Made by a program: the position numbers and the translations under genes. A stretch of 64,000 bases of DNA from NCBI RefSeq assembly GCF_003432035.1, contig NZ_QOHO01000062.1, positions 1 through 64,000 of the forward strand. The letters run 5' to 3'. Positions within the stretch are counted from its first letter, which is position 1. Every line of letters starts with the position of its first letter. Below the pieces are notes generated by a model. It was given only the letters and a program-made list of their open reading frames with translations, ran no database searches and was not told where the DNA came from. Positions 1-64,000 of the stretch are shown piece after piece. Source of the DNA: Lacrimispora amygdalina. GTDB lineage: Bacteria; Bacillota; Clostridia; Lachnospirales; Lachnospiraceae.

Positions 1-684
1 AAAAAAAACTGGTTGGTTATTCCGGTTATTTCAATCTTCGCATTTATAATTCCTGAATTAGTTGGAACAGGATATATGATAATACCGGTAAATCTAAATC
101 TGAACCTGAATCCCTTCTATTGGTGGAATGACATGTGGGGGATAGGTTTTGGTCTTAATGGAGTAACAATTTTAAAGACGATACCATTTGCGCTTTTTAT
201 TATATTGTTATGGGCGATTGATACCTTGTCTATTCAAGCTATCAGAGAAGGCAGTTATGGAAATAAGGAAAAAGAAGAGCAGCTTGATATTGTTCAGTCA
301 TTTACCAGTGTTGCAGTAAGAAATATGATAGGTGCTTTTTGTGGAGGGGCACAGACAGGTTCTCTTTGGAGAAGTTTTTTAATACCTCTCTATATGATTA
401 AGCGTCCCATGAGGATCTGCGCAGTAATACTTAGTGTATTTGGGATAATTGCCAGTCTTACAATGATTCCGATTCAGATCATGTCATATACGCCTTTGGT
501 ATGGTCTGTGTTATTATTTGGAATATTTATGCCATTTACAGTAATCGCATTGACGAATATAAAAAATACGAAGGGATTGAGAATAAAGTTATTTATATTA
601 CTTTTTTCTGCTTTGGGAATCGCAGTAAGTCCGATAATTACATGGATCGCTTCCGTTATCTATGAAAAATTAGAAACAAATTGA
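1..684 (+). CDS. C-terminal part of a multi-pass membrane protein (transporter-like), 5' end outside window
   Basis: The reading frame is open from the first base, so the start lies upstream and only about 227 residues are visible. The protein has several hydrophobic segments separated by short loops. A soluble stretch contains SIQAIREG and, further on, the pattern VAVRNMIGAFCGGAQTGSLW followed by a short charged turn and more membrane segments. That pattern reminds me of the NCS2/xanthine-uracil permease superfamily or the uncharacterised DUF3360 membrane family, but this is from memory and not proven. It ends in a hydrophilic tail and is followed at once by a hairpin terminator, so it is the last gene of its unit. 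The substrate is unknown. A TTG at 13 could be read as a start, but nothing upstream of it resembles a ribosome site. Confidence 0.6.
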   Translation, partial: KKNWLVIPVISIFAFIIPELVGTGYMIIPVNLNLNLNPFYWWNDMWGIGFGLNGVTILKTIPFALFIILLWAIDTLSIQAIREGSYGNKEKEEQLDIVQSFTSVAVRNMIGAFCGGAQTGSLWRSFLIPLYMIKRPMRICAVILSVFGIIASLTMIPIQIMSYTPLVWSVLLFGIFMPFTVIALTNIKNTKGLRIKLFILLFSALGIAVSPIITWIASVIYEKLETN

Positions 685-693
685 TGTATACAG

Positions 694-744
694 ACCCTTT
701 TGGAGAAAAAACGGACAAACACCGCCGTATTTTCCCAAAAGGGT
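694..744 (+). terminator. Hairpin terminator after the membrane protein gene
   Basis: ACCCTTTTGG (694-703) is perfectly inverted at 735-744 (CCAAAAGGGT), with a 31-nt loop and a short T-rich tail. It lies 10 nt after the stop codon. The long loop makes it weaker than a classic intrinsic terminator. Confidence 0.55.
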
Positions 745-782
745 TTCTTCTGTTGGATTGACAAAATATCCCCTCCCCTGGC

Positions 783-811
783 TTGTGAGCCATTCGTTAT
801 TTAAGTATAAT
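783..811 (+). promoter_or_regulatory. Candidate sigma-A promoter of the methyltransferase/ABC importer unit
   Basis: TTGTGA (783-788), a 17-nt spacer and a perfect TATAAT (806-811) lie about 90 nt upstream of the first methyltransferase gene. A TTGACA at 758-763 is also present but is too far from this -10 box. Confidence 0.5.
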
Positions 812-899
812 TGCAACTATGTGAAAAACTATAATCAGGAATAAGCAGCCCTATAGTTATCAAAAACAAAATACAGACAGAATTTGGGGGGCAGGAATC

Positions 900-1634
900 A
901 TGAACAGAGATGAAAGACAAAAACCCTGGGGTGACGGCGAGGACTATAACCGCTATATCGTTTCAGAATTGTCGTCTTTTCGAAAAGACGCCTGGAAAAG
1001 GCAGATTGGGGAACACCTGGAAGGAAGAAAGGGACTAAAGATTTTAGATGCCGGCACAGGACCCGGCTTTTTTGCGTGTATTCTTTCTGAGGAGGGACAG
1101 CAGGTAACGGCCATTGATTACTCGGATGCCATGATTGCGTGCGCCAGAAACAATGCCAAAAAACTGGGCGTGTCAGCCCAATTTAAAAAAATGGATCTCA
1201 ATTGGCTGGATTTTCAGGATGAAGAATTTGATGTGATTGTGACCAGAAATGTTACATGGACCCTGGAATATCCGGAACAGGTCTACCGTGAATGGAAGAG
1301 AATCCTGAAAAAGAATGGTCTGCTTTTGATCTACGATGCCAACTGGCATCTCCATTTCTTTGACGAAAACAGGCTGAAACGTGTCAGGGAGCGGGAAGAA
1401 CGGTATTTTCGCAGATACGGGCAGAAAGAGATTGTGGCAGTTAAAAACATGGAATTTTTTGCAGCTGCCCCTTTGACAAGTACGCTGCGTCCGGAATGGG
1501 ACAGGGAAATTCTTGAAAAATATGATATGGATGTACGGATACAGGATAATATAGGTGAAAATATTTACGAAGAATGGGAAAAAGATCTTTATGGAGAGTC
1601 ACCATTGTTCGAGATCTGTGCGAAAAAATTGTGA
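900..1634 (+). CDS. Class I SAM-dependent methyltransferase, first of two paralogues flanking the ABC importer
   Basis: A 244-residue cytoplasmic protein with a Rossmann-type SAM site: motif I ILDAGTGPGFF (about residues 50-60), an acidic residue after strand 2 (AIDYSD), and the post-II/III pattern FDVIVTRNVTWTL. It starts at an ATG behind a G-rich ribosome site. It is first in a unit of seven genes that run in one direction with small gaps. The gene at 6872 is a clear paralogue, sharing RKGLKILD-x-GTG-x-GFF and VTRNV-x-WTL. The two bracket a nickel/peptide-type importer. The family is a general small-molecule methyltransferase; the substrate is not known. I infer that it modifies or makes a ligand handled by the importer, for example a metal-binding small molecule. 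Confidence 0.8.
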   Translation: MNRDERQKPWGDGEDYNRYIVSELSSFRKDAWKRQIGEHLEGRKGLKILDAGTGPGFFACILSEEGQQVTAIDYSDAMIACARNNAKKLGVSAQFKKMDLNWLDFQDEEFDVIVTRNVTWTLEYPEQVYREWKRILKKNGLLLIYDANWHLHFFDENRLKRVREREERYFRRYGQKEIVAVKNMEFFAAAPLTSTLRPEWDREILEKYDMDVRIQDNIGENIYEEWEKDLYGESPLFEICAKKL

Positions 1635-1676
1635 TTAAGGAAATTAATTCATAAACGAAGGAAGGAATGGAGAACG

Positions 1677-2612
1677 GTGACAAAGAAAAAGACAGCCGGT
1701 CGTATCCTGCAGATTATCATCGTATTGTTTGGAATCAGTTTTTTAACATTCTGCCTTATTTATCTTGCGCCAGGTGATCCTGTGAAAGCGATGTATGCTG
1801 CAAATGGCAGCGTTCCCAGTGAAGAGGTGCTAAACACCATGAGGGAGAAAATGGGATTAAATGATCCATTTCTGATGCAGTATTTCAACTGGCTTTTTGG
1901 ATGCCTGCGCGGAGATTTTGGTACCTCTTATTCACTGAATAAACCGGTTGTTTCCGTGCTGCTGCAGAGACTCTGGCCGACGTTAAAACTTACGCTGTTT
2001 TCCCTAGTTCTTATGCTTGGGGTTTCCATTCCCTTTGGTATTCTTTCAGCAGTGAAGCATAATAAGGCAGCAGATTATATCATACGAATTCTTTCGTTTA
2101 TTGGGGTATCTATGCCAGGCTTCTGGCTTGGGGTTATGCTTATTTATATTGTTGCGCTGAAGTTTAAGCTCCTGCCTGTCATATCCACGGATACTGGATT
2201 TAAGAAAATGATTCTGCCGGCTGTTACACTCGCTTTTTCCATGGCAGCAAAATATACCAGGCAGGTTCGTGCCGCCGTATTGGAAGAATTACATAAGGAT
2301 TATGTTGCAGGTGCCAGGACAAGAGGAATAAAGGAACGTACAGTTCTCTGGGCACATGTTTTTCCCAATGCACTTCTTCCCTTAATAACATTACTGGGCC
2401 TGTCCTTTGGATCACTTCTTGGTGGAACAGCGGTTGTGGAAGTGATTTTTTCTTATCCGGGATTAGGAAGTCTGGCTGTGTCAGCAGTCGCAGCCAGAGA
2501 TTATCCGCTGATACAGGGGTATGTTCTCTGGACAGCTTTGATTTATATGATAATCAATCTGGCTATTGATATTTTATACGGTATTATAGATCCAAGGACG
2601 AAAGTGAGGTGA
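1677..2612 (+). CDS. Nickel/dipeptide-type ABC transporter permease (NikB/DppB family)
   Basis: A 311-residue inner-membrane permease with about six membrane helices. It has the family's N-terminal signature (FGISFLTFCLIYLAPGDP), the GDFGTSY loop, and the EAA-like cytoplasmic loop with GARTRGI, which docks on the ATPase. It uses a GTG start (1677) behind GAAGGA. It begins 42 nt after the methyltransferase gene and overlaps the reading frame of the next permease. The length is normal for NikB/DppB/OppB. Together with the next four genes it forms a complete importer. Nickel (or nickel chelate) versus peptide cannot be decided from the permease itself; the neighbouring larA and the binding protein favour a metal or metallophore. 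Confidence 0.85.
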   Translation: MTKKKTAGRILQIIIVLFGISFLTFCLIYLAPGDPVKAMYAANGSVPSEEVLNTMREKMGLNDPFLMQYFNWLFGCLRGDFGTSYSLNKPVVSVLLQRLWPTLKLTLFSLVLMLGVSIPFGILSAVKHNKAADYIIRILSFIGVSMPGFWLGVMLIYIVALKFKLLPVISTDTGFKKMILPAVTLAFSMAAKYTRQVRAAVLEELHKDYVAGARTRGIKERTVLWAHVFPNALLPLITLLGLSFGSLLGGTAVVEVIFSYPGLGSLAVSAVAARDYPLIQGYVLWTALIYMIINLAIDILYGIIDPRTKVR

Positions 2613-2617
2613 TGGCT

Positions 2618-3445
2618 GTGGGGAAAGTGCTTGCATTTTGTAAACAACATAAACAGTTCACAGCCTTTTTTATTCTGTCCCTGTTAGTTATTGCAGCTGC
2701 TGTTTTTGCTCCTTTTATTGCAACACATGATCCGTATGAAGCAGTGATATCCAATGTAGAACAGCCGCCGGATGCAAATCACTGGTTTGGAACGGATAAA
2801 CTGGGACGGGATCTGTTTTCCCGCGTTATTTATGGAACACGGACTTCCCTGGCATCGGCATTGTTGCTGGTATTTGTAACACTTGCCGCTGGTTCGGTAC
2901 TTGGCATTCTTGCAGGTTATTTCGGCGGGGTGACTGATTCCGTCATCATGAGAATTTCCGATATGATGATTTCATTTCCCGGACTTGTACTGGCAATTGC
3001 AATAGCCGGAATTCTTGGATCCAGCCTTGCAAATGCGGTTATTGCAATCGTAGCTGTCAGCTGGACGAAGTATGCACGTCTTGCCCGAAGCATGGTTTTG
3101 AGAATAAAAAATAAGGACTATGTGTCGGCTGCGGTACTCACAGGTTCGAGGACCGGATATATTCTAAGAAAATACATACTTAAGATGACAATGCCGTTCC
3201 TGATTGTTACTGCAGCCACAGATATCGGTACTATGATGCTTGAACTGGCTGCACTTTCATTTCTTGGGTTTGGAGCACAGCCTCCAGCCCCTGAATGGGG
3301 ACTGATGTTAAATGAGGGGCGTGCCTATCTGCAGAATTCCCCATGGATGATGTTTTTTCCGGGACTTGCCATATTTACTGTTGTGGTTATTTTTAATCTG
3401 ATGGGGGACAGTCTCAGAGACATTCTGGATACGGGAAATGAATGA
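2618..3445 (+). CDS. Nickel/dipeptide-type ABC transporter permease (NikC/DppC family)
   Basis: This is the second permease subunit, about 275 residues. It has an N-terminal membrane helix, the family hallmark HWFGTDKLGRDLFSR (about residues 50-65), and a C-terminal half of five helices containing the ATPase-contact loop. Three starts are possible: GTG 2609, ATG 2612 (TGATG overlap with the previous stop) and GTG 2618. I chose 2618 because GAGGTGAT (2606-2613) matches the 16S anti-Shine-Dalgarno sequence and sits at normal distance only from 2618; the other two starts lie inside it. Translation is therefore coupled to the upstream permease. It works as a heterodimer with NikB/DppB. Confidence 0.82.
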   Translation: MGKVLAFCKQHKQFTAFFILSLLVIAAAVFAPFIATHDPYEAVISNVEQPPDANHWFGTDKLGRDLFSRVIYGTRTSLASALLLVFVTLAAGSVLGILAGYFGGVTDSVIMRISDMMISFPGLVLAIAIAGILGSSLANAVIAIVAVSWTKYARLARSMVLRIKNKDYVSAAVLTGSRTGYILRKYILKMTMPFLIVTAATDIGTMMLELAALSFLGFGAQPPAPEWGLMLNEGRAYLQNSPWMMFFPGLAIFTVVVIFNLMGDSLRDILDTGNE

Positions 3446-3471
3446 AGACAGTCTGGCAGCAGGAGGAAGTA

Positions 3472-4260
3472 ATGCTGGAAATACAAAATATTACGGTTAA
3501 ATATAACAATAGTGACAAGCCTGCAGTCGAGAATTTCTCGCTGAACATAAAGCGGGGGGAAATCTGTTGTCTGGTCGGGGAAAGCGGAAGCGGGAAAACT
3601 TCTGTTATCCGGGCTGTGCAGGGAAATCTGCCGGGGCATGGAACTGTTACACAGGGGGATATCTTATTTGAGGGACAATCTCTTTTAAACTATACGGTGA
3701 ATGAGTGGCGAAAGATTCGTGGAACAGAAATTTCAATGATCTTTCAGGATTCGGGAGCTATGATGAATCCGGTACGGACAATCGGATCCCAGTTTGTTGA
3801 ATATATCCGGGCACATGGAACTTATACCAAAAGAGAAGCATGGGAAAAAGGCGTGCAGATGCTTAAGAGTGTGCGTCTGCCTGACGGGGAGCATATTATG
3901 AACAGCTATCCGTTTCAGCTTTCAGGCGGTATGAAACAGCGTGTTGGTATTGCATTCGCCATGTTTTTCCGGCCCAAGCTGCTGCTTGCAGATGAACCCA
4001 CCAGTGCGTTAGATGTAACCACCCAGGCACAGATTGTAAGGCAGATGATGAAGCTGAGAGAAGATTACGGTACTGGAATTATTATGATAACACATAACCT
4101 GGCTCTGGCAGCATATATGTCTGACCGTATTCTGATCATGAAGGATGGGAACGTTACAGACAGTGGTGACCGGGAACATATTTTGCATAATTCCCAGGTG
4201 GACTATACAAAAAAACTTTTATCTGCAGTGCCGTCGGCAGGAGGCTGTTACCATGTATGA
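3472..4260 (+). CDS. ABC transporter ATPase, NikD/DppD type
   Basis: A 262-residue nucleotide-binding subunit. Walker A is GESGSGKTS, the signature is LSGGMKQRVG, Walker B is LLLADEPTSALD, and the H-loop is MITHN. The ATG at 3472 is preferred over the ATG at 3442 because AGGAGG (3461-3466) precedes it at ideal distance. The protein lacks the cysteine-rich C-terminal tail usual in OppD, which is closer to NikD. Its end overlaps the next ATPase gene by 8 nt. It pairs with that second ATPase to power the import of the substrate bound by the lipoprotein at 5261. Confidence 0.83.
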   Translation: MLEIQNITVKYNNSDKPAVENFSLNIKRGEICCLVGESGSGKTSVIRAVQGNLPGHGTVTQGDILFEGQSLLNYTVNEWRKIRGTEISMIFQDSGAMMNPVRTIGSQFVEYIRAHGTYTKREAWEKGVQMLKSVRLPDGEHIMNSYPFQLSGGMKQRVGIAFAMFFRPKLLLADEPTSALDVTTQAQIVRQMMKLREDYGTGIIMITHNLALAAYMSDRILIMKDGNVTDSGDREHILHNSQVDYTKKLLSAVPSAGGCYHV

Positions 4261-5227
4261 GAAGGAGAATCTGATTCTTGAAGCAAAGCATGTATCAAAA
4301 AAGTTTCAATCTTCAGGAAACAGGCTTCTGACTGCCTGTGAGGATGTCAGCCTTAACTTCTATAAGAACCAGACGCTTGGAATCGTTGGAGAGAGCGGCT
4401 GTGGGAAAAGCACTTTTATGCGGATGGCAGTGGGCCTTGAAAAACCGTCTTCCGGGGAACTGTTCTTTCATGGAAGAAATATGCTGGAACTAAAAGGTGA
4501 GGAACTGCGCTTAAACCGGAGAAATATTCAGATGATATTCCAGGATCCATCGGAAGCATTTCATCCAAGGATGAAAGTGAAAGAAATCATATGTGAACCA
4601 CTTTTAAACTTCAGCTTAATAAACAGAAAAGAAGTGGATTCAAAAGCCAGGGAACTTCTTGAAATGGTTGAACTTCCGGGAAACCTTGCGGACCGTTATC
4701 CCCATGACATGAGCGGCGGACAGCGGCAGCGTGCAGGGATTGCCAGAGCCCTTGCACTGGAACCGGAAGTGATTGTATGTGATGAAATAACATCATCACT
4801 TGATGTTTCTGTGCAGAAAACGATTGTGGAACTGCTTATAAAACTTCAGAATAAAAAACATGTATCCATAGGATTTATCAGCCATGATCTGGCATTGGTG
4901 CAGCAATTCGCACATCAGGTGGCAGTTATGTATCTGGGGAATATTGTTGAAATCATCAATGGGAACGAAGTCTGTGTAAATGCCAGACATCCATATACGC
5001 AGGCTTTACTGGACTCCATCTTTGATGTGCATATGGATTTTTCAAAGGAAATTATGAGTATTGAAAGCGAAGTGCCAAGTCCCTTAAATGTACCGGCTGG
5101 ATGTCCTTTCAGAAATCGGTGCAGTTATTGCATGAAGGTTTGTGAGACAGAAAAACCCAAATTAAAAGAGATAGAGCCCTGTCACATGGTAGCCTGTCAT
5201 CGGTATAATGACTTATGCTACATATAA
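4253..5227 (+). CDS. ABC transporter ATPase, NikE/OppF type
   Basis: A 324-residue nucleotide-binding subunit. Walker A is GESGCGKST, the signature is MSGGQRQRAG, and Walker B is VIVCDEITSSLD (the usual proline after DE is isoleucine). The C-terminal oligopeptide-transporter extension is present, with the pattern PAGCPFRNRC and further cysteines. The ATG at 4253 is chosen because AGGAGG (4239-4244) lies 8 nt upstream; the frame extends back to 4145 but only inside the previous gene. The 8-nt overlap implies translational coupling with the first ATPase. Confidence 0.83.
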   Translation: MYEKENLILEAKHVSKKFQSSGNRLLTACEDVSLNFYKNQTLGIVGESGCGKSTFMRMAVGLEKPSSGELFFHGRNMLELKGEELRLNRRNIQMIFQDPSEAFHPRMKVKEIICEPLLNFSLINRKEVDSKARELLEMVELPGNLADRYPHDMSGGQRQRAGIARALALEPEVIVCDEITSSLDVSVQKTIVELLIKLQNKKHVSIGFISHDLALVQQFAHQVAVMYLGNIVEIINGNEVCVNARHPYTQALLDSIFDVHMDFSKEIMSIESEVPSPLNVPAGCPFRNRCSYCMKVCETEKPKLKEIEPCHMVACHRYNDLCYI

Positions 5228-5260
5228 TATTCATTTGTTTTATTACGAGGAGGATAAATT

Positions 5261-6847
5261 GTGAAAGTAAGAGTAAAAAAAATGATTGCGGTTCTTATGT
5301 GTGCAGCTATGTGCTGCGGTTTGCTGTCTGGGTGCGGGGCGGCCGTCAAAGCAAAAACATCAGCTGGCACAGCAGATGGTAAAAAGACGCTGGTGATCGG
5401 AAGCGGTCAGTCCGCTGGCACATTGGATCCCATTAAAGCCTATAATGGCTGGTATCCGATACGCTATGGTATATGCCAGACTTTAACAAAAATGAATGAT
5501 GATTATTCCATATCCGGATGGCTTGCTAACGATGGTTATTCTTCCAATGATGACAATACGGTGTGGACTTTTACCGTGAAAGATAAGGTGACGTTTTCTA
5601 ATGGAAATAAACTGGATGCAGAGGCAGTAAAAAAATCTCTGGAGAATGTTTTTGAGAACGGAGAAAGAGGTGTCGAGTATTTCACACCTGTTTCTATGGA
5701 AGCTGATGGTCAGAAACTGGTTATTACCACGGAAAAGCCAGAGCCAATTTTGCCAAACAAGCTGGCTGATCCATTATTCAGTATTATTGATACATCTGTT
5801 GATAACAGTAAAATCGCTGATAACGGTCCAATCGGAACCGGGCCGTTTGTATGTGAATCTTTTGATTCTGCGACAAAGAAATGTGTGGTTGTTAAGAATA
5901 AAAATTATTGGAACGGTGAAGTGAAGACGGAGCGTATTGAATTTATTTATTCCGAGGATCAGTCCATAATCAGTATGGGACTTCAGTCAGGTGACTTTGA
6001 TGCAGTATATAATGTCAGCATGAATGATATTGATACGTTTGAAAAAAACAGTGACTTTAAGATTAAAACAAATCCCAGCGGACGCACAACCATCGGCTTT
6101 ATGAATCAGAACGGGCTGCTGGGGGACAAGGTGCTTCGTGAGGCAATTCTCCAAATGCAGGATAAAGATTCTTACTGCAAAAATTTGCTGAAAAATCAGT
6201 ATGTACCAGGTAAAACACTCATAACTTCCGCATCAGATTATGGATATGACACTCTGACAGATCCCAACGCATACAATCCTGAAAATGCAAAGAAATTACT
6301 GGATGATGCAGGATATGCAGATACTGACGGAGATGGTTTCCGGGAAACACCGGCAGGAGAACCGGTTAATCTGCGTTTTGTATATTATACCGGCCGCCCC
6401 GAACAGCAGATCGTTGTTGAGGCAGCTCAGGCGGCACTGGCCACAGTGGGTATCAAAGTTACTCCAAACGTGCATGATACTCAGACAGTTATGGACATGC
6501 AGAAGTCAGGTGATTATGATTTGCTCTGCATGAGCATTAATATCATGAACTGCGCAGATCCTGAGAACCAGATCAATACTTATTTCAAGGCGGGCGGTAC
6601 CTATAATGCAACAGGATATGACAGTAAGGAGTTTAATTCTCTTATGGATCAGATACATGTAACCGCAGATCCAAACCAGAGAAAGGATTTAACCAAACAG
6701 GCAGAGCAGATTCTTTTGAATGATGCTGCGGCAATTTATTTTTGTTATCCAATTATGAACTTTGTTATGAAGAATCATGTTGATGGAATTAATTCTACCC
6801 CTGCAGATTTCTACTGGGTTGATGAAAATACATCGATTAATAATTAG
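5261..6847 (+). CDS. Nickel/peptide-type ABC transporter substrate-binding lipoprotein (SBP_bac_5 family)
   Basis: A 528-residue exported lipoprotein with a GTG start behind AGGAGG. The signal peptide runs from residues 1 to 24 and ends in the lipobox LLSGC, so Cys25 would carry the lipid. The mature part has the family-5 fold: an N-terminal region with SAGTLDPIKAYNGWYP, then WTFTVKDKVTFSNG, GPIGTGPF and a C-terminal lobe. The TLDP-x-n-GWYP region and compact size resemble NikA/CntA-like binding proteins more than OppA. It delivers the ligand to the permeases at 1677 and 2618. The likely ligand is a nickel or other metal chelate, but a peptide is possible. Confidence 0.8.
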   Translation: MKVRVKKMIAVLMCAAMCCGLLSGCGAAVKAKTSAGTADGKKTLVIGSGQSAGTLDPIKAYNGWYPIRYGICQTLTKMNDDYSISGWLANDGYSSNDDNTVWTFTVKDKVTFSNGNKLDAEAVKKSLENVFENGERGVEYFTPVSMEADGQKLVITTEKPEPILPNKLADPLFSIIDTSVDNSKIADNGPIGTGPFVCESFDSATKKCVVVKNKNYWNGEVKTERIEFIYSEDQSIISMGLQSGDFDAVYNVSMNDIDTFEKNSDFKIKTNPSGRTTIGFMNQNGLLGDKVLREAILQMQDKDSYCKNLLKNQYVPGKTLITSASDYGYDTLTDPNAYNPENAKKLLDDAGYADTDGDGFRETPAGEPVNLRFVYYTGRPEQQIVVEAAQAALATVGIKVTPNVHDTQTVMDMQKSGDYDLLCMSINIMNCADPENQINTYFKAGGTYNATGYDSKEFNSLMDQIHVTADPNQRKDLTKQAEQILLNDAAAIYFCYPIMNFVMKNHVDGINSTPADFYWVDENTSINN

Positions 6848-6871
6848 CAGGCAATGGAGGGATGGTTACTT

Positions 6872-7615
6872 ATGATTCAGGTAAATGACAAAAGCTTCAA
6901 TGAAAAAATAAAAGAAGAGGTAACAGACTATTGGACTTCACGCGCGGAGATATTTAACGAACTGAAAATACAGGAACTGAATTCTGATATGCGCGGGCGG
7001 TGGCTGGAGGAGCTCCAAAAGTATCTTCCTGCAAGAAAAGGTCTTAAAATACTGGATATTGGCACAGGAACCGGCTTTTTTTGCTTCCTGCTTGCGGCAG
7101 AAGGCCACGATCTGACCGGAATTGATCTCACTGAGAAAATGATTCTTGAAGCAAGAAAAACTTCGGAAATTCTTGGGATACCTGCTGCATTTTATGTGAT
7201 GGATGCAGAAATGCCTGAGTTTGCAGATGAAAGTTTTGATGCAATTGTTACCCGCAATGTTGCGTGGACACTGCCGGATCTATCAAAAGCCTATGAAAAA
7301 TGGCACCGTCTTTTGAAAACGGGTGGCGTGCTTATTAATTTTGACGGGGATTACAGCAGAGAGGCTGAACAGCAGAAACTGCCGGAAAATCATGCACATG
7401 CAAAAATAACACAGGAACAATGGAATGCATACGAACATTTAAAGACTGAGCTTCGCCCTATCTCAAATCCAAGACCTGCATGGGATGTCAAACTACTGAA
7501 ATCTGCAGGATTTAAAGAGATTATTCTTGACGAACAGGTGGGGGACAGAATTTACAGTGAAATAAATCAGTTTTATAATCCTACACCAATCTTTACTATA
7601 GCAGCAAAAAAATGA
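6872..7615 (+). CDS. Class I SAM-dependent methyltransferase, second of two paralogues flanking the ABC importer
   Basis: A 247-residue protein closely related to the one at 900. It shares motif I (ILDIGTGTGFF), a DLTEKMI-like motif II and VTRNVAWTL, with similar spacing. The reading frame extends to an ATG at 6854, but GGAGGG (6856-6861) overlaps that codon and is well placed for the ATG at 6872. It follows the binding-protein gene by 24 nt with no terminator, so it belongs to the same transcript. The amino-terminal part (about 60 residues) is more divergent from its paralogue than the SAM-binding core, suggesting a different substrate or a second step in one pathway. The substrate is unknown. 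Confidence 0.78.
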   Translation: MIQVNDKSFNEKIKEEVTDYWTSRAEIFNELKIQELNSDMRGRWLEELQKYLPARKGLKILDIGTGTGFFCFLLAAEGHDLTGIDLTEKMILEARKTSEILGIPAAFYVMDAEMPEFADESFDAIVTRNVAWTLPDLSKAYEKWHRLLKTGGVLINFDGDYSREAEQQKLPENHAHAKITQEQWNAYEHLKTELRPISNPRPAWDVKLLKSAGFKEIILDEQVGDRIYSEINQFYNPTPIFTIAAKK

Positions 7616-7670
7616 TGTCTGATTCAATGGAAACGGATATTTAACGCCTATGCTTGACCTGCTGATGGTG

Positions 7671-7699
7671 TTGAGTTAATATGGTTTTAAATGTATAAT
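7671..7699 (+). promoter_or_regulatory. Promoter of the GntR regulator gene
   Basis: TTGAGT (7671-7676), 17-nt spacer, perfect TATAAT (7694-7699), 32 nt upstream of the regulator ATG. Confidence 0.6.
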
Positions 7700-7731
7700 A
7701 TTACGAAACATTCAGTAAGCAGGAGGATAAG

Positions 7732-8427
7732 ATGTTCAGCCCAATCAAAAACACGAAGGTTTATGAACAGGTAATGGATCAAATCAAGGAAATGATTGAT
7801 AATGGAGTTTTAAAAAAAGGAGACAAGCTTCCTTCTGAGAGAGATTTAGTTGAAGAATTACAGGTGAGCAGAGCATCGATCAGGGAAGCTCTTCGCGCAT
7901 TAGAAGTCATTGGATTGATTGAATGCAGGCAGGGAGAAGGAAATTTTATAAAATCAAGCTTTCAGGATAATTTGTTCGAACCTTTATCAATTATGTATAT
8001 GCTGGAAGGAACCAATCCCGGAGACATACTGGAACTGAGAAAGATCATGGAAGTCGAGGCTGCCGGCCTGGCTGCTAAGAGAATAACGGATAAACAATTG
8101 GCGGATCTAAAAGAAATTATGGAACGGTTTGAGAACTGCAAGGATGAAGAACTGAATGCGATGATCGATAAAGAGCTGCATTATAAGATTGCAGAGTGCT
8201 CGGGGAATGTATTAATATTTAACATTCTCAGAACCGTTTCACTTCTTGTAGACGATTTCATTAAAGATGCCAGACGATTGATCATTGCGGATCAGGATAA
8301 GAAAAAAATGCTCTTATTACAGCATAAAGACATCTATCTGGCTATTGAAATGCACAGTTCTGTAGCAGCGCGCAAAGCGATGCGGCAGCATTTGGATTAC
8401 ACGAACAAGTACAGTAAAATGATTTGA
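7732..8427 (+). CDS. GntR/FadR-family transcriptional regulator of the lactate operon
   Basis: A 231-residue regulator with an N-terminal winged helix (LPSERDLVEELQVSRASIRE, about residues 33-52) and a C-terminal all-helical FCD ligand domain. In FadR-family proteins this domain often senses lactate, glycolate or another acid through a metal site. It starts at an ATG behind AGGAGG. The gene order, regulator then electron-transfer flavoprotein, dehydrogenase and racemase, matches lctA-BCD...F of Acetobacterium woodii, where the first gene is a regulator. An exact FadR-type operator (TGGTCAGACCA) lies at 9668 at the start site of the etfB operon and is the probable target. Repression relieved by lactate is inferred. 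Confidence 0.85.
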   Translation: MFSPIKNTKVYEQVMDQIKEMIDNGVLKKGDKLPSERDLVEELQVSRASIREALRALEVIGLIECRQGEGNFIKSSFQDNLFEPLSIMYMLEGTNPGDILELRKIMEVEAAGLAAKRITDKQLADLKEIMERFENCKDEELNAMIDKELHYKIAECSGNVLIFNILRTVSLLVDDFIKDARRLIIADQDKKKMLLLQHKDIYLAIEMHSSVAARKAMRQHLDYTNKYSKMI

Positions 8428-8446
8428 TGGTCTAAGGAGAAAAATT

Positions 8447-9493
8447 ATGCTGGAACTATACAGAGCGATTGCAGACTGCAACCCTAACAGCAAAAATATG
8501 GTGGCTTCCGTGTTAGATGGAGAAGCATTTGGCCAGAAGGCTTTGTTTTCTGACGAAACACTTATCTGTGAGACGAACGAGTCCGGTTATTTTTCTGAAC
8601 ATGGTGAAGTAGTACTGAAAGCCGCCGGCGATAAGGATCAATGCAGAAAAGGTCTGATTACGCTTGATGGCAGCCGCATTTTCTGCGACTGGCTGGGGCA
8701 GGAGATTCATCTGGTAATTTGCGGCGCAGGTCATGTGTCGATTCCGGTGATACAGATTGGCCGGATGATGGGGTGTGATGTTACTGTGCTTGAAGACCGC
8801 CCCCAATTTGCGGACAATGCACGGCGGGCCGGAGCAGAAAAGGTTATTTGTGAGCCATTTGAACAGGGTCTCAGACAGGTGGAAGGCGGCAGCAACACGT
8901 ATTTTATTATTGTGACAAGAGGCCACCGCTATGATCAGACGTGTCTGGAACTGATAGCCGGAAAAAAACATGCCTACATCGGTATGATAGGAAGCCGGTT
9001 AAGGGTGGCGAAGGTAAAGGAGGCCGCGTTGCTGAATGGCTGCGACAAGGCAGTTATCGAACAGGTATACAGTCCGATTGGACTGAACATCAATGCGGAG
9101 ACTCCGGTTGAGATCGGGGTATCCATTATGGCGGAAATTATTGAAGTGAAAAATAAGAAGATGCGTTTGAGCGGATATTCGAAAGATATATTGCATACGA
9201 TTCTGAATCCGGAAGAAAAAGCCGGCCGAAACGTTCTGGTAACAATTGTGGCCAGAAAGGGATCTGCTCCACGGGATGTGGGCACCAAGATGCTGGTAAC
9301 ACCAGATGGAAGATGCATCGGAACTATAGGCGGCGGCTGTATGGAGTCAGAGGTTATACAAAAAGCTCTCCACATGCTGCATAGTGAAGACGAGAAGATT
9401 CTGCTTAGCCATGTGGATATGACCGGAGTGGATGCAGAAGAGGAAGGTATGGTGTGCGGCGGGGTTATAGATGTATTGTTAGAAGTCGTTTGA
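8447..9493 (+). CDS. XdhC/CoxI-family protein with rearranged domain order
   Basis: A 348-residue protein. The Rossmann domain of XdhC proteins (LVICGAGHVSIPV, then VLEDRPQFA) is in the middle, about residues 87-215. The canonical XdhC_CoxI domain comes last (about 262-348): KGSAPRDVGTKML, GTIGGGCMESE and the closing GMVCGG. The usual order is the reverse. The first 85 residues may be a worn-down copy of the CoxI domain, because SRIFCDWLGQE leads into the Rossmann part as in normal XdhC. XdhC proteins help sulfurate and insert molybdenum cofactor, but no molybdenum hydroxylase is nearby. It is 19 nt behind the GntR gene and ahead of a terminator, so the two are co-transcribed. A role in maturation of a lactate-pathway cofactor is speculation. 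Confidence 0.78.
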   Translation: MLELYRAIADCNPNSKNMVASVLDGEAFGQKALFSDETLICETNESGYFSEHGEVVLKAAGDKDQCRKGLITLDGSRIFCDWLGQEIHLVICGAGHVSIPVIQIGRMMGCDVTVLEDRPQFADNARRAGAEKVICEPFEQGLRQVEGGSNTYFIIVTRGHRYDQTCLELIAGKKHAYIGMIGSRLRVAKVKEAALLNGCDKAVIEQVYSPIGLNINAETPVEIGVSIMAEIIEVKNKKMRLSGYSKDILHTILNPEEKAGRNVLVTIVARKGSAPRDVGTKMLVTPDGRCIGTIGGGCMESEVIQKALHMLHSEDEKILLSHVDMTGVDAEEEGMVCGGVIDVLLEVV

Positions 9494-9528
9494 AGTATCA
9501 GGGCTATATAAAAAGTCAAAAAAGAGAG

Positions 9529-9570
9529 AACACAGGTGATGGTCATAGTAATATTGTCACCTGTGTTTTT
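9529..9570 (+). terminator. Intrinsic terminator after the XdhC-like gene
   Basis: AACACAGGTGA (9529-9539) pairs perfectly with TCACCTGTGTT (9557-9567), followed by a T-run. It separates the regulator/XdhC-like transcript from the etfB operon. Confidence 0.8.
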
Positions 9571-9667
9571 CCATTTCCTATAGTTTGAAAAAGGGTATTA
9601 TGAAATTTTACTATTTTTTTACAAATATATAGATGTTTTTTTAAAATTGTGATATTATAGGTTTAAG

Positions 9668-9678
9668 TGGTCAGACCA
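9668..9678 (+). promoter_or_regulatory. FadR-type operator at the etfB operon promoter
   Basis: TGGTCAGACCA is an 11-bp palindrome with one central base and fits the FadR-subfamily core TGGTN3ACCA exactly. It sits about 10 nt after a TATTAT -10 box (9653-9658; a -35 element is poor, TAGATG at 9630-9635). A bound repressor would cover the start site. The only FadR-family regulator in the window is encoded 1.2 kb upstream at 7732. Confidence 0.7.
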
Positions 9679-9762
9679 TAATACCAATTAAGCAATACAA
9701 TTCATGTAACGTTTGTATGATTTGCCACACTATATTTAATACATAGAAAGAGAGGGATACGT

Positions 9763-10551
9763 ATGGATATTTTAGTCTGTATCAAGCAGGTTCCGGATAC
9801 TTCGAAAGTTGAAGTGGATCCTGTAACTGGTGTTTTAAAGAGAGATGGTGTAGATTCAAAAATGAACCCCTATGACTTGTATGCGTTAGAAACCGCACTG
9901 AAAATGAAAGAGCAGCAGGGCGGATCGGTAAAGGTGATCAGTATGGGACCGCCTCAGGCGAAAGAGGTTATTAAAGAAGCATATATGATGGGAGCGGACG
10001 ACGGAGCTTTAATAACGGACAGAAAGTTTGCAGGAGCAGATGTACTTGCTACCTCATACACCATTTCCCAGGGTGTGAGAAAAATGGGAAATTTTGACCT
10101 TATCCTGTGCGGAAAGCAGACAACAGACGGCGATACCGCCCAGGTAGGACCGGAGATGGGGGAATATCTTGGAATCCCGCATATCACCAACGTTTTAAAG
10201 ATTGTAGAAATAAAAGAAAAATCAATCATAGTAGAAATGGATATGCCTGACACCATTGAAGTCGCCGAAATCCGTTTCCCATGTTTAATCACAGTTGAAA
10301 AAGATATTTTCCAGCCAAGGCTGCCATCTTACAAGAGAAAGTTAGAGGCAAAAGACAAAGAAATCAAAATCCTGACTATAAATGATTTTGAAGATAAAGA
10401 TGAGATGAAATATGGGTTAAACGGTTCCCCCACGCAGGTAGAGAGAATATTTCCCCCATCAGTCAACAACGACAGAGAGATATGGACCGGAACCGGTGAA
10501 AAACTAAGTTTACAAATGGCATCAAAACTGAAAGAGTTAAAATTTATATAA
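9763..10551 (+). CDS. etfB: Electron-transfer flavoprotein beta subunit (LctB-like)
   Basis: A 262-residue EtfB. It has the N-terminal signature [17 protein letters not shown], the [12 protein letters not shown] region, and the nucleotide-binding segment [15 protein letters not shown]. It starts at an ATG behind AGAGGG. It is immediately followed by etfA and an FAD-linked dehydrogenase. In Acetobacterium woodii the equivalent LctBCD complex couples endergonic reduction of NAD+ by lactate to oxidation of reduced ferredoxin (electron confurcation). By context this subunit would carry the bifurcating flavin and NADH site. It acts in the cytoplasm. Control through the operator at 9668 is likely. 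Confidence 0.9.
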
Positions 10552-10568
10552 AGAAGGGCGGGGATTTC

Positions 10569-11762
10569 ATGGGAAAATTAATATGTAACCAGGAGAACGT
10601 AAATGAGTCAAATATTGAAGAATTATTAAAAGTCTGCCCTTTTGGAGCAATTGAATACACAGATGGAAAAGTACAGGTGAATGCAGGCTGTAAAATGTGT
10701 AAGATATGTGTGAAAAAAGGTCCGGCAGGAGTGATGGAATTTGTTGAGACAGAGACAAAGAAGGTTGATAAGAGCCTGTGGAGAGGAATTGCCGTCTATG
10801 TTGACCATGTGGAAGGAACCATTCATCCGGTGACAATGGAACTGATCGGAAAAGCCAGAGAGCTTGCTGCAGTTGTTGATTTCCCGGTTTATTGCGTTTT
10901 TATTGGCCACAATATAGAAAAGAAAGCAGAAGAACTGCTGCATTACGGTGTGGATGAGGTCTTTGTATATGACAACAAAGAATTAAAGGATTTCCGGATC
11001 GAAACTTATACGGCTGCCATGGAAGATTTTATTAATAAAGTGAAGCCATCTTCCATACTGGTCGGTGCCACAACTACTGGAAGATCTCTTGCCCCAAGAG
11101 TAGCCACCAGGTTCAGAACCGGATTAACTGCCGACTGCACCATACTTGAAATGAAAGAAAATACAGATCTTGTTCAGATCAGACCAGCCTTTGGCGGCAA
11201 TATTATGGCTCAGATTATATGCCCTAATACAAGACCCCAGATGGCAACCGTAAGATATAAGATTATGAATGCACCGGAAAGACAGTGCGATACAAAAGGG
11301 AAAATAACCGTATGTAAACTGGATGAGGAAAAATTAAAATCCCAGATTGAGGTTTTGAAGGTTACGAAGAAAAAAGTGGAAGAAAATATATCAGATGCTG
11401 AGGTGATCATTGCAGTCGGCAGAGCCATAAAATCCGAAAAAGATATGGTTATGGTGCAGGATCTGGCAGATCTGCTGCATGCCCAGATTGCAGGTACGAG
11501 ACCCCTTGTAGAAGCTGGACTGATTCCGGCAAAGAAGCAGATTGGCCTTTCCGGCAGAACGGTGAAGCCAAAACTGATCATCACCCTGGGAATATCTGGT
11601 GCCGTACAGTTTGTCGCAGGAATGAATCACTCAGATCGTATCTTTGCAATTAATAAAGATGAAAACGCCTCTATTTTTCATACAGCACATTATGGAATCG
11701 TAGGAGATATTTATGAAATTGTGCCGCAGCTGGTGAAAGAATTAAAGTGTGCAGGAGCTTAA
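10569..11762 (+). CDS. etfA: Electron-transfer flavoprotein alpha subunit with N-terminal ferredoxin-like domain (LctC-like)
   Basis: A 397-residue EtfA, longer than the usual ~320 because of an N-terminal iron-sulfur domain. Cysteines are at residues 23 (CPFGAIE), 41, 44 and 47 (CKMCKIC). The fourth position of the normal CxxCxxCxxxCP motif is glycine (G51), so Cys23 is the likely fourth ligand of a single [4Fe-4S] cluster. The C-terminal FAD-binding domain is complete ([24 protein letters not shown], then a KDENA-like loop). This layout is typical of confurcating Etf complexes such as LctC and CarE. It starts 17 nt after etfB with a GGGCGGGGA-like ribosome site. Confidence 0.9.
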
Positions 11763-11836
11763 TAACCAACGAAATACATAGAATGCGGGTTGATTTGTTT
11801 TATATGAAATTACGAATCAAGGAGGGAATGAATGTG

Positions 11837-13234
11837 ATGGATTACAAAAAAATTGATGCCGGTGATGTTGAATATCTGGTATCTGTACTGGGTAAGGACC
11901 GGGTATTTACCGGCGAAGAAATTAATGATGACTTCAGTCATGATGAAATGGGCGGAATAAGCAGGACTCCGGATGTATTAGTGGATGTTCTTACGACAGA
12001 AGAAGTATCAAAGATCATGAAATATGCTTATGACCAGCGGATTCCTGTTGTAGCCAGAGGATCAGGTACCGGTTTAGTGGGAGCTTCCGTCCCTGTTTAC
12101 GGCGGAATAATGATAAATATGTCCAAAATGAACCGGATACTGGAAATAGATGAAGAAAATTTAACCCTGACTCTGGAGCCGGGAGTCTTATTAATGGAGA
12201 TCAGTGATTTTGTTGAAGAACATGATTTGTTCTATCCGCCAGATCCTGGTGAAAAATCAGCAACTATTGCCGGTAACATCAACACCAACGCAGGAGGAAT
12301 GAGAGCGGTTAAGTATGGGGTTACCAGAGATTACGTGAGAGGACTGGAAGTTGTTCTGCCAAACGGTGAAATTCTTGAGGTAGGGGGGAAAGTAGTAAAA
12401 AACTCCTCCGGCTACAGCATAAAGGACTTAATATGCGGATCAGAAGGAACACTTGGAATTGTAACAAAGGCCATTTTAAAACTGCTTCCTCTTCCTAAAA
12501 AGGCGATATCATTGTTAATTCCATTCCCCAGCCTGGATATGGCGATCAGTACGGTTCCTGAAATCGTGAAATCAAAAGCGGCTCCCACTGCCATAGAATT
12601 TATGCAGAGAGAAGTAATTCTGGCTGCTGAGGAATACTTGGGAAAAAAATTCCCTGACAATTCTTCGGATGCATATCTCTTACTGACATTTGACGGCAAT
12701 TCACGGGAAGAGATAGAAAAGGCATATGAAAAGGTGGCGGATATCTGCCTGAAGGAAGGCGCTGTTGATGTATTTATTGTTGATACAGATGAAAGAAAAG
12801 ATTCTGTCTGGTCTGCAAGAGGGGCGTTTCTGGAAGCGGTCAAAGCATCAACAACAGATATGGATGAATGTGATGTTGTAGTTCCAAGAAATAAAATTGC
12901 TGAATTTATAAAATTTACCCATGAACTTCAAAGCAGATTTCATGTAAGAATCAGAAGCTTTGGTCATGCAGGAGATGGAAATCTCCACGTATATGTATTA
13001 AAAGATGCTCTTTCAGAGGAAGCGTGGAAGAAAAAACTGGCAGAAGTATTTGAAGCCATGTACAGCAAATCAAGGGAACTGAGCGGTCTGGTATCTGGAG
13101 AGCATGGAATCGGTTTTGCCAAGAAAGTGTATATGCTGGAACAATACAGTCAGGAATATGTGGAGCTGATGAAAAATATAAAATTAGCTTTTGACTCTAA
13201 AAATATTTTAAATCCGGGAAAGATTTTTCAATAA
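11837..13234 (+). CDS. lctD: FAD-linked lactate dehydrogenase subunit (LctD/GlcD family)
   Basis: A 465-residue FAD_binding_4 flavoprotein. The PCMH-type FAD domain contains [15 protein letters not shown] and [20 protein letters not shown]. The C-terminal FAD-oxidase domain ends with [12 protein letters not shown] and [11 protein letters not shown], which carry conserved active-site histidines. The frame is open back to 11747, but GGAGGG (11821-11826) is best placed for the ATG at 11837 (GTG 11834 is an alternative). Family members oxidise D-lactate, glycolate or similar 2-hydroxy acids. The etfBA genes in front and larA behind favour lactate, with EtfAB as electron acceptor. No lactate permease is present in the cluster. 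Confidence 0.85.
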
Positions 13235-13266
13235 AACAGCCGGATAAAAAATGGAGAGGGAATCTT

Positions 13267-14541
13267 ATGGCCAAAATTAAAATACCTTATTCAACTAAAC
13301 TTTTAGAAGTTGATATTCCGGATCATAATCTGGCAGCGATATTGGAATCAAAAGCCCATGCTTACCGTGCAGAGGGAAGCCAGGAGGAGATTGTTAACAG
13401 AGCTTTGGACCACCCGATTGGAAGTGCCTCCTTAGAAGAACTGGTTCGGGGCAGGAAAAACATGGTGATCATAACAAGTGATCATACAAGGCCGGTACCC
13501 AGCAAAGTTACTATGCCTATACTGCTTAAGCGGATCCGAAAGGTAAATCCTGATATTGATATTAAAATATTAATTGCTACCGGATTTCACAGGCCTGATA
13601 CCAGGGAAGAGATGATTCATAAGTTTGGACAGGAAATTGCAGACCATGAAGTGATTATTAACCATATGTCAGAGGATGAGGACAGTGTTGTAAGGGTGGG
13701 GACTCTGCCTTCCGGCGGAGAACTGTGGCTTAATAAGCTGGCAATGGAAACGGAATTGCTGATTTCAGAAGGATTTATAGAGCCTCATTTCTTTGCAGGA
13801 TTTTCAGGGGGAAGAAAGAGTGTCCTTCCAGGTGTAGCATCAGCAAAAACAGTGATGGCAAATCACTGCTCCGAATTTATTGCAAGCGAGTATGCCAGGA
13901 CAGGAGTCATTCATAACAATCCCATTCATAAGGATATGCTTTACGCAGCCAGACAGGCAAAGCTTGCATTTATACTGAATGTTGTGATAGACAGTGAAAA
14001 AAATATTATCAGGGCCTTCGCAGGAGACAGCGAGCTTGCACATACAGAAGGCTGTAAATTTGTTATGGAACTGGCTTCTGTAAAGGCTGTAAAAGCAGAT
14101 ATTGCCATAACCTCCAATGGAGGATATCCTCTTGACCAGAATGTTTATCAGTCTGTAAAAGGTATGACTGCAGCAGAAGCAGTCTGTAAAGAAGGCGGAG
14201 TTATTATTATGGTCTCAGCCTGCAATGACGGGCATGGGGGCCAGTCGTTTTATGATAACATGGCTAATGCAAAGAGTCCGGGAGAAGTCCTTAACCGTGT
14301 TATGAAAACCGGAAGAACGGAAACAATACCGGACCAATGGGAATTTCAGATACTCGCCAGAATACTTAAAAAGCATACAGTCATACTTGTTTCAGATATG
14401 TGTGATCCGGAAATGATTAAGAAAATGCATATGCAGCACGCATTTACGTTTGACGATGCGCTAAAGAAAGCGTTTGAAATAAAAGGGGCAGATGCGAACA
14501 TAACAGTCATACCCGATGGGGTGGGTGTTGTAGTGAAATGA
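13267..14541 (+). CDS. larA: Nickel-dependent lactate racemase LarA
   Basis: A 424-residue LarA (DUF2088) protein. The residues known in Lactobacillus plantarum LarA fall at the same numbers here: Asp72 and Arg75 (SDHTRP), His108 (GFHRP), His174 (EPHFFAG), Lys184 (GGRKS) and His200 (ANHCSE). Lys184 binds the nickel-pincer nucleotide covalently and His200 ligates nickel in the known enzyme. It would interconvert D- and L-lactate, feeding the stereospecific dehydrogenase encoded 32 nt upstream. The cofactor-making genes larB, larC and larE are not in this window, so they must lie elsewhere if the enzyme is active. The nearby importer (1677-6847) is a plausible nickel source. Other LarA-family racemases act on other 2-hydroxy acids, so substrate identity rests on context. 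Confidence 0.88.
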   Translation: MAKIKIPYSTKLLEVDIPDHNLAAILESKAHAYRAEGSQEEIVNRALDHPIGSASLEELVRGRKNMVIITSDHTRPVPSKVTMPILLKRIRKVNPDIDIKILIATGFHRPDTREEMIHKFGQEIADHEVIINHMSEDEDSVVRVGTLPSGGELWLNKLAMETELLISEGFIEPHFFAGFSGGRKSVLPGVASAKTVMANHCSEFIASEYARTGVIHNNPIHKDMLYAARQAKLAFILNVVIDSEKNIIRAFAGDSELAHTEGCKFVMELASVKAVKADIAITSNGGYPLDQNVYQSVKGMTAAEAVCKEGGVIIMVSACNDGHGGQSFYDNMANAKSPGEVLNRVMKTGRTETIPDQWEFQILARILKKHTVILVSDMCDPEMIKKMHMQHAFTFDDALKKAFEIKGADANITVIPDGVGVVVK

Positions 14542-14549
14542 ATCATGGA

Positions 14550-14575
14550 AAGGAGTTCTCCAAGGAGAACTCCTT
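14550..14575 (+). terminator. Strong hairpin after larA
   Basis: AAGGAGTTCTCC (14550-14561) is perfectly inverted at 14564-14575, leaving almost no loop (effective stem 11 bp, loop CAAG). There is no clear T-run on either side, so it may protect the 3' end or terminate weakly for both this operon and the opposing ORF at 14609. Confidence 0.5.
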
Positions 14576-14608
14576 AACTAATTTGAGTTGATTATGCACT
14601 TACTGTTC

Positions 14609-15085
14609 CTACCGAATTGCCGAATTCGGGTTTTCACACTTTCTCTCCATCACAGCCGCGTACTTTCCCCAATTAAAATCATTGTAATAATATTTGTCAT
14701 CAACCAGGTTTAAACCACCATATCCATAATAAGTAGACCATGAGATTTCGTCAGGCGGAGGATTGCTTAGTGCGGACTCGCTGAATATCACTTTTCCGGT
14801 TAACAAATCTACTATGCGGATATTTAAGTTCAAAAGATATACATCAAAATCCATGTTGCCAGTTTGAGTAGCATAAGTAGCATAATACATACCCTCTGTG
14901 TATTGCTCATAAACTGCAAAACGCGCATCCGAGGGGTTAATTACAGGAACCAAAGCATCGGACTCTCTTGCGTATGTATAAGCTCCATATGAAGAGTCAT
15001 TAATGTTATAGTCATTTGTCGAATACGTTTGATTCCATTCACTATGTTCAGGATCATCGACTGCTATTAGCAAACAATGAATAGA
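14609..15085 (-). pseudogene. 5'-truncated ORF, remnant of an unknown protein
   Basis: The minus-strand frame encodes about 155 residues that look like real protein: balanced composition, many Tyr/Asn/Asp, and the stretch NIRIVDLLTGKVIFSESAL typical of an extracytoplasmic beta-rich domain. The only upstream start codon (15181) lies inside the gapN gene start, and the codons between it and about 15085 read as a low-complexity, Cys/His/Ile-rich string matching the gapN promoter region rather than a protein. There is no signal peptide and no ribosome site before the coding-like part. I therefore read it as the 3' remnant of a gene that lost its beginning. The family is not recognised. The break point near 15085 is an estimate. 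Confidence 0.5.
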
Positions 15086-15164
15086 AAGACGCTGGTATTT
15101 AATTTTACATTTATGGTATATAATAGACAGATGGCAAGTATAAGAAACGAAAGGAGAGAAACAT

Positions 15165-16619
15165 ATGACTGGATTATGCAATGAAAATCTTATTTATGGA
15201 AATTTGATCAACGGGCAGTGGACAGAATCAGCATCAGGAGATGTCATTACCATTACATCTCCTGCGGACGGTTCTTTTGTGGGTAAGATACAGGCGATCA
15301 ATAAGGAAGAAGTGAATGATATTGTCCGCTGTTCCAAAGCCGGTCAATCTTTGTGGTCTGTTGTACCCATATACGAAAAAGCAGCACTCCTTTATAAGGC
15401 AGCAGCGCTCCTGGAGGAAAGGACAGAAGAAATATCGGATATTCTCATGATGGAGATTGCAAAAGATAAGAAATCTTCTGTATCGGAAGTGAAACGAACA
15501 GCGGATTTTTTGCGTTTCACTGCAGATGCAGGAAAAAGTCTGGAAGGGATTGCAGTGAGCGGGGAGAATTTCCCAGGAGGCTCCCGCAATAAGATGTCCT
15601 ATGTAAAAAGAATTCCTCTCGGCACTGTATTGGCCATATCGCCCTTTAACTATCCAATTAATTTATCGGCTTCCAAGATCGCACCTGCATTAATCGGGGG
15701 CAATGCAGTCATATTAAAACCGGCGACACAGGGAGCGGTCAGCGCACTTCACCTTGTAAAGGCATTGCAGGATGCGGGACTTCCGGCAGGGGTGCTGCAG
15801 ACAGTAACTGGAAGGGGAAGTGAGATCGGTGATTATATCGTGACACACGAAGGCATTGATTTTATTAATTTTACAGGCAGTACGGAAGTAGGCAGACATA
15901 TATCTCAGATTTCCTGTATGACACCTTTGCTTTTGGAACTTGGCGGCAAGGATGCGGCTCTTGTCCTGGAAGATGCAGACCTGGAGTATGCGGCAGATAA
16001 TATTGTGGAGGGGGCATTTTCCTATTCCGGTCAGCGGTGTACAGCGGTGAAACGCATTATTACAACTGATAAAGTTGCAGACCAGTTAGTAACCATGCTG
16101 AAATCAAGAATTGAAAAGCTGACCGTAGGAGATCCCAGAAATTTCGCAGTAATTACCCCTTTGATTGATCAGAAGGCTGCTGATTTTGCCGTATTTTTAA
16201 CGCAGGATGCCATTGCAAAGGGGGCAGAACTGATTATTGGCAGCAAGAGAGAAGGGAATCTGGTTTATCCGACTTTATTAGATAAAGTAACTGTGGATAT
16301 GGAGATCGCGTGGAAAGAACCGTTTTCCCCCATTCTTCCGATTATCCGTGTAAATAATATGGAGGAGGCGGTTGAAATCGCCAATCGCTCCGAGTATGGT
16401 CTTCAGTCCTCCGTTTTCACCAAAGACATCAATCAGGCATTTCGCATTGCTGAGAAATTAGAAGTGGGGACAGTTCAGATTAACAACAAGACAGAACGGG
16501 GGCCGGATCATTTCCCGTTTTTGGGAGTGAAGGCTTCCGGTATGGGGACTCAGGGTGTGAGGTATTCCATAGAAGCGATGACAAGACCAAAAGCAGTTAC
16601 CATCAATATAACAGAATAA
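15165..16619 (+). CDS. gapN: Non-phosphorylating NADP-dependent glyceraldehyde-3-phosphate dehydrogenase
   Basis: A 484-residue aldehyde dehydrogenase of GapN type. It oxidises glyceraldehyde-3-phosphate directly to 3-phosphoglycerate, yielding NADPH and bypassing one ATP-forming step of glycolysis. Seen are the cofactor loop (FTGSTEVG), the catalytic glutamate motif (LELGGKDAA), the catalytic cysteine in SYSGQRCTAVKR, and the C-terminal NNKTERGPDHFPFLGVK, which is characteristic of GapN rather than other aldehyde dehydrogenases. Length is normal. The ATG follows AAAGGAGAG. A TATAAT at 15119-15124 is a probable -10 box with a weak -35. It is monocistronic, ending in a strong hairpin. Confidence 0.88.
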   Translation: MTGLCNENLIYGNLINGQWTESASGDVITITSPADGSFVGKIQAINKEEVNDIVRCSKAGQSLWSVVPIYEKAALLYKAAALLEERTEEISDILMMEIAKDKKSSVSEVKRTADFLRFTADAGKSLEGIAVSGENFPGGSRNKMSYVKRIPLGTVLAISPFNYPINLSASKIAPALIGGNAVILKPATQGAVSALHLVKALQDAGLPAGVLQTVTGRGSEIGDYIVTHEGIDFINFTGSTEVGRHISQISCMTPLLLELGGKDAALVLEDADLEYAADNIVEGAFSYSGQRCTAVKRIITTDKVADQLVTMLKSRIEKLTVGDPRNFAVITPLIDQKAADFAVFLTQDAIAKGAELIIGSKREGNLVYPTLLDKVTVDMEIAWKEPFSPILPIIRVNNMEEAVEIANRSEYGLQSSVFTKDINQAFRIAEKLEVGTVQINNKTERGPDHFPFLGVKASGMGTQGVRYSIEAMTRPKAVTINITE

Positions 16620-16633
16620 CAGCCAGAATATTG

Positions 16634-16667
16634 CAGCCTGCCCGTTAATCCGGGCAGGCTGTAAAGT
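16634..16667 (+). terminator. Intrinsic terminator of gapN
   Basis: CAGCCTGCCCG (16634-16644) pairs perfectly with 16651-16661 across a 6-nt loop, followed by a T-containing tail. It probably also serves the opposing cupin gene. Confidence 0.8.
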
Positions 16668-16686
16668 TTTGGCAATAAGACCGTTT

Positions 16687-17151
16687 TCAGCTTTTGTTAT
16701 CTGAAACGCTGCCGGCTTTTGTCTGATGAATCGTACCCCATTCGTAGTGCGGGGGAGCATAGACCGAAGTCAATTTCAGTGGCTGATTCCCAATATTAAT
16801 AATATTATGCCATATTCCTGCAGGAACAAATATACCGTAATTATCAAATACCAGATATTGGGAATCCATGGAAAATTTCGATGATCCCAACTGAACCAGC
16901 CCCAGTCCTTCCTCTACTCTTAAAAACTGATCAAGATCGGAATGGACCTCCAGCCCTACGGTTCCTTTGACGGGTATGTTCATAAGCGTGACCTGGAGAT
17001 GGTCTCCGGTCCAGAGGGAAGAGCGAAAATTGTCGTTTTGTCCGGCAGCCTTCTGCATATCAATAATAAAAGGGTTTGGTCCGAAATCGGAAGGAAATTC
17101 AGGTACATTTGTCATTTCAGAATCGAATTCAATCTTGTTATATTCATTCAT
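16687..17151 (-). CDS. Small cupin-domain protein
   Basis: A protein of about 154 residues with one cupin barrel. Motif 1 is GLEVHSDLDQFLRVEEGLG, with a His and a Glu at the usual spacing for metal ligands; the second His of HxH is replaced by Asp. Motif 2 is PAGIWHNIINIG. The N-terminal 40 residues precede the barrel. Such stand-alone cupins are often annotated as mannose-6-phosphate isomerase-like or cupin 2 proteins; the substrate is unknown. A GTG at 17163 is also possible, but GGTGA lies at good distance before the ATG at 17151. It is transcribed towards gapN and away from the response-regulator gene. Confidence 0.75.
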   Translation of the reverse strand: MNEYNKIEFDSEMTNVPEFPSDFGPNPFIIDMQKAAGQNDNFRSSLWTGDHLQVTLMNIPVKGTVGLEVHSDLDQFLRVEEGLGLVQLGSSKFSMDSQYLVFDNYGIFVPAGIWHNIINIGNQPLKLTSVYAPPHYEWGTIHQTKAGSVSDNKS

Positions 17152-17281
17152 AACATCATTCACCGAGGTAATCGTTTTTATTATTATATGAATAGGAAAT
17201 TATGAGTGATACGGTTTTTGGTGACATTTATAAATAATTTAACTTAATAAACGAATATTTGTAATCCGGATAGCAAACCTT

Positions 17282-17309
17282 TTGACAAAATATGTCATTA
17301 TATGATATT
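17282..17309 (+). promoter_or_regulatory. Candidate promoter of the response regulator/CheX pair
   Basis: A perfect TTGACA (17282-17287), a 16-nt spacer and GATATT (17304-17309). The ribosome site AGGAGG lies about 90 nt further down, so a leader of about 95 nt is expected. Confidence 0.45.
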
Positions 17310-17414
17310 GTTGATTAATACAAATATTAAGTGAAACAGGATATAAACCTGTTAATCTGGTATTGTAATAGAGTATTGACATTAATCATTATTAATTACA
17401 GGAGGCTTTATTCT

Positions 17415-18278
17415 ATGGCGGGTACAAAAGTTGTTATAGTTGATGATTCTCCCTTCTCTATCGCTTTCATCAAAGGAATTCTTGTTAGAAACGGTCTTGA
17501 AGTTGTGGGGGAAGCAGGGACACTGGAAGAAGTAAAACAGGTGATACAGGAAACAAAGCCTCAGCTTGTGACGATGGACATGACACTGCCTGGAACCGAT
17601 GGATTGGAATGCACCCGTGCAATTCATGAAATTGACAGAAACATTAAAGTTATTGTCATCAGTTCCATGATGGATGATGAAATTGTGAAGGAAGCAAAGG
17701 AAAATAAGGTTTCTGCTTATGTCCAGAAGCCTATTGATGAAGAGGAGCTGATGACGGCGGTTAACCGTGTCATGTCATCGGAGGAATTATTCCGCTTTTT
17801 ATCAAGTGAGTATATTAAAATTTTTAAAGAGGCCCTTCTTGATGGAACCAATAAATTAACGAAGACGCTCATCCAATACAAAGATGAAAAAGTCTGCAGT
17901 CAGGAATTCCAGTCAGAAGGACTGGCAGTCATTGTTGGCATTATCGGTAAGTTTTCCGGAAGAATGCTGATTGATGTAAAGTTGGAAACTGCTTATAAGC
18001 TGACCGCTGCAATAATGAAAAGGGAGGCTGCGGGCAATGATGAGGTGCTTGCAGTTCTTGGAGAGTTTACCAATATTGTGTCTGGTAATGCCTGCTCAAT
18101 CATAAACAGAATGAATAAAGCCTATGGACTCAGGGTGGCACCGCCAACAATTATGCACGGTGAAAGTGTACATATTACCGCTCCTGGATATACAACAACA
18201 AACATACTGGCAGAGTCGGATTTCGGAGATATTCTGCTTAATATTGGATTTCAAAGGGGTGATGATCAGTGGATGTAA
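17415..18278 (+). CDS. Response regulator: CheY-like receiver fused to a CheX-like domain
   Basis: A 287-residue protein. The receiver domain (residues 1-120) has Asp10/Asp11, the phosphoacceptor Asp55 (TMDMTLPG), Ser83/Ser84 and Lys105 (QKPID). A second domain (about 135-287) resembles CheX/CheC phosphatases, with the catalytic-type pattern GEFTN (ExxN) and SGNACSI. CheX proteins dephosphorylate CheY-P, so this protein may carry both the phosphorylated domain and a phosphatase-like domain. The ATG at 17415 follows AGGAGG; upstream codons in the same frame have no ribosome site. It overlaps the next gene, a stand-alone CheX, by 10 nt. No histidine kinase or other chemotaxis gene lies nearby. 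Confidence 0.82.
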   Translation: MAGTKVVIVDDSPFSIAFIKGILVRNGLEVVGEAGTLEEVKQVIQETKPQLVTMDMTLPGTDGLECTRAIHEIDRNIKVIVISSMMDDEIVKEAKENKVSAYVQKPIDEEELMTAVNRVMSSEELFRFLSSEYIKIFKEALLDGTNKLTKTLIQYKDEKVCSQEFQSEGLAVIVGIIGKFSGRMLIDVKLETAYKLTAAIMKREAAGNDEVLAVLGEFTNIVSGNACSIINRMNKAYGLRVAPPTIMHGESVHITAPGYTTTNILAESDFGDILLNIGFQRGDDQWM

Positions 18279-18727
18279 AATACATAAATCCATTTATTGA
18301 AGCATTTCTTTCCGTTATGCCTCAGCTGGGATTTGAAAAAGTTGAAAAAACCAATTTGAGTCTGAAAGACTGCAATCTGACTTATACAGGAGTAATCATG
18401 ACAGTCGGCATTGTAGGAGAAATAAAAGGAAATGTAGTGTATTATCTGGATCTTGAGAATGCAAAAAAAGTAGCATCTACCATGATGATGGGGATGCCGG
18501 TAGATGATTTTAATGAAATGGCCCAAAGTGCTATTTCTGAATTGGCCAATATGCTGACAGCGAATGCAGCTACATTTTTTGCCAATATTGGCATCACTGT
18601 TGATATATCAACGCCTACCCTGCTTTATGGAGATCAGGTTTCAGTGAAAATGAATTCCAGCCAGATACTTTGTATCCAGCTGCTGGCTGATGATATTCCA
18701 TTTGATATTAATATTGCATTTTCGTAA
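18269..18727 (+). CDS. cheX: CheX-family phosphatase-like protein
   Basis: A 152-residue single-domain protein of the CheX family, with the ExxN active-site pattern in SAISELANMLTANA and the TPTLLYGD/V strand region. It uses a GTG start at 18269 directly behind AAAGGGGTGAT, a near-complete Shine-Dalgarno match, and overlaps the upstream response regulator by 10 nt, so the two are translated together. Its family removes phosphate from CheY-type receivers; here the obvious partner is the receiver of the upstream protein. It could equally be a non-catalytic binding partner. Confidence 0.82.
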   Translation: MDVKYINPFIEAFLSVMPQLGFEKVEKTNLSLKDCNLTYTGVIMTVGIVGEIKGNVVYYLDLENAKKVASTMMMGMPVDDFNEMAQSAISELANMLTANAATFFANIGITVDISTPTLLYGDQVSVKMNSSQILCIQLLADDIPFDINIAFS

Positions 18728-18756
18728 CTATTTTTTATACAAATATAATAAGAGGT

Positions 18757-18803
18757 AACAGGCCTGTGAATATGGGAAGCCCCGGATTCACAGGCCTGTT
18801 TGC
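18757..18803 (+). terminator. Terminator after cheX
   Basis: A 15-bp perfect stem: AACAGGCCTGTGAAT (18757-18771) with its complement at 18786-18800, loop 14 nt, short T tail. Confidence 0.75.
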
Positions 18804-18867
18804 GCATTTACCCTTAAACTTCTGAATATAGATATATATGAAACAGAATAATCAAGGGGGATTGGAA

Positions 18868-19776
18868 ATGTTTCTGAAGGTTGTTAAAAATAATCGGACC
18901 CTGCTTTTTATGTGTCTTCCGGCAATTATATTTTTTACGGTATTTAACTATTGTCCGCTGCCTGGAATTTATATCGCTTTTACCAACTACAACTTCAGAG
19001 ACGGTATTTTTGCCAGTCCGTTCGCTGGCTTTAAAAACTTTGAATTTCTCATTAAATCGGGACAGCTGTGGCTGTTAACCAGAAATACGATTCTTTACAA
19101 TCTGGTATTTATTTTTTTAGGAAATGTACTTCAGATTACTTTGGCTGTCATGTTAAATGAGATTGGAAACCGCATATTTAAAAAAGCGGCCCAGACCATG
19201 ATGTTTCTTCCGTATTTTATATCTGCCGTACTGATCGGTGCCATTATGTTTAATATTCTCAATTACGATACCGGGGCACTTAATACCCTGATCCGGCAGA
19301 CTGGCGGGAACCCGTTGAAGATTTACAGCATGGCTGGAGCATGGCCTTTTATTATCGTATTTTGTCAGATGTGGCAGCAGACCGGGTATGGGTCTGTGGT
19401 TTATTTTGCAGCGATATGCGGGATTGATGCCAATATCATAGAAGCGGCCGAGGTGGATGGCGCTACCAGTATTCAGAGAATCCGCTATATTATCCTGCCT
19501 GGGCTGAAACCCACCTTTATCATTCTGCTTTTATTTTCTCTGGGAGGAATTATGAAAGGGAATTTCGGCCTTTTCTGGAATCTGGTAGGTATGAATTCCC
19601 AGCTTTTTGGCACGACTGATATTATTGAAACTGCAGTTTACCGGATGATGATGTCTCAGAATAATTTTTCCACTTCATCGGCAGTCGGGCTTTACCAGTC
19701 GGCATTTGGATTCACACTTGTGATGTTATGCAATTGGCTGGTAAAGCGGATTGATCCTGATTATGCATTATTTTGA
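18868..19776 (+). CDS. CUT1 sugar ABC transporter permease (LplB/YtcP-partner type)
   Basis: A 302-residue inner-membrane permease with six predicted helices. The N-terminal pattern CLPAIIFFTVFNYCPLPGIYIAF is the hallmark of the LplB-like permeases of oligosaccharide importers, here given in shortened sense as F-NYxPLPG. The cytoplasmic EAA loop is EAAEVDGATSIQRIRYIILP. The ATG at 18868 is selected over 18838 because AGGGGG lies 9 nt before it. It is first in a three-gene unit with a second permease and a lipoprotein. No ATPase gene is present, so a shared ATPase encoded elsewhere is needed. Confidence 0.82.
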   Translation: MFLKVVKNNRTLLFMCLPAIIFFTVFNYCPLPGIYIAFTNYNFRDGIFASPFAGFKNFEFLIKSGQLWLLTRNTILYNLVFIFLGNVLQITLAVMLNEIGNRIFKKAAQTMMFLPYFISAVLIGAIMFNILNYDTGALNTLIRQTGGNPLKIYSMAGAWPFIIVFCQMWQQTGYGSVVYFAAICGIDANIIEAAEVDGATSIQRIRYIILPGLKPTFIILLLFSLGGIMKGNFGLFWNLVGMNSQLFGTTDIIETAVYRMMMSQNNFSTSSAVGLYQSAFGFTLVMLCNWLVKRIDPDYALF

Positions 19777-19790
19777 TTGAGGAGGAAACT

Positions 19791-20666
19791 ATGACTGGCA
19801 CAAAACTTTTAAAGGGATTCTCTTATTTATGTGTAGGTTTTTTTACAATTGTCTGTATACTTCCTTTTCTTTTGATTCTTTCTGCATCCTTCAGTACGGA
19901 GAGTGTGATCAGCAGGGAGGGATTTGGACTCTTTCCCAAAGGATTTACATTTGCTGCATACGGCTGGGTATTCCGTTATCCTAAAATGATTCTCGGATCT
20001 TACGGAGTAACCATTACAATGACAGTATGCGGAACCGGATTGGGGCTGTTTTTGATTGCAATGACAGGCTACGCACTTCAGAGACCGGATTTCCTTTTTC
20101 GCAATGTATTGTCATTCTTTATTTATTTTACAACACTTTTTTCAGCCGGAATGGCACCTACCTATATCTGGGTGTCCAGATATCTTCATCTAAAAGGCAG
20201 TTATCTGGCAGTATTTCTCCAGCTATTAATGACTCCCTGGCTGATCATACTGATGAAGAATTTTGCCAAATCTGTTCCATTTGAGATAACGGAATCAGGT
20301 AAGATGGACGGAGCCGGTGATTTCACCATTTTCCGGGTTCTGATTTTTCCCATGCTGAAGCCGGCGCTGGCTACAGTGGGTTTATTTCTGGCACTTGGAT
20401 ACTGGAACGAATGGTATCAGTCCTCTCTGTATTTGGGATCCTCTGTAGCCTATAAGCCGCTGCAGTATTATTTATACAATATCATCAATACGGCAAATGC
20501 CTTAAAGGGTTCTGTAGCTGGTGCCAATGTTTCCATTACAGCGCTGCCAAGCAATACCTTAAAGATGGCCACTGCCGTTGTTGCAACCGGACCTATTGTA
20601 TTTTTGTATCCATTTGTACAGAAATATTTTATTACCGGTATTTCCATAGGTGCTGTTAAGGGGTAA
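19791..20666 (+). CDS. CUT1 sugar ABC transporter permease (YtcP type)
   Basis: A 291-residue permease that pairs with the previous one. It has an N-terminal helix followed by LPFLLILSASFSTE, an EAA-type loop (ITESGKMDGAGDFTIFRVLIFP, shortened here as ESGKMDGAGD), a WNEWYQSSLYL segment typical of this subfamily, and the C-terminal YFITGISIGAVKG. The ATG at 19791 sits 7 nt after AGGAGG; the frame runs back to a TTG at 19773 which lies before that site. Translation is nearly coupled to the upstream gene (14-nt gap). Substrates of this subfamily are often complex oligosaccharides. Confidence 0.82.
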   Translation: MTGTKLLKGFSYLCVGFFTIVCILPFLLILSASFSTESVISREGFGLFPKGFTFAAYGWVFRYPKMILGSYGVTITMTVCGTGLGLFLIAMTGYALQRPDFLFRNVLSFFIYFTTLFSAGMAPTYIWVSRYLHLKGSYLAVFLQLLMTPWLIILMKNFAKSVPFEITESGKMDGAGDFTIFRVLIFPMLKPALATVGLFLALGYWNEWYQSSLYLGSSVAYKPLQYYLYNIINTANALKGSVAGANVSITALPSNTLKMATAVVATGPIVFLYPFVQKYFITGISIGAVKG

Positions 20667-20707
20667 GAAGGCTGAATGGGGATTTGGCAAAGAAATGGAG
20701 GGTTAAG

Positions 20708-22285
20708 ATGAAAAAGTGTTATTATGCAAAAGTGCTGCTGACCGCAGGGATGATTGCTTCCCTTACCGGAATCCTGACTGGGTGTGGGAAAAAAACAAAT
20801 GGGGAAAAAGAAGATGCTTCGGTAAAAAAGCATGAAGTCATTACCATGCTTGTGCTGGGAGATAAACCTTCCAACGGCAGATGTGAGGCAATGCTGAAGG
20901 CTTTGAATCAGGTCCTTACGCAAAAGGTCAATGCGGAACTGAAACTTACTTATGTGGAATGGGCGGACTGGCAGACGCAGTATAATGTACAGCTGTTAGG
21001 AGGCGACGATTCTCTTGATATTATTACGACTGCCACGGATTGGCTTTATGCCTGGGAAAATATCCAAAAGGGTGCATTTCTCCCGTTAAGTGAAGAGATG
21101 TTAAAAACTTATGCTCCCAAAACCTGGGAGCAGGTGGAAGCTTTGGGAGACTGGGATATCTGCAAATATGACGGGGAGATTTACTTAATTCCCGAAGACC
21201 ATTATACCCAGTATACAAACCACGGGATGTTTTACCGGGGAGACTGGGCAAAAGAAGCCGGTTTAAAGGATGGAACGGTAGAAAAATTTGATGATATGAC
21301 CACTTATTTTAAGTATGTAAAAGAAAATAAAGAAGGGGTTATTCCCTGGGATGTCCCTGGAAAGAATAATGCTGCAGGCCTGTTAGGCGCCTACATCCAG
21401 TCCAACTCAGATGCCCGTGTCATGATTGGATGCAATGCAGGTAATTTTGAATTCTGGTATACCAGCGCATCCGATCCCAATACTGTATTTTCTCCTTATA
21501 TGGAGGGAGAAGTCCTATATGATGCCGCTGATCTTATGAAGAAATGGAATGAGATCGGGGTATGGAGAGAGGACGTCTTAAACTTTGACGGAGATGCCAG
21601 AGAGGAGATGTACGCGGGCACCAGCGGGGCAGACCAGCACCACAGCCAGACTTTCTATTCCCAGGTAAAACCAGGCATGGAACGAAAACAGCCGGGGTCA
21701 GATGCCAGGATGTATCCATGGGGACTGGAAAATAACAATATTGCGAAACCTTTAAAAACCCATGGGGCTGCCGCAATCAGCGTAAATTCCAAACATCCGC
21801 AGCGGGCCCTGATGGTATATGATCTGCTTCGAAACGATGAGGAATGCTACCGGTATATTAATTATGGGATTGAAGGGACTGATTATGTCATAACAGAGGA
21901 TGGGAAGCTTGCTTATCCGGAGGGCTGGGACCAGAGCACCGATAAGCTGGATGCAAACTTCTGGTGTGGCAGAAACGATGATCTGGAGCTGGATAACAGC
22001 TATCACTGGAATGGAAAAAAGGAAATGATTGATAATCTCAACAAAATTGCCTATGATTACCCATTTGAAAATCTCATTTTGAATAAAAGTGCGGTGGAGG
22101 CGGAACAGGCAGCAATCGCCAGTGTGCTGTCAGAATACATTCCTCAGCTTGCTTACGGGAAATATGAAAATCCCCATCAGGCCATAGACGAAATGAGAAA
22201 AAAAATTGAGGATGCAGGATATCAGAAGGTGAAAGAATCGTTTCAGAAAGATATTAATGAGCTTGTGAACAGGCAGGAAAATTAG
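20708..22285 (+). CDS. Extracellular sugar-binding lipoprotein of the CUT1 importer (LipO/YtcQ-like, DUF3502 type)
   Basis: A 525-residue lipoprotein. The signal peptide ends at a lipobox ILTGC with Cys26. The mature protein starts with a strand-rich lobe (ITMLVLGDKP), and the long C-terminal region resembles the DUF3502 extension found in LipO-like binding proteins that accompany LplB/YtcP permeases. The ATG at 20708 follows TGGAGGG; an in-frame TTG at 20684 precedes that site. It is the last gene of the unit, 41 nt after the second permease, and is closed by a strong terminator. The sugar is unknown. Confidence 0.78.
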   Translation: MKKCYYAKVLLTAGMIASLTGILTGCGKKTNGEKEDASVKKHEVITMLVLGDKPSNGRCEAMLKALNQVLTQKVNAELKLTYVEWADWQTQYNVQLLGGDDSLDIITTATDWLYAWENIQKGAFLPLSEEMLKTYAPKTWEQVEALGDWDICKYDGEIYLIPEDHYTQYTNHGMFYRGDWAKEAGLKDGTVEKFDDMTTYFKYVKENKEGVIPWDVPGKNNAAGLLGAYIQSNSDARVMIGCNAGNFEFWYTSASDPNTVFSPYMEGEVLYDAADLMKKWNEIGVWREDVLNFDGDAREEMYAGTSGADQHHSQTFYSQVKPGMERKQPGSDARMYPWGLENNNIAKPLKTHGAAAISVNSKHPQRALMVYDLLRNDEECYRYINYGIEGTDYVITEDGKLAYPEGWDQSTDKLDANFWCGRNDDLELDNSYHWNGKKEMIDNLNKIAYDYPFENLILNKSAVEAEQAAIASVLSEYIPQLAYGKYENPHQAIDEMRKKIEDAGYQKVKESFQKDINELVNRQEN

Positions 22286-22308
22286 GTACCATACCTATAG
22301 TTTGACTG

Positions 22309-22357
22309 CAGGGCATTTAATCAGACGGAGTATCTCTGAAAGAATGCCCTGTTTTTT
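22309..22357 (+). terminator. Intrinsic terminator of the CUT1 importer operon
   Basis: CAGGGCATT (22309-22317) pairs with AATGCCCTG (22343-22351), followed by six T residues. Confidence 0.8.
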
Positions 22358-22368
22358 AAACAAACTAA

Positions 22369-22387
22369 TTTGTGGATGATCCACAAA
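22369..22387. repeat. 19-bp palindrome next to a gene scar
   Basis: TTTGTGGAT (22369-22377), one base, then ATCCACAAA (22379-22387): a perfect inverted repeat. It lies just upstream of the chimeric remnant at 22398. It may be a leftover operator; no regulator can be assigned. Confidence 0.5.
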
Positions 22388-22397
22388 ACATTTTCAG

Positions 22398-22712
22398 ATG
22401 GTACTGATGGAGCATATTTATCTTGGACTTACGGATCATCTTTCATTTGCAGTAAAAAGGCATCGTGAGATTTTGTTTTCCTATCTTACCTGCGAAGCGA
22501 TGTCCGGAGTTCCGGCCAGCTGCAAAGCCACTGCGATGGGATTTTTCCAGGCTGTCTATGCAGTCGGTATGACTGTATTTCCTGCAATAACAGGAGCTCT
22601 GGCTTCAAAAATGGGGATGAGAACCGGTTATATGATGCTGGCAGCATTTTCTCTTTTGGGCTGGGGCGTATCTTTTCAGCATTATAAATCATGGAAGAAA
22701 ACAGGTGCATAG
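22398..22712 (+). pseudogene. Chimeric remnant: PRD-regulator fragment joined to the C-terminus of an MFS transporter
   Basis: The 104-residue frame holds two unrelated pieces. Residues 5-24 (HIYLGLTDHLSFAVKRHRE) match the start of a PTS-regulation domain as in LicT/BglG antiterminators. From about residue 33 on it reads like the last two or three helices of a major facilitator transporter: VPASCKATAMGFFQAVYAVG, a PAITGALASKMG turn, a final helix and a charged tail. Neither piece has the rest of its domain. There is no ribosome site before the ATG. The simplest reading is deletion that fused two decayed genes. Ends of the remnant are approximate. Confidence 0.55.
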
Positions 22713-22722
22713 AGTGAAATGG

Positions 22723-22758
22723 GACAGGGAGCCGCTTTGATAAGCCCCCTGTCTTTTT
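22723..22758. terminator. Hairpin terminator between the gene remnant and the converging subtilase-like gene
   Basis: GACAGGG (22723-22729) pairs with CCCTGTC (22747-22753), with T-run 22753-22758 on the plus strand. Confidence 0.7.
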
Positions 22759-22765
22759 TAGAAAC

Positions 22766-24442
22766 CTACGAGAAAGCTGAAATCTGATCAAAAAGATGAA
22801 GCATGTCAATCTGGCCATATCCCCATATATCATTTGGGTAGAACCAGGCATTGTCACGATTTGCACTGCGTATGATCATACGGTTTGCCATTACGCCGGT
22901 TATCGTGGTATGGTTGCCTCTGATAAAGCCCCATTCCATTATCATTGCTTCAGCTCCGGAAGCGATGGCAGCAGCAGCCCCGGTGCCGGAAAGTGTGCCG
23001 TATCGGTTTCCCGGGAGAGCACAGGGAATCTTATAACCAGGAGCCGCTACATCCGGAAGAATTTCACCAAAGCGGGAGAATCCCCTTCCGGATTCATAAA
23101 GTATCATGTTGTCGAATTGGTTATAGGCAGCAACCGTAAGAGGAACATGGGCATCTCCCGGAGATGTGATGGTTGTAGTGGAATCGGAGTGATAAAAGTA
23201 AGTATCAGGAGAGATAAGATTCCCGGAGGGGAGCCAGCAATGGAACGAAAATGGTTCATTTCCTTCGCTTTTAACCTGGCAATGCCAGATACCGGGGAGG
23301 GGGTTATTAAAACGCACCACAATTACCTGATCCCCTGTGGAACCTTCCAGAATGATGTTATTAATCCACACAGAACTCTGACCTCGTAAAAGGCTGAATT
23401 TCTGGCAGGTGTTAACCGTAGTATAGAGACTGCTTACAAATTCGCAGTCGGGAGAGTAAAGTTCAAGGGTAATCCGGCCTGTTGGAAATGGCCAGATTTC
23501 CATGGTAAACATTCGGTCATCTTCTCCAATTTTTATATCAAAACTGCAGCAGTAAGGTGGTACATGGGAATAACAGTAATAGTGCCTTTTACTTGCCCCT
23601 TCGTTTCCTGCTGCAATGACCGCTCCCATTCGGGGCTGTCTGATAAGCTGGTCCAGATAGGAACTTAAGGGGCTCCGCCCATCATGTCCTCCCTGGCTGC
23701 TGCCTAAGGCAATGCAGAGGATTAAAGGGCGGTTTAACTGTGCTGCTATGTTTAGAAGATACCGGATTCCAAGCATAATATCAGATTCCTGATAGCAGAG
23801 GGAGCGCTCTGGTATAAAATAAATCTGTTTTAAATTGTCTTTTGCTTCTTTCAGCTTAACAACAGCTAATTTACTTTGAGGTACAACTCCTGTAAATGAA
23901 TGTTCCTTATCACGGCTTCCTGCCACGATGCTGGCAATCGCAGTACCATGACCGCTGGTATCTGTAACAGGGACGATAGTTAATGGAAGGGATGATTTTA
24001 AGGCAGTATTAATATGGTTTTTTGTATATTCAGAGCCAAAATCAAATCCTGCAGGAGGTTTGCCGGTCTGATCGGTCTGGTCCCAGATAGAGAGAATGCG
24101 GGTAGTACCGTCATGATTTTGAAAAGCCGGATGGCCATAGTCGATACCTGTGTCTATGATACCAATCACAACTCCAAGACCCATATAATTTAACACAGAC
24201 TGATAAGAAAGGGAGGCAGTATTAGGATTTTCCGTGCATATGGAGGAAGCCAGTGTGTAAACAGAAGGAAAATTTTCATATGGATGAAGACCTAAATCGC
24301 AGGCCTGCATGTTTGTCTGTGCCAGATGGAGCAGAGAATGTTCGTTGTTTAATTTTGTGATATTTTCTGAAAGGGCATAAGAAGGGATCAGGGAGTTACT
24401 GAGGATAAAGTCATAATATCCGTTATCAAGTATTTTGTTCAT
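22766..24442 (-). CDS. Subtilisin-like (S8) protein lacking the catalytic serine, Csp-like pseudoprotease
   Basis: A 558-residue protein with the S8 fold and a large insertion between the third and fourth catalytic regions, as in CspA/B/C germination proteins of clostridia. Asp97 (IGIIDTGIDYGHPAF), His165 (SGHGTAIASIVAG) and the oxyanion Asn280 (AAGNEG) are intact. At the serine motif the sequence is SGTGAAAAIASG: residue 488 is glycine, codon GGG (plus-strand CCC at 22979-22981), where family members have serine. The rest of the frame is undamaged. No signal peptide is visible, as in other Csp-like proteins. The ATG at 24442 is preferred (AGGCAGG upstream); the frame runs on to 24511. It may act as a binding or regulatory pseudoprotease; whether it has any role in spores is unknown. 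Confidence 0.82.
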   Translation of the reverse strand: MNKILDNGYYDFILSNSLIPSYALSENITKLNNEHSLLHLAQTNMQACDLGLHPYENFPSVYTLASSICTENPNTASLSYQSVLNYMGLGVVIGIIDTGIDYGHPAFQNHDGTTRILSIWDQTDQTGKPPAGFDFGSEYTKNHINTALKSSLPLTIVPVTDTSGHGTAIASIVAGSRDKEHSFTGVVPQSKLAVVKLKEAKDNLKQIYFIPERSLCYQESDIMLGIRYLLNIAAQLNRPLILCIALGSSQGGHDGRSPLSSYLDQLIRQPRMGAVIAAGNEGASKRHYYCYSHVPPYCCSFDIKIGEDDRMFTMEIWPFPTGRITLELYSPDCEFVSSLYTTVNTCQKFSLLRGQSSVWINNIILEGSTGDQVIVVRFNNPLPGIWHCQVKSEGNEPFSFHCWLPSGNLISPDTYFYHSDSTTTITSPGDAHVPLTVAAYNQFDNMILYESGRGFSRFGEILPDVAAPGYKIPCALPGNRYGTLSGTGAAAAIASGAEAMIMEWGFIRGNHTTITGVMANRMIIRSANRDNAWFYPNDIWGYGQIDMLHLFDQISAFS

Positions 24443-24575
24443 GAAAAGCCTGCCTTTCCATACACAGTATATAACCATTTTATGCCAGTAAAGTACCCAA
24501 ATACCTAACAAATGGCTGAATAAGAAAAAAATGATTTATCTGAATAATATTATGTTTTTTTAAGGGATAATGTCC

Positions 24576-24603
24576 TTGACAAATAGTCAGTACTGAGTAT
24601 AAT
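24576..24603 (+). promoter_or_regulatory. Promoter of the padR operon
   Basis: Perfect TTGACA (24576-24581), 16-nt spacer and perfect TATAAT (24598-24603). The first regulator palindrome fills the spacer. Confidence 0.8.
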
Positions 24604-24630
24604 GAACTTATTGAATAGTCAGTACTGACT
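24585..24630 (+). promoter_or_regulatory. Tandem palindromic operators for the PadR regulator
   Basis: AGTCAGTACTGACT (24617-24630) is a perfect 14-bp palindrome. A copy with one mismatch, AGTCAGTACTGAGT, lies at 24585-24598. The centres are 32 bp apart, about three helical turns, so both face the same side of DNA. One copy lies between -35 and -10 and the other just after the start site, a classic autorepression layout. PadR is inferred as the binder from position only. Confidence 0.75.
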
Positions 24631-24648
24631 AAAAAGGAGGAACTTGAA

Positions 24649-25212
24649 ATGATACCTTTGTATATACTCGGGATATTACTGCGGTTTGGACCCCAGCATG
24701 GCTACCAGATCAAAAAAATCATGGAGGAACAGCTGGAGGACTTTACCAGTATAAAGCTCCCGAATGTATATTACCATCTTGAGAAGATGGAAGCGTCCAG
24801 TATTCTGACAGCATTAAGAGATAAGCAAAGTGCAAGACCGGAAAAAACGGTGTATTTTGTAGGGGAGACAGGAGCGGATAAGTTTAAGGAGCTGCTAAAA
24901 CAGACTTTGGATATGAATTACCGTCCTGTTTTTGAAGCGGATGCTGCATTCTATTTTTCTGAATATCTCACTGCAGCGGATTTTCTCCAGAGCCTTACTC
25001 TTCATATCAACCATCTGAAAGCAGTACTGAAAGGAATTGAAGAACATCGAACAGAGATGTTAAAGGTCATACCTGAAGATATGAAAACTTACGCTGAGAT
25101 TATATTTAATCATCATATCATGCATTACAGAGCCGAATTAAACTGGGCGGAAGAATCCGCGGTAGCCATCAGAAAGAAAGGAGCAGGCTATGACAGCAGC
25201 GAGAATTGTTGA
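24649..25212 (+). CDS. PadR-family transcriptional regulator
   Basis: A 187-residue regulator. The N-terminal winged helix (residues 1-80) has the PadR hallmark: ILGILLRFGPQHGYQIKKIM, then LPNVYYHLEKME. A C-terminal helical region (about 100-180) serves for dimerisation (Vir-type C-terminal domain). The ATG follows AAGGAGG. It overlaps the next gene, a methyltransferase, by 23 nt, so the two are co-expressed. Two AGTCAGTACTGACT-like palindromes overlap its promoter and point to autoregulation. PadR proteins usually respond to small aromatic or toxic compounds; the inducer is unknown. Confidence 0.87.
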   Translation: MIPLYILGILLRFGPQHGYQIKKIMEEQLEDFTSIKLPNVYYHLEKMEASSILTALRDKQSARPEKTVYFVGETGADKFKELLKQTLDMNYRPVFEADAAFYFSEYLTAADFLQSLTLHINHLKAVLKGIEEHRTEMLKVIPEDMKTYAEIIFNHHIMHYRAELNWAEESAVAIRKKGAGYDSSENC

Positions 25213-25843
25213 AACGAATGAGGGAATCCAGAGTGAAGTGACAGCAGAGATTTTTGATGAGTTTGCGAAAGGTATGAGAGATAAGGGGTGGAATGGGGTG
25301 ACTGAAATGATATCCTCCGGAATTCATGGCGGAGATATTCTGGAGATTGGCCCAGGTCCCGGTTATGTAGGGTTAGAGCTGGCAAAACAGATAAATCCCA
25401 GAACTTTTACCGGGTGTGAGATCAGTCCGGCCATGATCCGGATTGCGGAGAAAAATGCTAAGGAATATGGAATTGCTGCCCGCTATGTGCAGGGGAATGG
25501 AATGAATATGCCGTTGCCTGACGTTTCATTTGATTGCGTGATATCCAATGGATCCATGCATGAATGGGAAAATCCGGTTGAAGTTTTTGATGAGATTTAC
25601 AGGGTTCTTCGTCCGGGAGGAAGGTATTGTATTACAGATATGAGACGGGATATCGGCTTTTTAAAGCGATATATGATATATTTCAGCACAAAACCAAAAG
25701 AAATCAGACCTGGATTTCTTTCTTCACTGAATGCTTCTTATACACAGGAAGAGATACAGAAACTTCTTGACAGCAGCAGACTTAGGGACGGAACAGTAAA
25801 AAAGGATTTTATGGGATTAAGTATAACGGGTGAGAAGAACTAG
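25190..25843 (+). CDS. Class I SAM-dependent methyltransferase co-transcribed with padR
   Basis: A 217-residue methyltransferase (Methyltransf_11/25 type). Motif I is ILEIGPGPGYVGLEL, motif II ends GCEISPAMI, and the post-II region is FDCVISNGSMHEW followed by RVLRPGGRYCITD. It resembles UbiE-like small-molecule methyltransferases. The ATG at 25190 follows AAAGGAG and lies inside the padR gene. Linked expression with a PadR sensor suggests detoxification or modification of a compound that PadR senses; this is inference. It is not closely similar to the two methyltransferases at 900 and 6872. Confidence 0.83.
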   Translation: MTAARIVETNEGIQSEVTAEIFDEFAKGMRDKGWNGVTEMISSGIHGGDILEIGPGPGYVGLELAKQINPRTFTGCEISPAMIRIAEKNAKEYGIAARYVQGNGMNMPLPDVSFDCVISNGSMHEWENPVEVFDEIYRVLRPGGRYCITDMRRDIGFLKRYMIYFSTKPKEIRPGFLSSLNASYTQEEIQKLLDSSRLRDGTVKKDFMGLSITGEKN

Positions 25844-25863
25844 CTGGTTCAGGCAAAAAAACA

Positions 25864-25904
25864 TTGACATCTGAAAAAAAAACATTATAATGAGTATATA
25901 CTCA
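25864..25904 (+). promoter_or_regulatory. TetR promoter with palindromic operator at the start site
   Basis: TTGACA (25864-25869), 16-nt spacer, TATAAT (25886-25891), then TGAGTATATACTCA (25891-25904), a perfect 14-bp palindrome touching the -10 box. The TetR protein encoded just downstream is the likely ligand. Confidence 0.72.
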
Positions 25905-25924
25905 ATGAGTTGGTGGTCATTAAT

Positions 25925-26506
25925 ATGAAATCAAAAAGACAGATACAAAAAGAAACAACCAGGCAGAAAATTATGGATACCGCATGCCGGATATATGCAA
26001 AAGAAGGTTTTTCTGCTTCGACTGCAAGGATTGCCAAAGAGGCAGGGGTCTCACATGGAACTGTTTTTGCTCATTTCCAGTCACTGAATGATCTTTTGGA
26101 GTGTATCATTGGAGAGTTCCAGATCAGCCTTGCAGCTGAATTTCATGATATGGCAGAATCCAGCATCAGCGTTAGTGATTTCCTGGATACGCATTTAAAG
26201 ATTCTCATGGAACATGAGGATTTTTATCTACGTCTTATTACCGAGAGGAGTCTTTTGCCGGAAGAAGTTCAGTATGTATATGCGGATAATCAGTCTGCGA
26301 TTGCCCATCATTTTAACCTGATGATGTCAAGGGAGATGAAGAATGGTACCATAAAAGAAATCCCTGTCCATATGCTTTTTAATACATGGCTGGGAATGAT
26401 TCATTATTACTTATGGAACAAGGATTTCTTTTCTCCGGAAGAACCGGTGTTGGCGCGTTATGCCGGTGAATTGAAACATACATTTTTAAGTCTTATTCGG
26501 AAGTAA
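25925..26506 (+). CDS. TetR/AcrR-family transcriptional regulator
   Basis: A 193-residue regulator. The N-terminal helix-turn-helix (about residues 8-55) contains KIMDTACRIYAKEGF, then ARIAKEAGVSHGTVFAHF. The C-terminal helical domain would bind an inducer. The ATG at 25925 is chosen over a TTG at 25910; the ribosome site is weak (GGTGG). It is first of three genes (zinc-ribbon protein and carboxymuconolactone-decarboxylase-like protein follow with small gaps), and a perfect palindrome overlaps its promoter, so it probably represses this small unit. The inducer is unknown. Confidence 0.85.
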   Translation: MKSKRQIQKETTRQKIMDTACRIYAKEGFSASTARIAKEAGVSHGTVFAHFQSLNDLLECIIGEFQISLAAEFHDMAESSISVSDFLDTHLKILMEHEDFYLRLITERSLLPEEVQYVYADNQSAIAHHFNLMMSREMKNGTIKEIPVHMLFNTWLGMIHYYLWNKDFFSPEEPVLARYAGELKHTFLSLIRK

Positions 26507-26523
26507 ACGAGGAGGAGAGGAAT

Positions 26524-26775
26524 ATGAAGGTATGCATAGCCTGTGGTATGCCCATGGAAAAGAAATCTGATTTTGCAGGAGGCGATGAGCAGAAAGACTA
26601 CTGTGTTTATTGTGCCAGACCGGATGGAACCATGAGGTCATTTGAAGAGGCAAAGGCGGGTATGACCAGGTTTATTATGGAATCCCAGGGGTTTGATGAG
26701 ACAGCGGCGGAGAAAATTGCTATAAGCAGTATGAAAAAGCTGCCTGCCTGGAAGAGTGAGTTTGGTCACGAATGA
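26524..26775 (+). CDS. Small zinc-ribbon protein
   Basis: An 83-residue protein. Cys4 and Cys7 (CIACGMPM) and Cys27 and Cys30 (YCVYC) form a four-cysteine zinc ribbon, matching the family listed as putative zinc ribbon domain (PF12674 in my memory). The remaining C-terminal 50 residues look helical. The ATG follows GAGGAGAGG, 17 nt after the tetR stop. Function is unknown; such proteins often sit beside regulators and redox proteins. Confidence 0.78.
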   Translation: MKVCIACGMPMEKKSDFAGGDEQKDYCVYCARPDGTMRSFEEAKAGMTRFIMESQGFDETAAEKIAISSMKKLPAWKSEFGHE

Positions 26776-26808
26776 GCAGTAGCATGTATGAGAAAGGAGT
26801 AAAACCAT

Positions 26809-27117
26809 ATGCAGGTAAGTAATGCATTTTCAGTATTTGCACAGGAGGCACCGGAGGTTCATGGGCCATGGATGGAGATGGTTCATAAGCTTGACAGGGC
26901 AAGCGGACTCGACAAAAAGACAGAGGAACTTGCGTATATTGCGGTTATGGCAGTCATGCGGCTGGAAAGCGGTCTGCCTTTTCATGTCCAGATGGCAAAA
27001 TCACATGGAGCTACAAGAGAGGAAATAATTAGCAGTGTTCTGGTTGGATTGCCTGCTGCAGGAAATGTAGTGATTCAGTCATTGCCCATTGCACTGGAAG
27101 CGTATGACAAAGAATAG
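26809..27117 (+). CDS. Carboxymuconolactone decarboxylase-like (AhpD-fold) protein without the CxxC pair
   Basis: A 102-residue all-helical protein of the CMD/AhpD superfamily, seen from LAYIAVMAVMRLESGLPFHV followed by MAKSHGATREEII. Redox-active AhpD proteins have CxxC a few residues before the histidine; here the corresponding positions (ESGLPFH) have no cysteine, so it is not an AhpD-type reductase. It is the third gene of the TetR unit, behind AAAGGAG. It may be a decarboxylase-like or binding protein; function is unknown. Confidence 0.78.
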   Translation: MQVSNAFSVFAQEAPEVHGPWMEMVHKLDRASGLDKKTEELAYIAVMAVMRLESGLPFHVQMAKSHGATREEIISSVLVGLPAAGNVVIQSLPIALEAYDKE

Positions 27118-27144
27118 AAAATAGAAGAAACCGGGAATTAATTC

Positions 27145-27208
27145 GACCCCTGAATCCTTTTTGCCTGAAACTCAGTCTTTGGGCGAAAGCGGCCAGGGGT
27201 CCTTTTAT
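27145..27208 (+). terminator. Terminator-like hairpin after the TetR unit
   Basis: GACCCCTG (27145-27152) pairs with CAGGGGTC (27194-27201), with CCTTTTATTT after it. The loop is long (41 nt). Confidence 0.5.
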
Positions 27209-27760
27209 TTAATGGTTTTCGTTCTCGTTTATGACTGTATCCGGAAAGGAATTATGGAAAACTGTATGGTCTAAATCATAGCGTTTTTCATGAAAGGGAT
27301 GAGGGACGGAGTCTTCTCGCGGATAACCAAGGGGGAGCAGTGCCACAGGAATAAAAGCTTCCGGGATATGAAACGATTCTCTTATGGCTGTTGGGTCGAA
27401 ATGGCCTACCCAGGTGGTTCCAAGTCCCAGTTCTGCAGCCTGCAGCATCATCTGAGCCGTTACAATGCTTGCATCCACCGGTCCCATATCTTCCTGGTCA
27501 TAGGATCTTTTCCAGCTTACTTTAGTGTCATAACAGATCAGAAGTGCCATGGGCGCATGAAAATGATAGGGAGTACATTGCTTTAGTTTAGCAAGATTCT
27601 CCCCGCTGTCCAATACGAGAATACGCTGGGGTTGATAATTAACTGCTGTAGGGGCAGCCTGACCGGCCTCCAGGATCAGTTTTAATTTGTCAGGTTCTAT
27701 TTTCCGGTCACTGAATTTTCTGACGGAATAACGTTCCTTTACTAATTGAGAGAAGTTCAT
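27209..27760 (-). CDS. Nitroreductase-family FMN oxidoreductase
   Basis: A 183-residue nitroreductase-fold protein. The N-terminal RYSVRKFSDRKIE motif binds FMN phosphate, AGQAAPTAVNYQP forms the next FMN contact, and LGLGTTWVGHF lies in the C-terminal half. Family members reduce nitro groups, quinones or similar acceptors with NAD(P)H. The ATG follows AAGGAGG on the minus strand. It is monocistronic; its end converges with the CMD-like gene. The physiological substrate is unknown. Confidence 0.87.
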   Translation of the reverse strand: MNFSQLVKERYSVRKFSDRKIEPDKLKLILEAGQAAPTAVNYQPQRILVLDSGENLAKLKQCTPYHFHAPMALLICYDTKVSWKRSYDQEDMGPVDASIVTAQMMLQAAELGLGTTWVGHFDPTAIRESFHIPEAFIPVALLPLGYPREDSVPHPFHEKRYDLDHTVFHNSFPDTVINENENH

Positions 27761-27816
27761 ATCTCTGCCTCCTTTTCCATATCTTTCTAGTTATAACTAT
27801 ACCATATAAATGCAAA

Positions 27817-27846
27817 GGGGCAAAGCCATAATTATGGTTTTGCCCC
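27817..27846 (-). terminator. Terminator of the cellobiose phosphorylase gene
   Basis: A 14-bp stem (27817-27830 with 27833-27846, one G-T pair) starting 7 nt after the stop codon on the minus strand; a short T stretch follows in that orientation. Confidence 0.7.
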
Positions 27847-27852
27847 TGAAGC

Positions 27853-30288
27853 TTATTCCAGTATCAGATTAACATGATATTCTTTTTTGCCTTCCTGGAT
27901 TGGGATTTCATTTCCATTCATGGAAACTCCGTCTACCAGGAAAGAAGAAATTTTATTTCCTGTTTCACCGTTTCTTACCACATGAATGTAGTAGCTGGCA
28001 CCCCGGAACTTGCGGACAGCAGAAAATTCTCTGATAGAATCCGGAAGGCAGGGATTTACAATTAAACCATGGAAACCGGGCCGTATGCCTAAAATGTGCT
28101 GGGAGATACAGACAAAGGTCCAGGCTGCAGTACCGGTCAGCCAGCTGTTCTTTGCTTCACCGAAATTGGCGGCATCTTTACCGGCTATCATCTGGGAATA
28201 GCAGTAAGGTTCTGTCTTATGAATCTCGCTGATCTCTTCTGTATAGGCTGGAGCCGTTTTGCGGTAAATTTCAAAAGCACGGTTTCCTCTGCCGATCATG
28301 GTTTCTGCTATGGAAATCCATGGGTTGTTGTGGCAGAATATTCCTGCATTCTCTTTATATCCAGGCGGATAGGATGAAATTTCACCCAGCTCCTTATGAT
28401 AAGTCTGGTAAGCGGGCTGATGAAGAACGATTCCGTAGGTGGTTTCAAGCCTTTCCTGCACACTGTCCAGAGCTTTTATTGCCAGGCCTTCTTCAATTCC
28501 GATTCCGCCCATTACGCAAAAGCCCTGTGACTCAATAAAGATCTGACCTTCTTTGCACTCTTTGGAGCCAACTTTATTGCCGAAAGCATCATAGGCGCGC
28601 AGGAACCATTCTCCGTCCCAGCCGGATTTAAGGACAGCATCGTAAACTTCTTTTACAGAAGCTTCCGCTTCGGCAGCTTCCTTCTCCAGTCCGGTTAAAC
28701 GGCAGATTTCTGCGTATTCGTTTCCGTATTTCACATACATTCCAGCGATCATCAGAGACTCTGCAACAGGTCCTTCCGAGGGGCCGGTGGTCTGAAATGA
28801 TTCCCCGGGTTCCATGGAAAAGCAGTTTAAATTCAGGCAGTCATTCCAGTCGGCACGCCCGATGAGCGGGAGGCCGTGTGGTCCTAAATGGGATTTTGTA
28901 AATCCAAAGGAACGTCTTAAATGTTCCATTAAAGTCTGGCTCCTGCTGGCATCGTTATCGAAAGGAACATTTTCTTTTAAGATATCCCAGTCGCCGGTTT
29001 CGCGTATGTATGCACTGACTCCTGCAATAAGCCAGAGAGGATCATCATTAAAACCGCTTCCGATATCCATATTTCCTCTTTTGGTAAGAGGCTGATACTG
29101 GTGGTAAGCACTTCCGTCTTCAAACTGGGTAGAGGCAATGTCGATGATGCGCTCCCTTGCCCGTTCCGGTATCATGTGAACAAAACCAAGTAAGTCCTGA
29201 CAGGAATCACGGAATCCCATTCCTCTTCCTGTTCCTGATTCATAATAGGATGCAGAGCGGGACATATTAAAGGTCACCATGCACTGATACTGGTTCCAGA
29301 TGTTTACCATGCGTGCCGTTTTTTCTTCATCCAGTGTTACACTGTAGGTAGAGAGAAGATCTGTCCAGTATTGCCTCAGCTTTTCAAGGGCTTTTTCAAC
29401 ATCTGAGGCAGTGCGGTATTTTTCCAGCACAGCATTGGAGGGAGTCTTGTTGATGACGTCTGGTGCGCTCCATTTTAAGTCCTGTTCATTCTCTGCATAT
29501 CCAAGAACAAAGATAAAGGTTTTTTCCTCTCCGGGTTTTAACTGGAGCGTGATCCGGTGGGATCCGATGGGAGACCAGCCGCTTGCCATGGAATTACCGG
29601 AAGTATTCTTTTCCACCATAGCCGGATTCTGATTCGAACCATACACGCCTACAAACGTATTCCTGTCAGTATCAAAACCCTGAATATCGGTATTGACGGA
29701 GTAATAGGCATAATGATTTCTTCTCTCTCTGTACTCTGTTTTATGATAAATGACAGAACCCTCAACCTCAACCTCTCCGGTATTGAAATTTCTCTGATAG
29801 TTGGTCATATCATCCATGGCATTCCACAGACAGAATTCCACGTAGGAATACAGGGTAAATTCTTTGGCGGCGGTGCTTTCATTCTTTAATGTCACCTGGT
29901 TGATTTCGCAGGAGTCTCCTAAAGGTACAAAGGCTGTCACATTTGCGCACAAGCCATTTTTCTTTCCGGTGAAACGGGTCACTCCAAGTCCATGGCGGCA
30001 TTCATAAAAATCCAGCGGAGTCTTTGTGGGCTGCCAGCCCGGATTCCAGATAGTGCCGTTTTCATTAATGTAGTAGTAGTGTCCGTTGCTGTCCAGAGGA
30101 ACATTATTATAACGGTACCTTGTCAGCCGGAGCATTTTGGCATCTTTATAAAAGCTGTAGCCACCTCCGGTATTGGAAACCAGCGAAAAGAAATTTTCGC
30201 TGCCCAGATAGTTGATCCACGGCAGAGGAGTATCTGGGGCAGTAATTACATATTCTTTGTCCTGGTCATTAAAATATCCATATTTCAT
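27853..30288 (-). CDS. Cellobiose phosphorylase (GH94)
   Basis: An 811-residue cytoplasmic enzyme, exactly the usual length of clostridial cellobiose phosphorylases. It has [15 protein letters not shown] at the start, the beta-sandwich part with [33 protein letters not shown] and [15 protein letters not shown], and the (alpha/alpha)6 catalytic domain with [14 protein letters not shown] and [10 protein letters not shown], whose Asp is the catalytic acid in the family. It splits cellobiose with phosphate into glucose 1-phosphate and glucose, saving ATP. The ATG at 30288 follows AAGGAG. It is divergent from a LacI regulator with a shared operator region. Confidence 0.92.
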
Positions 30289-30342
30289 AGTTGAATAACT
30301 CCTTCCTGTTGGATGACCCAAATCCCTAAAAACGACATTTTT

Positions 30343-30356
30343 CGAAAACGATTAAG
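30343..30356 (-). promoter_or_regulatory. LacI-type operator at the cellobiose phosphorylase side
   Basis: CGAAAACGATTAAG, identical to the site at 30560-30573. The central AAAACG-ATT resembles the LacI/PurR-family core with a CG dyad. It lies about 20-30 nt downstream of the inferred minus-strand promoter. Confidence 0.6.
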
Positions 30357-30381
30357 AAAGATAATAGGGAGTTATACGGTC

Positions 30382-30410
30382 ATAATAGCGCGGGTTGAGA
30401 AAAAAAACAA
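30382..30410 (-). promoter_or_regulatory. Candidate promoter of cellobiose phosphorylase
   Basis: On the minus strand: TTGTTT (30410-30405), 17-nt spacer, TATTAT (30387-30382). Confidence 0.45.
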
Positions 30411-30523
30411 GAGGAAAATTTTAAATAATGAAATTTTCAATAGGTAAATATAATGAAAAATGTAAATATGCACAAAAAGTATGTACAAAATCTATTTAAA
30501 CTAGACAAAAAAGAAAAAACTTA

Positions 30524-30552
30524 TTGATTTTTACCGAAGAAAGGGGTATAGT
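30524..30552 (+). promoter_or_regulatory. Promoter of the lacI-type regulator/importer operon
   Basis: TTGATT (30524-30529), 17-nt spacer, TATAGT (30547-30552). The start site would fall just before the operator at 30560. Confidence 0.6.
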
Positions 30553-30559
30553 GAAAATA

Positions 30560-30573
30560 CGAAAACGATTAAG
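30560..30573 (+). promoter_or_regulatory. LacI-type operator at the regulator side
   Basis: CGAAAACGATTAAG, an exact repeat of 30343-30356, 217 bp away. It sits over the start site of the regulator transcript. The distance would allow looping between both sites. Confidence 0.65.
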
Positions 30574-30590
30574 TTAAAAGGATGAGACAT

Positions 30591-31610
30591 ATGATTTCTA
30601 TGAAAGAACTGGCACAGCACTGCGGAGTATCCGTTGCCACAGTGAGCAAGGCGCTTAATGATCAGAATGACATCGGGGAGAGTACTAAAATAAGAGTTAA
30701 GCAGGCAGCGGAGAAACTGGGATATTATCCCAATGCTGCAGCAAGATCCTTAAAGACAAACAGAAGCTATAACATAGGAGTGCTGTTTGTTGATGAGGCT
30801 AACAGCGGTCTGACTCATGAGTATTTTGCCGCGGTTCTCGAAGGATTTAAGGTAGAAGCGGAAAAGCAGGGGTATGACATTACATTTATTAACGGGCAGA
30901 TAGGAAAAAAGAAGGTTTCCTATTATGACCACTGCAAATACAGGAATGTAGATGGTGTGGTGATTGCCTGCGTACAATTCGACAACCCTGAGGTGATTGA
31001 TCTTTTAAACGGAAACATTCCGGTTGTAACAATCGATCATATCAATGAAAATTGCTCTTCTGTTTTATCCGATAACATAAAGGGCATCCAGAGCCTGATG
31101 GAATATGTTTATGAAAAAGGCCACAGGAAAATTGCCTACATACACGGGCAGGCAAGCAGCACTGTTACAAAGGCGAGGCTCACCAGCTTTTATCGCTTTC
31201 TTGAAAGTAAAGAACTTTCGGTACCTGATGATTATGTACTGGAAGCAGATTATCTGGATGTCAGTCAGGCTATGGCATGTACCAGTGAGCTGTTAGACAG
31301 AAAAGATCCGCCAACCTGTATCTTATATCCCGATGATACAGCGCTGATCGGCGGCCTTAATGAAATCCGGGTGAGAAATTTAAGGGTTCCGGATGATATC
31401 TCCATTGCCGGCTATGACGGCAGCAGATTATCACAGCTATTAAACCCAAGGCTTACTACCATTCGCCAGGACACAGCGGCAATCGGTATGCAGGCCGCCA
31501 AAAAATTGATAAGCACAATCGAAAAACCCAAGACTACTTTCACAGAACAGATCATTGTGGAAGGGGAGCTGATTACAGGGGAATCGGTTGGTAATGCTAA
31601 TATTTCATGA
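30591..31610 (+). CDS. LacI-family transcriptional regulator of the beta-glucoside genes
   Basis: A 339-residue LacI-type repressor. The N-terminal helix-turn-helix and hinge are clear (MKELAQHCGVSVATVSKALN, then LGYYPNAAARSLKT), and a periplasmic-binding-protein-like sensor domain follows (from about residue 60). Three ATGs lie close together; AAAAGG at 30577-30581 best serves the one at 30591. It is divergent from cellobiose phosphorylase and heads an apparent operon with a sugar-binding lipoprotein, two permeases and a GH1 beta-glucosidase. Identical 14-bp sites at 30343 and 30560 are its probable operators. Cellobiose or another beta-glucoside is the likely inducer. Confidence 0.88.
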   Translation: MISMKELAQHCGVSVATVSKALNDQNDIGESTKIRVKQAAEKLGYYPNAAARSLKTNRSYNIGVLFVDEANSGLTHEYFAAVLEGFKVEAEKQGYDITFINGQIGKKKVSYYDHCKYRNVDGVVIACVQFDNPEVIDLLNGNIPVVTIDHINENCSSVLSDNIKGIQSLMEYVYEKGHRKIAYIHGQASSTVTKARLTSFYRFLESKELSVPDDYVLEADYLDVSQAMACTSELLDRKDPPTCILYPDDTALIGGLNEIRVRNLRVPDDISIAGYDGSRLSQLLNPRLTTIRQDTAAIGMQAAKKLISTIEKPKTTFTEQIIVEGELITGESVGNANIS

Positions 31611-31638
31611 TAGTAATATCAGAAAAGGAGAGGGAAAT

Positions 31639-33051
31639 ATGAAGAAGAAAGTTGTAAGCGGATTATTATGCGCGGTGATGGCAGCTTCACTGGTTGCCGG
31701 CTGCTCCTCAAAGAGCGCGCAGAGCGAAAGCGGAAGCAAAGCTGCAGAAACGACTGCCAAGGAAACTGAGGCAAAGACGGAAACGCAGAAAGAAGCTGGC
31801 GGTGAAGGAGGAAAAGTGATTAATATTTATGTCTGGAATGATGAATTCAAAGCCAGATATGAAGATTATTATGCTTCCAAGCTTCCAGCAGGCTATAAGG
31901 TCAATTTTGTGACGACTCCCAGCGAAAACAACGCCTATCAGAATGCTCTTGATGAAGCACTGTTAAATCAGAATGATGCAAAGGCTGATGATAAAGTGGA
32001 TATGTTTCTGGTTGAAGCAGATTACATTCTGAAGTATGTAAATTCCGATTACACCCTTGATTTAAAGGATGTTGGTATTACAGATCAGGATATGTCAAAG
32101 CAGTATGACTACACCAAAGTAATCGCACAGGATTCCAAGGGAGCACAAAAAGGTATTTCATGGCAGGGCTGCCCGGGACTTTATATTTATCGCCGTTCCA
32201 TTGCCAAGGATGTGCTGGGTACAGATGATCCTGCAGAAGTTCAAAAGGCAATCGGCGACTGGGATTCCTTTGACAAAACTGCTGCAAAGATGAAAGACAA
32301 AGGCTACTTTATGCTCTCCGGATATGATGATTCCTACCGTACTTTCTCTAACAATGTAGCTGCTCCGTGGGTAAACGGAAAGAAAATAGTGATCGATCCC
32401 AACCTGGAAAAATGGGTAGAGCAGACAAAGAAGTATACAGACAGCGGTTACAATCAGAAAACCACACTCTGGGCAGCTGAGTGGGCTTCCGGACAGGGTC
32501 CTGAGGGAAAAGTATTTGGTTATTTCATGCCGGCATGGGGTGTGGATTTCGTTCTTGCGAAAAACTCTCTTGCAAAGGCAGAAGCTGACGGAGGAAAGCA
32601 GGAACCAGGAAATGGTGTTTACGGCGACTGGGCTGCAACCATTGGACCAGAATCCTATAACTGGGGCGGAACCTGGCTGTGCGCAGCAAATGGTACAGAC
32701 AATCCTGATATCGTAGCAGATATCATGAAGACAATCTGCTGTGATGATGCAACCATGAAGAAAATTGTAGAAGAGAAGAATGACTTCGTAAATAACAAGA
32801 CAGTTATGGAAGAACTGGCAAAGGGTGATTATAAGTCAGCATTCCTCGGCGGACAGAATCCTCTTCAGATGTACTGTGATGCTGCAGAAAAGATTGATAT
32901 GAGCAAGATTTCTCCTTATGATCAGGGACTGAATGAAAGCTTCCAGAATGCAATGCATGATTATTTTAACGGTACTGTTGATAAAGATACAGCACTTAAG
33001 AATTTCTACACATCTGCACAAGAGAAATATCCGGAATTAGAAACACAGTAG
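31639..33051 (+). CDS. Sugar-binding lipoprotein of the beta-glucoside importer (SBP_bac_1 family)
   Basis: A 470-residue lipoprotein. The signal peptide ends at the lipobox SLVAGC (Cys22), followed by a low-complexity Ser/Ala/Glu/Thr/Lys linker (about residues 23-60) that would hold the domain off the membrane. The binding domain begins with VINIYVWNDEFK and includes WQGCPGLYIYRRS and an aromatic-rich ligand cleft (WAAEWASG, NWGGTWLC). The ATG at 31639 follows AAGGAGAGG. It sits between the LacI gene and two permeases. Cellobiose or cello-oligosaccharides are the likely ligands from the flanking enzymes. Confidence 0.85.
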   Translation: MKKKVVSGLLCAVMAASLVAGCSSKSAQSESGSKAAETTAKETEAKTETQKEAGGEGGKVINIYVWNDEFKARYEDYYASKLPAGYKVNFVTTPSENNAYQNALDEALLNQNDAKADDKVDMFLVEADYILKYVNSDYTLDLKDVGITDQDMSKQYDYTKVIAQDSKGAQKGISWQGCPGLYIYRRSIAKDVLGTDDPAEVQKAIGDWDSFDKTAAKMKDKGYFMLSGYDDSYRTFSNNVAAPWVNGKKIVIDPNLEKWVEQTKKYTDSGYNQKTTLWAAEWASGQGPEGKVFGYFMPAWGVDFVLAKNSLAKAEADGGKQEPGNGVYGDWAATIGPESYNWGGTWLCAANGTDNPDIVADIMKTICCDDATMKKIVEEKNDFVNNKTVMEELAKGDYKSAFLGGQNPLQMYCDAAEKIDMSKISPYDQGLNESFQNAMHDYFNGTVDKDTALKNFYTSAQEKYPELETQ

Positions 33052-33060
33052 CAGTAAAAT

Positions 33061-33085
33061 ACAGGGCGGGATTTTCCCGCCCTGT
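33061..33085 (+). terminator. Intercistronic hairpin between binding protein and permease
   Basis: ACAGGGCGGG (33061-33070) and CCCGCCCTGT (33076-33085) form a perfect 10-bp stem with a 5-nt loop and no T-run. Such elements raise the level of the binding-protein message over the permeases by blocking 3' decay or causing partial termination. Confidence 0.65.
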
Positions 33086-33106
33086 ATGAAAACAGGAGGC
33101 TCCATC

Positions 33107-34042
33107 ATGGTAAGAGAAAAAAAGGCAAAAGCCAGAAAGAAAATCAGCTATTCAAAATGGGGATACATTTTTTTAATACCTTTTTTTGCTACATATTTAG
33201 TATTTTCCTTTATCCCCCTGATATCTACGTTTTATAACAGTATGTTTGAAAATTACCGTTCAGGGTTGACTCAGATCGGGCCGAATTTTGTCGGATTTGA
33301 GAATTATATCACCATTTTTCAGAGCGATCTTCTAAAGTACTTAGGCAATACCGTGATTCTCTGGATTATCGGCTTTATTCCCCAGATTATCATTTCCCTG
33401 ATTCTGGCGGTCTGGTTTGCTGATTTTAGAATGCGGATGAGAGGAAGTACCTTTTTTAAAACAATTATATACCTTCCCAATGTGATTATGGCGGCATCCT
33501 TTGCCATGCTGTTTTTTGCCCTGTTTTCAGATGACGGTCCAATGAACAATCTTATCATAAGAATGGGGCTGTCAGACAGTCCGATCCGTTTTCTTACCAC
33601 AGTATGGGGAACCAGGGGACTGATCGGTTTTATGAATTTCATGATGTGGTTTGGCAATACAACCATACTCCTCATGGCGGCAATTCTTGGAGTTGATTCT
33701 GCTTTATTTGAGGCTGCAGCCATAGATGGAGCAAAGTCATTCCAGATATTTACCAAAATTACAATGCCGACCATTAAACCCATATTTATTTACGTACTGA
33801 TTACATCTCTCATCGGCGGACTGCAGATGTTTGATGTACCCCAGGTACTTACCAATGGAAAAGGAACACCTGACCGGGCCAGTATGACGTTAATCATGTT
33901 TTTGAATAATCATTTATTCAGCAAAAACTATGGTATGGCAGGAGCTTTATCCGTAATACTCTTCATTATTACAGCAGCACTCAGTCTCGTGGTATTTTTT
34001 ATACTCACGGGTGCTGGTAAACAGAAAGGAGGATCAAGATAA
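33107..34042 (+). CDS. CUT1 sugar ABC transporter permease (MalF-like)
   Basis: A 311-residue permease. It starts with a basic cytoplasmic tail, then helices including IFLIPFFATYLVFSFIPLIS. The EAA loop reads EAAAIDGAKSFQIFTKITMP. The ATG at 33107 lies 7 nt after AGGAGG; an earlier ATG (33086) precedes that site and overlaps the hairpin. It overlaps the second permease by one nucleotide. It forms the membrane channel of the beta-glucoside importer with the next gene product. Confidence 0.87.
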   Translation: MVREKKAKARKKISYSKWGYIFLIPFFATYLVFSFIPLISTFYNSMFENYRSGLTQIGPNFVGFENYITIFQSDLLKYLGNTVILWIIGFIPQIIISLILAVWFADFRMRMRGSTFFKTIIYLPNVIMAASFAMLFFALFSDDGPMNNLIIRMGLSDSPIRFLTTVWGTRGLIGFMNFMMWFGNTTILLMAAILGVDSALFEAAAIDGAKSFQIFTKITMPTIKPIFIYVLITSLIGGLQMFDVPQVLTNGKGTPDRASMTLIMFLNNHLFSKNYGMAGALSVILFIITAALSLVVFFILTGAGKQKGGSR

Positions 34043-34881
34043 TGGGAAAAGCGATGAATTTAAAAAAGGCAGCTGCATATATCGTACTGTCACTCTTGTC
34101 ATTTTTGTGCCTTTTCTTCTTTTATTGCCTGATCATCAATGCGACCAGATCCCATCCGGAAATCGCAAAGGGATTCTCATTTCTGCCAGGCAAATCATTT
34201 GGTCCTAACTTATATAATGTACTTCATAACAAGAATCTGCCGGTTGTTCATGGAATAATAAACAGCCTGTTTATCGCCGGTGCTTCCGCCGGCCTGGCAG
34301 TATATGTGTCCGCACTTACGGCATATGCGATTCATGCCTATGATTTTAAATTCAGAAATGCAGTTTATCTTTTTATCATCCTGATTATGATGATTCCTAC
34401 GCAGGTTACAACCCTTGGCTTTTTAAGCCTGATTGGTAAAATGGGGCTTATGGACAGTTTTGTTCCTTTAATTCTTCCATCTATGGCTGCACCGGTTATA
34501 TTCTATTTTATGGTTTCTTATTTTCAAAGCAATCTGCCGCTGGAAATTGTGGAGTCAGCCAGAATCGATGGATCCAATGAATTTTACACCTTTAATTTTA
34601 TTGTAATTCCCATTGTGAAGCCTGCTCTGGCAGTGCAGGGTATCTTTGCATTTGTGGCCTCCTGGAACAATTATTTTGTTCCATCCCTAGTGCTCAAATC
34701 AAATGCGAAAAAAACGCTTCCTATATTAATAGCGCAGCTTAGAAGTGCGGATTTCTTAAAATTTGATATGGGTCAGGTTTATATGCTGATTACCATTGCC
34801 ATTGTTCCGGTTGCCATTATCTATTTGTGCCTGTCGAGGTTCATCATTGGCGGAGTTACGGCAGGAAGTGTGAAAGGATAG
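34042..34881 (+). CDS. CUT1 sugar ABC transporter permease (MalG-like)
   Basis: A 279-residue permease with six helices. It has LIINATRSHPEIAKG, a family-typical loop, the EAA loop ESARIDGSNEFYTFNFIVIP, the WNNYFVPSLVL segment and the ending FIIGGVTAGSVKG, shared by MalG-like proteins. ATG 34042 overlaps the previous stop (TAATG) and follows AGGAGG. Like the importer at 18868, this operon has no ATPase gene; a common MsiK/MalK-type ATPase must be supplied from elsewhere. Confidence 0.87.
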   Translation: MGKAMNLKKAAAYIVLSLLSFLCLFFFYCLIINATRSHPEIAKGFSFLPGKSFGPNLYNVLHNKNLPVVHGIINSLFIAGASAGLAVYVSALTAYAIHAYDFKFRNAVYLFIILIMMIPTQVTTLGFLSLIGKMGLMDSFVPLILPSMAAPVIFYFMVSYFQSNLPLEIVESARIDGSNEFYTFNFIVIPIVKPALAVQGIFAFVASWNNYFVPSLVLKSNAKKTLPILIAQLRSADFLKFDMGQVYMLITIAIVPVAIIYLCLSRFIIGGVTAGSVKG

Positions 34882-34885
34882 CAGG

Positions 34886-36226
34886 ATGGACTGGAAAAAA
34901 GACTTTATATGGGGGACCGCAACCTCATCCTATCAGATAGAAGGAGCAGCCTTTGAGGATGGAAAGGGGCTTTCTGTATGGGATGTGTTTGTAAAAGAGA
35001 AAGGCAGAATTTTCGAGGGACATACAGGAGAAGTGGCATGTGATCATTACCACCGGATGAAAGAGGATGTTGCTCTGCTTGCAGAGCTTGGAGTAGGAGC
35101 TTACCGCTTTTCTGTTTCCTGGCCAAGAATCATACCCTATGGAAACGGAAACGTTAATGAAAAAGGGCTGCGGTTCTATTCCGATCTGGTGGATGAACTG
35201 CTGAAATATCATATTACGCCATATGTAACCCTGTTTCATTGGGATTATCCCAATGAGCTGGAGATGCAGGGCGGCTGGCTAAACCCAGAGAGCCCAGAGT
35301 GGTTTGTTTCGTATACAGAGGTTGTTGCAAAAACATTTGGAAACCGGGTAAAGAATTATATTACGTTTAATGAACCACAGATATTTACCTGGCTTGGATA
35401 TGATAAATGCACCCATGCTCCGGGAATTAAATATCCGGCTGGAAGAATCCTTTCCATGTGCCGGAATATTGCCCTGGCACATGGAAAATCTGTGGTTAAA
35501 TTACGGGAACTGGTACCAGATTGCCGGGTAGGATATGCACCTACCTGCGGCAATGCTTACTGGCCCGTGGAAGAAACCGATTTTCTGGCAGCAAAAGCAG
35601 GAGAACTGCAAAATTCAATAAGAGCGGATGACTGGCTTTTTTCTTCTGCATTCTGGAATGAGCTGTTTTTAAAGGGAAGGTTTCATGAACAATGCAGAGG
35701 TTTATTTGGCAGTGATTTACCGCAGCTGACTGAGCAAGAGCAGCGTCTGATTGGCCAGCCTCTTGATTTTTGCGGAATGAATCTCTATCAGGGCACCTCT
35801 GTGTCCTTATCTGAGACGGGGGAGATCGTTCTTGGGAAGCTTCCTGCAGGACATGGGAAGACTGGAATGGGCTGGCCCATTACTCCGAAAGCCATGTACT
35901 GGGCAGTAAAGAACTTTTACAATACCTACCATCTGCCGTTATTTATCACAGAGAATGGAATGTCTGCACTGGATGTGATATCTTTAGATGGAGGTGTGCA
36001 TGATCCGGGCAGAATTGATTACCTGGCACGCCATCTGTCTGAACTGAAGCGCGCAGTTTTAGACGGAGCGGAAGTGGAAGGGTACTTTTTGTGGAGTTTT
36101 CTTGATAATTTTGAATGGGAGAAGGGCTATGATGACCGGTTTGGAATCGTCTATGTTGACTACGAAACCCAGAGAAGAATACCGAAGGACAGTTTTTACT
36201 GGTACCAGAATATAATAAAATCATAA
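34886..36226 (+). CDS. Beta-glucosidase (GH1)
   Basis: A 446-residue GH1 glycosidase of normal length. The catalytic acid/base is Glu163 (TFNEPQIF) and the nucleophile Glu356 (FITENGM). Also visible are the N-terminal FIWGTATSSYQIEGA signature and the GYFLWSFLDNFEW motif near the C-terminus. There is no signal peptide, so it hydrolyses imported beta-glucosides in the cytoplasm. A Trp/Asn/Glu-based aglycone site with no basic pocket near the C-terminus (WEKGYDDRFG) suggests free rather than phosphorylated sugars, in line with ABC rather than PTS import. It starts 4 nt after the permease gene and ends the operon at a strong terminator. Confidence 0.92.
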   Translation: MDWKKDFIWGTATSSYQIEGAAFEDGKGLSVWDVFVKEKGRIFEGHTGEVACDHYHRMKEDVALLAELGVGAYRFSVSWPRIIPYGNGNVNEKGLRFYSDLVDELLKYHITPYVTLFHWDYPNELEMQGGWLNPESPEWFVSYTEVVAKTFGNRVKNYITFNEPQIFTWLGYDKCTHAPGIKYPAGRILSMCRNIALAHGKSVVKLRELVPDCRVGYAPTCGNAYWPVEETDFLAAKAGELQNSIRADDWLFSSAFWNELFLKGRFHEQCRGLFGSDLPQLTEQEQRLIGQPLDFCGMNLYQGTSVSLSETGEIVLGKLPAGHGKTGMGWPITPKAMYWAVKNFYNTYHLPLFITENGMSALDVISLDGGVHDPGRIDYLARHLSELKRAVLDGAEVEGYFLWSFLDNFEWEKGYDDRFGIVYVDYETQRRIPKDSFYWYQNIIKS

Positions 36227-36236
36227 TCATAATAGA

Positions 36237-36282
36237 AAGCAGGGCAGTTCAGTAATAATTACTGATTTGTCCTGCTTTTTTT
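36237..36282 (+). terminator. Intrinsic terminator of the beta-glucoside operon
   Basis: AAGCAGG (36237-36243) pairs with CCTGCTT (36271-36277), with an inner stem TCAGTAAT/ATTACTGA, followed by seven T residues. Confidence 0.85.
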
Positions 36283-36284
36283 AG

Positions 36285-37322
36285 TTACCCCAGCGGGGTG
36301 GTTTGTCCGGTTATCTCATCAAATTGAAAGCTAACGCTGTTGTCGGCGCAGTCATACAAATAGGTAGCAACATAGGTTAGTGTGTTGTCTGGCATCCGTT
36401 TGTAAGTCCGTACCGTGTAGTAGTCTTTTCCATCTATCTTAGAGATACCGGGAGATGCTATGAACTGGTAAGAATCCGCACTCTCTGTAAGCTTTAGCTT
36501 TTCCTGTCCCTGGGAGCGTACGGTGTTTTCAGCCTGTTCAATCGAGGTTTCGGATTTGGGCTGCTTTTTTATATCGGAGATTACTTTTTTCTGCTGATTC
36601 CACTGATTTTTAAAATAGTCATTCCAGGATTCACTGCCTTTGCCTGCTGTTACAGTCACGCTGTCGCCTTCGGATTCCAGAGTGATGGAAAGATAAGACT
36701 TGGAATCACTGGACGGACCGGCAAGCTGATAGCATTCCGAATTTTCACTGTTTGTTTCACTTTCTGTGGTTTCTGCTGCTGAGCTTTCCTCAGTTACATC
36801 GATAAAACTTTTCTGAGTCTCCAGGTAATTTTTATAGCTTTTTAAATCTGCAGAGGGATCGTCCAGATTTATATATTTATATGTGTCTTTCTGCTGGTCT
36901 GCAGCAGAAGTATCACCTTCAGAAGCTGCTTTGCCTTCTGCATCGGACTCCTTCTTGTCAGTGTCTGATTTTTCAGTTTCCTTTGAACTTTCCGGAACGG
37001 ATTTAGGCTCTTCGTAGGTGCGGTCGCCCACGATTGCGGTAAACGAGGATATATCTTCATCCTTTGAGAAATAATATTCCGGTGATTTGGCCACCTTTTC
37101 TTTAACGGTATTCTTATTTCTTACGGACAGCAGAATAATGGCCTGGGCAGCTCCGATAATTACTATGAACAGGGCTGCAACCAGCAAAACAACAACTCTT
37201 TTGTTCTTTGGCAATAAAGACTTTTTCCCGGCTTTTGCAGGCTTTTCCTTCTTCACTTTTGCAGCCTTAGGCTTTTTAAGCTTTGTTTTGGGTTCTTTTA
37301 TTTTTGTTTTCTTAGTAGGCAT
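36285..37322 (-). CDS. Lysine-rich, single-pass membrane-anchored protein of unknown function
   Basis: A 345-residue protein that I do not recognise. Residues 1-41 are almost all Lys, Pro and Ala (PKKTK-like repeats), followed by one membrane helix (about 43-68, VVVLLVAALFIVIIGAA). Beyond it comes a long acidic linker rich in Ser, Glu, Asp, Lys and Thr (about 100-200), then a folded-looking domain ending in YYTVRTYKRMPDN and TLTYVATYLYD. Positive-inside topology puts the Lys-rich tail in the cytoplasm and the rest outside. The ATG at 37322 is chosen because AAGG abuts the earlier ATG at 37331. It is monocistronic and not linked to its neighbours. Confidence 0.7.
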   Translation of the reverse strand: MPTKKTKIKEPKTKLKKPKAAKVKKEKPAKAGKKSLLPKNKRVVVLLVAALFIVIIGAAQAIILLSVRNKNTVKEKVAKSPEYYFSKDEDISSFTAIVGDRTYEEPKSVPESSKETEKSDTDKKESDAEGKAASEGDTSAADQQKDTYKYINLDDPSADLKSYKNYLETQKSFIDVTEESSAAETTESETNSENSECYQLAGPSSDSKSYLSITLESEGDSVTVTAGKGSESWNDYFKNQWNQQKKVISDIKKQPKSETSIEQAENTVRSQGQEKLKLTESADSYQFIASPGISKIDGKDYYTVRTYKRMPDNTLTYVATYLYDCADNSVSFQFDEITGQTTPLG

Positions 37323-37442
37323 AATGATCATCCTTATGTAATATTTAATACTGTAAAATTAGATGCAGTTACAAAACTTCACTAACCATATATCGGTTAA
37401 AGCTTATTGAAACATAAGGTTTGTCTTAAATTTATCATACAA

Positions 37443-38024
37443 TTATATGATCAGAAGATTTTTTGCAGTTCCCATAATCACCTTATCCACAAATTCTGCA
37501 ACTTCTTCTTTCGGCTCCTGCATATCTGTATTCAGCCACTGCTTTAATACCCCCGTAAGGCCGTATGTAATGAATTCCAGGAAGTAGTTTAAGGTAACAT
37601 CCCTGGCGTCGGGGTATTGTTCTTTAATAATGGCAGTTCCATTTTTTAAAATAAGAGTGTGGAAGCGATTTACAAAATCATTGGAAGAGCTGTTCTCAAA
37701 AAGGATATTACATATCTTTTTGTTCTCTTCAATATATTGAATGATGGGGATAATAACTGGCATGAGTGAGGCTTTTTTAAATGCTTCCCGATAGTTGTTT
37801 ACCATATTTTGAAAATCATTTAATACTTCTGTTTCCATTTCCTGCAAAAGACTGTATGTATCTGCGTAATGAAGATAGAAGGTTCCCCTGTTTAAATCAG
37901 CCAGTTCCGTGATATCCTTTACGGAAATATTTTTAATATCCTTTTTCTCCATAAGTTCCAGAAGACTTTCCTTTAATAGTCTCTGAGTTTTTCGTATGCG
38001 TCGATCCTGCTTTTGCTTATCCAT
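37443..38024 (-). CDS. TetR-family regulator divergent from the MMPL transporter
   Basis: A 193-residue TetR protein. The helix-turn-helix is KNISVKDITELADLNRGTFY with LHY following; the C-terminal domain is of the TetR_C_8 kind found in many Firmicute regulators (about residues 75-180). The ATG at 38024 follows GGGAGGAG. It is transcribed away from the MMPL transporter, and the two promoters overlap almost completely (38151-38200). It is therefore the likely repressor of both directions. Inducers of this family are often lipophilic or dihydroxyacetone-like compounds; here unknown. Confidence 0.85.
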   Translation of the reverse strand: MDKQKQDRRIRKTQRLLKESLLELMEKKDIKNISVKDITELADLNRGTFYLHYADTYSLLQEMETEVLNDFQNMVNNYREAFKKASLMPVIIPIIQYIEENKKICNILFENSSSNDFVNRFHTLILKNGTAIIKEQYPDARDVTLNYFLEFITYGLTGVLKQWLNTDMQEPKEEVAEFVDKVIMGTAKNLLII

Positions 38025-38150
38025 ACAACTCCTCCCTTCGCACTTTGGCGTATTCTTTGGTTCTGATTGACGATATTTTGAAATGTGTTGAGTATTATGC
38101 CGGAAAAATAATCTGTGATTATTAATAGATGTATTTGAATAGATTGATTA

Positions 38151-38200
38151 TTGAATGTTATATACACTAGTATTATAATATACACATGTTGAAAAGTCAA
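38151..38200. promoter_or_regulatory. Overlapping face-to-face promoters of the tetR and MMPL genes
   Basis: Plus strand: TTGAAT (38151-38156), 17-nt spacer, TATAAT (38174-38179). Minus strand: TTGACT (38200-38195), 17-nt spacer, TATAAT (38177-38172). The two -10 boxes share four base pairs. Direct repeats TATACAC at 38161 and 38179 (18 bp apart) lie inside and could be regulator sites. Confidence 0.72.
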
Positions 38201-38244
38201 TAAAGTATCCATTAGTAGATTATCGATTATAAATGGAGGGGGAT

Positions 38245-40434
38245 ATGAAAAAAAACAGTACTTTTTTCGACAAATTAGTACATTTTATTGTTTTTAAGGG
38301 AAAATTAATTGAAAGTGTTTTTTTTGCCGGTACCATTATCTGTGCAGTGTGTTTTCCTTTTGTGAAAGTTAATTATGATTTAAGCAAATATCTGCCGCAG
38401 TTTGCCCAGACGAAGCAGGCGCTGGACGTGATGGAAGATGAGTTTGGATATCCCGGCATGGCCCGGATCATGGTTCGGGACGTAAGTCTTCAGGAAGCAA
38501 AGCGGATCAGAAGTGAAATTTCAGATCTGGAGGGAGTGGATGTGGTGGTCGGACCTGATCTTGCAACGGATGTATATATGGGAGCATCTTTTGCAAATGA
38601 AGGACTGACGGATTTGGCCTCTGTTGATGTGTTTTCCATGAAAGACTATTACCGCAATGGGAATGCATTGATGGACGTGATTTTCAAAAACGGGGATGAC
38701 AATCCGCTTACCCGTTCCGGTGTAGAAGAGATATACAGGATTGTAGGAAAGGACCGGGGATGTTTTGCCGGAAGTGCGGTATCCAGTAAAGAGAGGGAGG
38801 AATCCATTACACATGAGATTACCATAGCGATTGGTATGGCACTGGTGATCATCTGGCTGATCCTGACGCTTACGACTACGTCATGGATGGAACCATTCCT
38901 GTTTATCTTAATTATGGTAATCGCAATTATATTGAATATGGGGTCAAACCTGATGTTTGGAACCATATCATTTTTCACGTTTTCAACAGCGGCTATTTTA
39001 CAGCTGGCAGTCTCTATGGACTATTCGATTTTTCTATTACATACATTCACTGCAATAAAAAATACCGGTATAGAAATAAACAAAGCCATGGAAATGGCAA
39101 TAAAGGAATCCTGCAGTTCCATTTTAGCCAGCGGAGCAACTACGATTGTCGGGTTTATAGTCATTGCATTTATGCGTTTCACCATTGGCAAAGATGTGGG
39201 ATTTGTGCTGACAAAAGGGATTATCTGCAGTCTGGCAACGGTGCTGTTTCTCATGCCGACTCTGATCCTGCATTTTAACAGAATGATAGAAAAGACGGCG
39301 CATAAACCGTTTGTGCCTCCTTTTGACCGTTTTGCAAGGCTGATGAACAGAATAAGGAAACCCGTGTTTATAACAGCACTGATTCTGGCTGTTCCCTGTT
39401 ACTTTGGCCAGAGCATGAATGCCTTTTACTATGGTGATGATGCCATCGGCGCAGGTCCGGGAACAAGAGTTTATGAGGACACCAGAAAGATTAATGAGGA
39501 ATTTGGAAAATCCAACATGGTGATTGGAATCGTACCAAATGGTTCCGTGGTGACGGAAAGGCAGCTGACAGATACACTGGAGGATCTGGATTTTGTTAAT
39601 TACGCCATTTCCATGTCAGGAACGATACCGAAAGGGATTCCTGAAAGCTTCCTGCCGGATAAGGTCAGTAAGCAGTTAAGAAGCAGCCACTATGCCAGAT
39701 TCCTTATATCTATGAATACCGTTCAGGAAAGTCAGTATGCCTTCGATTGCAGTCAAAAGCTTGAGAATGTAATTCGTGAATTTTATCCCAATGATGCATA
39801 TGTAATTGGTATGACGCCCACCACAATTGATATCCGTGATATTTTAACTGATGATTATAATAAGGTATCCCTCCTTTCCCTGGCGGGGGTTGCGCTTGTA
39901 GTCTTAGTAACTTTTCAGGCTGTACTGGTGCCGATTCTTGTTATTATTCCAATCGAGGTTGCAATCTATTTAAATATGACTCTGCCCTATGTGATGGGAG
40001 ACAGTATGGTGTATATCGGCTATATCATAGTAAGCTGCCTTCAGCTGGGGGCTACCATTGACTATTCCATATTGATGACCAATAACTATCTTGGTTTCAG
40101 AAAAACCATGAATAACACGGATTCAGCAATGGCTGCCATTTCAAAGAGCACCTTATCCATACTTACATCGGGAGGGATATTAACCGTAGTGGGTTATCTC
40201 CTGTTTTTTACGTCCTCCATTCAGGCCATCTCCCAGGTAGGACGTCTTGTGGGCAGAGGAGCGATTCTCAGCATGGTATTGGTACTGTCTCTCTTACCGG
40301 CGTTACTCAGTCTGTTTGACAAACAGATACAAAAACAGCAGGAGCGGGCGTCCCGACGAAAAGAGAGACGGCGTTTAAAATACACAAAAGTAAGAGGAAA
40401 GTTAAAAGGAGGGGATGCAAATGAACAGGCATAA
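38245..40434 (+). CDS. MMPL/RND-family transporter
   Basis: A 729-residue polytopic membrane protein. It has the RND pattern: one N-terminal helix, a large outside loop (about residues 40-185), a block of helices (from ITIAIGMALVIIWLILTL to about 350), a second helix and outside loop (about 375-530), and a second helix block ending near 690, followed by a basic cytoplasmic tail. Conserved membrane motifs include SMDYSIFLLH in the first half and ATIDYSILMTN in the second, each with the Asp thought to carry protons. MMPL proteins export lipids or hydrophobic molecules. The ATG at 38245 follows GGAGGGGG. It overlaps the next gene by 14 nt. Confidence 0.85.
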   Translation: MKKNSTFFDKLVHFIVFKGKLIESVFFAGTIICAVCFPFVKVNYDLSKYLPQFAQTKQALDVMEDEFGYPGMARIMVRDVSLQEAKRIRSEISDLEGVDVVVGPDLATDVYMGASFANEGLTDLASVDVFSMKDYYRNGNALMDVIFKNGDDNPLTRSGVEEIYRIVGKDRGCFAGSAVSSKEREESITHEITIAIGMALVIIWLILTLTTTSWMEPFLFILIMVIAIILNMGSNLMFGTISFFTFSTAAILQLAVSMDYSIFLLHTFTAIKNTGIEINKAMEMAIKESCSSILASGATTIVGFIVIAFMRFTIGKDVGFVLTKGIICSLATVLFLMPTLILHFNRMIEKTAHKPFVPPFDRFARLMNRIRKPVFITALILAVPCYFGQSMNAFYYGDDAIGAGPGTRVYEDTRKINEEFGKSNMVIGIVPNGSVVTERQLTDTLEDLDFVNYAISMSGTIPKGIPESFLPDKVSKQLRSSHYARFLISMNTVQESQYAFDCSQKLENVIREFYPNDAYVIGMTPTTIDIRDILTDDYNKVSLLSLAGVALVVLVTFQAVLVPILVIIPIEVAIYLNMTLPYVMGDSMVYIGYIIVSCLQLGATIDYSILMTNNYLGFRKTMNNTDSAMAAISKSTLSILTSGGILTVVGYLLFFTSSIQAISQVGRLVGRGAILSMVLVLSLLPALLSLFDKQIQKQQERASRRKERRRLKYTKVRGKLKGGDANEQA

Positions 40435-42658
40435 AAAAATATTTCCCATAGGGCTGGCGGCTGTTATCTCCATTCAGTCCGTACAGGTGCCATTGGCATC
40501 GCAAATACAGCCTCCATGCGATGAAACTCTTTACGTGACAATGGATCCCTATGGAGAAATAAAGGAAAGCAGCGTGGTAAAGATCTACCGATTAAATGGG
40601 AATGAGCCGCTGGTAGATTACGGGAATTATGAAAAGGTCATTAATTTAACGGATCATTCCAAACCGGTGGCGGGGGCCGACGGCTCAGTAACTTTTACAC
40701 CGGAAGCAGGCGAAAACAGATTCTATTTTGAAGGACAGACAAAAACGGAAAAAAAAGAGCTGCCATGGAATATTACAGTCAGTTACAGGCTGAACGGAGT
40801 GGAGAAAAAAGCGGAAGAACTGGCAGGGGAAAAGGGTCTGATCGAAGTGAATGTGGACCTGGCGCCCAATGAAGGACTTTCTGATTTCTATAAAAACAAT
40901 ATGACATTGATGGGCAGTGCTGTTGTGGATATGGATAAAAACTTAAGCCTGGAGGCTGAGGGAGCGCAGGTGCAGACAGTAGGAAATTTAAGCACGGTGG
41001 TTTTCTTTGCTCTTCCCGGAGAAGACGGACATTATACCATTCGCATTGGTACGGATAATTTTAAATTCTCCGGAATTGTATTTGCCATGGTCCCACTGAC
41101 GGTCAGCCAGCTTGACAAAGTGAAAGATTTGCGGGAGGCTAAGGAAACCATGGAAGATTCCGCAGATGCCATCAGTGACAGCCTGGATGTGGTGCTGAAT
41201 ACCATGGATCAGATGAAGAACAGCATTGACAGCACATCAGATGGAATCAGAGGTCTGGATAAAACCAGACAGATTGTGGCAGATTCCAAGGGAAAGGTCT
41301 ATGCGAATGCAGATGAAGCGCTGGCTGCACTTGATGGATTGTCTAAGACGCTAAGACCGTTTTACAATCATACCCAGAATGCCAAAACTGCGTTAAATGA
41401 TTTAAGAAGCCAGACGAATCATTTAACTGAAATTTTAAGTGATCTCTCTCCTGATTTAAATGATTTACAGGAGGGGGTAAGGAAACTCAGAGATGAACTG
41501 GAAGAATTGCAGAAACTGGGAAATTCACCGGAAGCCGGAATGAAAAGCCAGATGTTTTTAAAACAGCTTGATAAGACACAGGAACATTTAAATAAGCTGA
41601 CAGACCAGCAGCAGGCGCTGGCAAAGGAACTTGAGACGCTTGCACAAATACTTCCCCAGCTGACGGCTTTAACCGGATCTCTCAGCGCATCGGCACAGGG
41701 ACTGGGGGATGAGGAACTGGAAGAACTGCTTTATGACGTCACAGAGGAAGGTCTGGCTGACGAGGATGAAATTTCCTCCTATTTATTTAATGAGAAGGAC
41801 TATTCTGTTACAGAAATCAACGCATTAACCGATTATTTAACTTCTGCACTGGGAACAGGAAGCATTGCTTCCCCCAGTTCTGCTTCAAAGGCTGCACTAA
41901 AAGCTGCAGCGCCACTCGTACAGATACTGCCACAGCTGGCAGGAAGCGGAGCTGCACTGACCGATGATATGACAAAGTTCCTTGGCTTTACAAACGTTCT
42001 TCTTGGTGATCTCTATTCGGAAAGAAATCATATTAGCGGTGCGGCAGACGGTGTAATACAATCGTCCGATGCCATTGGAAAACTATGCGATACTGCGGAT
42101 GACCTGATTGGAAATGCGGAAGAACTGAATGGAATTTTAAACCGCCATCATGATGAGATGCTTAATACGCTGACAGATATGGGAGAGATGACAGACAGTG
42201 CATCAAGAAGCATTGATTCCATGAATGTATTCTTCCGCTCTCTGGAAAATCAGATGAAGACAGTGGGTAATTCTTTCAATGGCAGCACGCAAAAGACTTT
42301 AAACGGTCTGGCTGATACCCTGGATGTTGCAGGAAATGGTCTTGATCAGACTGAAATTTTGAGAAATGCCAAGGATACCATAAAAAATACGGTTGATGAT
42401 AAGTGGGATGAATATACCACTGAGGATACTACCCTGTTAAATATCGATTTAGAAGCGAAACCTGTTTCCATGACATCATTAAGGAATCCATCGCCAAAGA
42501 GCATTCAAATCATACTGAGAACTGGAGAAATCAAGCAGGAGGAAGAAGATGAAGATGTGAAAGTGGATGAAGATTTCCACCCGGATGGCAGTGTGTTTCA
42601 CCGCATAGGAAACATATTTAAAAGCATTTTTAGTTTTTTTGCTTCTATATTTAAATAG
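40421..42658 (+). CDS. Exported coiled-coil protein, partner of the MMPL transporter
   Basis: A 745-residue protein with a short basic start and a hydrophobic signal-like segment (residues 3-26). A beta-rich domain (about 30-220) is followed by a long helical region (about 225-620) full of heptad-like Leu/Ile/Asp repeats, such as TMEDSADAISDSLDVVLNTM and SRSIDSMNVFF. The pattern recalls YhgE/Pip-type proteins. It ends in a short amphipathic/aromatic tail (FKSIFSFFASIFK), which may insert in the membrane. ATG 40421 is 6 nt from AAGGAGGGG; ATG 40415 abuts it. The gene overlaps the MMPL gene, so the two are made together. I infer an extracytoplasmic adaptor or tether. Exact family unknown. Confidence 0.72.
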   Translation: MNRHKKIFPIGLAAVISIQSVQVPLASQIQPPCDETLYVTMDPYGEIKESSVVKIYRLNGNEPLVDYGNYEKVINLTDHSKPVAGADGSVTFTPEAGENRFYFEGQTKTEKKELPWNITVSYRLNGVEKKAEELAGEKGLIEVNVDLAPNEGLSDFYKNNMTLMGSAVVDMDKNLSLEAEGAQVQTVGNLSTVVFFALPGEDGHYTIRIGTDNFKFSGIVFAMVPLTVSQLDKVKDLREAKETMEDSADAISDSLDVVLNTMDQMKNSIDSTSDGIRGLDKTRQIVADSKGKVYANADEALAALDGLSKTLRPFYNHTQNAKTALNDLRSQTNHLTEILSDLSPDLNDLQEGVRKLRDELEELQKLGNSPEAGMKSQMFLKQLDKTQEHLNKLTDQQQALAKELETLAQILPQLTALTGSLSASAQGLGDEELEELLYDVTEEGLADEDEISSYLFNEKDYSVTEINALTDYLTSALGTGSIASPSSASKAALKAAAPLVQILPQLAGSGAALTDDMTKFLGFTNVLLGDLYSERNHISGAADGVIQSSDAIGKLCDTADDLIGNAEELNGILNRHHDEMLNTLTDMGEMTDSASRSIDSMNVFFRSLENQMKTVGNSFNGSTQKTLNGLADTLDVAGNGLDQTEILRNAKDTIKNTVDDKWDEYTTEDTTLLNIDLEAKPVSMTSLRNPSPKSIQIILRTGEIKQEEEDEDVKVDEDFHPDGSVFHRIGNIFKSIFSFFASIFK

Positions 42659-42700
42659 AAAAAATCAGATAAAAATCATAGGTTTTTAAGAAATTCTACA

Positions 42701-42729
42701 TTGTTATTTTCCGGATTCCTGCTTATAAT
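42701..42729 (+). promoter_or_regulatory. Promoter of galE
   Basis: TTGTTA (42701-42706), 17-nt spacer, perfect TATAAT (42724-42729). Confidence 0.65.
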
Positions 42730-42761
42730 AGTTTCAGGACATTTTAAAGGAGGAAGTTAAC

Positions 42762-43781
42762 ATGGCGATATTAGTTACCGGTGGTGCAGGATACATAGGA
42801 AGTCATACGTGTGTGGAACTGCTCAATGCCGGTTTAGAGGTAGTAGTGGTTGACAATCTTTGTAATTCAAGCAGGGAATCCATGAAACGTGTAATGGAAA
42901 TTACAGGAAAAAAGCTGAATTTTTATGAGGCGGATTTACTGGACCGGGAAGCTCTGGAGCAGATCTTTGAAAAAGAATCCATTGATGGTGTCATTCATTT
43001 TGCAGGATTGAAGGCAGTGGGCGAATCCGTCTACAAGCCGCTTGAATATTATCATAATAACATTACAGGAACTTTAGTGCTTTGTGATGTTATGAGAAAA
43101 CACGGAGTGAAAAGTATTGTGTTCAGTTCTTCTGCGACAGTATATGGAGATCCGGAATTTGTACCCATCACGGAAGAATGTCCCAAGGGAGACATTACCA
43201 ATCCTTATGGAAGAACCAAGGGAATGCTGGAGCAGATCCTGACTGATTTAAATACGGCAGATCCGGAGTGGAATGTTATGTTATTACGCTACTTCAATCC
43301 CATCGGAGCTCATGAATCCGGCCGGATTGGGGAAGATCCGAAAGGGACGCCCAATAACCTTCTTCCTTATATTACTCAGGTGGCGGTAGGAAAACTGGAG
43401 CGTCTGGGAGTATTCGGCAATGACTATCATACGCCGGATGGAACCTGTGTCAGGGACTATATTCATGTAGTTGATCTGGCTGTGGGTCACGTTAAGGCTT
43501 TAAATGCCATGTCAAAACAGGCAGGCGGTGTGTGGATCTACAATCTGGGAACCGGGATCGGATACAGTGTTCTTGATGTTATTGGCGCGTTTGAAGAAGC
43601 CAATGATTTAAAGATTCCTTATACCATTATGGAACGCAGACCTGGAGATATCCCAACATGTTATGCAGATCCTTCGAAAGCGGAGAAGGAGCTTGGCTGG
43701 AAAGCCGAGCGGGGGCTGAAAGAGATGTGCCGGGATTCCTGGAACTGGCAGAAGAATAATCCGGGCGGATTTGAAGAATAA
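42762..43781 (+). CDS. galE: UDP-glucose 4-epimerase
   Basis: A 339-residue short-chain dehydrogenase/reductase of normal GalE length. The NAD-binding motif [10 protein letters not shown] is at residues 7-16, the Ser/Thr catalytic strand at [10 protein letters not shown], and the YxxxK pair in [12 protein letters not shown]-terminal substrate-binding features include [12 protein letters not shown] and [10 protein letters not shown]. It interconverts UDP-glucose and UDP-galactose for galactose use and surface polysaccharide. The ATG follows AGGAGGAAG. It is monocistronic between its own promoter and a terminator. Confidence 0.94.
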
Positions 43782-43812
43782 CGATAACCGGTAACGGTTT
43801 GATAACAGACAG

Positions 43813-43837
43813 AGACGGGGAAATTCGCCGTCTTTTT
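43813..43837 (+). terminator. Terminator of galE
   Basis: AGACGG-N-GAA (43813-43822) pairs with TTC-N-CCGTCT (43824-43833), one internal mismatch, followed by a T-run. Confidence 0.7.
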
Positions 43838-43888
43838 CTGTTGTTCGCTTCCTGAATACGATAATGAATAAAAATCTGTTTAAAGAGA

Positions 43889-43900
43889 GAACATATATTC
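43889..43900 (+). promoter_or_regulatory. Degenerate second LexA (SOS) box
   Basis: GAACATATATTC differs at one position from GAAC-N4-GTTC. It lies just upstream of the -35 box of the radical SAM gene, with its centre 58 bp before the perfect box at 43947. Confidence 0.45.
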
Positions 43901-43908
43901 GAAAATGC

Positions 43909-43937
43909 TTGAAATCTTTTAATAAGTATGCTAAAAT
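43909..43937 (+). promoter_or_regulatory. Promoter of the radical SAM DNA-repair pair
   Basis: TTGAAA (43909-43914), 17-nt spacer, TAAAAT (43932-43937). Confidence 0.65.
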
Positions 43938-43946
43938 CCTTATTAA

Positions 43947-43958
43947 GAACAAATGTTC
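43947..43958 (+). promoter_or_regulatory. LexA (SOS) box over the start site
   Basis: GAACAAATGTTC matches the Bacillus/Clostridium LexA site GAAC-N4-GTTC at all eight fixed bases, and a G follows as in the longer consensus. It begins 9 nt after the -10 box, where bound LexA would block initiation. Confidence 0.8.
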
Positions 43959-43969
43959 GAGGTGAAGAG

Positions 43970-45298
43970 ATGCTAATACAGGAAGCGTTAAGTGTTCAGG
44001 AAAAATTAGAGATATTATCAGATGCTGCCAAGTATGATGTAGCCTGTACTTCCAGCGGAGTGGACCGCAAAGGGAAGGCAGGAACCATCGGCAATGCCAG
44101 CAAGGCAGGTATCTGCCACAGCTTTTCGGCAGATGGCAGGTGTATCTCTCTGCTCAAGATATTATTTACAAATCAGTGTATTTACGATTGCAAATACTGC
44201 ATCAACAGATCTTCCAATGACGTAGTCCGTACTGCGTTTACACCGGAGGAGGTTTGTCAGCTTACCATACAGTTTTACCGCCGTAATTATATTGAAGGTC
44301 TGTTTCTGAGTTCCGGTGTTTTAAACAGTGCTGATTATACCATGGACCTCATTTACCAGACCTTAAAAAAGCTGAGGGAGGAGTATCATTTTCATGGTTA
44401 TATTCATGTAAAAGCAATTCCGGGAGCAGATCCGTTATTGATTGAAAAGACAGGGTTTCTTGCAGACCGTATGAGCATTAACTTAGAACTGCCCACAGCA
44501 GAAGGACTGAAAAAGCTGGCTCCCGGGAAGAACCGTGACAAGATATTAAAGCCCATGAAGCAGATTCAGAATGGAATCGTGACCAATCGCTATGAATTGA
44601 TGGAATATAAAAAGACTCCTGCTTTTGTACCGGCTGGCCAGAGCACACAGATGATCGTCGGCGCTACACCCGAGAATGACTATCAGATGATGATGGTAGC
44701 AGAGGCGCTGTATAAGAATTATGATCTGAAAAGAGTATTTTATTCTGCATTTGTGCCGGTTAATCAGGACAGCAGCCTCCCTGCCCTTCCGGGAGGCCCC
44801 CCGCTTTTGAGAGAACACAGGCTTTATCAGGCGGACTGGCTGATGCGTTTTTATGGCTTTCAGGCAGGAGAACTTCTTTCCGAAGAGCGTCCTAATTTTA
44901 ATGTTCTTCTGGATCCCAAGTGTGACTGGGCACTCAGGCATCTGGAGCAGTTTCCGGTGGAAGTAAACCGTGCTGATTATTTCACTCTTCTGAGAGTTCC
45001 TGGTATGGGAGTGAAGTCTGTGAAACGAATACTGGCTGCCAGACGGAACGGAATATTGGATTTTGAGGCTTTAAAAAAGATGGGGGTAGTACTGAAAAGA
45101 GCTCATTATTTTATTACCTGTTCTGGTAAGATGATGTATCCTGTAAAGATTGAAGAGGATTATATATCCAGCCACCTGGTAGGTGATGAACGGAGAAGTG
45201 TCTGGGATATCAGCTCTACAGCAACTTACCGCCAGCTTTCCCTGTTTGACGATACCAGTCTGCTGGCACCGGCAGGCTCCGGAGGAATTATGGTATGA
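43970..45298 (+). CDS. Radical SAM protein, putative DNA modification/repair (TIGR03916-like)
   Basis: A 442-residue protein. The radical SAM cluster motif CxxxCxxC is at Cys70, Cys74 and Cys77 (CIYDCKYC). A C-terminal helix-hairpin-helix DNA-binding segment follows (about 340-385, RVPGMGVKSVKRILAAR). This layout matches the family called putative DNA modification/repair radical SAM protein, which is always paired with the TIGR03915 protein encoded next. The chemistry is not known to me. The ATG at 43970 follows GAGGTGA; the frame extends back across the SOS box and cannot be real there. The SOS box adds independent support for a DNA-damage role. Confidence 0.85.
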   Translation: MLIQEALSVQEKLEILSDAAKYDVACTSSGVDRKGKAGTIGNASKAGICHSFSADGRCISLLKILFTNQCIYDCKYCINRSSNDVVRTAFTPEEVCQLTIQFYRRNYIEGLFLSSGVLNSADYTMDLIYQTLKKLREEYHFHGYIHVKAIPGADPLLIEKTGFLADRMSINLELPTAEGLKKLAPGKNRDKILKPMKQIQNGIVTNRYELMEYKKTPAFVPAGQSTQMIVGATPENDYQMMMVAEALYKNYDLKRVFYSAFVPVNQDSSLPALPGGPPLLREHRLYQADWLMRFYGFQAGELLSEERPNFNVLLDPKCDWALRHLEQFPVEVNRADYFTLLRVPGMGVKSVKRILAARRNGILDFEALKKMGVVLKRAHYFITCSGKMMYPVKIEEDYISSHLVGDERRSVWDISSTATYRQLSLFDDTSLLAPAGSGGIMV

Positions 45299-46074
45299 AG
45301 ACGGTATATCTTTGTGACAGCAGTATAGAAGGGATTTTAAGCGGTGTTTATACCGCGTGGGCCAGTAAGAAAGGTCACGACAATGTGATGCTGCGGCTTA
45401 AGGATGACGGTATTACCATGGAACTGTTCTGCCAGTATGAAGAGGTGCCCATTGATTCCCAAAAGTCTGATAAAGTGATAGCAGCAATTAGAACTAAGAT
45501 TTCCGAGGAAGCCTATGAAGTTGTTTACAAAGCCGCTTTAAGTAATGATTTGGATCGTGCAGATAAGATATACCGCTTTCTGATCTGGGGATTTCATACA
45601 GGAGCAAGTATTGTCAGCATGCTTCAGATTCAGGCTGTTTACGACATATTTCATATGTGCCGCTTTGTCGATAATGAGACACACCATCTGACTGGTTTTG
45701 TCCGCTTTTTGGAGATGGAAGGAGACTTACTGGTAAGCCAGATTGGCCCGAAGAATGACATAATTGTTCTTCTTGCACCACATTTTGCAGATCGCCTCTC
45801 AGGTGAGAACTGGGTAATATATGATGCAAACAGAAAAAAGGCCGTTCTCCATCCGGCATTCCGTCCCTGGTATCTGACCGATTTTTTGTCACCCCAATGG
45901 GAAGATAAGATTACAAAATCGGAAAAAGAGGATGAATACGAAGATCTTTTCAGACGCTTCAGGAAGAGCATTTCTATTAAAGAACGTACAAATCCGGTCT
46001 GTCAGCTTAATCATATGCCTCTCCGCTTCAGGCCATATATGCCTGAATTTTCCAATGGGATAAGGGATGTCTGA
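45295..46074 (+). CDS. Partner of the radical SAM repair protein (TIGR03915/DUF4130-like)
   Basis: A 259-residue protein that overlaps the radical SAM gene by 4 nt (ATGA). It starts with YLCDSSIEGILSGVYTAW. The C-terminal half (from about 85) contains the SAM-associated DUF4130-type region with RFVDNETHHLTGFVRFLE and HFADRLSGENWVIYD. In other Firmicutes this protein is the constant neighbour of TIGR03916 proteins and is labelled a putative DNA metabolism or repair protein; some relatives are fused to uracil-DNA-glycosylase domains. The overlap and shared SOS promoter imply a complex or two steps of one repair. Confidence 0.82.
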   Translation: MKTVYLCDSSIEGILSGVYTAWASKKGHDNVMLRLKDDGITMELFCQYEEVPIDSQKSDKVIAAIRTKISEEAYEVVYKAALSNDLDRADKIYRFLIWGFHTGASIVSMLQIQAVYDIFHMCRFVDNETHHLTGFVRFLEMEGDLLVSQIGPKNDIIVLLAPHFADRLSGENWVIYDANRKKAVLHPAFRPWYLTDFLSPQWEDKITKSEKEDEYEDLFRRFRKSISIKERTNPVCQLNHMPLRFRPYMPEFSNGIRDV

Positions 46075-46106
46075 CGGGGTTTGACAGTGATGTCAATATT
46101 TCTTGG

Positions 46107-46151
46107 AAAAAGCAGAAAAAGTGAGAAAATAGTTGCCTTTTTCTGCTTTTT
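46107..46151 (+). terminator. Terminator of the radical SAM pair
   Basis: A perfect 15-bp stem: 46107-46121 (AAAAAGCAGAAAAAG) with 46137-46151, loop 15 nt, T-rich descending arm. Confidence 0.8.
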
Positions 46152-46247
46152 AAGTTATCATAAATTTAATCCGGTTCCGGATATTCCAAGTGCATTTCTG
46201 CATGAATTTCCATTTTTATTTCCTTTATATTTGAAAGGAGCGTTTAA

Positions 46248-47789
46248 TTGTATAGTAAAGTTCATAGTATTGGTATTATTGGCGTAGAGGGGGTCCCGAT
46301 TCTTGTGGAGGCGGATGTCAGCGACGGGCTGCCTGGGTTCTCTATGGTGGGTTATCTTTCTTCCCAGGTAAAGGAGGCACAGGACAGAGTCAGAACTGCC
46401 CTTAAAAACTCGGGCTTTCGCATTCCTGCCAAAAAGATAACCATCAATCTCTCTCCTGCAGATATCAGAAAAGAAGGGACTGCTTTTGATCTTCCCATTG
46501 CAATTGCAATTTTATCTGCTTCTGGTATGATCCGGTCTTCTGGTTTGTCGAACTGTGTATTTTCCGGAGAACTGGGGCTGGATGGTACAGTAAAACCTGT
46601 GCCCGGGGCGCTTTCTATTGTTCTCGCTGCAAAAAAGGACGGAAAGACAGTATGCTATCTTCCCAGAGAGAACAGGGGAGAAGGATCAGTTACAACTGGT
46701 ATACAGGTTGTGGGACTGGATACCTTAAAGGATTTGACAGATTACTTAAATGGTATAAGAAAACTGCCGGAGTTCCCTGCTGATCAAAAGCTGCCTGGAT
46801 CTGCTGGAAAAAATTATGATGTGGATTTTTCAGACATAGGAGGCCAGCCGTTTTTAAGACGTGCCACTGAAGTTGCTGCAGCGGGAATGCATAACATTAT
46901 GTATATCGGTCCTGCAGGGACAGGAAAAACCATGTTTGCCAAACGAATTCCCACCATCATGCCATCTCTTTGTTTTGAAGAAATCATGGAAATCTCTAAA
47001 ATATACAGTGTTTGCGGTCTGCTTTCCGGGGAGAATCCCGTTATGAGTACCCGGCCCTTTCGCAGTCCGCATCATACCATCAGCCCTCAGGCACTTGCAG
47101 GGGGCGGACGCATTCCAAAGCCGGGAGAGTTAACTCTGGCTTCGGGCGGTGTATTATTTCTGGATGAATTGACCGAATTTCAAAAATCCACCATTGAGAT
47201 TTTAAGACAGCCTCTGGAAGAGGGGGAAATCACCATTACAAGAACTCACGGGGCTTATAGATTTCCTGCAAAATTTCTATTGGCGGCTGCAATGAACCCA
47301 TGTCCTTGTGGATTTTATCCGGACAGAACGAAGTGCAGATGTTCTGAAAGCCAGGTAAACAAATATCTGGGAAGAATCTCAAAACCAATACTGGACAGAT
47401 TTGATATCTGTGCTGAATCAAGTCCGGTCAGTTATAAGGATTTGAAGCAGGGAGAAAAAGGGGAAGCCTCCGCATCCATCAGAATCCGTATAGAGCAGGC
47501 AAGATCCATGCAGATGGAGCGGTTTAAGGGCACAAGAATACATTTTAACAGTTTTATGAAGAAAACGGATCTGGAACGATTCTGCTGCCTGGATAAAGCA
47601 GAAGAGCTGTTTCTAAAGCAAATCTATGAATCAATGGGACTCAGTGTCAGGGGATATGAGAAAATCCTAAAAATTGCAAGAACCATTGCAGATCTGGAAG
47701 GCGCTGAAAAAATGACAAAAAACCATCTGGCCGAAGCTGCCGGTCTGCGCAGCCGGGAAGGCAGGTTCTGGGGAGGTATTTATGGATAA
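46248..47789 (+). CDS. yifB: YifB/ComM-family Mg-chelatase-like AAA+ ATPase
   Basis: A 513-residue protein with a TTG start behind AAGGAG. The residues MYSKVHS-x-GIIGVEG are the usual beginning of this family, which supports that start. An N-terminal Lon-like domain (about 1-160, NLSPADIRKEGTAFDLPIA) is followed by the AAA+ core with Walker A GPAGTGKTMFAKRIP, Walker B GVLFLDELTEF, and the C-terminal Mg_chelatase domain (FCCLDKAEELF). ComM is a hexameric helicase promoting branch migration during natural transformation in other bacteria. It overlaps dprA by 8 nt, so both probably serve incoming DNA. Confidence 0.9.
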   Translation: MYSKVHSIGIIGVEGVPILVEADVSDGLPGFSMVGYLSSQVKEAQDRVRTALKNSGFRIPAKKITINLSPADIRKEGTAFDLPIAIAILSASGMIRSSGLSNCVFSGELGLDGTVKPVPGALSIVLAAKKDGKTVCYLPRENRGEGSVTTGIQVVGLDTLKDLTDYLNGIRKLPEFPADQKLPGSAGKNYDVDFSDIGGQPFLRRATEVAAAGMHNIMYIGPAGTGKTMFAKRIPTIMPSLCFEEIMEISKIYSVCGLLSGENPVMSTRPFRSPHHTISPQALAGGGRIPKPGELTLASGGVLFLDELTEFQKSTIEILRQPLEEGEITITRTHGAYRFPAKFLLAAAMNPCPCGFYPDRTKCRCSESQVNKYLGRISKPILDRFDICAESSPVSYKDLKQGEKGEASASIRIRIEQARSMQMERFKGTRIHFNSFMKKTDLERFCCLDKAEELFLKQIYESMGLSVRGYEKILKIARTIADLEGAEKMTKNHLAEAAGLRSREGRFWGGIYG

Positions 47790-48882
47790 TCTGGAAGAAC
47801 GGGAATGTCTGTACTGGCTTTCCCACATTCCGTTTCTTGGAGCGGTGAAAATAAAAAAGCTGCATGATTACATGGGAAGTTATAAGAAGATATATAATAT
47901 AGAAAGAAAGGAACTGGAAGGCTGCGGGCTTTTAAAACAAAGTGAGATATCGCTTTTGGAAGAACGAAAATCCCATATGAAATCCATTCGTATCCAGCTG
48001 GAACAATTAGAGAAAAGAGGAATACGCTTTATCCCTCATTTTGATCATGATTATCCAAAGCGGCTTCTATCTGTTTATGGATACCCTGTCGGGCTTTTTG
48101 TAAAGGGAAACCTGCCGCCAGAGGAGAAACCTGCCGCAGCTATCATTGGAGCCAGAAACTGTACCAATTACGGACGCCAGATGGCAGTATTCTTAGCAAG
48201 GGAGCTATCCGCTGCGGGAATATCGATTATCAGCGGTCTGGCAAACGGAATAGACGGAGCGGGACATGAGGGCGCTCTTGAGGCGGGGCAGGAGACGTAC
48301 GGCGTATTGGGGTGCGGAATCAATATCTGTTACCCAAAAGAAAATTACGGATTATACAGACGCATGGCAGACTGCGGAGGCATTATAACGGAATTCATGC
48401 CTGATGAAGCACCAAAACCTCAGAATTTTCCCATGAGAAACCGGATCATAAGCGGGCTGTCCGATGTGATTCTTGTAATCGAGGCCCGGGAAAAGAGCGG
48501 ATCCCTGATTACGGCTAATCTTGGACTGGAACAGGGAAAAGAGATTTTTGCCCTTCCGGGGAGGGTGACAGACCCCTTAAGTACGGGCTGTAACTGCCTG
48601 ATTTCGGAAGGGGCAGGTGTATTGCTGTCTCCGGAAACTGTGTTGGAATATTTTAAATTACAAAGCGGTAAAATATTAAGAGTTCATGAAAAAAATAAGA
48701 ACAGGCTTGCCAAAAAAGAAAAAATGGTGTATAGTTGCCTAGATTTGCAACCGAAGAATCTGGAAGAGATTGTGAGATGCAGCGGATTGTCTGTCAGCGA
48801 GTGCATGGGTGTCCTTTTGGAACTGGAATTAAAGGGCAGCATTATACAGACATCCCATCAATATTATGGTAAGAAACAATAG
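47782..48882 (+). CDS. dprA: DNA-processing protein DprA
   Basis: A 366-residue DprA. The Rossmann-like core (about 105-320) includes AIIGARNCTNYGRQMA, SGLANGIDGAGHEGAL and NFPMRNRIISGLS. An N-terminal SAM/HhH-like region and a C-terminal winged helix (about 310-366, VRCSGLSVSECMGVLLELEL) are present. DprA loads RecA on single-stranded DNA during transformation. The ATG at 47782 follows GGGGAGG. The order yifB-dprA-topA is conserved in Firmicutes. Confidence 0.94.
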   Translation: MDNLEERECLYWLSHIPFLGAVKIKKLHDYMGSYKKIYNIERKELEGCGLLKQSEISLLEERKSHMKSIRIQLEQLEKRGIRFIPHFDHDYPKRLLSVYGYPVGLFVKGNLPPEEKPAAAIIGARNCTNYGRQMAVFLARELSAAGISIISGLANGIDGAGHEGALEAGQETYGVLGCGINICYPKENYGLYRRMADCGGIITEFMPDEAPKPQNFPMRNRIISGLSDVILVIEAREKSGSLITANLGLEQGKEIFALPGRVTDPLSTGCNCLISEGAGVLLSPETVLEYFKLQSGKILRVHEKNKNRLAKKEKMVYSCLDLQPKNLEEIVRCSGLSVSECMGVLLELELKGSIIQTSHQYYGKKQ

Positions 48883-48896
48883 GCGAGGAGTTTGGT

Positions 48897-50966
48897 ATGG
48901 CGAACTGTTTAGTAATTGTGGAGTCACCCGCAAAAGTAAAAACTATAAAAAAGTTTCTTGGGGCGAACTATGAAGTAGATGCTTCCAATGGACATGTAAG
49001 GGATCTTCCCAAGAGTCAGATGGGAATCGATGTGGAACATGATTTTGATCCAAAATATATAACGATCAGGGGAAAAGGGGATATACTTGCAAAACTGAGA
49101 AAAGAAGTAAAAAAAGCAGATAAGATTTATCTCGCAACTGACCCTGACCGTGAAGGAGAAGCGATTTCCTGGCATTTAATGAAAGCTCTGAAATTAGATG
49201 AGCTGAAAGAAAAACAGGTATACCGGATCAGCTTTAATGAGATTACCAAAAATGCGGTGAAAACTTCTTTAAAAACTCCAAGAGCGATTGATATGGATCT
49301 GGTGGATGCACAGCAGGCCAGAAGAGTTCTGGACCGAATGGTTGGATATATGATCAGCCCTCTTTTATGGGCCAAGGTGAAAAGGGGATTGAGTGCCGGA
49401 CGCGTTCAGTCTGTGGCGCTCCGTCTGATCTGCGACCGGGAAGAGGACATCAATGCTTTTATACCGGAGGAATACTGGAATCTGGATGCGGACTTAAAGC
49501 AGGATGGAAGCAAGAAGACACTGAAGGCAAAATTCTATGGCGACAAGAATGGAAGAATTACCATTCATAATAAGGAAGAACTGGAAAACATACTTGCCGG
49601 ACTTAATAATAAAGAATACCAGGTCGATGAGGTAAAGGCAGGGGAACGGGTAAAGAAAGCGCCCATTCCATTTACGACCAGTACGCTTCAGCAGGAAGCT
49701 TCCAAGGTACTTAATTTTTCAACTCAAAAGACCATGCGTCTGGCTCAGCAGTTATATGAAGGTGTAGAGGTTGCCGGTCATGGCACCGTAGGTCTTATCA
49801 CCTATTTGAGAACTGATTCTACCAGAATCGCAGAAGAGGCTGATGTAGCAGCCAGGGAGTTTATTGAGAAGCAGTACGGCAGCCGTTATCTGGCAAACGG
49901 AGAACAGAACAAAAAAAGCAATGTTAAGATACAGGATGCCCACGAGGCGATTCGTCCTACAGACATTGCCCTGACACCGGTGATTGTAAAAGAATCCCTT
50001 CAGAGAGATTTATTCCGCCTCTATCAGCTGATCTGGAAGAGATTTGCAGCCAGCAGAATGCAGCCGGCCGTGTATGAGACTACCTCTGTGAAGGTAAAAG
50101 CAGGAAACTATTTATTTACGCTTTCAGCTTCAAAACTTCAATTTGATGGTTTTATGTCTGTTTATGTGCAGGAAGAAGAAAAAGAAGAAAACAATATTCT
50201 TCTTGGCAATCTGGAAAAAGGCAGTATACTTAAACTGGAGAAACTGGAAAACAGCCAGCATTTTACCCAGCCCCCCGCTCATTTTACGGAAGCATCGCTT
50301 GTAAAAGCAATGGAAGAACAGGGAATTGGACGTCCAAGTACTTATGCTCCTACAATTACAACGATAATAGCCAGACGGTATGTGGCAAAAGAAAATAAAA
50401 ATCTTTACGTGACAGAACTGGGAGAAGTTGTCAACAGTATGATGAAACAAAGCTTTCCCAGCATTGTGGACATTACATTTACTGCGAATCTGGAATATCT
50501 TCTTGATAAAGTAGGAGATGGAACGGTACAGTGGAAGACAGTTGTTAAAAATTTCTATCCTGATTTAAAGGATGCGGTTGATAAGGCACTGGTAGAACTT
50601 GAATCTGTTACCATAGCCGATGAAGTGACCGAAGAAGTTTGTGAACTGTGCGGCCGGAATATGGTTATTAAATATGGACCTCACGGGAAATTCCTTGCAT
50701 GTCCCGGTTTCCCGGAATGCAAGAATACGAAACCTTATCTGGAAAAGACAGGAGTTCCGTGTCCCAAGTGCGGCAAGGATGTAGTGATTAAGAAGACAAA
50801 GAAGGGCAGAATTTATTATGGCTGCGAGGCAAATCCTGACTGTGATTTTATGTCATGGCAAAAGCCTTCCACCCAGAAATGCCCTAAATGCGGTTCCTAT
50901 ATGGTTGAAAAAGGTAATAAGTTATTATGCTCCAATGAACAGTGCGGATACAGCACGGATAAATAG
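48897..50966 (+). CDS. topA: DNA topoisomerase I
   Basis: A 689-residue type IA topoisomerase. The Toprim domain (LVIVESPAKVKTIKKFLG, DPDREGEAI) is at the N-terminus. The catalytic tyrosine is Tyr303 (LITYLRTDSTRI). Three C-terminal zinc-binding repeats (from about residue 575) have CxxC pairs such as CELCGRNM, CPKCGKDV and CPKCGSYM. It relaxes negative supercoils behind RNA polymerase. It starts 14 nt after dprA with GCGAGGAG as ribosome site. Confidence 0.96.
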   Translation: MANCLVIVESPAKVKTIKKFLGANYEVDASNGHVRDLPKSQMGIDVEHDFDPKYITIRGKGDILAKLRKEVKKADKIYLATDPDREGEAISWHLMKALKLDELKEKQVYRISFNEITKNAVKTSLKTPRAIDMDLVDAQQARRVLDRMVGYMISPLLWAKVKRGLSAGRVQSVALRLICDREEDINAFIPEEYWNLDADLKQDGSKKTLKAKFYGDKNGRITIHNKEELENILAGLNNKEYQVDEVKAGERVKKAPIPFTTSTLQQEASKVLNFSTQKTMRLAQQLYEGVEVAGHGTVGLITYLRTDSTRIAEEADVAAREFIEKQYGSRYLANGEQNKKSNVKIQDAHEAIRPTDIALTPVIVKESLQRDLFRLYQLIWKRFAASRMQPAVYETTSVKVKAGNYLFTLSASKLQFDGFMSVYVQEEEKEENNILLGNLEKGSILKLEKLENSQHFTQPPAHFTEASLVKAMEEQGIGRPSTYAPTITTIIARRYVAKENKNLYVTELGEVVNSMMKQSFPSIVDITFTANLEYLLDKVGDGTVQWKTVVKNFYPDLKDAVDKALVELESVTIADEVTEEVCELCGRNMVIKYGPHGKFLACPGFPECKNTKPYLEKTGVPCPKCGKDVVIKKTKKGRIYYGCEANPDCDFMSWQKPSTQKCPKCGSYMVEKGNKLLCSNEQCGYSTDK

Positions 50967-51099
50967 GCAAATAGAAAAATTATTAAGAAAATCGAAAATC
51001 TTCAAAAAACTATTGTTATTTGAAAATAATAGTGTTAATATTTAATTATTAAAAGCGTTTTTCGAAATTTCACATCAATTATAAAGGAGGTTTTCGGCA

Positions 51100-51915
51100 A
51101 TGAGCGTACAGTTGTTGGACAAAACTAGAAAAATTAACAAATTATTGCATAATAATAATTCGCATAAGGTCGTATTTAACGATATCTGTGAAGTGCTTAC
51201 CGAGATCCTGAATTCCAATATTCTTGTTATCAGCAAGAAGGGTAAGGTGCTTGGCGTAGGTCTTACGCCTGACATCGAGGAGATTCAGGAACTGATTGCA
51301 GACCAGGTAGGCGGTTATGTCGATACTATGCTGAATGAACGACTGCTCAGTATTCTGTCTACAAAAGAAAATGTAAACTTGGAAACGCTTGGTTTTACCG
51401 GTGACGACATCAGAAAATATCAGGCTATTATAACGCCGATTGATATAGCAGGGGAGAGACTTGGAACTCTGTTTATTTATAAATCGGATTCACAGTATGA
51501 CATAGACGATATTATTTTAAGCGAATACGGCACTACTGTTGTAGGACTTGAGATGATGAGGTCGGTAAACGAAGAGAATGCAGAAGAAACCAGAAAGGTA
51601 CAGATTGTGAAATCAGCCATCAGCACCTTATCCTTCTCGGAACTGGAAGCGATCACGCATATCTTCGAGGAACTGGATGGAAATGAAGGCATTCTTGTCG
51701 CAAGCAAAATTGCAGACCGTGTTGGGATTACCCGTTCTGTTATTGTCAATGCGCTGCGGAAGTTTGAAAGTGCCGGTGTCATCGAATCCAGATCTTCCGG
51801 TATGAAAGGTACTTACATTAAGGTCCTGAATGATGTGGTATTTGATGAACTGAAATCCATCAAGGCAGGCAATACAAAAATCATTCCGGAACGCAGGGAC
51901 ATAAAAGATTTATAG
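51100..51915 (+). CDS. codY: Global GTP/branched-chain amino acid-responsive regulator CodY
   Basis: A 271-residue CodY of slightly above usual length. The N-terminal GAF domain (1-155) binds Ile/Val/Leu, with GDDIRKYQAIITPIDI-like segments. The C-terminal winged helix has the hallmark ILVASKIADRVGITRSVIVN followed by ALRKFESAGVIES. CodY represses amino-acid uptake and biosynthesis genes when nutrients are rich; the opp operon 2 kb downstream is a typical target, although I saw no good CodY box there. The ATG follows AAGGAGG. A weak promoter (TTGTTA 51013, TAATAT 51036) precedes it. Confidence 0.95.
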   Translation: MSVQLLDKTRKINKLLHNNNSHKVVFNDICEVLTEILNSNILVISKKGKVLGVGLTPDIEEIQELIADQVGGYVDTMLNERLLSILSTKENVNLETLGFTGDDIRKYQAIITPIDIAGERLGTLFIYKSDSQYDIDDIILSEYGTTVVGLEMMRSVNEENAEETRKVQIVKSAISTLSFSELEAITHIFEELDGNEGILVASKIADRVGITRSVIVNALRKFESAGVIESRSSGMKGTYIKVLNDVVFDELKSIKAGNTKIIPERRDIKDL

Positions 51916-51932
51916 TGCATAGAAATGCTTGA

Positions 51933-51963
51933 AAAAGGTGATCAGCAATGATTACCTTTTTTT
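51933..51963 (+). terminator. Intrinsic terminator of codY
   Basis: AAAAGGTGATCA (51933-51944), GCAA loop, TGATTACCTTTT (51949-51960) with one G-T pair, then further T residues. Confidence 0.88.
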
Positions 51964-52015
51964 GCGGATAAAGGACAGAAATCTTCTGATTTGGACATGA
52001 AATATAAAAAATTAC

Positions 52016-52044
52016 TTGCATCGTTAAAAATATTATGCTATACT
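52016..52044 (+). promoter_or_regulatory. Promoter of rpsB-tsf
   Basis: TTGCAT (52016-52021), 17-nt spacer, TATACT (52039-52044) with an extended -10 TG at 52036-52037. Confidence 0.75.
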
Positions 52045-52050
52045 AGCAAG

Positions 52051-52153
52051 GCTTACAAAAAACACGTCTGCGGATTCCAGAGGAAGGTGCCGGGATATGG
52101 TCTCCTCGGAAGCAAGAGAAACGGACGGAAGTAAAACCAATGGAGGTAATAAC
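52051..52153 (+). ncRNA. Structured 5' leader of rpsB
   Basis: About 103 nt lie between the inferred start and the rpsB ATG. GTCTG (52066-52070) can pair with CGGAC (52122-52126), enclosing two hairpins: TTCC/GGAA (52075-52078 with 52082-52085) and CCGGG/CTCGG (52090-52094 with 52105-52109). This is a three-way-junction shape, as expected for a ribosomal-protein autoregulatory leader. I do not recognise it as a named RNA family. Confidence 0.4.
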
Positions 52154-52894
52154 ATGAGTGTTATTTCAATGAAGCAGCTTTTAGAAGCTGGCGTGCACTT
52201 CGGTCATCAGACCAGAAGATGGAACCCTAAGATGGCTCCGTATATTTACACAGAGAGAAACGGTATCTACATCATCGACTTACAGAAGTCTGTTGTAAAA
52301 GTAGATGAAGCTTATAAGGCAGTATCTGATATTGCTGCAGAAGGCGGAAAAATCCTTTTTGTTGGTACAAAGAAACAGGCTCAGGATGCCATCAAATCTG
52401 AGGCAGAGCGCTGCGGTATGTACTTCGTAAACGAAAGATGGCTGGGCGGTATGCTGACAAACTTCAAGACAATCCAGTCCAGAGTTGCAAGATTAAAGCA
52501 GATTGAGACCATGTCTCAGGATGGTACATTTGATGTGCTTCCTAAGAAAGAAGTAATTGCTCTTAAGAAAGAATGGGAAAAGTTAGAGAAGAATTTAGGC
52601 GGAATCAAAGATATGAAGAAGGTTCCGGATGCGATTTTTGTTGTAGATCCCAAGAAAGAAAGAATCTGCGTTCAGGAAGCTCACACACTGGGCATTCCGT
52701 TAATCGGCATTGCTGATACAAACTGTGATCCTGAAGAACTTGATTTCGTAATCCCAGGTAATGATGATGCGATTAGAGCTGTCAAGTTAATTGTATCCAA
52801 GATGGCAGACGCAGTAATCGAAGCAAACCAGGGCGAGGCAGTAGCTGAGGAAGCAGAAGCAGCTCAGGAGTTAGAAGAGACTGTAGAAGCTTAA
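52154..52894 (+). CDS. rpsB: 30S ribosomal protein S2
   Basis: A 246-residue S2 protein. It has [20 protein letters not shown] at the start, [20 protein letters not shown] in the middle, and [14 protein letters not shown] with the PGNDDAIRA strand near the C-terminus, followed by an acidic Glu/Ala tail typical of clostridial S2. The ATG at 52154 follows TGGAGGT; the open frame upstream to 52097 overlaps the structured leader. It forms an operon with tsf, separated by a hairpin region that may limit read-through. Confidence 0.96.
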
Positions 52895-52907
52895 GATTCA
52901 GACGAAC

Positions 52908-52964
52908 ATATGCTTCGGTCTGCTGTATGGCGGGTCGAAGCATATTTTTATGAGCAGACCTTTT
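52908..52964 (+). promoter_or_regulatory. rpsB-tsf intercistronic attenuator / possible pseudoknot
   Basis: Stem 1: ATATGCTTCG (52908-52917) with CGAAGCATAT (52936-52945), followed by a T-run. Stem 2: GGTCTGCT (52917-52924), which lies in the loop of stem 1, with AGCAGACC (52953-52960), followed by TTTT. The stems cross, so they form either an H-type pseudoknot or two alternative terminators. Confidence 0.6.
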
Positions 52965-53006
52965 GCAATATCAATGACGTTTAATCGATGATGGAGGGAA
53001 AAACAA

Positions 53007-53930
53007 ATGGCAGCAGTTACAGCTGGAATGGTAAAAGAATTAAGAGAGTTAACCGGTGCAGGTATGATGGACTGCAAGAAAGCACTTGCAGAGACTGACG
53101 GTGATATGGACAAGGCAGTTGAGTTTTTAAGAGAAAAAGGACTTGCAGCTGCATCTAAAAAGGCAGGAAGAATTGCTGCAGAAGGTGTTGTTACAACTGT
53201 AGTAAGTGAAGACGGAAAATCCGGAGCGATCGTAGAAGTAAACAGTGAGACAGACTTCGTTGCCAAGAATGCTCAGTTCCAGGGATATGTAGCTGACGTG
53301 GTTTCCCAGGTTCTTGCTTCTGAAGCGAAGGATATGGATACATTCATGGCTGAGCCATGGATCAGTGACAGCTCATTAACAGTAGCTCAGGCTTTATCCA
53401 GCCAGATCTCTGTTATTGGCGAGAATATGAATATCAGAAGATTTGAAAAGATTACAACGGATGGTGTGGTTGTTGATTATATTCATGGCGGCGGAAGAAT
53501 CGGCGTTCTGATTGAAGCTGGTGCAGAAGTTGTTAATGATACTGTTAAAGAAGCGTTAAAGAACGTAGCAATGCAGATCGCTGCTTTAACTCCAAAGTAT
53601 GTAAAGAGAGAAGAAATTTCTCAGGAATTCATTGATCATGAAATGGAAATCTTAAAGGTTCAGGCTAAGAATGAAAATCCTGACAAGCCTGATTCCATCC
53701 TTGAGAAGATGATTGTTGGCCGTTTGAATAAGGAATTAAAAGAGTTCTGTCTGGTAGATCAGGCTTATGTAAAAGACGGAGACTTAACAGTCGGCAAGTA
53801 TTTAGAGCAGGTTTCTAAAGAAGTTGGCGGAAAAGTAGAAGTTAGAAAGTTTGTACGTTTCGAAACAGGCGAAGGCCTTGAGAAGAAAGAAGAGAACTTT
53901 GCAGAAGAAGTTGCAAAACAGATGCAGTAA
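53007..53930 (+). CDS. tsf: Translation elongation factor Ts
   Basis: A 307-residue EF-Ts. The N-terminal UBA-like domain reads VKELRELTGAGMMDCKKALAE, and the TDFVAKN motif (VNSETDFVAKNAQF) touches EF-Tu. The core domain ends with PDSILEKMIVGRLNKELKE and a QAYVKDGDLTVGKYL strand. It exchanges GDP for GTP on EF-Tu. ATG 53007 follows GGAGGG. In most Firmicutes pyrH comes next; here a terminator and the opp operon intervene. Confidence 0.96.
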   Translation: MAAVTAGMVKELRELTGAGMMDCKKALAETDGDMDKAVEFLREKGLAAASKKAGRIAAEGVVTTVVSEDGKSGAIVEVNSETDFVAKNAQFQGYVADVVSQVLASEAKDMDTFMAEPWISDSSLTVAQALSSQISVIGENMNIRRFEKITTDGVVVDYIHGGGRIGVLIEAGAEVVNDTVKEALKNVAMQIAALTPKYVKREEISQEFIDHEMEILKVQAKNENPDKPDSILEKMIVGRLNKELKEFCLVDQAYVKDGDLTVGKYLEQVSKEVGGKVEVRKFVRFETGEGLEKKEENFAEEVAKQMQ

Positions 53931-53953
53931 TCTTGTAACAGGATTCTGGGGGG

Positions 53954-53980
53954 AATCCCATGGGTATCCATGGGATTTTT
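53954..53980 (+). terminator. Intrinsic terminator of rpsB-tsf
   Basis: AATCCCATGG (53954-53963), GTAT loop, CCATGGGATT (53968-53977), then T-run. Confidence 0.9.
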
Positions 53981-54057
53981 CTATTCAAACAGTGTCCGTT
54001 TCCGATTGACATATGTTTCCAGCCGGACGGACATTACAACAAAAGGAGTTGATGAGA

Positions 54058-54975
54058 GTGGCTAAATATATTATAAAACGTATTGCTATGGCGATTATAA
54101 CGATTTTTGCTGTTGCTACGGTAACATTTTTTGTCATGAACATGGTGCCAGGAGGTCCGTTCATGTCAGAAAAGGCAATCAGCCCACAGGCCCAGGCGGC
54201 ATTAAATGAAAAATATGGACTGGATAAACCCTTAAGTGAACAGTATGTAACTTATATGAAAGATATCCTGCATGGAGACTTGGGATTGAGTGTTAAGCAG
54301 CGTGGACGTACTGTAAACATGATTATTGGCACTAAATTTCCTGTTTCCGCAAGAATCGGAGGAATGGCAATTCTGGCAGCGGTATTGATTGGCGTTCCCC
54401 TTGGAAGCATTGCTGCATTCAAACGAGGTACAATCGTAGATAATATCATTATTGTATTCAGTACCTGCGGAATTGCAGTACCAAGTTTTGTGGTCTGTAC
54501 CATACTTATGTATGTTCTCAGCTTAAAGTTAGGTCTTTTACCTACGTTCGGGCTTGGATCATGGAAGAATTATATAATGCCGGTTATGGCACTTGCTCTT
54601 TACCCATCATCCTACATTGCAAGACTGATGCGTTCTTCCATGCTGGATGTTATGGGACAGGATTATATGAGAACAGCCCGTGCAAAAGGTCTTTCCCAGC
54701 TGGTGAGTATTTTCAAGCATGCACTTCGTAATGCCATTCTACCGGTGGTTACATATTTAGGACCGCTGCTGGCTTACACTGTAACAGGAAGCTTTATTGT
54801 TGAAAAAATATTTACCATTCCAGGGCTCGGATCTGAATTTATTGGCTCCATTACAGGACGTGATTATCCTCTCATTATGGGTACTACAATTTTCCTTGCT
54901 GCTTTGATGGTTGTAATGAATGTGCTGGTTGATGTCGCTTATAAATTCATTGACCCACGTATCAATCTGAAGTAA
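54058..54975 (+). CDS. oppB: Oligopeptide ABC transporter permease OppB
   Basis: A 305-residue permease with six helices. It starts VAKYIIKRIAMAI, has the family motif FFVMNMVPGGPF, the GDLGLSV loop, the ATPase-docking loop with RTARAKGLS, and the closing RDYPLIMGTTIFLA. GTG 54058 is preferred because AAGGAG ends 9 nt before it; ATG 54052 is only 3 nt away. First gene of a complete five-gene peptide importer, oppBCDFA. It differs clearly from the nickel-type permease at 1677. Confidence 0.9.
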   Translation: MAKYIIKRIAMAIITIFAVATVTFFVMNMVPGGPFMSEKAISPQAQAALNEKYGLDKPLSEQYVTYMKDILHGDLGLSVKQRGRTVNMIIGTKFPVSARIGGMAILAAVLIGVPLGSIAAFKRGTIVDNIIIVFSTCGIAVPSFVVCTILMYVLSLKLGLLPTFGLGSWKNYIMPVMALALYPSSYIARLMRSSMLDVMGQDYMRTARAKGLSQLVSIFKHALRNAILPVVTYLGPLLAYTVTGSFIVEKIFTIPGLGSEFIGSITGRDYPLIMGTTIFLAALMVVMNVLVDVAYKFIDPRINLK

Positions 54976-54992
54976 GAGAAAGGAGAAAGAGG

Positions 54993-56033
54993 ATGCCAAA
55001 GAATAAATTATCATTACAGTTAAATGTGGAAGACTTTCTCCTTGCCAGTGATGCGGAAAAAGAAAGCCTTACTGTCATGCGGAAAAGTGTCGGATTCTGG
55101 AAAGATGGAGTCAGACGTCTGAAGAAAAATAAAATTGCGATGATCAGCCTGTTTGTGATCATTGTTGTATTTATGCTGTCATTTGTTGTACCCCAGTTAT
55201 ATCCATACAGCTATGAACAGCAGATTCGGGGAAGTGAAAATTTAGCGCCTATGCAGTATTCTGCAAAAGAACTGGCTTCTATGGATGCGGGAGAGAGTGT
55301 ATTCCCTCATGTTTTGGGAACAGATAACCTTGGACGTGATTACGCAGTCCGCGTCATGATGGGAAGCAGAGTTTCCCTCATTGTCGGTCTGGTTGCTTCT
55401 GCTATTATCTTACTGATCGGTTCTCTTTACGGTTCCATTGCAGGTTTCTTCGGAGGCTGGGTGGATATGATTATGATGCGGATTGTGGATATGATTTACA
55501 CCGTTCCCGATATTTTAATCATTGTACTTTTATCTGTGGCATTCGATCAGCCTCTAAAAGCGCTGGCTCAAAAACCGGGTTTTCAATGGATTCAGATAAT
55601 TGGTGTTAACCTGATCAGTATTTTTGTTGTATTTGCCCTGCTTTACTGGGTTGGTATGGCACGTATTGTGCGAAGCCAGATTCTTATTTTAAAAGAGCAG
55701 GAATATGTAACTGCTGCAAGAGCTCTCGGCGCTTCAAGCGGTCATATTATTAAAAAGCATCTGCTTACCAACTGTATTGGTACATTGATTGTAACTACAA
55801 CACTTCAGATTCCTTCTTCCATCTTTACTGAGAGCTTTTTAAGCTTCCTTGGTCTTGGAGTGGCTGCGCCCATGCCTTCACTGGGAAGTCTTGCAAGTGC
55901 GGCATTAAATGGTCTGCAGAGTTATCCGCACCGTTTGTTTGCTCCGGCACTGATGATTTCAGTTATTATTTTAAGTTTCAATCTGTTGGGTGACGGTCTT
56001 CGGGATGCGTTCGATCCGAAACTGAAAGATTAA
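54993..56033 (+). CDS. oppC: Oligopeptide ABC transporter permease OppC
   Basis: A 346-residue permease. It has a cytoplasmic N-terminal region of about 45 residues, one helix, the hallmark VLGTDNLGRDYAVRVMMGSR, and five further helices. The ATPase-contact loop is ARALGASSGHIIKKHLL. This N-terminal layout is usual for OppC. The ATG follows AAGGAG, 17 nt after oppB. Confidence 0.92.
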   Translation: MPKNKLSLQLNVEDFLLASDAEKESLTVMRKSVGFWKDGVRRLKKNKIAMISLFVIIVVFMLSFVVPQLYPYSYEQQIRGSENLAPMQYSAKELASMDAGESVFPHVLGTDNLGRDYAVRVMMGSRVSLIVGLVASAIILLIGSLYGSIAGFFGGWVDMIMMRIVDMIYTVPDILIIVLLSVAFDQPLKALAQKPGFQWIQIIGVNLISIFVVFALLYWVGMARIVRSQILILKEQEYVTAARALGASSGHIIKKHLLTNCIGTLIVTTTLQIPSSIFTESFLSFLGLGVAAPMPSLGSLASAALNGLQSYPHRLFAPALMISVIILSFNLLGDGLRDAFDPKLKD

Positions 56034-56048
56034 AGGAGGGAAGAAACG

Positions 56049-57059
56049 ATGAGTGAATATTTAGTTAATATTGAGAATGAACGTCTTTCTTTCTTTACTC
56101 CGGCAGGGGAAGTTAAGGCTTTAAATAATGTTTCCCTTCATTTACGTGAAGGAGAAGTTCTTGGAATTGTTGGAGAATCAGGGTCCGGAAAATCTGTAAC
56201 TGCCTACAGCCTTATGGGGCTAACTGCATATCCCGGCCGTTTACTGGGAGGCTCCCTTCAGTTTAACGGACATCAGATTGATCAGATGACGGAAAAAGAA
56301 ATGCGTAAGATCCGTGGAAATGAAATATCAATTATTTTTCAGGATCCAATGACCAGTTTAAACCCGGTGTATACAATTGGAAACCAGATTTGTGAGGTTG
56401 TTATGCTCCACACAAATAAAAACTCCCAGCAGGCAAGGGAAAGAGCAAAAGAGCTTCTGACTCTCGTTGGCATCAATGAGCCGGAGAAGCGTCTCAAGCA
56501 GTATCCTCATGAACTGTCAGGCGGTATGCGCCAGAGGGTTATGATTGCTATTGCGCTGGCGTGTGAGCCAAAGCTTCTGATTGCGGATGAGCCGACAACT
56601 GCTCTTGATGTTACGATACAGGCGCAGATTCTGGAACTTATGATGGAGTTAAAGGAAAAGCTTGGCATGGCAATTATCATGATCACTCATGATCTGGGTG
56701 TTGTTGCCAACATGTGTGACCGCATCGCTGTTATGTATGCAGGAAAAGTGGTGGAGTATGGAGATGCCAATGATATTTTCTACAATCCATGCCATGAATA
56801 TACAAAAGGTCTGATCCGAAGCATTCCGAAACTGACTGAAAAAGAGCACAGCAAGCTGATCCCGATTGAAGGAAGCCCTGTGGATATGCTTAATCCTCCT
56901 GCCGGTTGTCCGTTTGCGCCCCGCTGCAGATCCTGCATGAAGATTTGTCTACGTGAAATGCCGCCTTATACAGATATATCTGAAATTCATTACAGTGCCT
57001 GCTGGCTGATGCAGAAACAGGAGTTTGAAAAACAACAGGCGCAGAAGGGAGACGCATAA
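56049..57059 (+). CDS. oppD: Oligopeptide ABC transporter ATPase OppD
   Basis: A 336-residue ATPase. Walker A is GESGSGKSV, the signature [10 protein letters not shown], Walker [13 protein letters not shown], and the H-loop MITHD. The C-terminal extension carries [18 protein letters not shown], whose cysteines are a hallmark of OppD/DppD. ATG 56049 follows AAAGGAGG. Its stop overlaps the oppF start by one nucleotide. Confidence 0.93.
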
Positions 57060-58036
57060 TGGATCAAAAATATCTGGTAGAAGTTGAAAATTTAAAGCAG
57101 TACTTCCCTGTTGCCGGTGGCAAATTATTTGAAAAGAAAGTGGTAAAGGCTGTTGATAATGTTTCATTTGGTATAAAAAAAGGAGAAACGCTGGGACTGG
57201 TAGGTGAATCCGGCTGTGGAAAGACAACCACGGGACGAACCCTCCTGCGCCTTTACGAGCCTACAGAAGGAAAGATATATTTTGAAGGAAAAGATATTAC
57301 AAAAGTGAATATGCTTCCATACCGTCAGAAAATGCAGATTGTTTTCCAGGATCCATATGCAAGTCTGGATCCCCGTATGACAGTAGGAGATATTATCGGT
57401 GAAGCGATTGACATTCATCATCTGGCTGCCAATAAAAAAGAACGTCAGGAGCAGATTATATCTGTTCTTTCAACGGTTGGTTTAAACTCGGAACACGCAA
57501 ACCGTTATCCTCACGAATTTTCAGGCGGCCAGCGCCAGCGTGTGGGAATTGCCCGTGCACTGGCTGTAGATCCACAGTTTATTGTCTGTGATGAACCGGT
57601 ATCTGCATTAGATGTTTCCATTCAGGCCCAGGTAGTAAATATGTTTGAACAGCTTCAGGAAGAGAGAGGCTTAACCTATTTATTTATCGCCCATGATCTT
57701 TCTATAGTAAAACATATCTCCAACCGTATCGGAGTTATGTATTTAGGTAAGATGGTAGAACTTGCTGACAGTTATGAACTTACTTTCCACAGCGTTCATC
57801 CATATACGAAGAGTCTGATATCAGCAATTCCGATTGCAGATCCGGAAGCAAGCCGGAAATCGAAGAGAATTATGCTGGAAGGAGATGTGCCAAGCCCCGT
57901 AAATCCGCCATCCGGCTGCCGGTTCCGTACCCGCTGCCCTTATGCGGATGAGCTCTGCGCGGCACAGGAACCGGAATGGAAGGAAGTCTCCTCCGGACAT
58001 TACGCTGCCTGCCATCATCTGGATAAAGTGAATTAA
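57059..58036 (+). CDS. oppF: Oligopeptide ABC transporter ATPase OppF
   Basis: A 325-residue ATPase. It has the OppF-type N-terminus with LKQYFPVAGG, Walker A GESGCGKTTTGR, signature FSGGQRQRVG, Walker B FIVCDEPVSALD and the tail PPSGCRFRTRCPYA. The ATG overlaps the oppD stop (TAATG). It works as a heterodimer with OppD to drive peptide import. Confidence 0.93.
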   Translation: MDQKYLVEVENLKQYFPVAGGKLFEKKVVKAVDNVSFGIKKGETLGLVGESGCGKTTTGRTLLRLYEPTEGKIYFEGKDITKVNMLPYRQKMQIVFQDPYASLDPRMTVGDIIGEAIDIHHLAANKKERQEQIISVLSTVGLNSEHANRYPHEFSGGQRQRVGIARALAVDPQFIVCDEPVSALDVSIQAQVVNMFEQLQEERGLTYLFIAHDLSIVKHISNRIGVMYLGKMVELADSYELTFHSVHPYTKSLISAIPIADPEASRKSKRIMLEGDVPSPVNPPSGCRFRTRCPYADELCAAQEPEWKEVSSGHYAACHHLDKVN

Positions 58037-58087
58037 AATTAGATTGAACTTTTGCTGCTTTTATGTTATGCTTAGTAAATGAATTGG

Positions 58088-58115
58088 CGCAGTAGCCGGA
58101 TAAAGTGCTACTGCG
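58088..58115 (+). terminator. Intercistronic hairpin between oppF and oppA
   Basis: CGCAGTAGC (58088-58096) pairs with GCTACTGCG (58107-58115), flanked by AATT repeats that extend the stem. There is no proper T-run. It probably allows separate control or higher stability of the oppA message. Confidence 0.55.
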
Positions 58116-58147
58116 TTAATTAAAATAATTTTATAGGAGGAATAACT

Positions 58148-59848
58148 ATGAAAAAAATGTCACTTGTATTGGCAGCAGTTATGGCATCTGGTTTGATACT
58201 TTCCGCTTGCGGCGGCAGTAAATCAGCTCAGCCAACAACTGGCGCAGATGCCACTACAACTGCAGCAGCAAACGGCGAGACTGCAGCCCCCGCAAAAGGA
58301 ACAACTACAGGCCTTGATCTTGCGGTGCAGATTGGACCGGATCCCGAGACCATTGATCCTGCTTTAAATAGTGCTGTTGATGGTGCAAACATTATTGTAC
58401 AGGCATTCGAAACTCTGCTTATTGTTGATCAGGACAATAAGATTGTCCCAGGAGAGGCAGAATCTTATGATGTATCAGAGGATGGCCTTACCTATACATT
58501 CCATCTTCGTGATGGCTTAAAATGGAGTGATGGTTCTCCATTAACTGCCAATGATTTTGTATATGCATGGAAGAGAATTGCAGATCCGAATACAGCGGCT
58601 CCATATGGTGCTGATATGTTAGGATATGTGAAAGGCTATAAAGAAGCATCAGAAGGAAATCCTGATGCACTTGCAGTGACTGCTCCGGATGATAAGACTT
58701 TTGTTGTTGAACTGGCTGTTCCCTGTGTTTATTTCACAAAGCTGGTTACCCATGCAACCATGTCTCCTGTTCAGAAGGCAACAGTTGAAGCAAATGGCGA
58801 TCAGTGGACATTAAAACCTGAAACTTATGTTTCTAATGGTCCGTTCAAGATGATTGAATGGGTACCAGGTTCCCATATGACATTTGCTAAGAATGAAAAT
58901 TACTGGGGTGCCGATAAAGTTACTGTAAATACTTTGAAATTCGTTCTTATGGAAGATTCCAATGCATCTTACAGCGCTTATCAGACAGGTGAAGTTGCTT
59001 TGATCAAGGATGTTCCTACAGAAGAAGTACCAGGTTTAAGAGGAAAAGAAGATTTCCATGTTGAACCGTTAATGGGTACTTACTATATTGATTTCCAGAA
59101 CCAGAAAGAACCATTTAATAATCCTGACGTTCGTATGGCATTAAGCCTTGCTATTGACCGTGATTATGTAGCAAATACCGTAATGCAGGGAACCTTTTCT
59201 CCGGCTACAAACTTCGTTGGACCTGGTATCACCGATGCAAAAGAAGGAAAATTCTTTGAAGATGTAACAAGAGAAATCAACGGCGGAGATTTCTTTAATA
59301 CAAAAAATCATGAAGCAGATGTTGCGAAAGCAAAAGAATTACTTGCAAAAGCCGGCTATCCGGATGGTAAGGGATTCCCTACTTTCGAATATATGATCAA
59401 TGATGCAGGTTATCACAAACCAGTTGCAGAATATTTACAGAGCTGCTGGAAAGAGACACTTGGAATTAACATGGATATTAAGGTAGTTGAGTGGTCTACC
59501 TTTACACCAACCCGTCGTGCAGGTGATTATCAGACAGCACGTGATGGCTGGGTATATGATTACGATGATCCATCCAACATGCTTAATCTCATGATGTCAA
59601 CAAGCGGAAACAACAATGCAAAGTACAGCAATCCTGAAGTTGACAAACTGCTGAATGAGGCTAACTCTACTGCAGATCTTGAAGAGCATTATACAAAACT
59701 CCATGAGGCTGAGAAAATGATCCTTGCTGATGCAGCAGTAGCTCCTGTTGCATACTACAATGAATTCTGGTTACAGAATCCGAAATTAAAAGGAACATGG
59801 CATTCTCCATATGGCTTCTGGTTCTTCCAGTATGCTACCATGGAATAA
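58148..59848 (+). CDS. oppA: Oligopeptide-binding lipoprotein OppA
   Basis: A 566-residue lipoprotein. The signal peptide ends with the lipobox LILSAC (Cys21), followed by a Thr/Ala-rich linker (about 25-60). The SBP_bac_5 domain has PETIDPALNSAVDGANI, LTYTFHLRDGLKWSDGSPLT and SNGPFKMIEW in order, as in OppA. Length is typical. The ATG follows AGGAGG. It is last in the operon after a hairpin, an order (BCDFA) common in clostridia. Peptide uptake, perhaps also signalling peptides, is the likely role. Confidence 0.92.
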   Translation: MKKMSLVLAAVMASGLILSACGGSKSAQPTTGADATTTAAANGETAAPAKGTTTGLDLAVQIGPDPETIDPALNSAVDGANIIVQAFETLLIVDQDNKIVPGEAESYDVSEDGLTYTFHLRDGLKWSDGSPLTANDFVYAWKRIADPNTAAPYGADMLGYVKGYKEASEGNPDALAVTAPDDKTFVVELAVPCVYFTKLVTHATMSPVQKATVEANGDQWTLKPETYVSNGPFKMIEWVPGSHMTFAKNENYWGADKVTVNTLKFVLMEDSNASYSAYQTGEVALIKDVPTEEVPGLRGKEDFHVEPLMGTYYIDFQNQKEPFNNPDVRMALSLAIDRDYVANTVMQGTFSPATNFVGPGITDAKEGKFFEDVTREINGGDFFNTKNHEADVAKAKELLAKAGYPDGKGFPTFEYMINDAGYHKPVAEYLQSCWKETLGINMDIKVVEWSTFTPTRRAGDYQTARDGWVYDYDDPSNMLNLMMSTSGNNNAKYSNPEVDKLLNEANSTADLEEHYTKLHEAEKMILADAAVAPVAYYNEFWLQNPKLKGTWHSPYGFWFFQYATME

Positions 59849-59870
59849 GTTTTAATATACAGACGAAAAG

Positions 59871-59899
59871 CATCTGGATGTAATATCCAGGTGTTTTTT
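59871..59899 (+). terminator. Terminator of the opp operon
   Basis: CATCTGGAT (59871-59879) pairs with ATCCAGGTG (59885-59893, one G-T pair), then six T residues. Confidence 0.85.
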
Positions 59900-59935
59900 G
59901 TTGCGCCAACAATCTAACAGCTGGGAAACTTCCTC

Positions 59936-59964
59936 TTTCCAACCATCTAAAAGTATGCTATAAT
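59936..59964 (+). promoter_or_regulatory. Promoter of pyrH
   Basis: TTTCCA (59936-59941), 17-nt spacer, TATAAT (59959-59964) with extended -10 TG (59956-59957). It gives pyrH-frr their own promoter after the inserted opp operon. Confidence 0.65.
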
Positions 59965-60002
59965 CTTTTAAGACAATACAAAAGTACAGGAGAGTTTAAG
60001 CT

Positions 60003-60704
60003 ATGAATCCAAGACGTGTATTATTAAAGCTCAGTGGAGAAGCTCTTGCCGGTTCCAGTAAGACAGGTTATGAAGAGGCCACTGTTAAAGAGGTTGCACG
60101 GCAGGTTAAGATATCCGTTGATGCTGGCGTTCAGTTAGGAATTGTCATAGGCGGAGGAAACTTCTGGAGAGGCAGAACCAGTAATGCAATTGACCGCACA
60201 AAAGCAGACCAGATTGGTATGCTAGCTACCATTATGAACTGCATTTATGTTTCGGAAATTTTCAGGAATGCAGGAATGGAAACCCGGATTCTGACACCAT
60301 TTGAGTGTGGCGCCATGACGGAGCTGTTTTCCAAAGACAGGGCAAATCAGTATTTTTCAGAAGGAAAGGTGGTATTCTTTGCCGGAGGCACCGGCCATCC
60401 ATATTTTTCCACAGATACGGGTATTGCACTTCGCGCCATCGAGATGGAGGCTGACTGCATCCTGCTTGCAAAAGCCATAGACGGAGTATATGACAGCGAT
60501 CCAAAGGTGAACCCGGAAGCGGTTAAATTTGATGAGATTTCCATTAATGAAGTGATAGAAAAGCAGCTTGGTGTAATTGATCTGACTGCATCCATTATGT
60601 GTATGGAAAACAAGATGCCCCTTGCTGTGTTCAGTTTGAATGAAAAAGATGGCATTGCCAATGCAATGCAGGGAAAAATAAACGGTACAATTGTGACCGC
60701 ATAA
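60003..60704 (+). CDS. pyrH: UMP kinase
   Basis: A 233-residue bacterial UMP kinase of the amino-acid kinase fold. It has LLKLSGEALAG, IGGGNFWRGR, FFAGGTGHPYFSTD and AKAIDGVYDSDPK. It makes UDP from UMP and ATP as a hexamer. The ATG follows AGGAGAG. First of the group pyrH-frr-uppS-cdsA-dxr, which joins nucleotide, translation and lipid functions and is widely conserved. Confidence 0.96.
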   Translation: MNPRRVLLKLSGEALAGSSKTGYEEATVKEVARQVKISVDAGVQLGIVIGGGNFWRGRTSNAIDRTKADQIGMLATIMNCIYVSEIFRNAGMETRILTPFECGAMTELFSKDRANQYFSEGKVVFFAGGTGHPYFSTDTGIALRAIEMEADCILLAKAIDGVYDSDPKVNPEAVKFDEISINEVIEKQLGVIDLTASIMCMENKMPLAVFSLNEKDGIANAMQGKINGTIVTA

Positions 60705-60718
60705 AACAGGAGGACGAT

Positions 60719-61273
60719 ATGCAGGAGAGTTTACAGGTATATGAAGATAAAATGAACAAGACATTAAAAGCGCTGGAGAATGATTTTATGACGATCCGCG
60801 CAGGACGTGCCAATCCCCATGTATTGGATAAGATCAGAGTGGATTATTATGGAACTCCGACACCAATCCAGCAGGTAGGTAATATTACAATTCCGGAAGC
60901 GCGCATGATCGTGATCCAGCCGTGGGAGAAGAGTCTGTTAAAGGCTATTGAAAAGGCAATCCTTACATCTGAACTGGGAATTAATCCTACCAATGACGGC
61001 AACGTGATTCGTCTGGTATTTCCGGAACTGACAGAAGAACGCAGAAAAGATCTTGTAAAAGATGTAAAGAAAAAGGGAGAAGCTGCGAAGATTGCAATCC
61101 GCAACATTCGCCGTGATGCCAATGACTCCTTTAAAAAGCAGCTGAAAGCAGAAGAGATTTCTGAGGATGAACTGGCTGATGCAGAAGACAAGATTCAGAA
61201 ATTAACAGATAGAATGGTTGCGCAGATTGAAAAAGCAACTGATGAGAAGTCAAAGGATCTTCTTACTGTATAA
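60719..61273 (+). CDS. frr: Ribosome recycling factor
   Basis: A 184-residue protein with MNKTLKALENDFMTIRAGRA, DYYGTPTPIQQVGNITIPEA and RRKDLVKDVKKKGEAAKIAI followed by RNIRRD, the full RRF signature. It splits post-termination ribosomes with EF-G. The ATG follows AGGAGGA, 14 nt after pyrH, so the two are one transcript. Confidence 0.97.
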   Translation: MQESLQVYEDKMNKTLKALENDFMTIRAGRANPHVLDKIRVDYYGTPTPIQQVGNITIPEARMIVIQPWEKSLLKAIEKAILTSELGINPTNDGNVIRLVFPELTEERRKDLVKDVKKKGEAAKIAIRNIRRDANDSFKKQLKAEEISEDELADAEDKIQKLTDRMVAQIEKATDEKSKDLLTV

Positions 61274-61276
61274 AAT

Positions 61277-61318
61277 AAACAGGGGGGCAGGCATTATGCC
61301 TGTCCTGTTTTGTGTTTT
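61277..61318 (+). terminator. Hairpin between frr and uppS
   Basis: AAACAGG (61277-61283) with CCTGTTT (61304-61310) and an inner stem CAGGCAT/ATGCCTG, followed by TGTGTTTT. The 60-nt gap to uppS has no obvious new promoter, so it is probably a partial terminator. Confidence 0.6.
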
Positions 61319-61335
61319 AAAAGGAGCGATACATT

Positions 61336-62058
61336 ATGGATAAAGAATTGGATGAGATGGTAATTCCGGAGCACGTCGCCATCATACTTGACGGAAACGG
61401 AAGATGGGCGAAAAAACGGGGACTTCCCAGAAGTATGGGGCATAAGGAAGGCTGTATCACTGTGGAAAAAACAGTTGAGGATGCGGCAATACTGGGCATA
61501 AAATATTTAACAGTCTACGGTTTTTCAACAGAAAACTGGAAGCGTTCCACTGAGGAGGTGGGAGCGCTCATGCAGTTGTTCCGCTATTATATGGTAAGAC
61601 TTTTAAAGGTTTCAAAAGCGAACAATGTGCGGGTAAAGATGATTGGAGACCTGGAACGTTTTGATTCTGATATTGTGGAGGGAATCGGCCGCCTGGTGGA
61701 AGAAACGAAGAATAATACAGGTCTGACCTTTGTGATTGCAGTAAACTATGGCGGACGTGATGAAATCGTCCGGGCTGCCAGAAAGATTATGGAAGATACC
61801 AGAGATGGAAAGATTACACCGGAATCTTTAACGGAAGAGAAATTTGCCGGTTATCTGGATACAAATGATATTCCGGATCCGGATCTTCTGATCCGTACCA
61901 GCGGAGAGTTACGGTTGTCTAATTATCTATTATGGCAGCTGGCATATACGGAGTTTTATGTCTCTGATTGCTATTGGCCTGATTTTAATATGGAAGAAAT
62001 GAAAAAGGCTATTTGGGCGTATAATAGCAGAGAACGGAGATTTGGAGGAGCGAAGTGA
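61336..62058 (+). CDS. uppS: Undecaprenyl diphosphate synthase
   Basis: A 240-residue cis-prenyltransferase. The hallmark HVAIILDGNGRWAKKRGLPR has the catalytic Asp, with SMGHKEG next, then TVYGFSTENWKRS and the C-terminal PDPDLLIRTSGELRLSNYLL region, shortened here. It builds the C55 lipid carrier for wall polymers. ATG 61336 follows AAAGGAG. Confidence 0.96.
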   Translation: MDKELDEMVIPEHVAIILDGNGRWAKKRGLPRSMGHKEGCITVEKTVEDAAILGIKYLTVYGFSTENWKRSTEEVGALMQLFRYYMVRLLKVSKANNVRVKMIGDLERFDSDIVEGIGRLVEETKNNTGLTFVIAVNYGGRDEIVRAARKIMEDTRDGKITPESLTEEKFAGYLDTNDIPDPDLLIRTSGELRLSNYLLWQLAYTEFYVSDCYWPDFNMEEMKKAIWAYNSRERRFGGAK

Positions 62059-62077
62059 TCACGAGGGAGGAAGCGGG

Positions 62078-62878
62078 ATGTTTACAACCAGGCTGATAAG
62101 CGGAATTGTTCTTGTTTTGATCGCACTTATAACAGTGGGAAGTGGTGGGCTCCTGCTGTTTGCGACGACGATTTTCATATCCATGATTGGTTTGTATGAG
62201 CTGTATCGTGTACTTAAGATCCACAATCATCCCATGGGCTATATGGGATATTTAATCGTTGTTGTTTATTACGGACTGTTATGGTTTCAGATGCAGCAGT
62301 ATGCATTATATATGTCTATCGTTTTTATGATGCTTCTTTTATGTGTATATGTTTTTGCATTTCCAAAATATAAGACAGAAGAAGTAACGGGAGCATTTTT
62401 TGGATTTTTTTACGTAGCAGTTATGTTATCCTACCTATATCAGGTCCGAACCATGAGTGACGGGAAGTATCTGGTATGGCTGGTATTTTTAAGTTCCTGG
62501 GGGTGTGATACCTGTGCATATTGTGTTGGAAATCTCATTGGAAAACATAAACTGGCCCCAGTACTCAGCCCTCATAAATCCATCGAGGGTGCAATCGGCG
62601 GAATCATAGGCGCATCTTTACTGGGGTTTTTATATGCTACTGTATTTGGTGAATCAATGACTGTACTTGATTATCCTCAGATCACCTGTACTCTGGCGTG
62701 CGCATTTGCAGCAATTATTTCACCTATCGGGGATCTCGCTGCATCTGCCATAAAGAGGGATCATAAGGTAAAGGACTATGGAAAACTGATACCAGGGCAT
62801 GGCGGTATACTGGATCGTTTTGACAGTATGCTTTTTACAGCACCTGTCATCTATTTTGTAGTCACATTTATACGTTAA
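62078..62878 (+). CDS. cdsA: Phosphatidate cytidylyltransferase (CDP-diglyceride synthase)
   Basis: A 266-residue membrane enzyme with about seven helices. The CdsA signature is near the C-terminus: SPIGDLAASAIKRDHKVKDY followed by GKLIPGHGGILDRFDS. It makes CDP-diacylglycerol for phospholipid synthesis. The ATG at 62078 is chosen behind GGGAGGAAG; the frame extends back to 62042 inside the end of uppS. It lies 20 nt after uppS. Confidence 0.94.
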   Translation: MFTTRLISGIVLVLIALITVGSGGLLLFATTIFISMIGLYELYRVLKIHNHPMGYMGYLIVVVYYGLLWFQMQQYALYMSIVFMMLLLCVYVFAFPKYKTEEVTGAFFGFFYVAVMLSYLYQVRTMSDGKYLVWLVFLSSWGCDTCAYCVGNLIGKHKLAPVLSPHKSIEGAIGGIIGASLLGFLYATVFGESMTVLDYPQITCTLACAFAAIISPIGDLAASAIKRDHKVKDYGKLIPGHGGILDRFDSMLFTAPVIYFVVTFIR

Positions 62879-62939
62879 AATAAATAAACCATTGCCTGAA
62901 AGCGGAATTAAGGAAAAGAAAAGGAGTATACAGCATAAG

Positions 62940-64000
62940 ATGAAGAAAATAGCAATCCTGGGATCAACAGGATCCATTGGAACGCAGACCCTGGAGGTGG
63001 TGGAGAACCAAGGGGATATAGAAGTTACCGCTTTGGCTGCAGGCAGCAACATCCGCCTGCTGGAGGAACAGATCAGAAAATTCCGGCCAAAGACAGCATG
63101 TGTCTGGGAAGAAGAAAAGGCAAAGGAACTGAAAGTCCTGGTAAGGGATCTTCCTGTTCGCATTGTTTCCGGAATGGAGGGGTTAATTGAGACTGCTGTG
63201 GAAGAAACTGCAGAAATTGTTGTTACGGCAGTCGTTGGGATGATTGGAATCCGGCCGACCATAGCGGCGATGGAAGCAGGAAAAGACATTGCCCTTGCCA
63301 ATAAGGAAACTCTGGTAACTGCCGGCCACATCATTATGCCTCTGGCAAAGAAAATGGGTGTCAGGATTCTCCCGGTAGACAGTGAGCACAGTGCCATATT
63401 CCAGTGTCTCAACGGGGAAGATAAAAAATCCATCCATAAGCTATTGCTGACTGCTTCCGGCGGTCCTTTTCGGGGAAAGACAAGAGAAGAGTTAAGGAAT
63501 GTGAAGGTGGAAGACGCACTCAATCATCCAAACTGGTCCATGGGACGGAAGATTACCATAGATTCTTCAACCATGGTGAATAAAGGTCTTGAGGTAATGG
63601 AAGCCAAATGGCTGTTTGATGTGGAGATGGATCAGGTACAGGTTGTGATTCAGCCCAAGAGTATCATTCATTCCATGGTGGAATTTGAAGACGGAGCAGT
63701 TATGGCCCAGATGGGAACTCCGGATATGAAACTTCCTATTCAATATGCCCTTTATTATCCGGAACGGAGATATTTAAAAGGAGACCGTCTTGATTTTTGG
63801 TCCATTGGTCAAATTAATTTTGAAAAACCGGATCTGGTTAATTTTCCGGGATTGAAACTTGCCTATCAGGCCGGATGTACCGGCGGAACGCTTCCAACTG
63901 TTTTTAATGCTGCAAACGAAAAGGCAGTTGCCAAATTTTTGAACAGGGAAATTACATATCTTACTATCACAGATATGATAGAGGGAGCGATGAACGGGCA
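62940..64000 (+). CDS. dxr: 1-deoxy-D-xylulose 5-phosphate reductoisomerase, 3' end outside window
   Basis: The first 353 residues are visible; the gene runs off the window end. It has the NADPH motif ILGSTGSIGTQTLEVV, ALANKETLV, PVDSEHSAIFQ (metal ligands), SGGPFRGKTREEL, and HPNWSMGRKITIDSSTMVNK (active site). It starts the committed step of the MEP isoprenoid route, which supplies UppS substrates. The ATG at 62940 follows AAAAGGAG. The family's usual length is about 380-400 residues, so only the end is missing. Confidence 0.95.
   Translation, partial: MKKIAILGSTGSIGTQTLEVVENQGDIEVTALAAGSNIRLLEEQIRKFRPKTACVWEEEKAKELKVLVRDLPVRIVSGMEGLIETAVEETAEIVVTAVVGMIGIRPTIAAMEAGKDIALANKETLVTAGHIIMPLAKKMGVRILPVDSEHSAIFQCLNGEDKKSIHKLLLTASGGPFRGKTREELRNVKVEDALNHPNWSMGRKITIDSSTMVNKGLEVMEAKWLFDVEMDQVQVVIQPKSIIHSMVEFEDGAVMAQMGTPDMKLPIQYALYYPERRYLKGDRLDFWSIGQINFEKPDLVNFPGLKLAYQAGCTGGTLPTVFNAANEKAVAKFLNREITYLTITDMIEGAMNG

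Follow-up and report, generated by a model that had tools for sequence, protein, structure and literature searches.

Organization of the Locus

The window considered here, the first 64,000 nucleotides of contig NZ_QOHO01000062.1 from Lacrimispora amygdalina, contains a putative two-gene operon in which the gene for a radical SAM protein is followed by that for a DUF4130 protein, preceded by two matches to the LexA box (Table 1). The two genes overlap by 4 bp, and the partner ORF is next in order in all 65 complete loci recovered from the same taxonomic family (hereafter, same-family loci). Hairpins with T runs lie on either side and likely end the upstream galE transcript and the operon itself, respectively; both were picked by eye and are absent from the list returned by a generic terminator scan. 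A sigma-70-type promoter match sits between the boxes, which puts GAACATATATTC upstream of the -35 element and GAACAAATGTTC at the predicted transcription start. This promoter is a consensus match only, 4 of which occur in the stretch compared with 5.0 expected in shuffled sequences.

An initial annotation of this DNA had described GAACAAATGTTC as a perfect LexA site covering the start site, with a one-mismatch copy 58 bp upstream. Both boxes are present as described, and their spacing is exactly 58 bp. The wording on the start site holds for the predicted transcription start that follows the promoter, but not for the start codon (ATG at 43970), found 11 bp beyond the end of the GAACAAATGTTC box. 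The list of open reading frames offers an earlier ATG for the radical SAM gene at 43928; this is the less likely start because GAGGTG stands before the ATG at 43970 and in the translation from there residue 9 is the first to enter the TIGR03916 profile match.

Table 1. Features of the predicted operon and its surroundings (positions in the window).
Feature	Position	Strand	Support
Hairpin with T run, putative terminator of upstream galE transcript	43813..43837	+	Pattern unique in window; fold z -4.31 with flanks
Predicted upstream LexA box, GAACATATATTC	43889..43900	+	1 mismatch to GAACNNNNGTTC; upstream side of -35 element
Predicted sigma-70-type promoter, TTGAAA-N17-TAAAAT, TG before -10	43909..43937	+	10/12 consensus matches
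Predicted downstream LexA box, GAACAAATGTTC	43947..43958	+	0 mismatches to GAACNNNNGTTC; at predicted transcription start
Radical SAM protein, TIGR03916 (rSAM_link_UDG / COG4277 type), 442 aa	43970..45298	+	702.6 bits vs. cut-off of 343.5
Six invariant Cys codons: C26, C49, C58, C70/C74/C77 (CxxxCxxC)	44045..44200	+	Alignment
Helix-hairpin-helix-like stretch, residues 329-370	44954..45079	+	Pfam HHH_3; PDB profile match
QLSLF, residues 422-426, candidate sliding-clamp-binding motif	45233..45247	+	Conserved; disordered tail
Partner protein, TIGR03915 / DUF4130, 259 aa	45295..46074	+	239 bits vs. 112.25; PF13566 163.5 bits vs. 27
Hairpin then T run 3' of second gene, likely operon end	46102..46156	+	-17.3 kcal/mol, z -4.03

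Conservation of the LexA Boxes

By number alone the boxes are not enriched. The window contains 15 matches with at most one mismatch (18.4 expected), and the genome contains 48 perfect palindromes compared with 63 for a reversed control pattern. Since counts are at chance level in both, a bare match does not define a regulon, and conservation was tested instead. The 48 perfect sites in 5.94 Mb correspond arithmetically to about 0.0016 expected per 200 bp, and the evidence for these predicted boxes is their position and conservation, not the number of sites.

TIGR03916 matches were found in 70 of 120 sampled genomes of the host's taxonomic family, 67 of them above the cut-off. The 67 loci counted came from 66 genomes, one of which (G045) gave two, including a 237-residue fragment; a locus with a missing start (L070), fragments in G025 and G031:C8, and rows far below the cut-off were left out before counting. 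Within the 200 bp preceding the profile match, at least one box with no more than one mismatch occurs in 65/67 loci (all except L048 and L063), at least two occur in 54, and a perfect box occurs in 33. Letter shuffles of the same 67 stretches (200 rounds) gave means of 3.46, 0.10, and 0.13 loci, respectively, and the highest shuffle count of loci with at least one box was 11. Control stretches contained a box in 3/67 cases at 500-700 bp upstream, 3/64 at 700-900 bp upstream, and 1/66 downstream, and the reversed pattern was present in 4/67 loci. The scan of homologous loci that the initial annotation had proposed thus found the same box in nearly all of them.

Two further samples gave similar pictures. 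Among 80 named loci (the best 80 of at least 593, from organisms partly overlapping those of the 67 loci), of which the closest is from [Clostridium] aerotolerans at 88% identity, 64 have a box and 45 have at least two, with none at up to one mismatch in the other 16. A phylum-wide sample comprised the 29 best-scoring new loci, one of which came without upstream DNA and was excluded from the box count; a box was present in 22 of the remaining 28 and at least two in 5, and 6 had none at up to one mismatch.

The host genome encodes LexA (profile score 240 bits), and the same 12-mer, GAACAAATGTTC, precedes uvrB and the gene for a rarA-like AAA ATPase, in the direction of transcription. Variant boxes are found at recA and at lexA-yneA, the latter region holding four box-like sites. 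Profiles identified these five genes (recA, uvrB, the rarA-like gene, lexA, and yneA), of which the frames of uvrB and the rarA-like gene are truncated in the fetched sequence. Apart from the box at the operon, 28 of the other 47 perfect sites fall within an ORF of at least 150 codons. Genes beside the remaining sites were recognized by eye, with profile checks limited to the five genes named, and further SOS genes among the 47 sites may have been missed.

A further set of 16 loci with plasmid or phage labels was selected by hand, and boxes there were assessed without a shuffle control. All eight hand-chosen alphaproteobacterial plasmid loci have a perfect GAACN7GAAC within 200 bp upstream, a pattern that we take to be the alphaproteobacterial LexA type, and the Bacillota-type box is absent from the same eight. 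The one betaproteobacterial locus, from Caballeronia, has a perfect CTGTN8ACAG upstream. For an exact 8-base pattern, simple arithmetic at equal base use gives about 0.003 expected occurrences per 200 bp. The hand-chosen Fusobacterium, Spirosoma, Bacteroides, and Gemmatirosa loci lack a perfect match to any of the three box types tried, and those of Spirosoma and Gemmatirosa have one-mismatch matches only; the three types did not include the Bacteroidetes motifs described elsewhere (PMC8565304). With lineage-type boxes at 9/9 hand-chosen proteobacterial loci, the operon seems to have stayed under SOS control even as LexA specificity changed. The boxes in relatives, those at uvrB, recA, and lexA-yneA, and those at the proteobacterial orthologs together support the SOS control proposed in the initial annotation, and we regard regulation of the predicted operon by LexA as almost certain.

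The Radical SAM Protein and Its Clamp-Type Tail

The first gene product matches TIGR03916 over the entire profile (positions 1-415 of 415) and the general radical SAM family PF04055 at 31.1 bits (cut-off 29.5); the DNA modification/repair name of TIGR03916 is itself given by prediction only. COG4277 is presumably the COG of this family. The open-licence literature searched assigns no reaction to TIGR03916 proteins. Of the 50 fold matches listed for the predicted model (pLDDT 83.2), those nearest to the radical SAM part are lipoyl synthase, HydE, and biotin synthase, and a search of sequences of known structure returned two partial matches. The protein differs from these three enzymes, which act on protein-bound or small-molecule substrates rather than on DNA, in having a helix-hairpin-helix-like part and a clamp-type tail. 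All six cysteines listed in Table 1 are invariant in 57/57 aligned rows, and also in 8/8 rows across phyla. C26, C49, and C58 lie outside the CxxxCxxC motif, and probably form a second Fe-S site. The helix-hairpin-helix domain named in the initial annotation corresponds to a real match, supported by a ComEA-related protein in a profile search of the PDB (E 8e-4), but at 20 bits HHH_3 is below the Pfam cut-off of 27.

Near the C terminus, the protein carries QLSLF in the context TYRQLSLFDD, within a tail (residues 412-442) predicted at pLDDT under 50. In 57 aligned proteins the motif columns are strongly conserved (Q422 in 57, S424 in 55, F426 in 55, L425 in 47, and L423 in 41), compared with 39, 30, and 29 for the best flanking columns (D427, D428, and Y420, respectively). 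PolC of the host genome terminates in NQLSLFDLA. The available text of a study of clamp-binding peptides names QL[S/D]LF, or more generally QxxLF, as the clamp-binding motif found most often in bacteria, and reports that the QLSLF peptide of PolC is bound by Bacillus subtilis DnaN with micromolar affinity (PMC12309361).

A relaxed form of the motif, Q[LMIV]x[LMFI]F, is present in the last 45 residues of 61/65 complete same-family proteins (strict QL[SD]LF in 39) and of 73/80 proteins from the best 80 of at least 593 named loci (strict form in 42). It occurs in 1/248 neighboring proteins, 0/77 partner proteins, and a mean of 0.76/80 shuffled tails. In the phylum sample, 21/29 proteins have the loose motif within the last 60 residues. 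Some of the 4/65, 7/80, and 8/29 proteins missed by the pattern have near-variants, and several of those in the phylum sample terminate in forms such as QLSLW or QLPLDF. Alphaproteobacterial proteins have the motif within the last seven residues, as QLTLF, QLALF, QLSLF, or QLELF, and also as QLQLL or QLSLL. A block of five conserved residues within a disordered tail, recurring in several phyla, has the appearance of a docking motif, and the radical SAM protein probably docks on the sliding clamp through it.

The Partner Protein

The predicted model of the DUF4130 protein (pLDDT 91.9) gives fold matches of the DHH/DHHA1 type, as in RecJ and Cdc45. It differs from RecJ, Cdc45, and NrnA in sequence: the DHH and GGGH motifs are absent from the consensus of 57 DUF4130 sequences, and in motif I (DxDxDG) the second aspartate (motif I position 10) is Ser or Thr in 48/57. 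Profile comparison likewise lends no support to membership in the DHH group, with hhalign probabilities of 0.2 and 0.1 compared with 0.1 for an unrelated control; the positive control, NrnA against RecJ, gave E 0.0011 with profiles of 7 sequences each. Pfam DHH or DHHA1 models are absent among the 25 families listed for the 57 members, and a search against sequences of known structure returned a single chance-level match (E 0.64). DUF4130 is most likely a non-catalytic subunit of RecJ/Cdc45-like shape that binds lesions or DNA.

The partner proteins scanned from Alphaproteobacteria (3/3) are DUF4130-UdgX fusions, and three more are annotated as UdgX family. KRRIH, which we take to be the UdgX motif, is present in just 2/6 fusions, so nothing is claimed from it. 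No UDG family was found in either protein of the operon, nor in any partner protein scanned from Bacillota or Bacteroidetes. The host genome has two UDG-superfamily genes, both on contigs other than that of the operon; one of the two, when scanned, had no NCBIfam match.

Relation to Earlier Reports

In Clostridium acetobutylicum, footprinting together with expression clustering led to the prediction that the CAC3343-CAC3344 operon belongs to the LexA regulon (PMC3828012, 2013). This pair is alike in that the same annotated radical SAM protein is followed by a protein of unknown function; the genus is different, and the available part of the report mentions neither mechanism, nor clamp motif, nor partner fold (PMC3828012). 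COG1573-COG4277 operons have been described in SOS networks of Bacteroidetes, with Alphaproteobacteria and Verrucomicrobia also cited, in the sections available (PMC8565304). Those operons are likewise SOS-controlled, but the partner there is described as a uracil-DNA glycosylase, and here it is a DUF4130 protein without a UDG domain. SplB, also a radical SAM DNA repair protein, is SOS-linked in some bacteria according to the same text (PMC8565304). Desiccated Acinetobacter upregulates a protein of the same annotation, as far as the accessible portion describes it (PMC13130816). The word "radical" is absent from the main text of a survey of LexA in C. difficile (PMC4234289). SOS control itself is therefore already in the literature, predicted for C. 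acetobutylicum and for the COG4277 operons of other phyla, and the main inference of the initial annotation was right but not new. The new part is the QLSLF clamp-type tail and the clamp-tether model built on it; we found no earlier claim of a clamp motif in radical SAM proteins in the open-licence literature, searched partly as title listings.

Two other contexts were considered for the pair and rejected. For anti-phage defense, PADLOC gave no match to either protein. As for mobile cargo, matches occur in 10/50,697 phage records, and two relatives were present among 35 candidate viral-contig stretches. Matches also occur in 158/72,556 plasmid records, many on large replicons.

A Model for the Operon and Its Alternatives

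We favor, with somewhat better than even confidence, a model in which the operon, repressed by LexA, encodes a radical enzyme that is tethered to the clamp and acts on lesions that block replication. LexA would occupy the two boxes flanking the promoter and repress both genes, and DNA damage, by triggering LexA cleavage, would release the operon along with recA, uvrB, and lexA. The radical SAM protein would hold its SAM cluster on C70/C74/C77 and a second Fe-S site on C26, C49, and C58, and grip duplex DNA with its helix-hairpin-helix part. QLSLF in the flexible tail could dock it on DnaN, in the manner of PolC, and thereby bring it to the replication fork, with DUF4130 beside it as a non-catalytic lesion- or DNA-binding subunit. 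A SAM-derived radical would then reverse or trim the fork-blocking lesion. Because the alphaproteobacterial DUF4130 is fused to UdgX, uracil or abasic sites may be among such lesions. That the pair has a role at DNA lesions, as the initial annotation had proposed, is very probable; its further suggestion of radical chemistry on damaged bases is an inference. The most specific version, an SOS-induced DnaN client with an extra Fe-S cluster and a catalytically dead partner of RecJ/Cdc45 fold that reverses or unlocks lesions at stalled forks, is more tentative, and we consider it possible rather than probable.

The UdgX fusions also lend themselves to a different reading, in which the pair works with a uracil-DNA glycosylase as an SOS-regulated base-excision arm for uracil or abasic sites and the clamp-like tail is secondary or unused. 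In agreement with this, COG1573-COG4277 is described, in the sections available, as a putative system of base excision within SOS networks (PMC8565304). Neither the pair in the window nor the Bacillota and Bacteroidetes partners scanned have a UDG domain, however, neither host UDG-superfamily gene is on the operon's contig, and the conserved tail motif would stay unexplained, and we judge this reading unlikely. Still less probable is a direct-reversal, photolyase-like enzyme of the spore photoproduct lyase type that splits a pyrimidine lesion without the clamp: to our knowledge, neither three further invariant cysteines nor a constant partner gene is a feature of SplB. The 50 fold matches listed do not include spore photoproduct lyase, though a relationship may exist, and the available text of one report does name these proteins as SplB-like radical SAM photolyases associated with DUF4130 (PMC3765255). 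Finally, the enzyme could act on a cofactor, RNA, or protein, its SOS placement reflecting a need during arrested growth. Such a target would suit the predicted-only status of the family's repair name and the nearest solved folds (lipoyl synthase, HydE, and biotin synthase), but DNA is indicated by the boxes kept in several lineages, by the UdgX fusion, and by two features of the enzyme, its helix-hairpin-helix-like part and its clamp-type tail, and we consider a non-DNA target very improbable.

TIGR03916 proteins are common, and SOS boxes are found upstream of their genes in several lineages. For the favored, clamp-tethered enzyme, the clamp-type tail turns a "putative repair protein" into one that can be tested quickly, and it directs the search for the lesion to stalled forks while the SOS response is active. 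If the reading as a clamp client at stalled forks is true, the operon would add another branch to fork rescue, which already comprises translesion synthesis, recombination, and excision, and radical chemistry would join replication-coupled repair.

Box Spacing and Protein Families

Among the 67 loci of the radical SAM (TIGR03916) family from Lachnospiraceae genomes, spacings between neighbouring LexA-type boxes fell into two preferred ranges, 23-32 bp (20 of 57) and 54-63 bp (also 20/57). The spacing in the window, 58 bp, lies within the longer range, with the predicted promoter between the two boxes.

The family's radical SAM proteins often reach 470-540 residues (e.g., at loci L009, L022, and L053) rather than about 440, and the extra length is an insertion. 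The L. amygdalina genome also encodes a UDG-superfamily protein of 192 residues (contig C96:77409-77864; fetched stretch L284:1480-2055), which scored 88 bits to PF03167 and had no NCBIfam match in the profile scan.

Genomic Neighbourhood

polC is on the same contig as the operon, past the end of the window; nearer genes are tabulated.

Genes following the operon within the window
Gene	Position	Basis
YifB-type ATPase	within 46248-50966	profile match
dprA-like	within 46248-50966	resemblance judged by eye
topA-like	within 46248-50966	resemblance judged by eye

LexA Proteins and Boxes Elsewhere in the Genome

Two LexA-type proteins are encoded in the genome: the main LexA (240 bits) and a second, LexA-like protein that scored 187 bits, above the cut-off (C15:22039-22644, L002). 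Four box-like sites lie between lexA and yneA (C101:71869 region, L095); three of them carry a single mismatch and the fourth is perfect.

At C137:47878 (L104), C143:51103, and C143:55323 (both L106), AT-rich boxes like those of the operon occur in perfect form with no recognised SOS gene adjoining; these are possible further SOS targets. The rarA-like AAA ATPase gene at C98:92862 (L087) is preceded by the 12-mer GAACAAATGTTC, the same as the operon's perfect box, and this identity suggests that a replication-restart factor may be under the same control as the operon.
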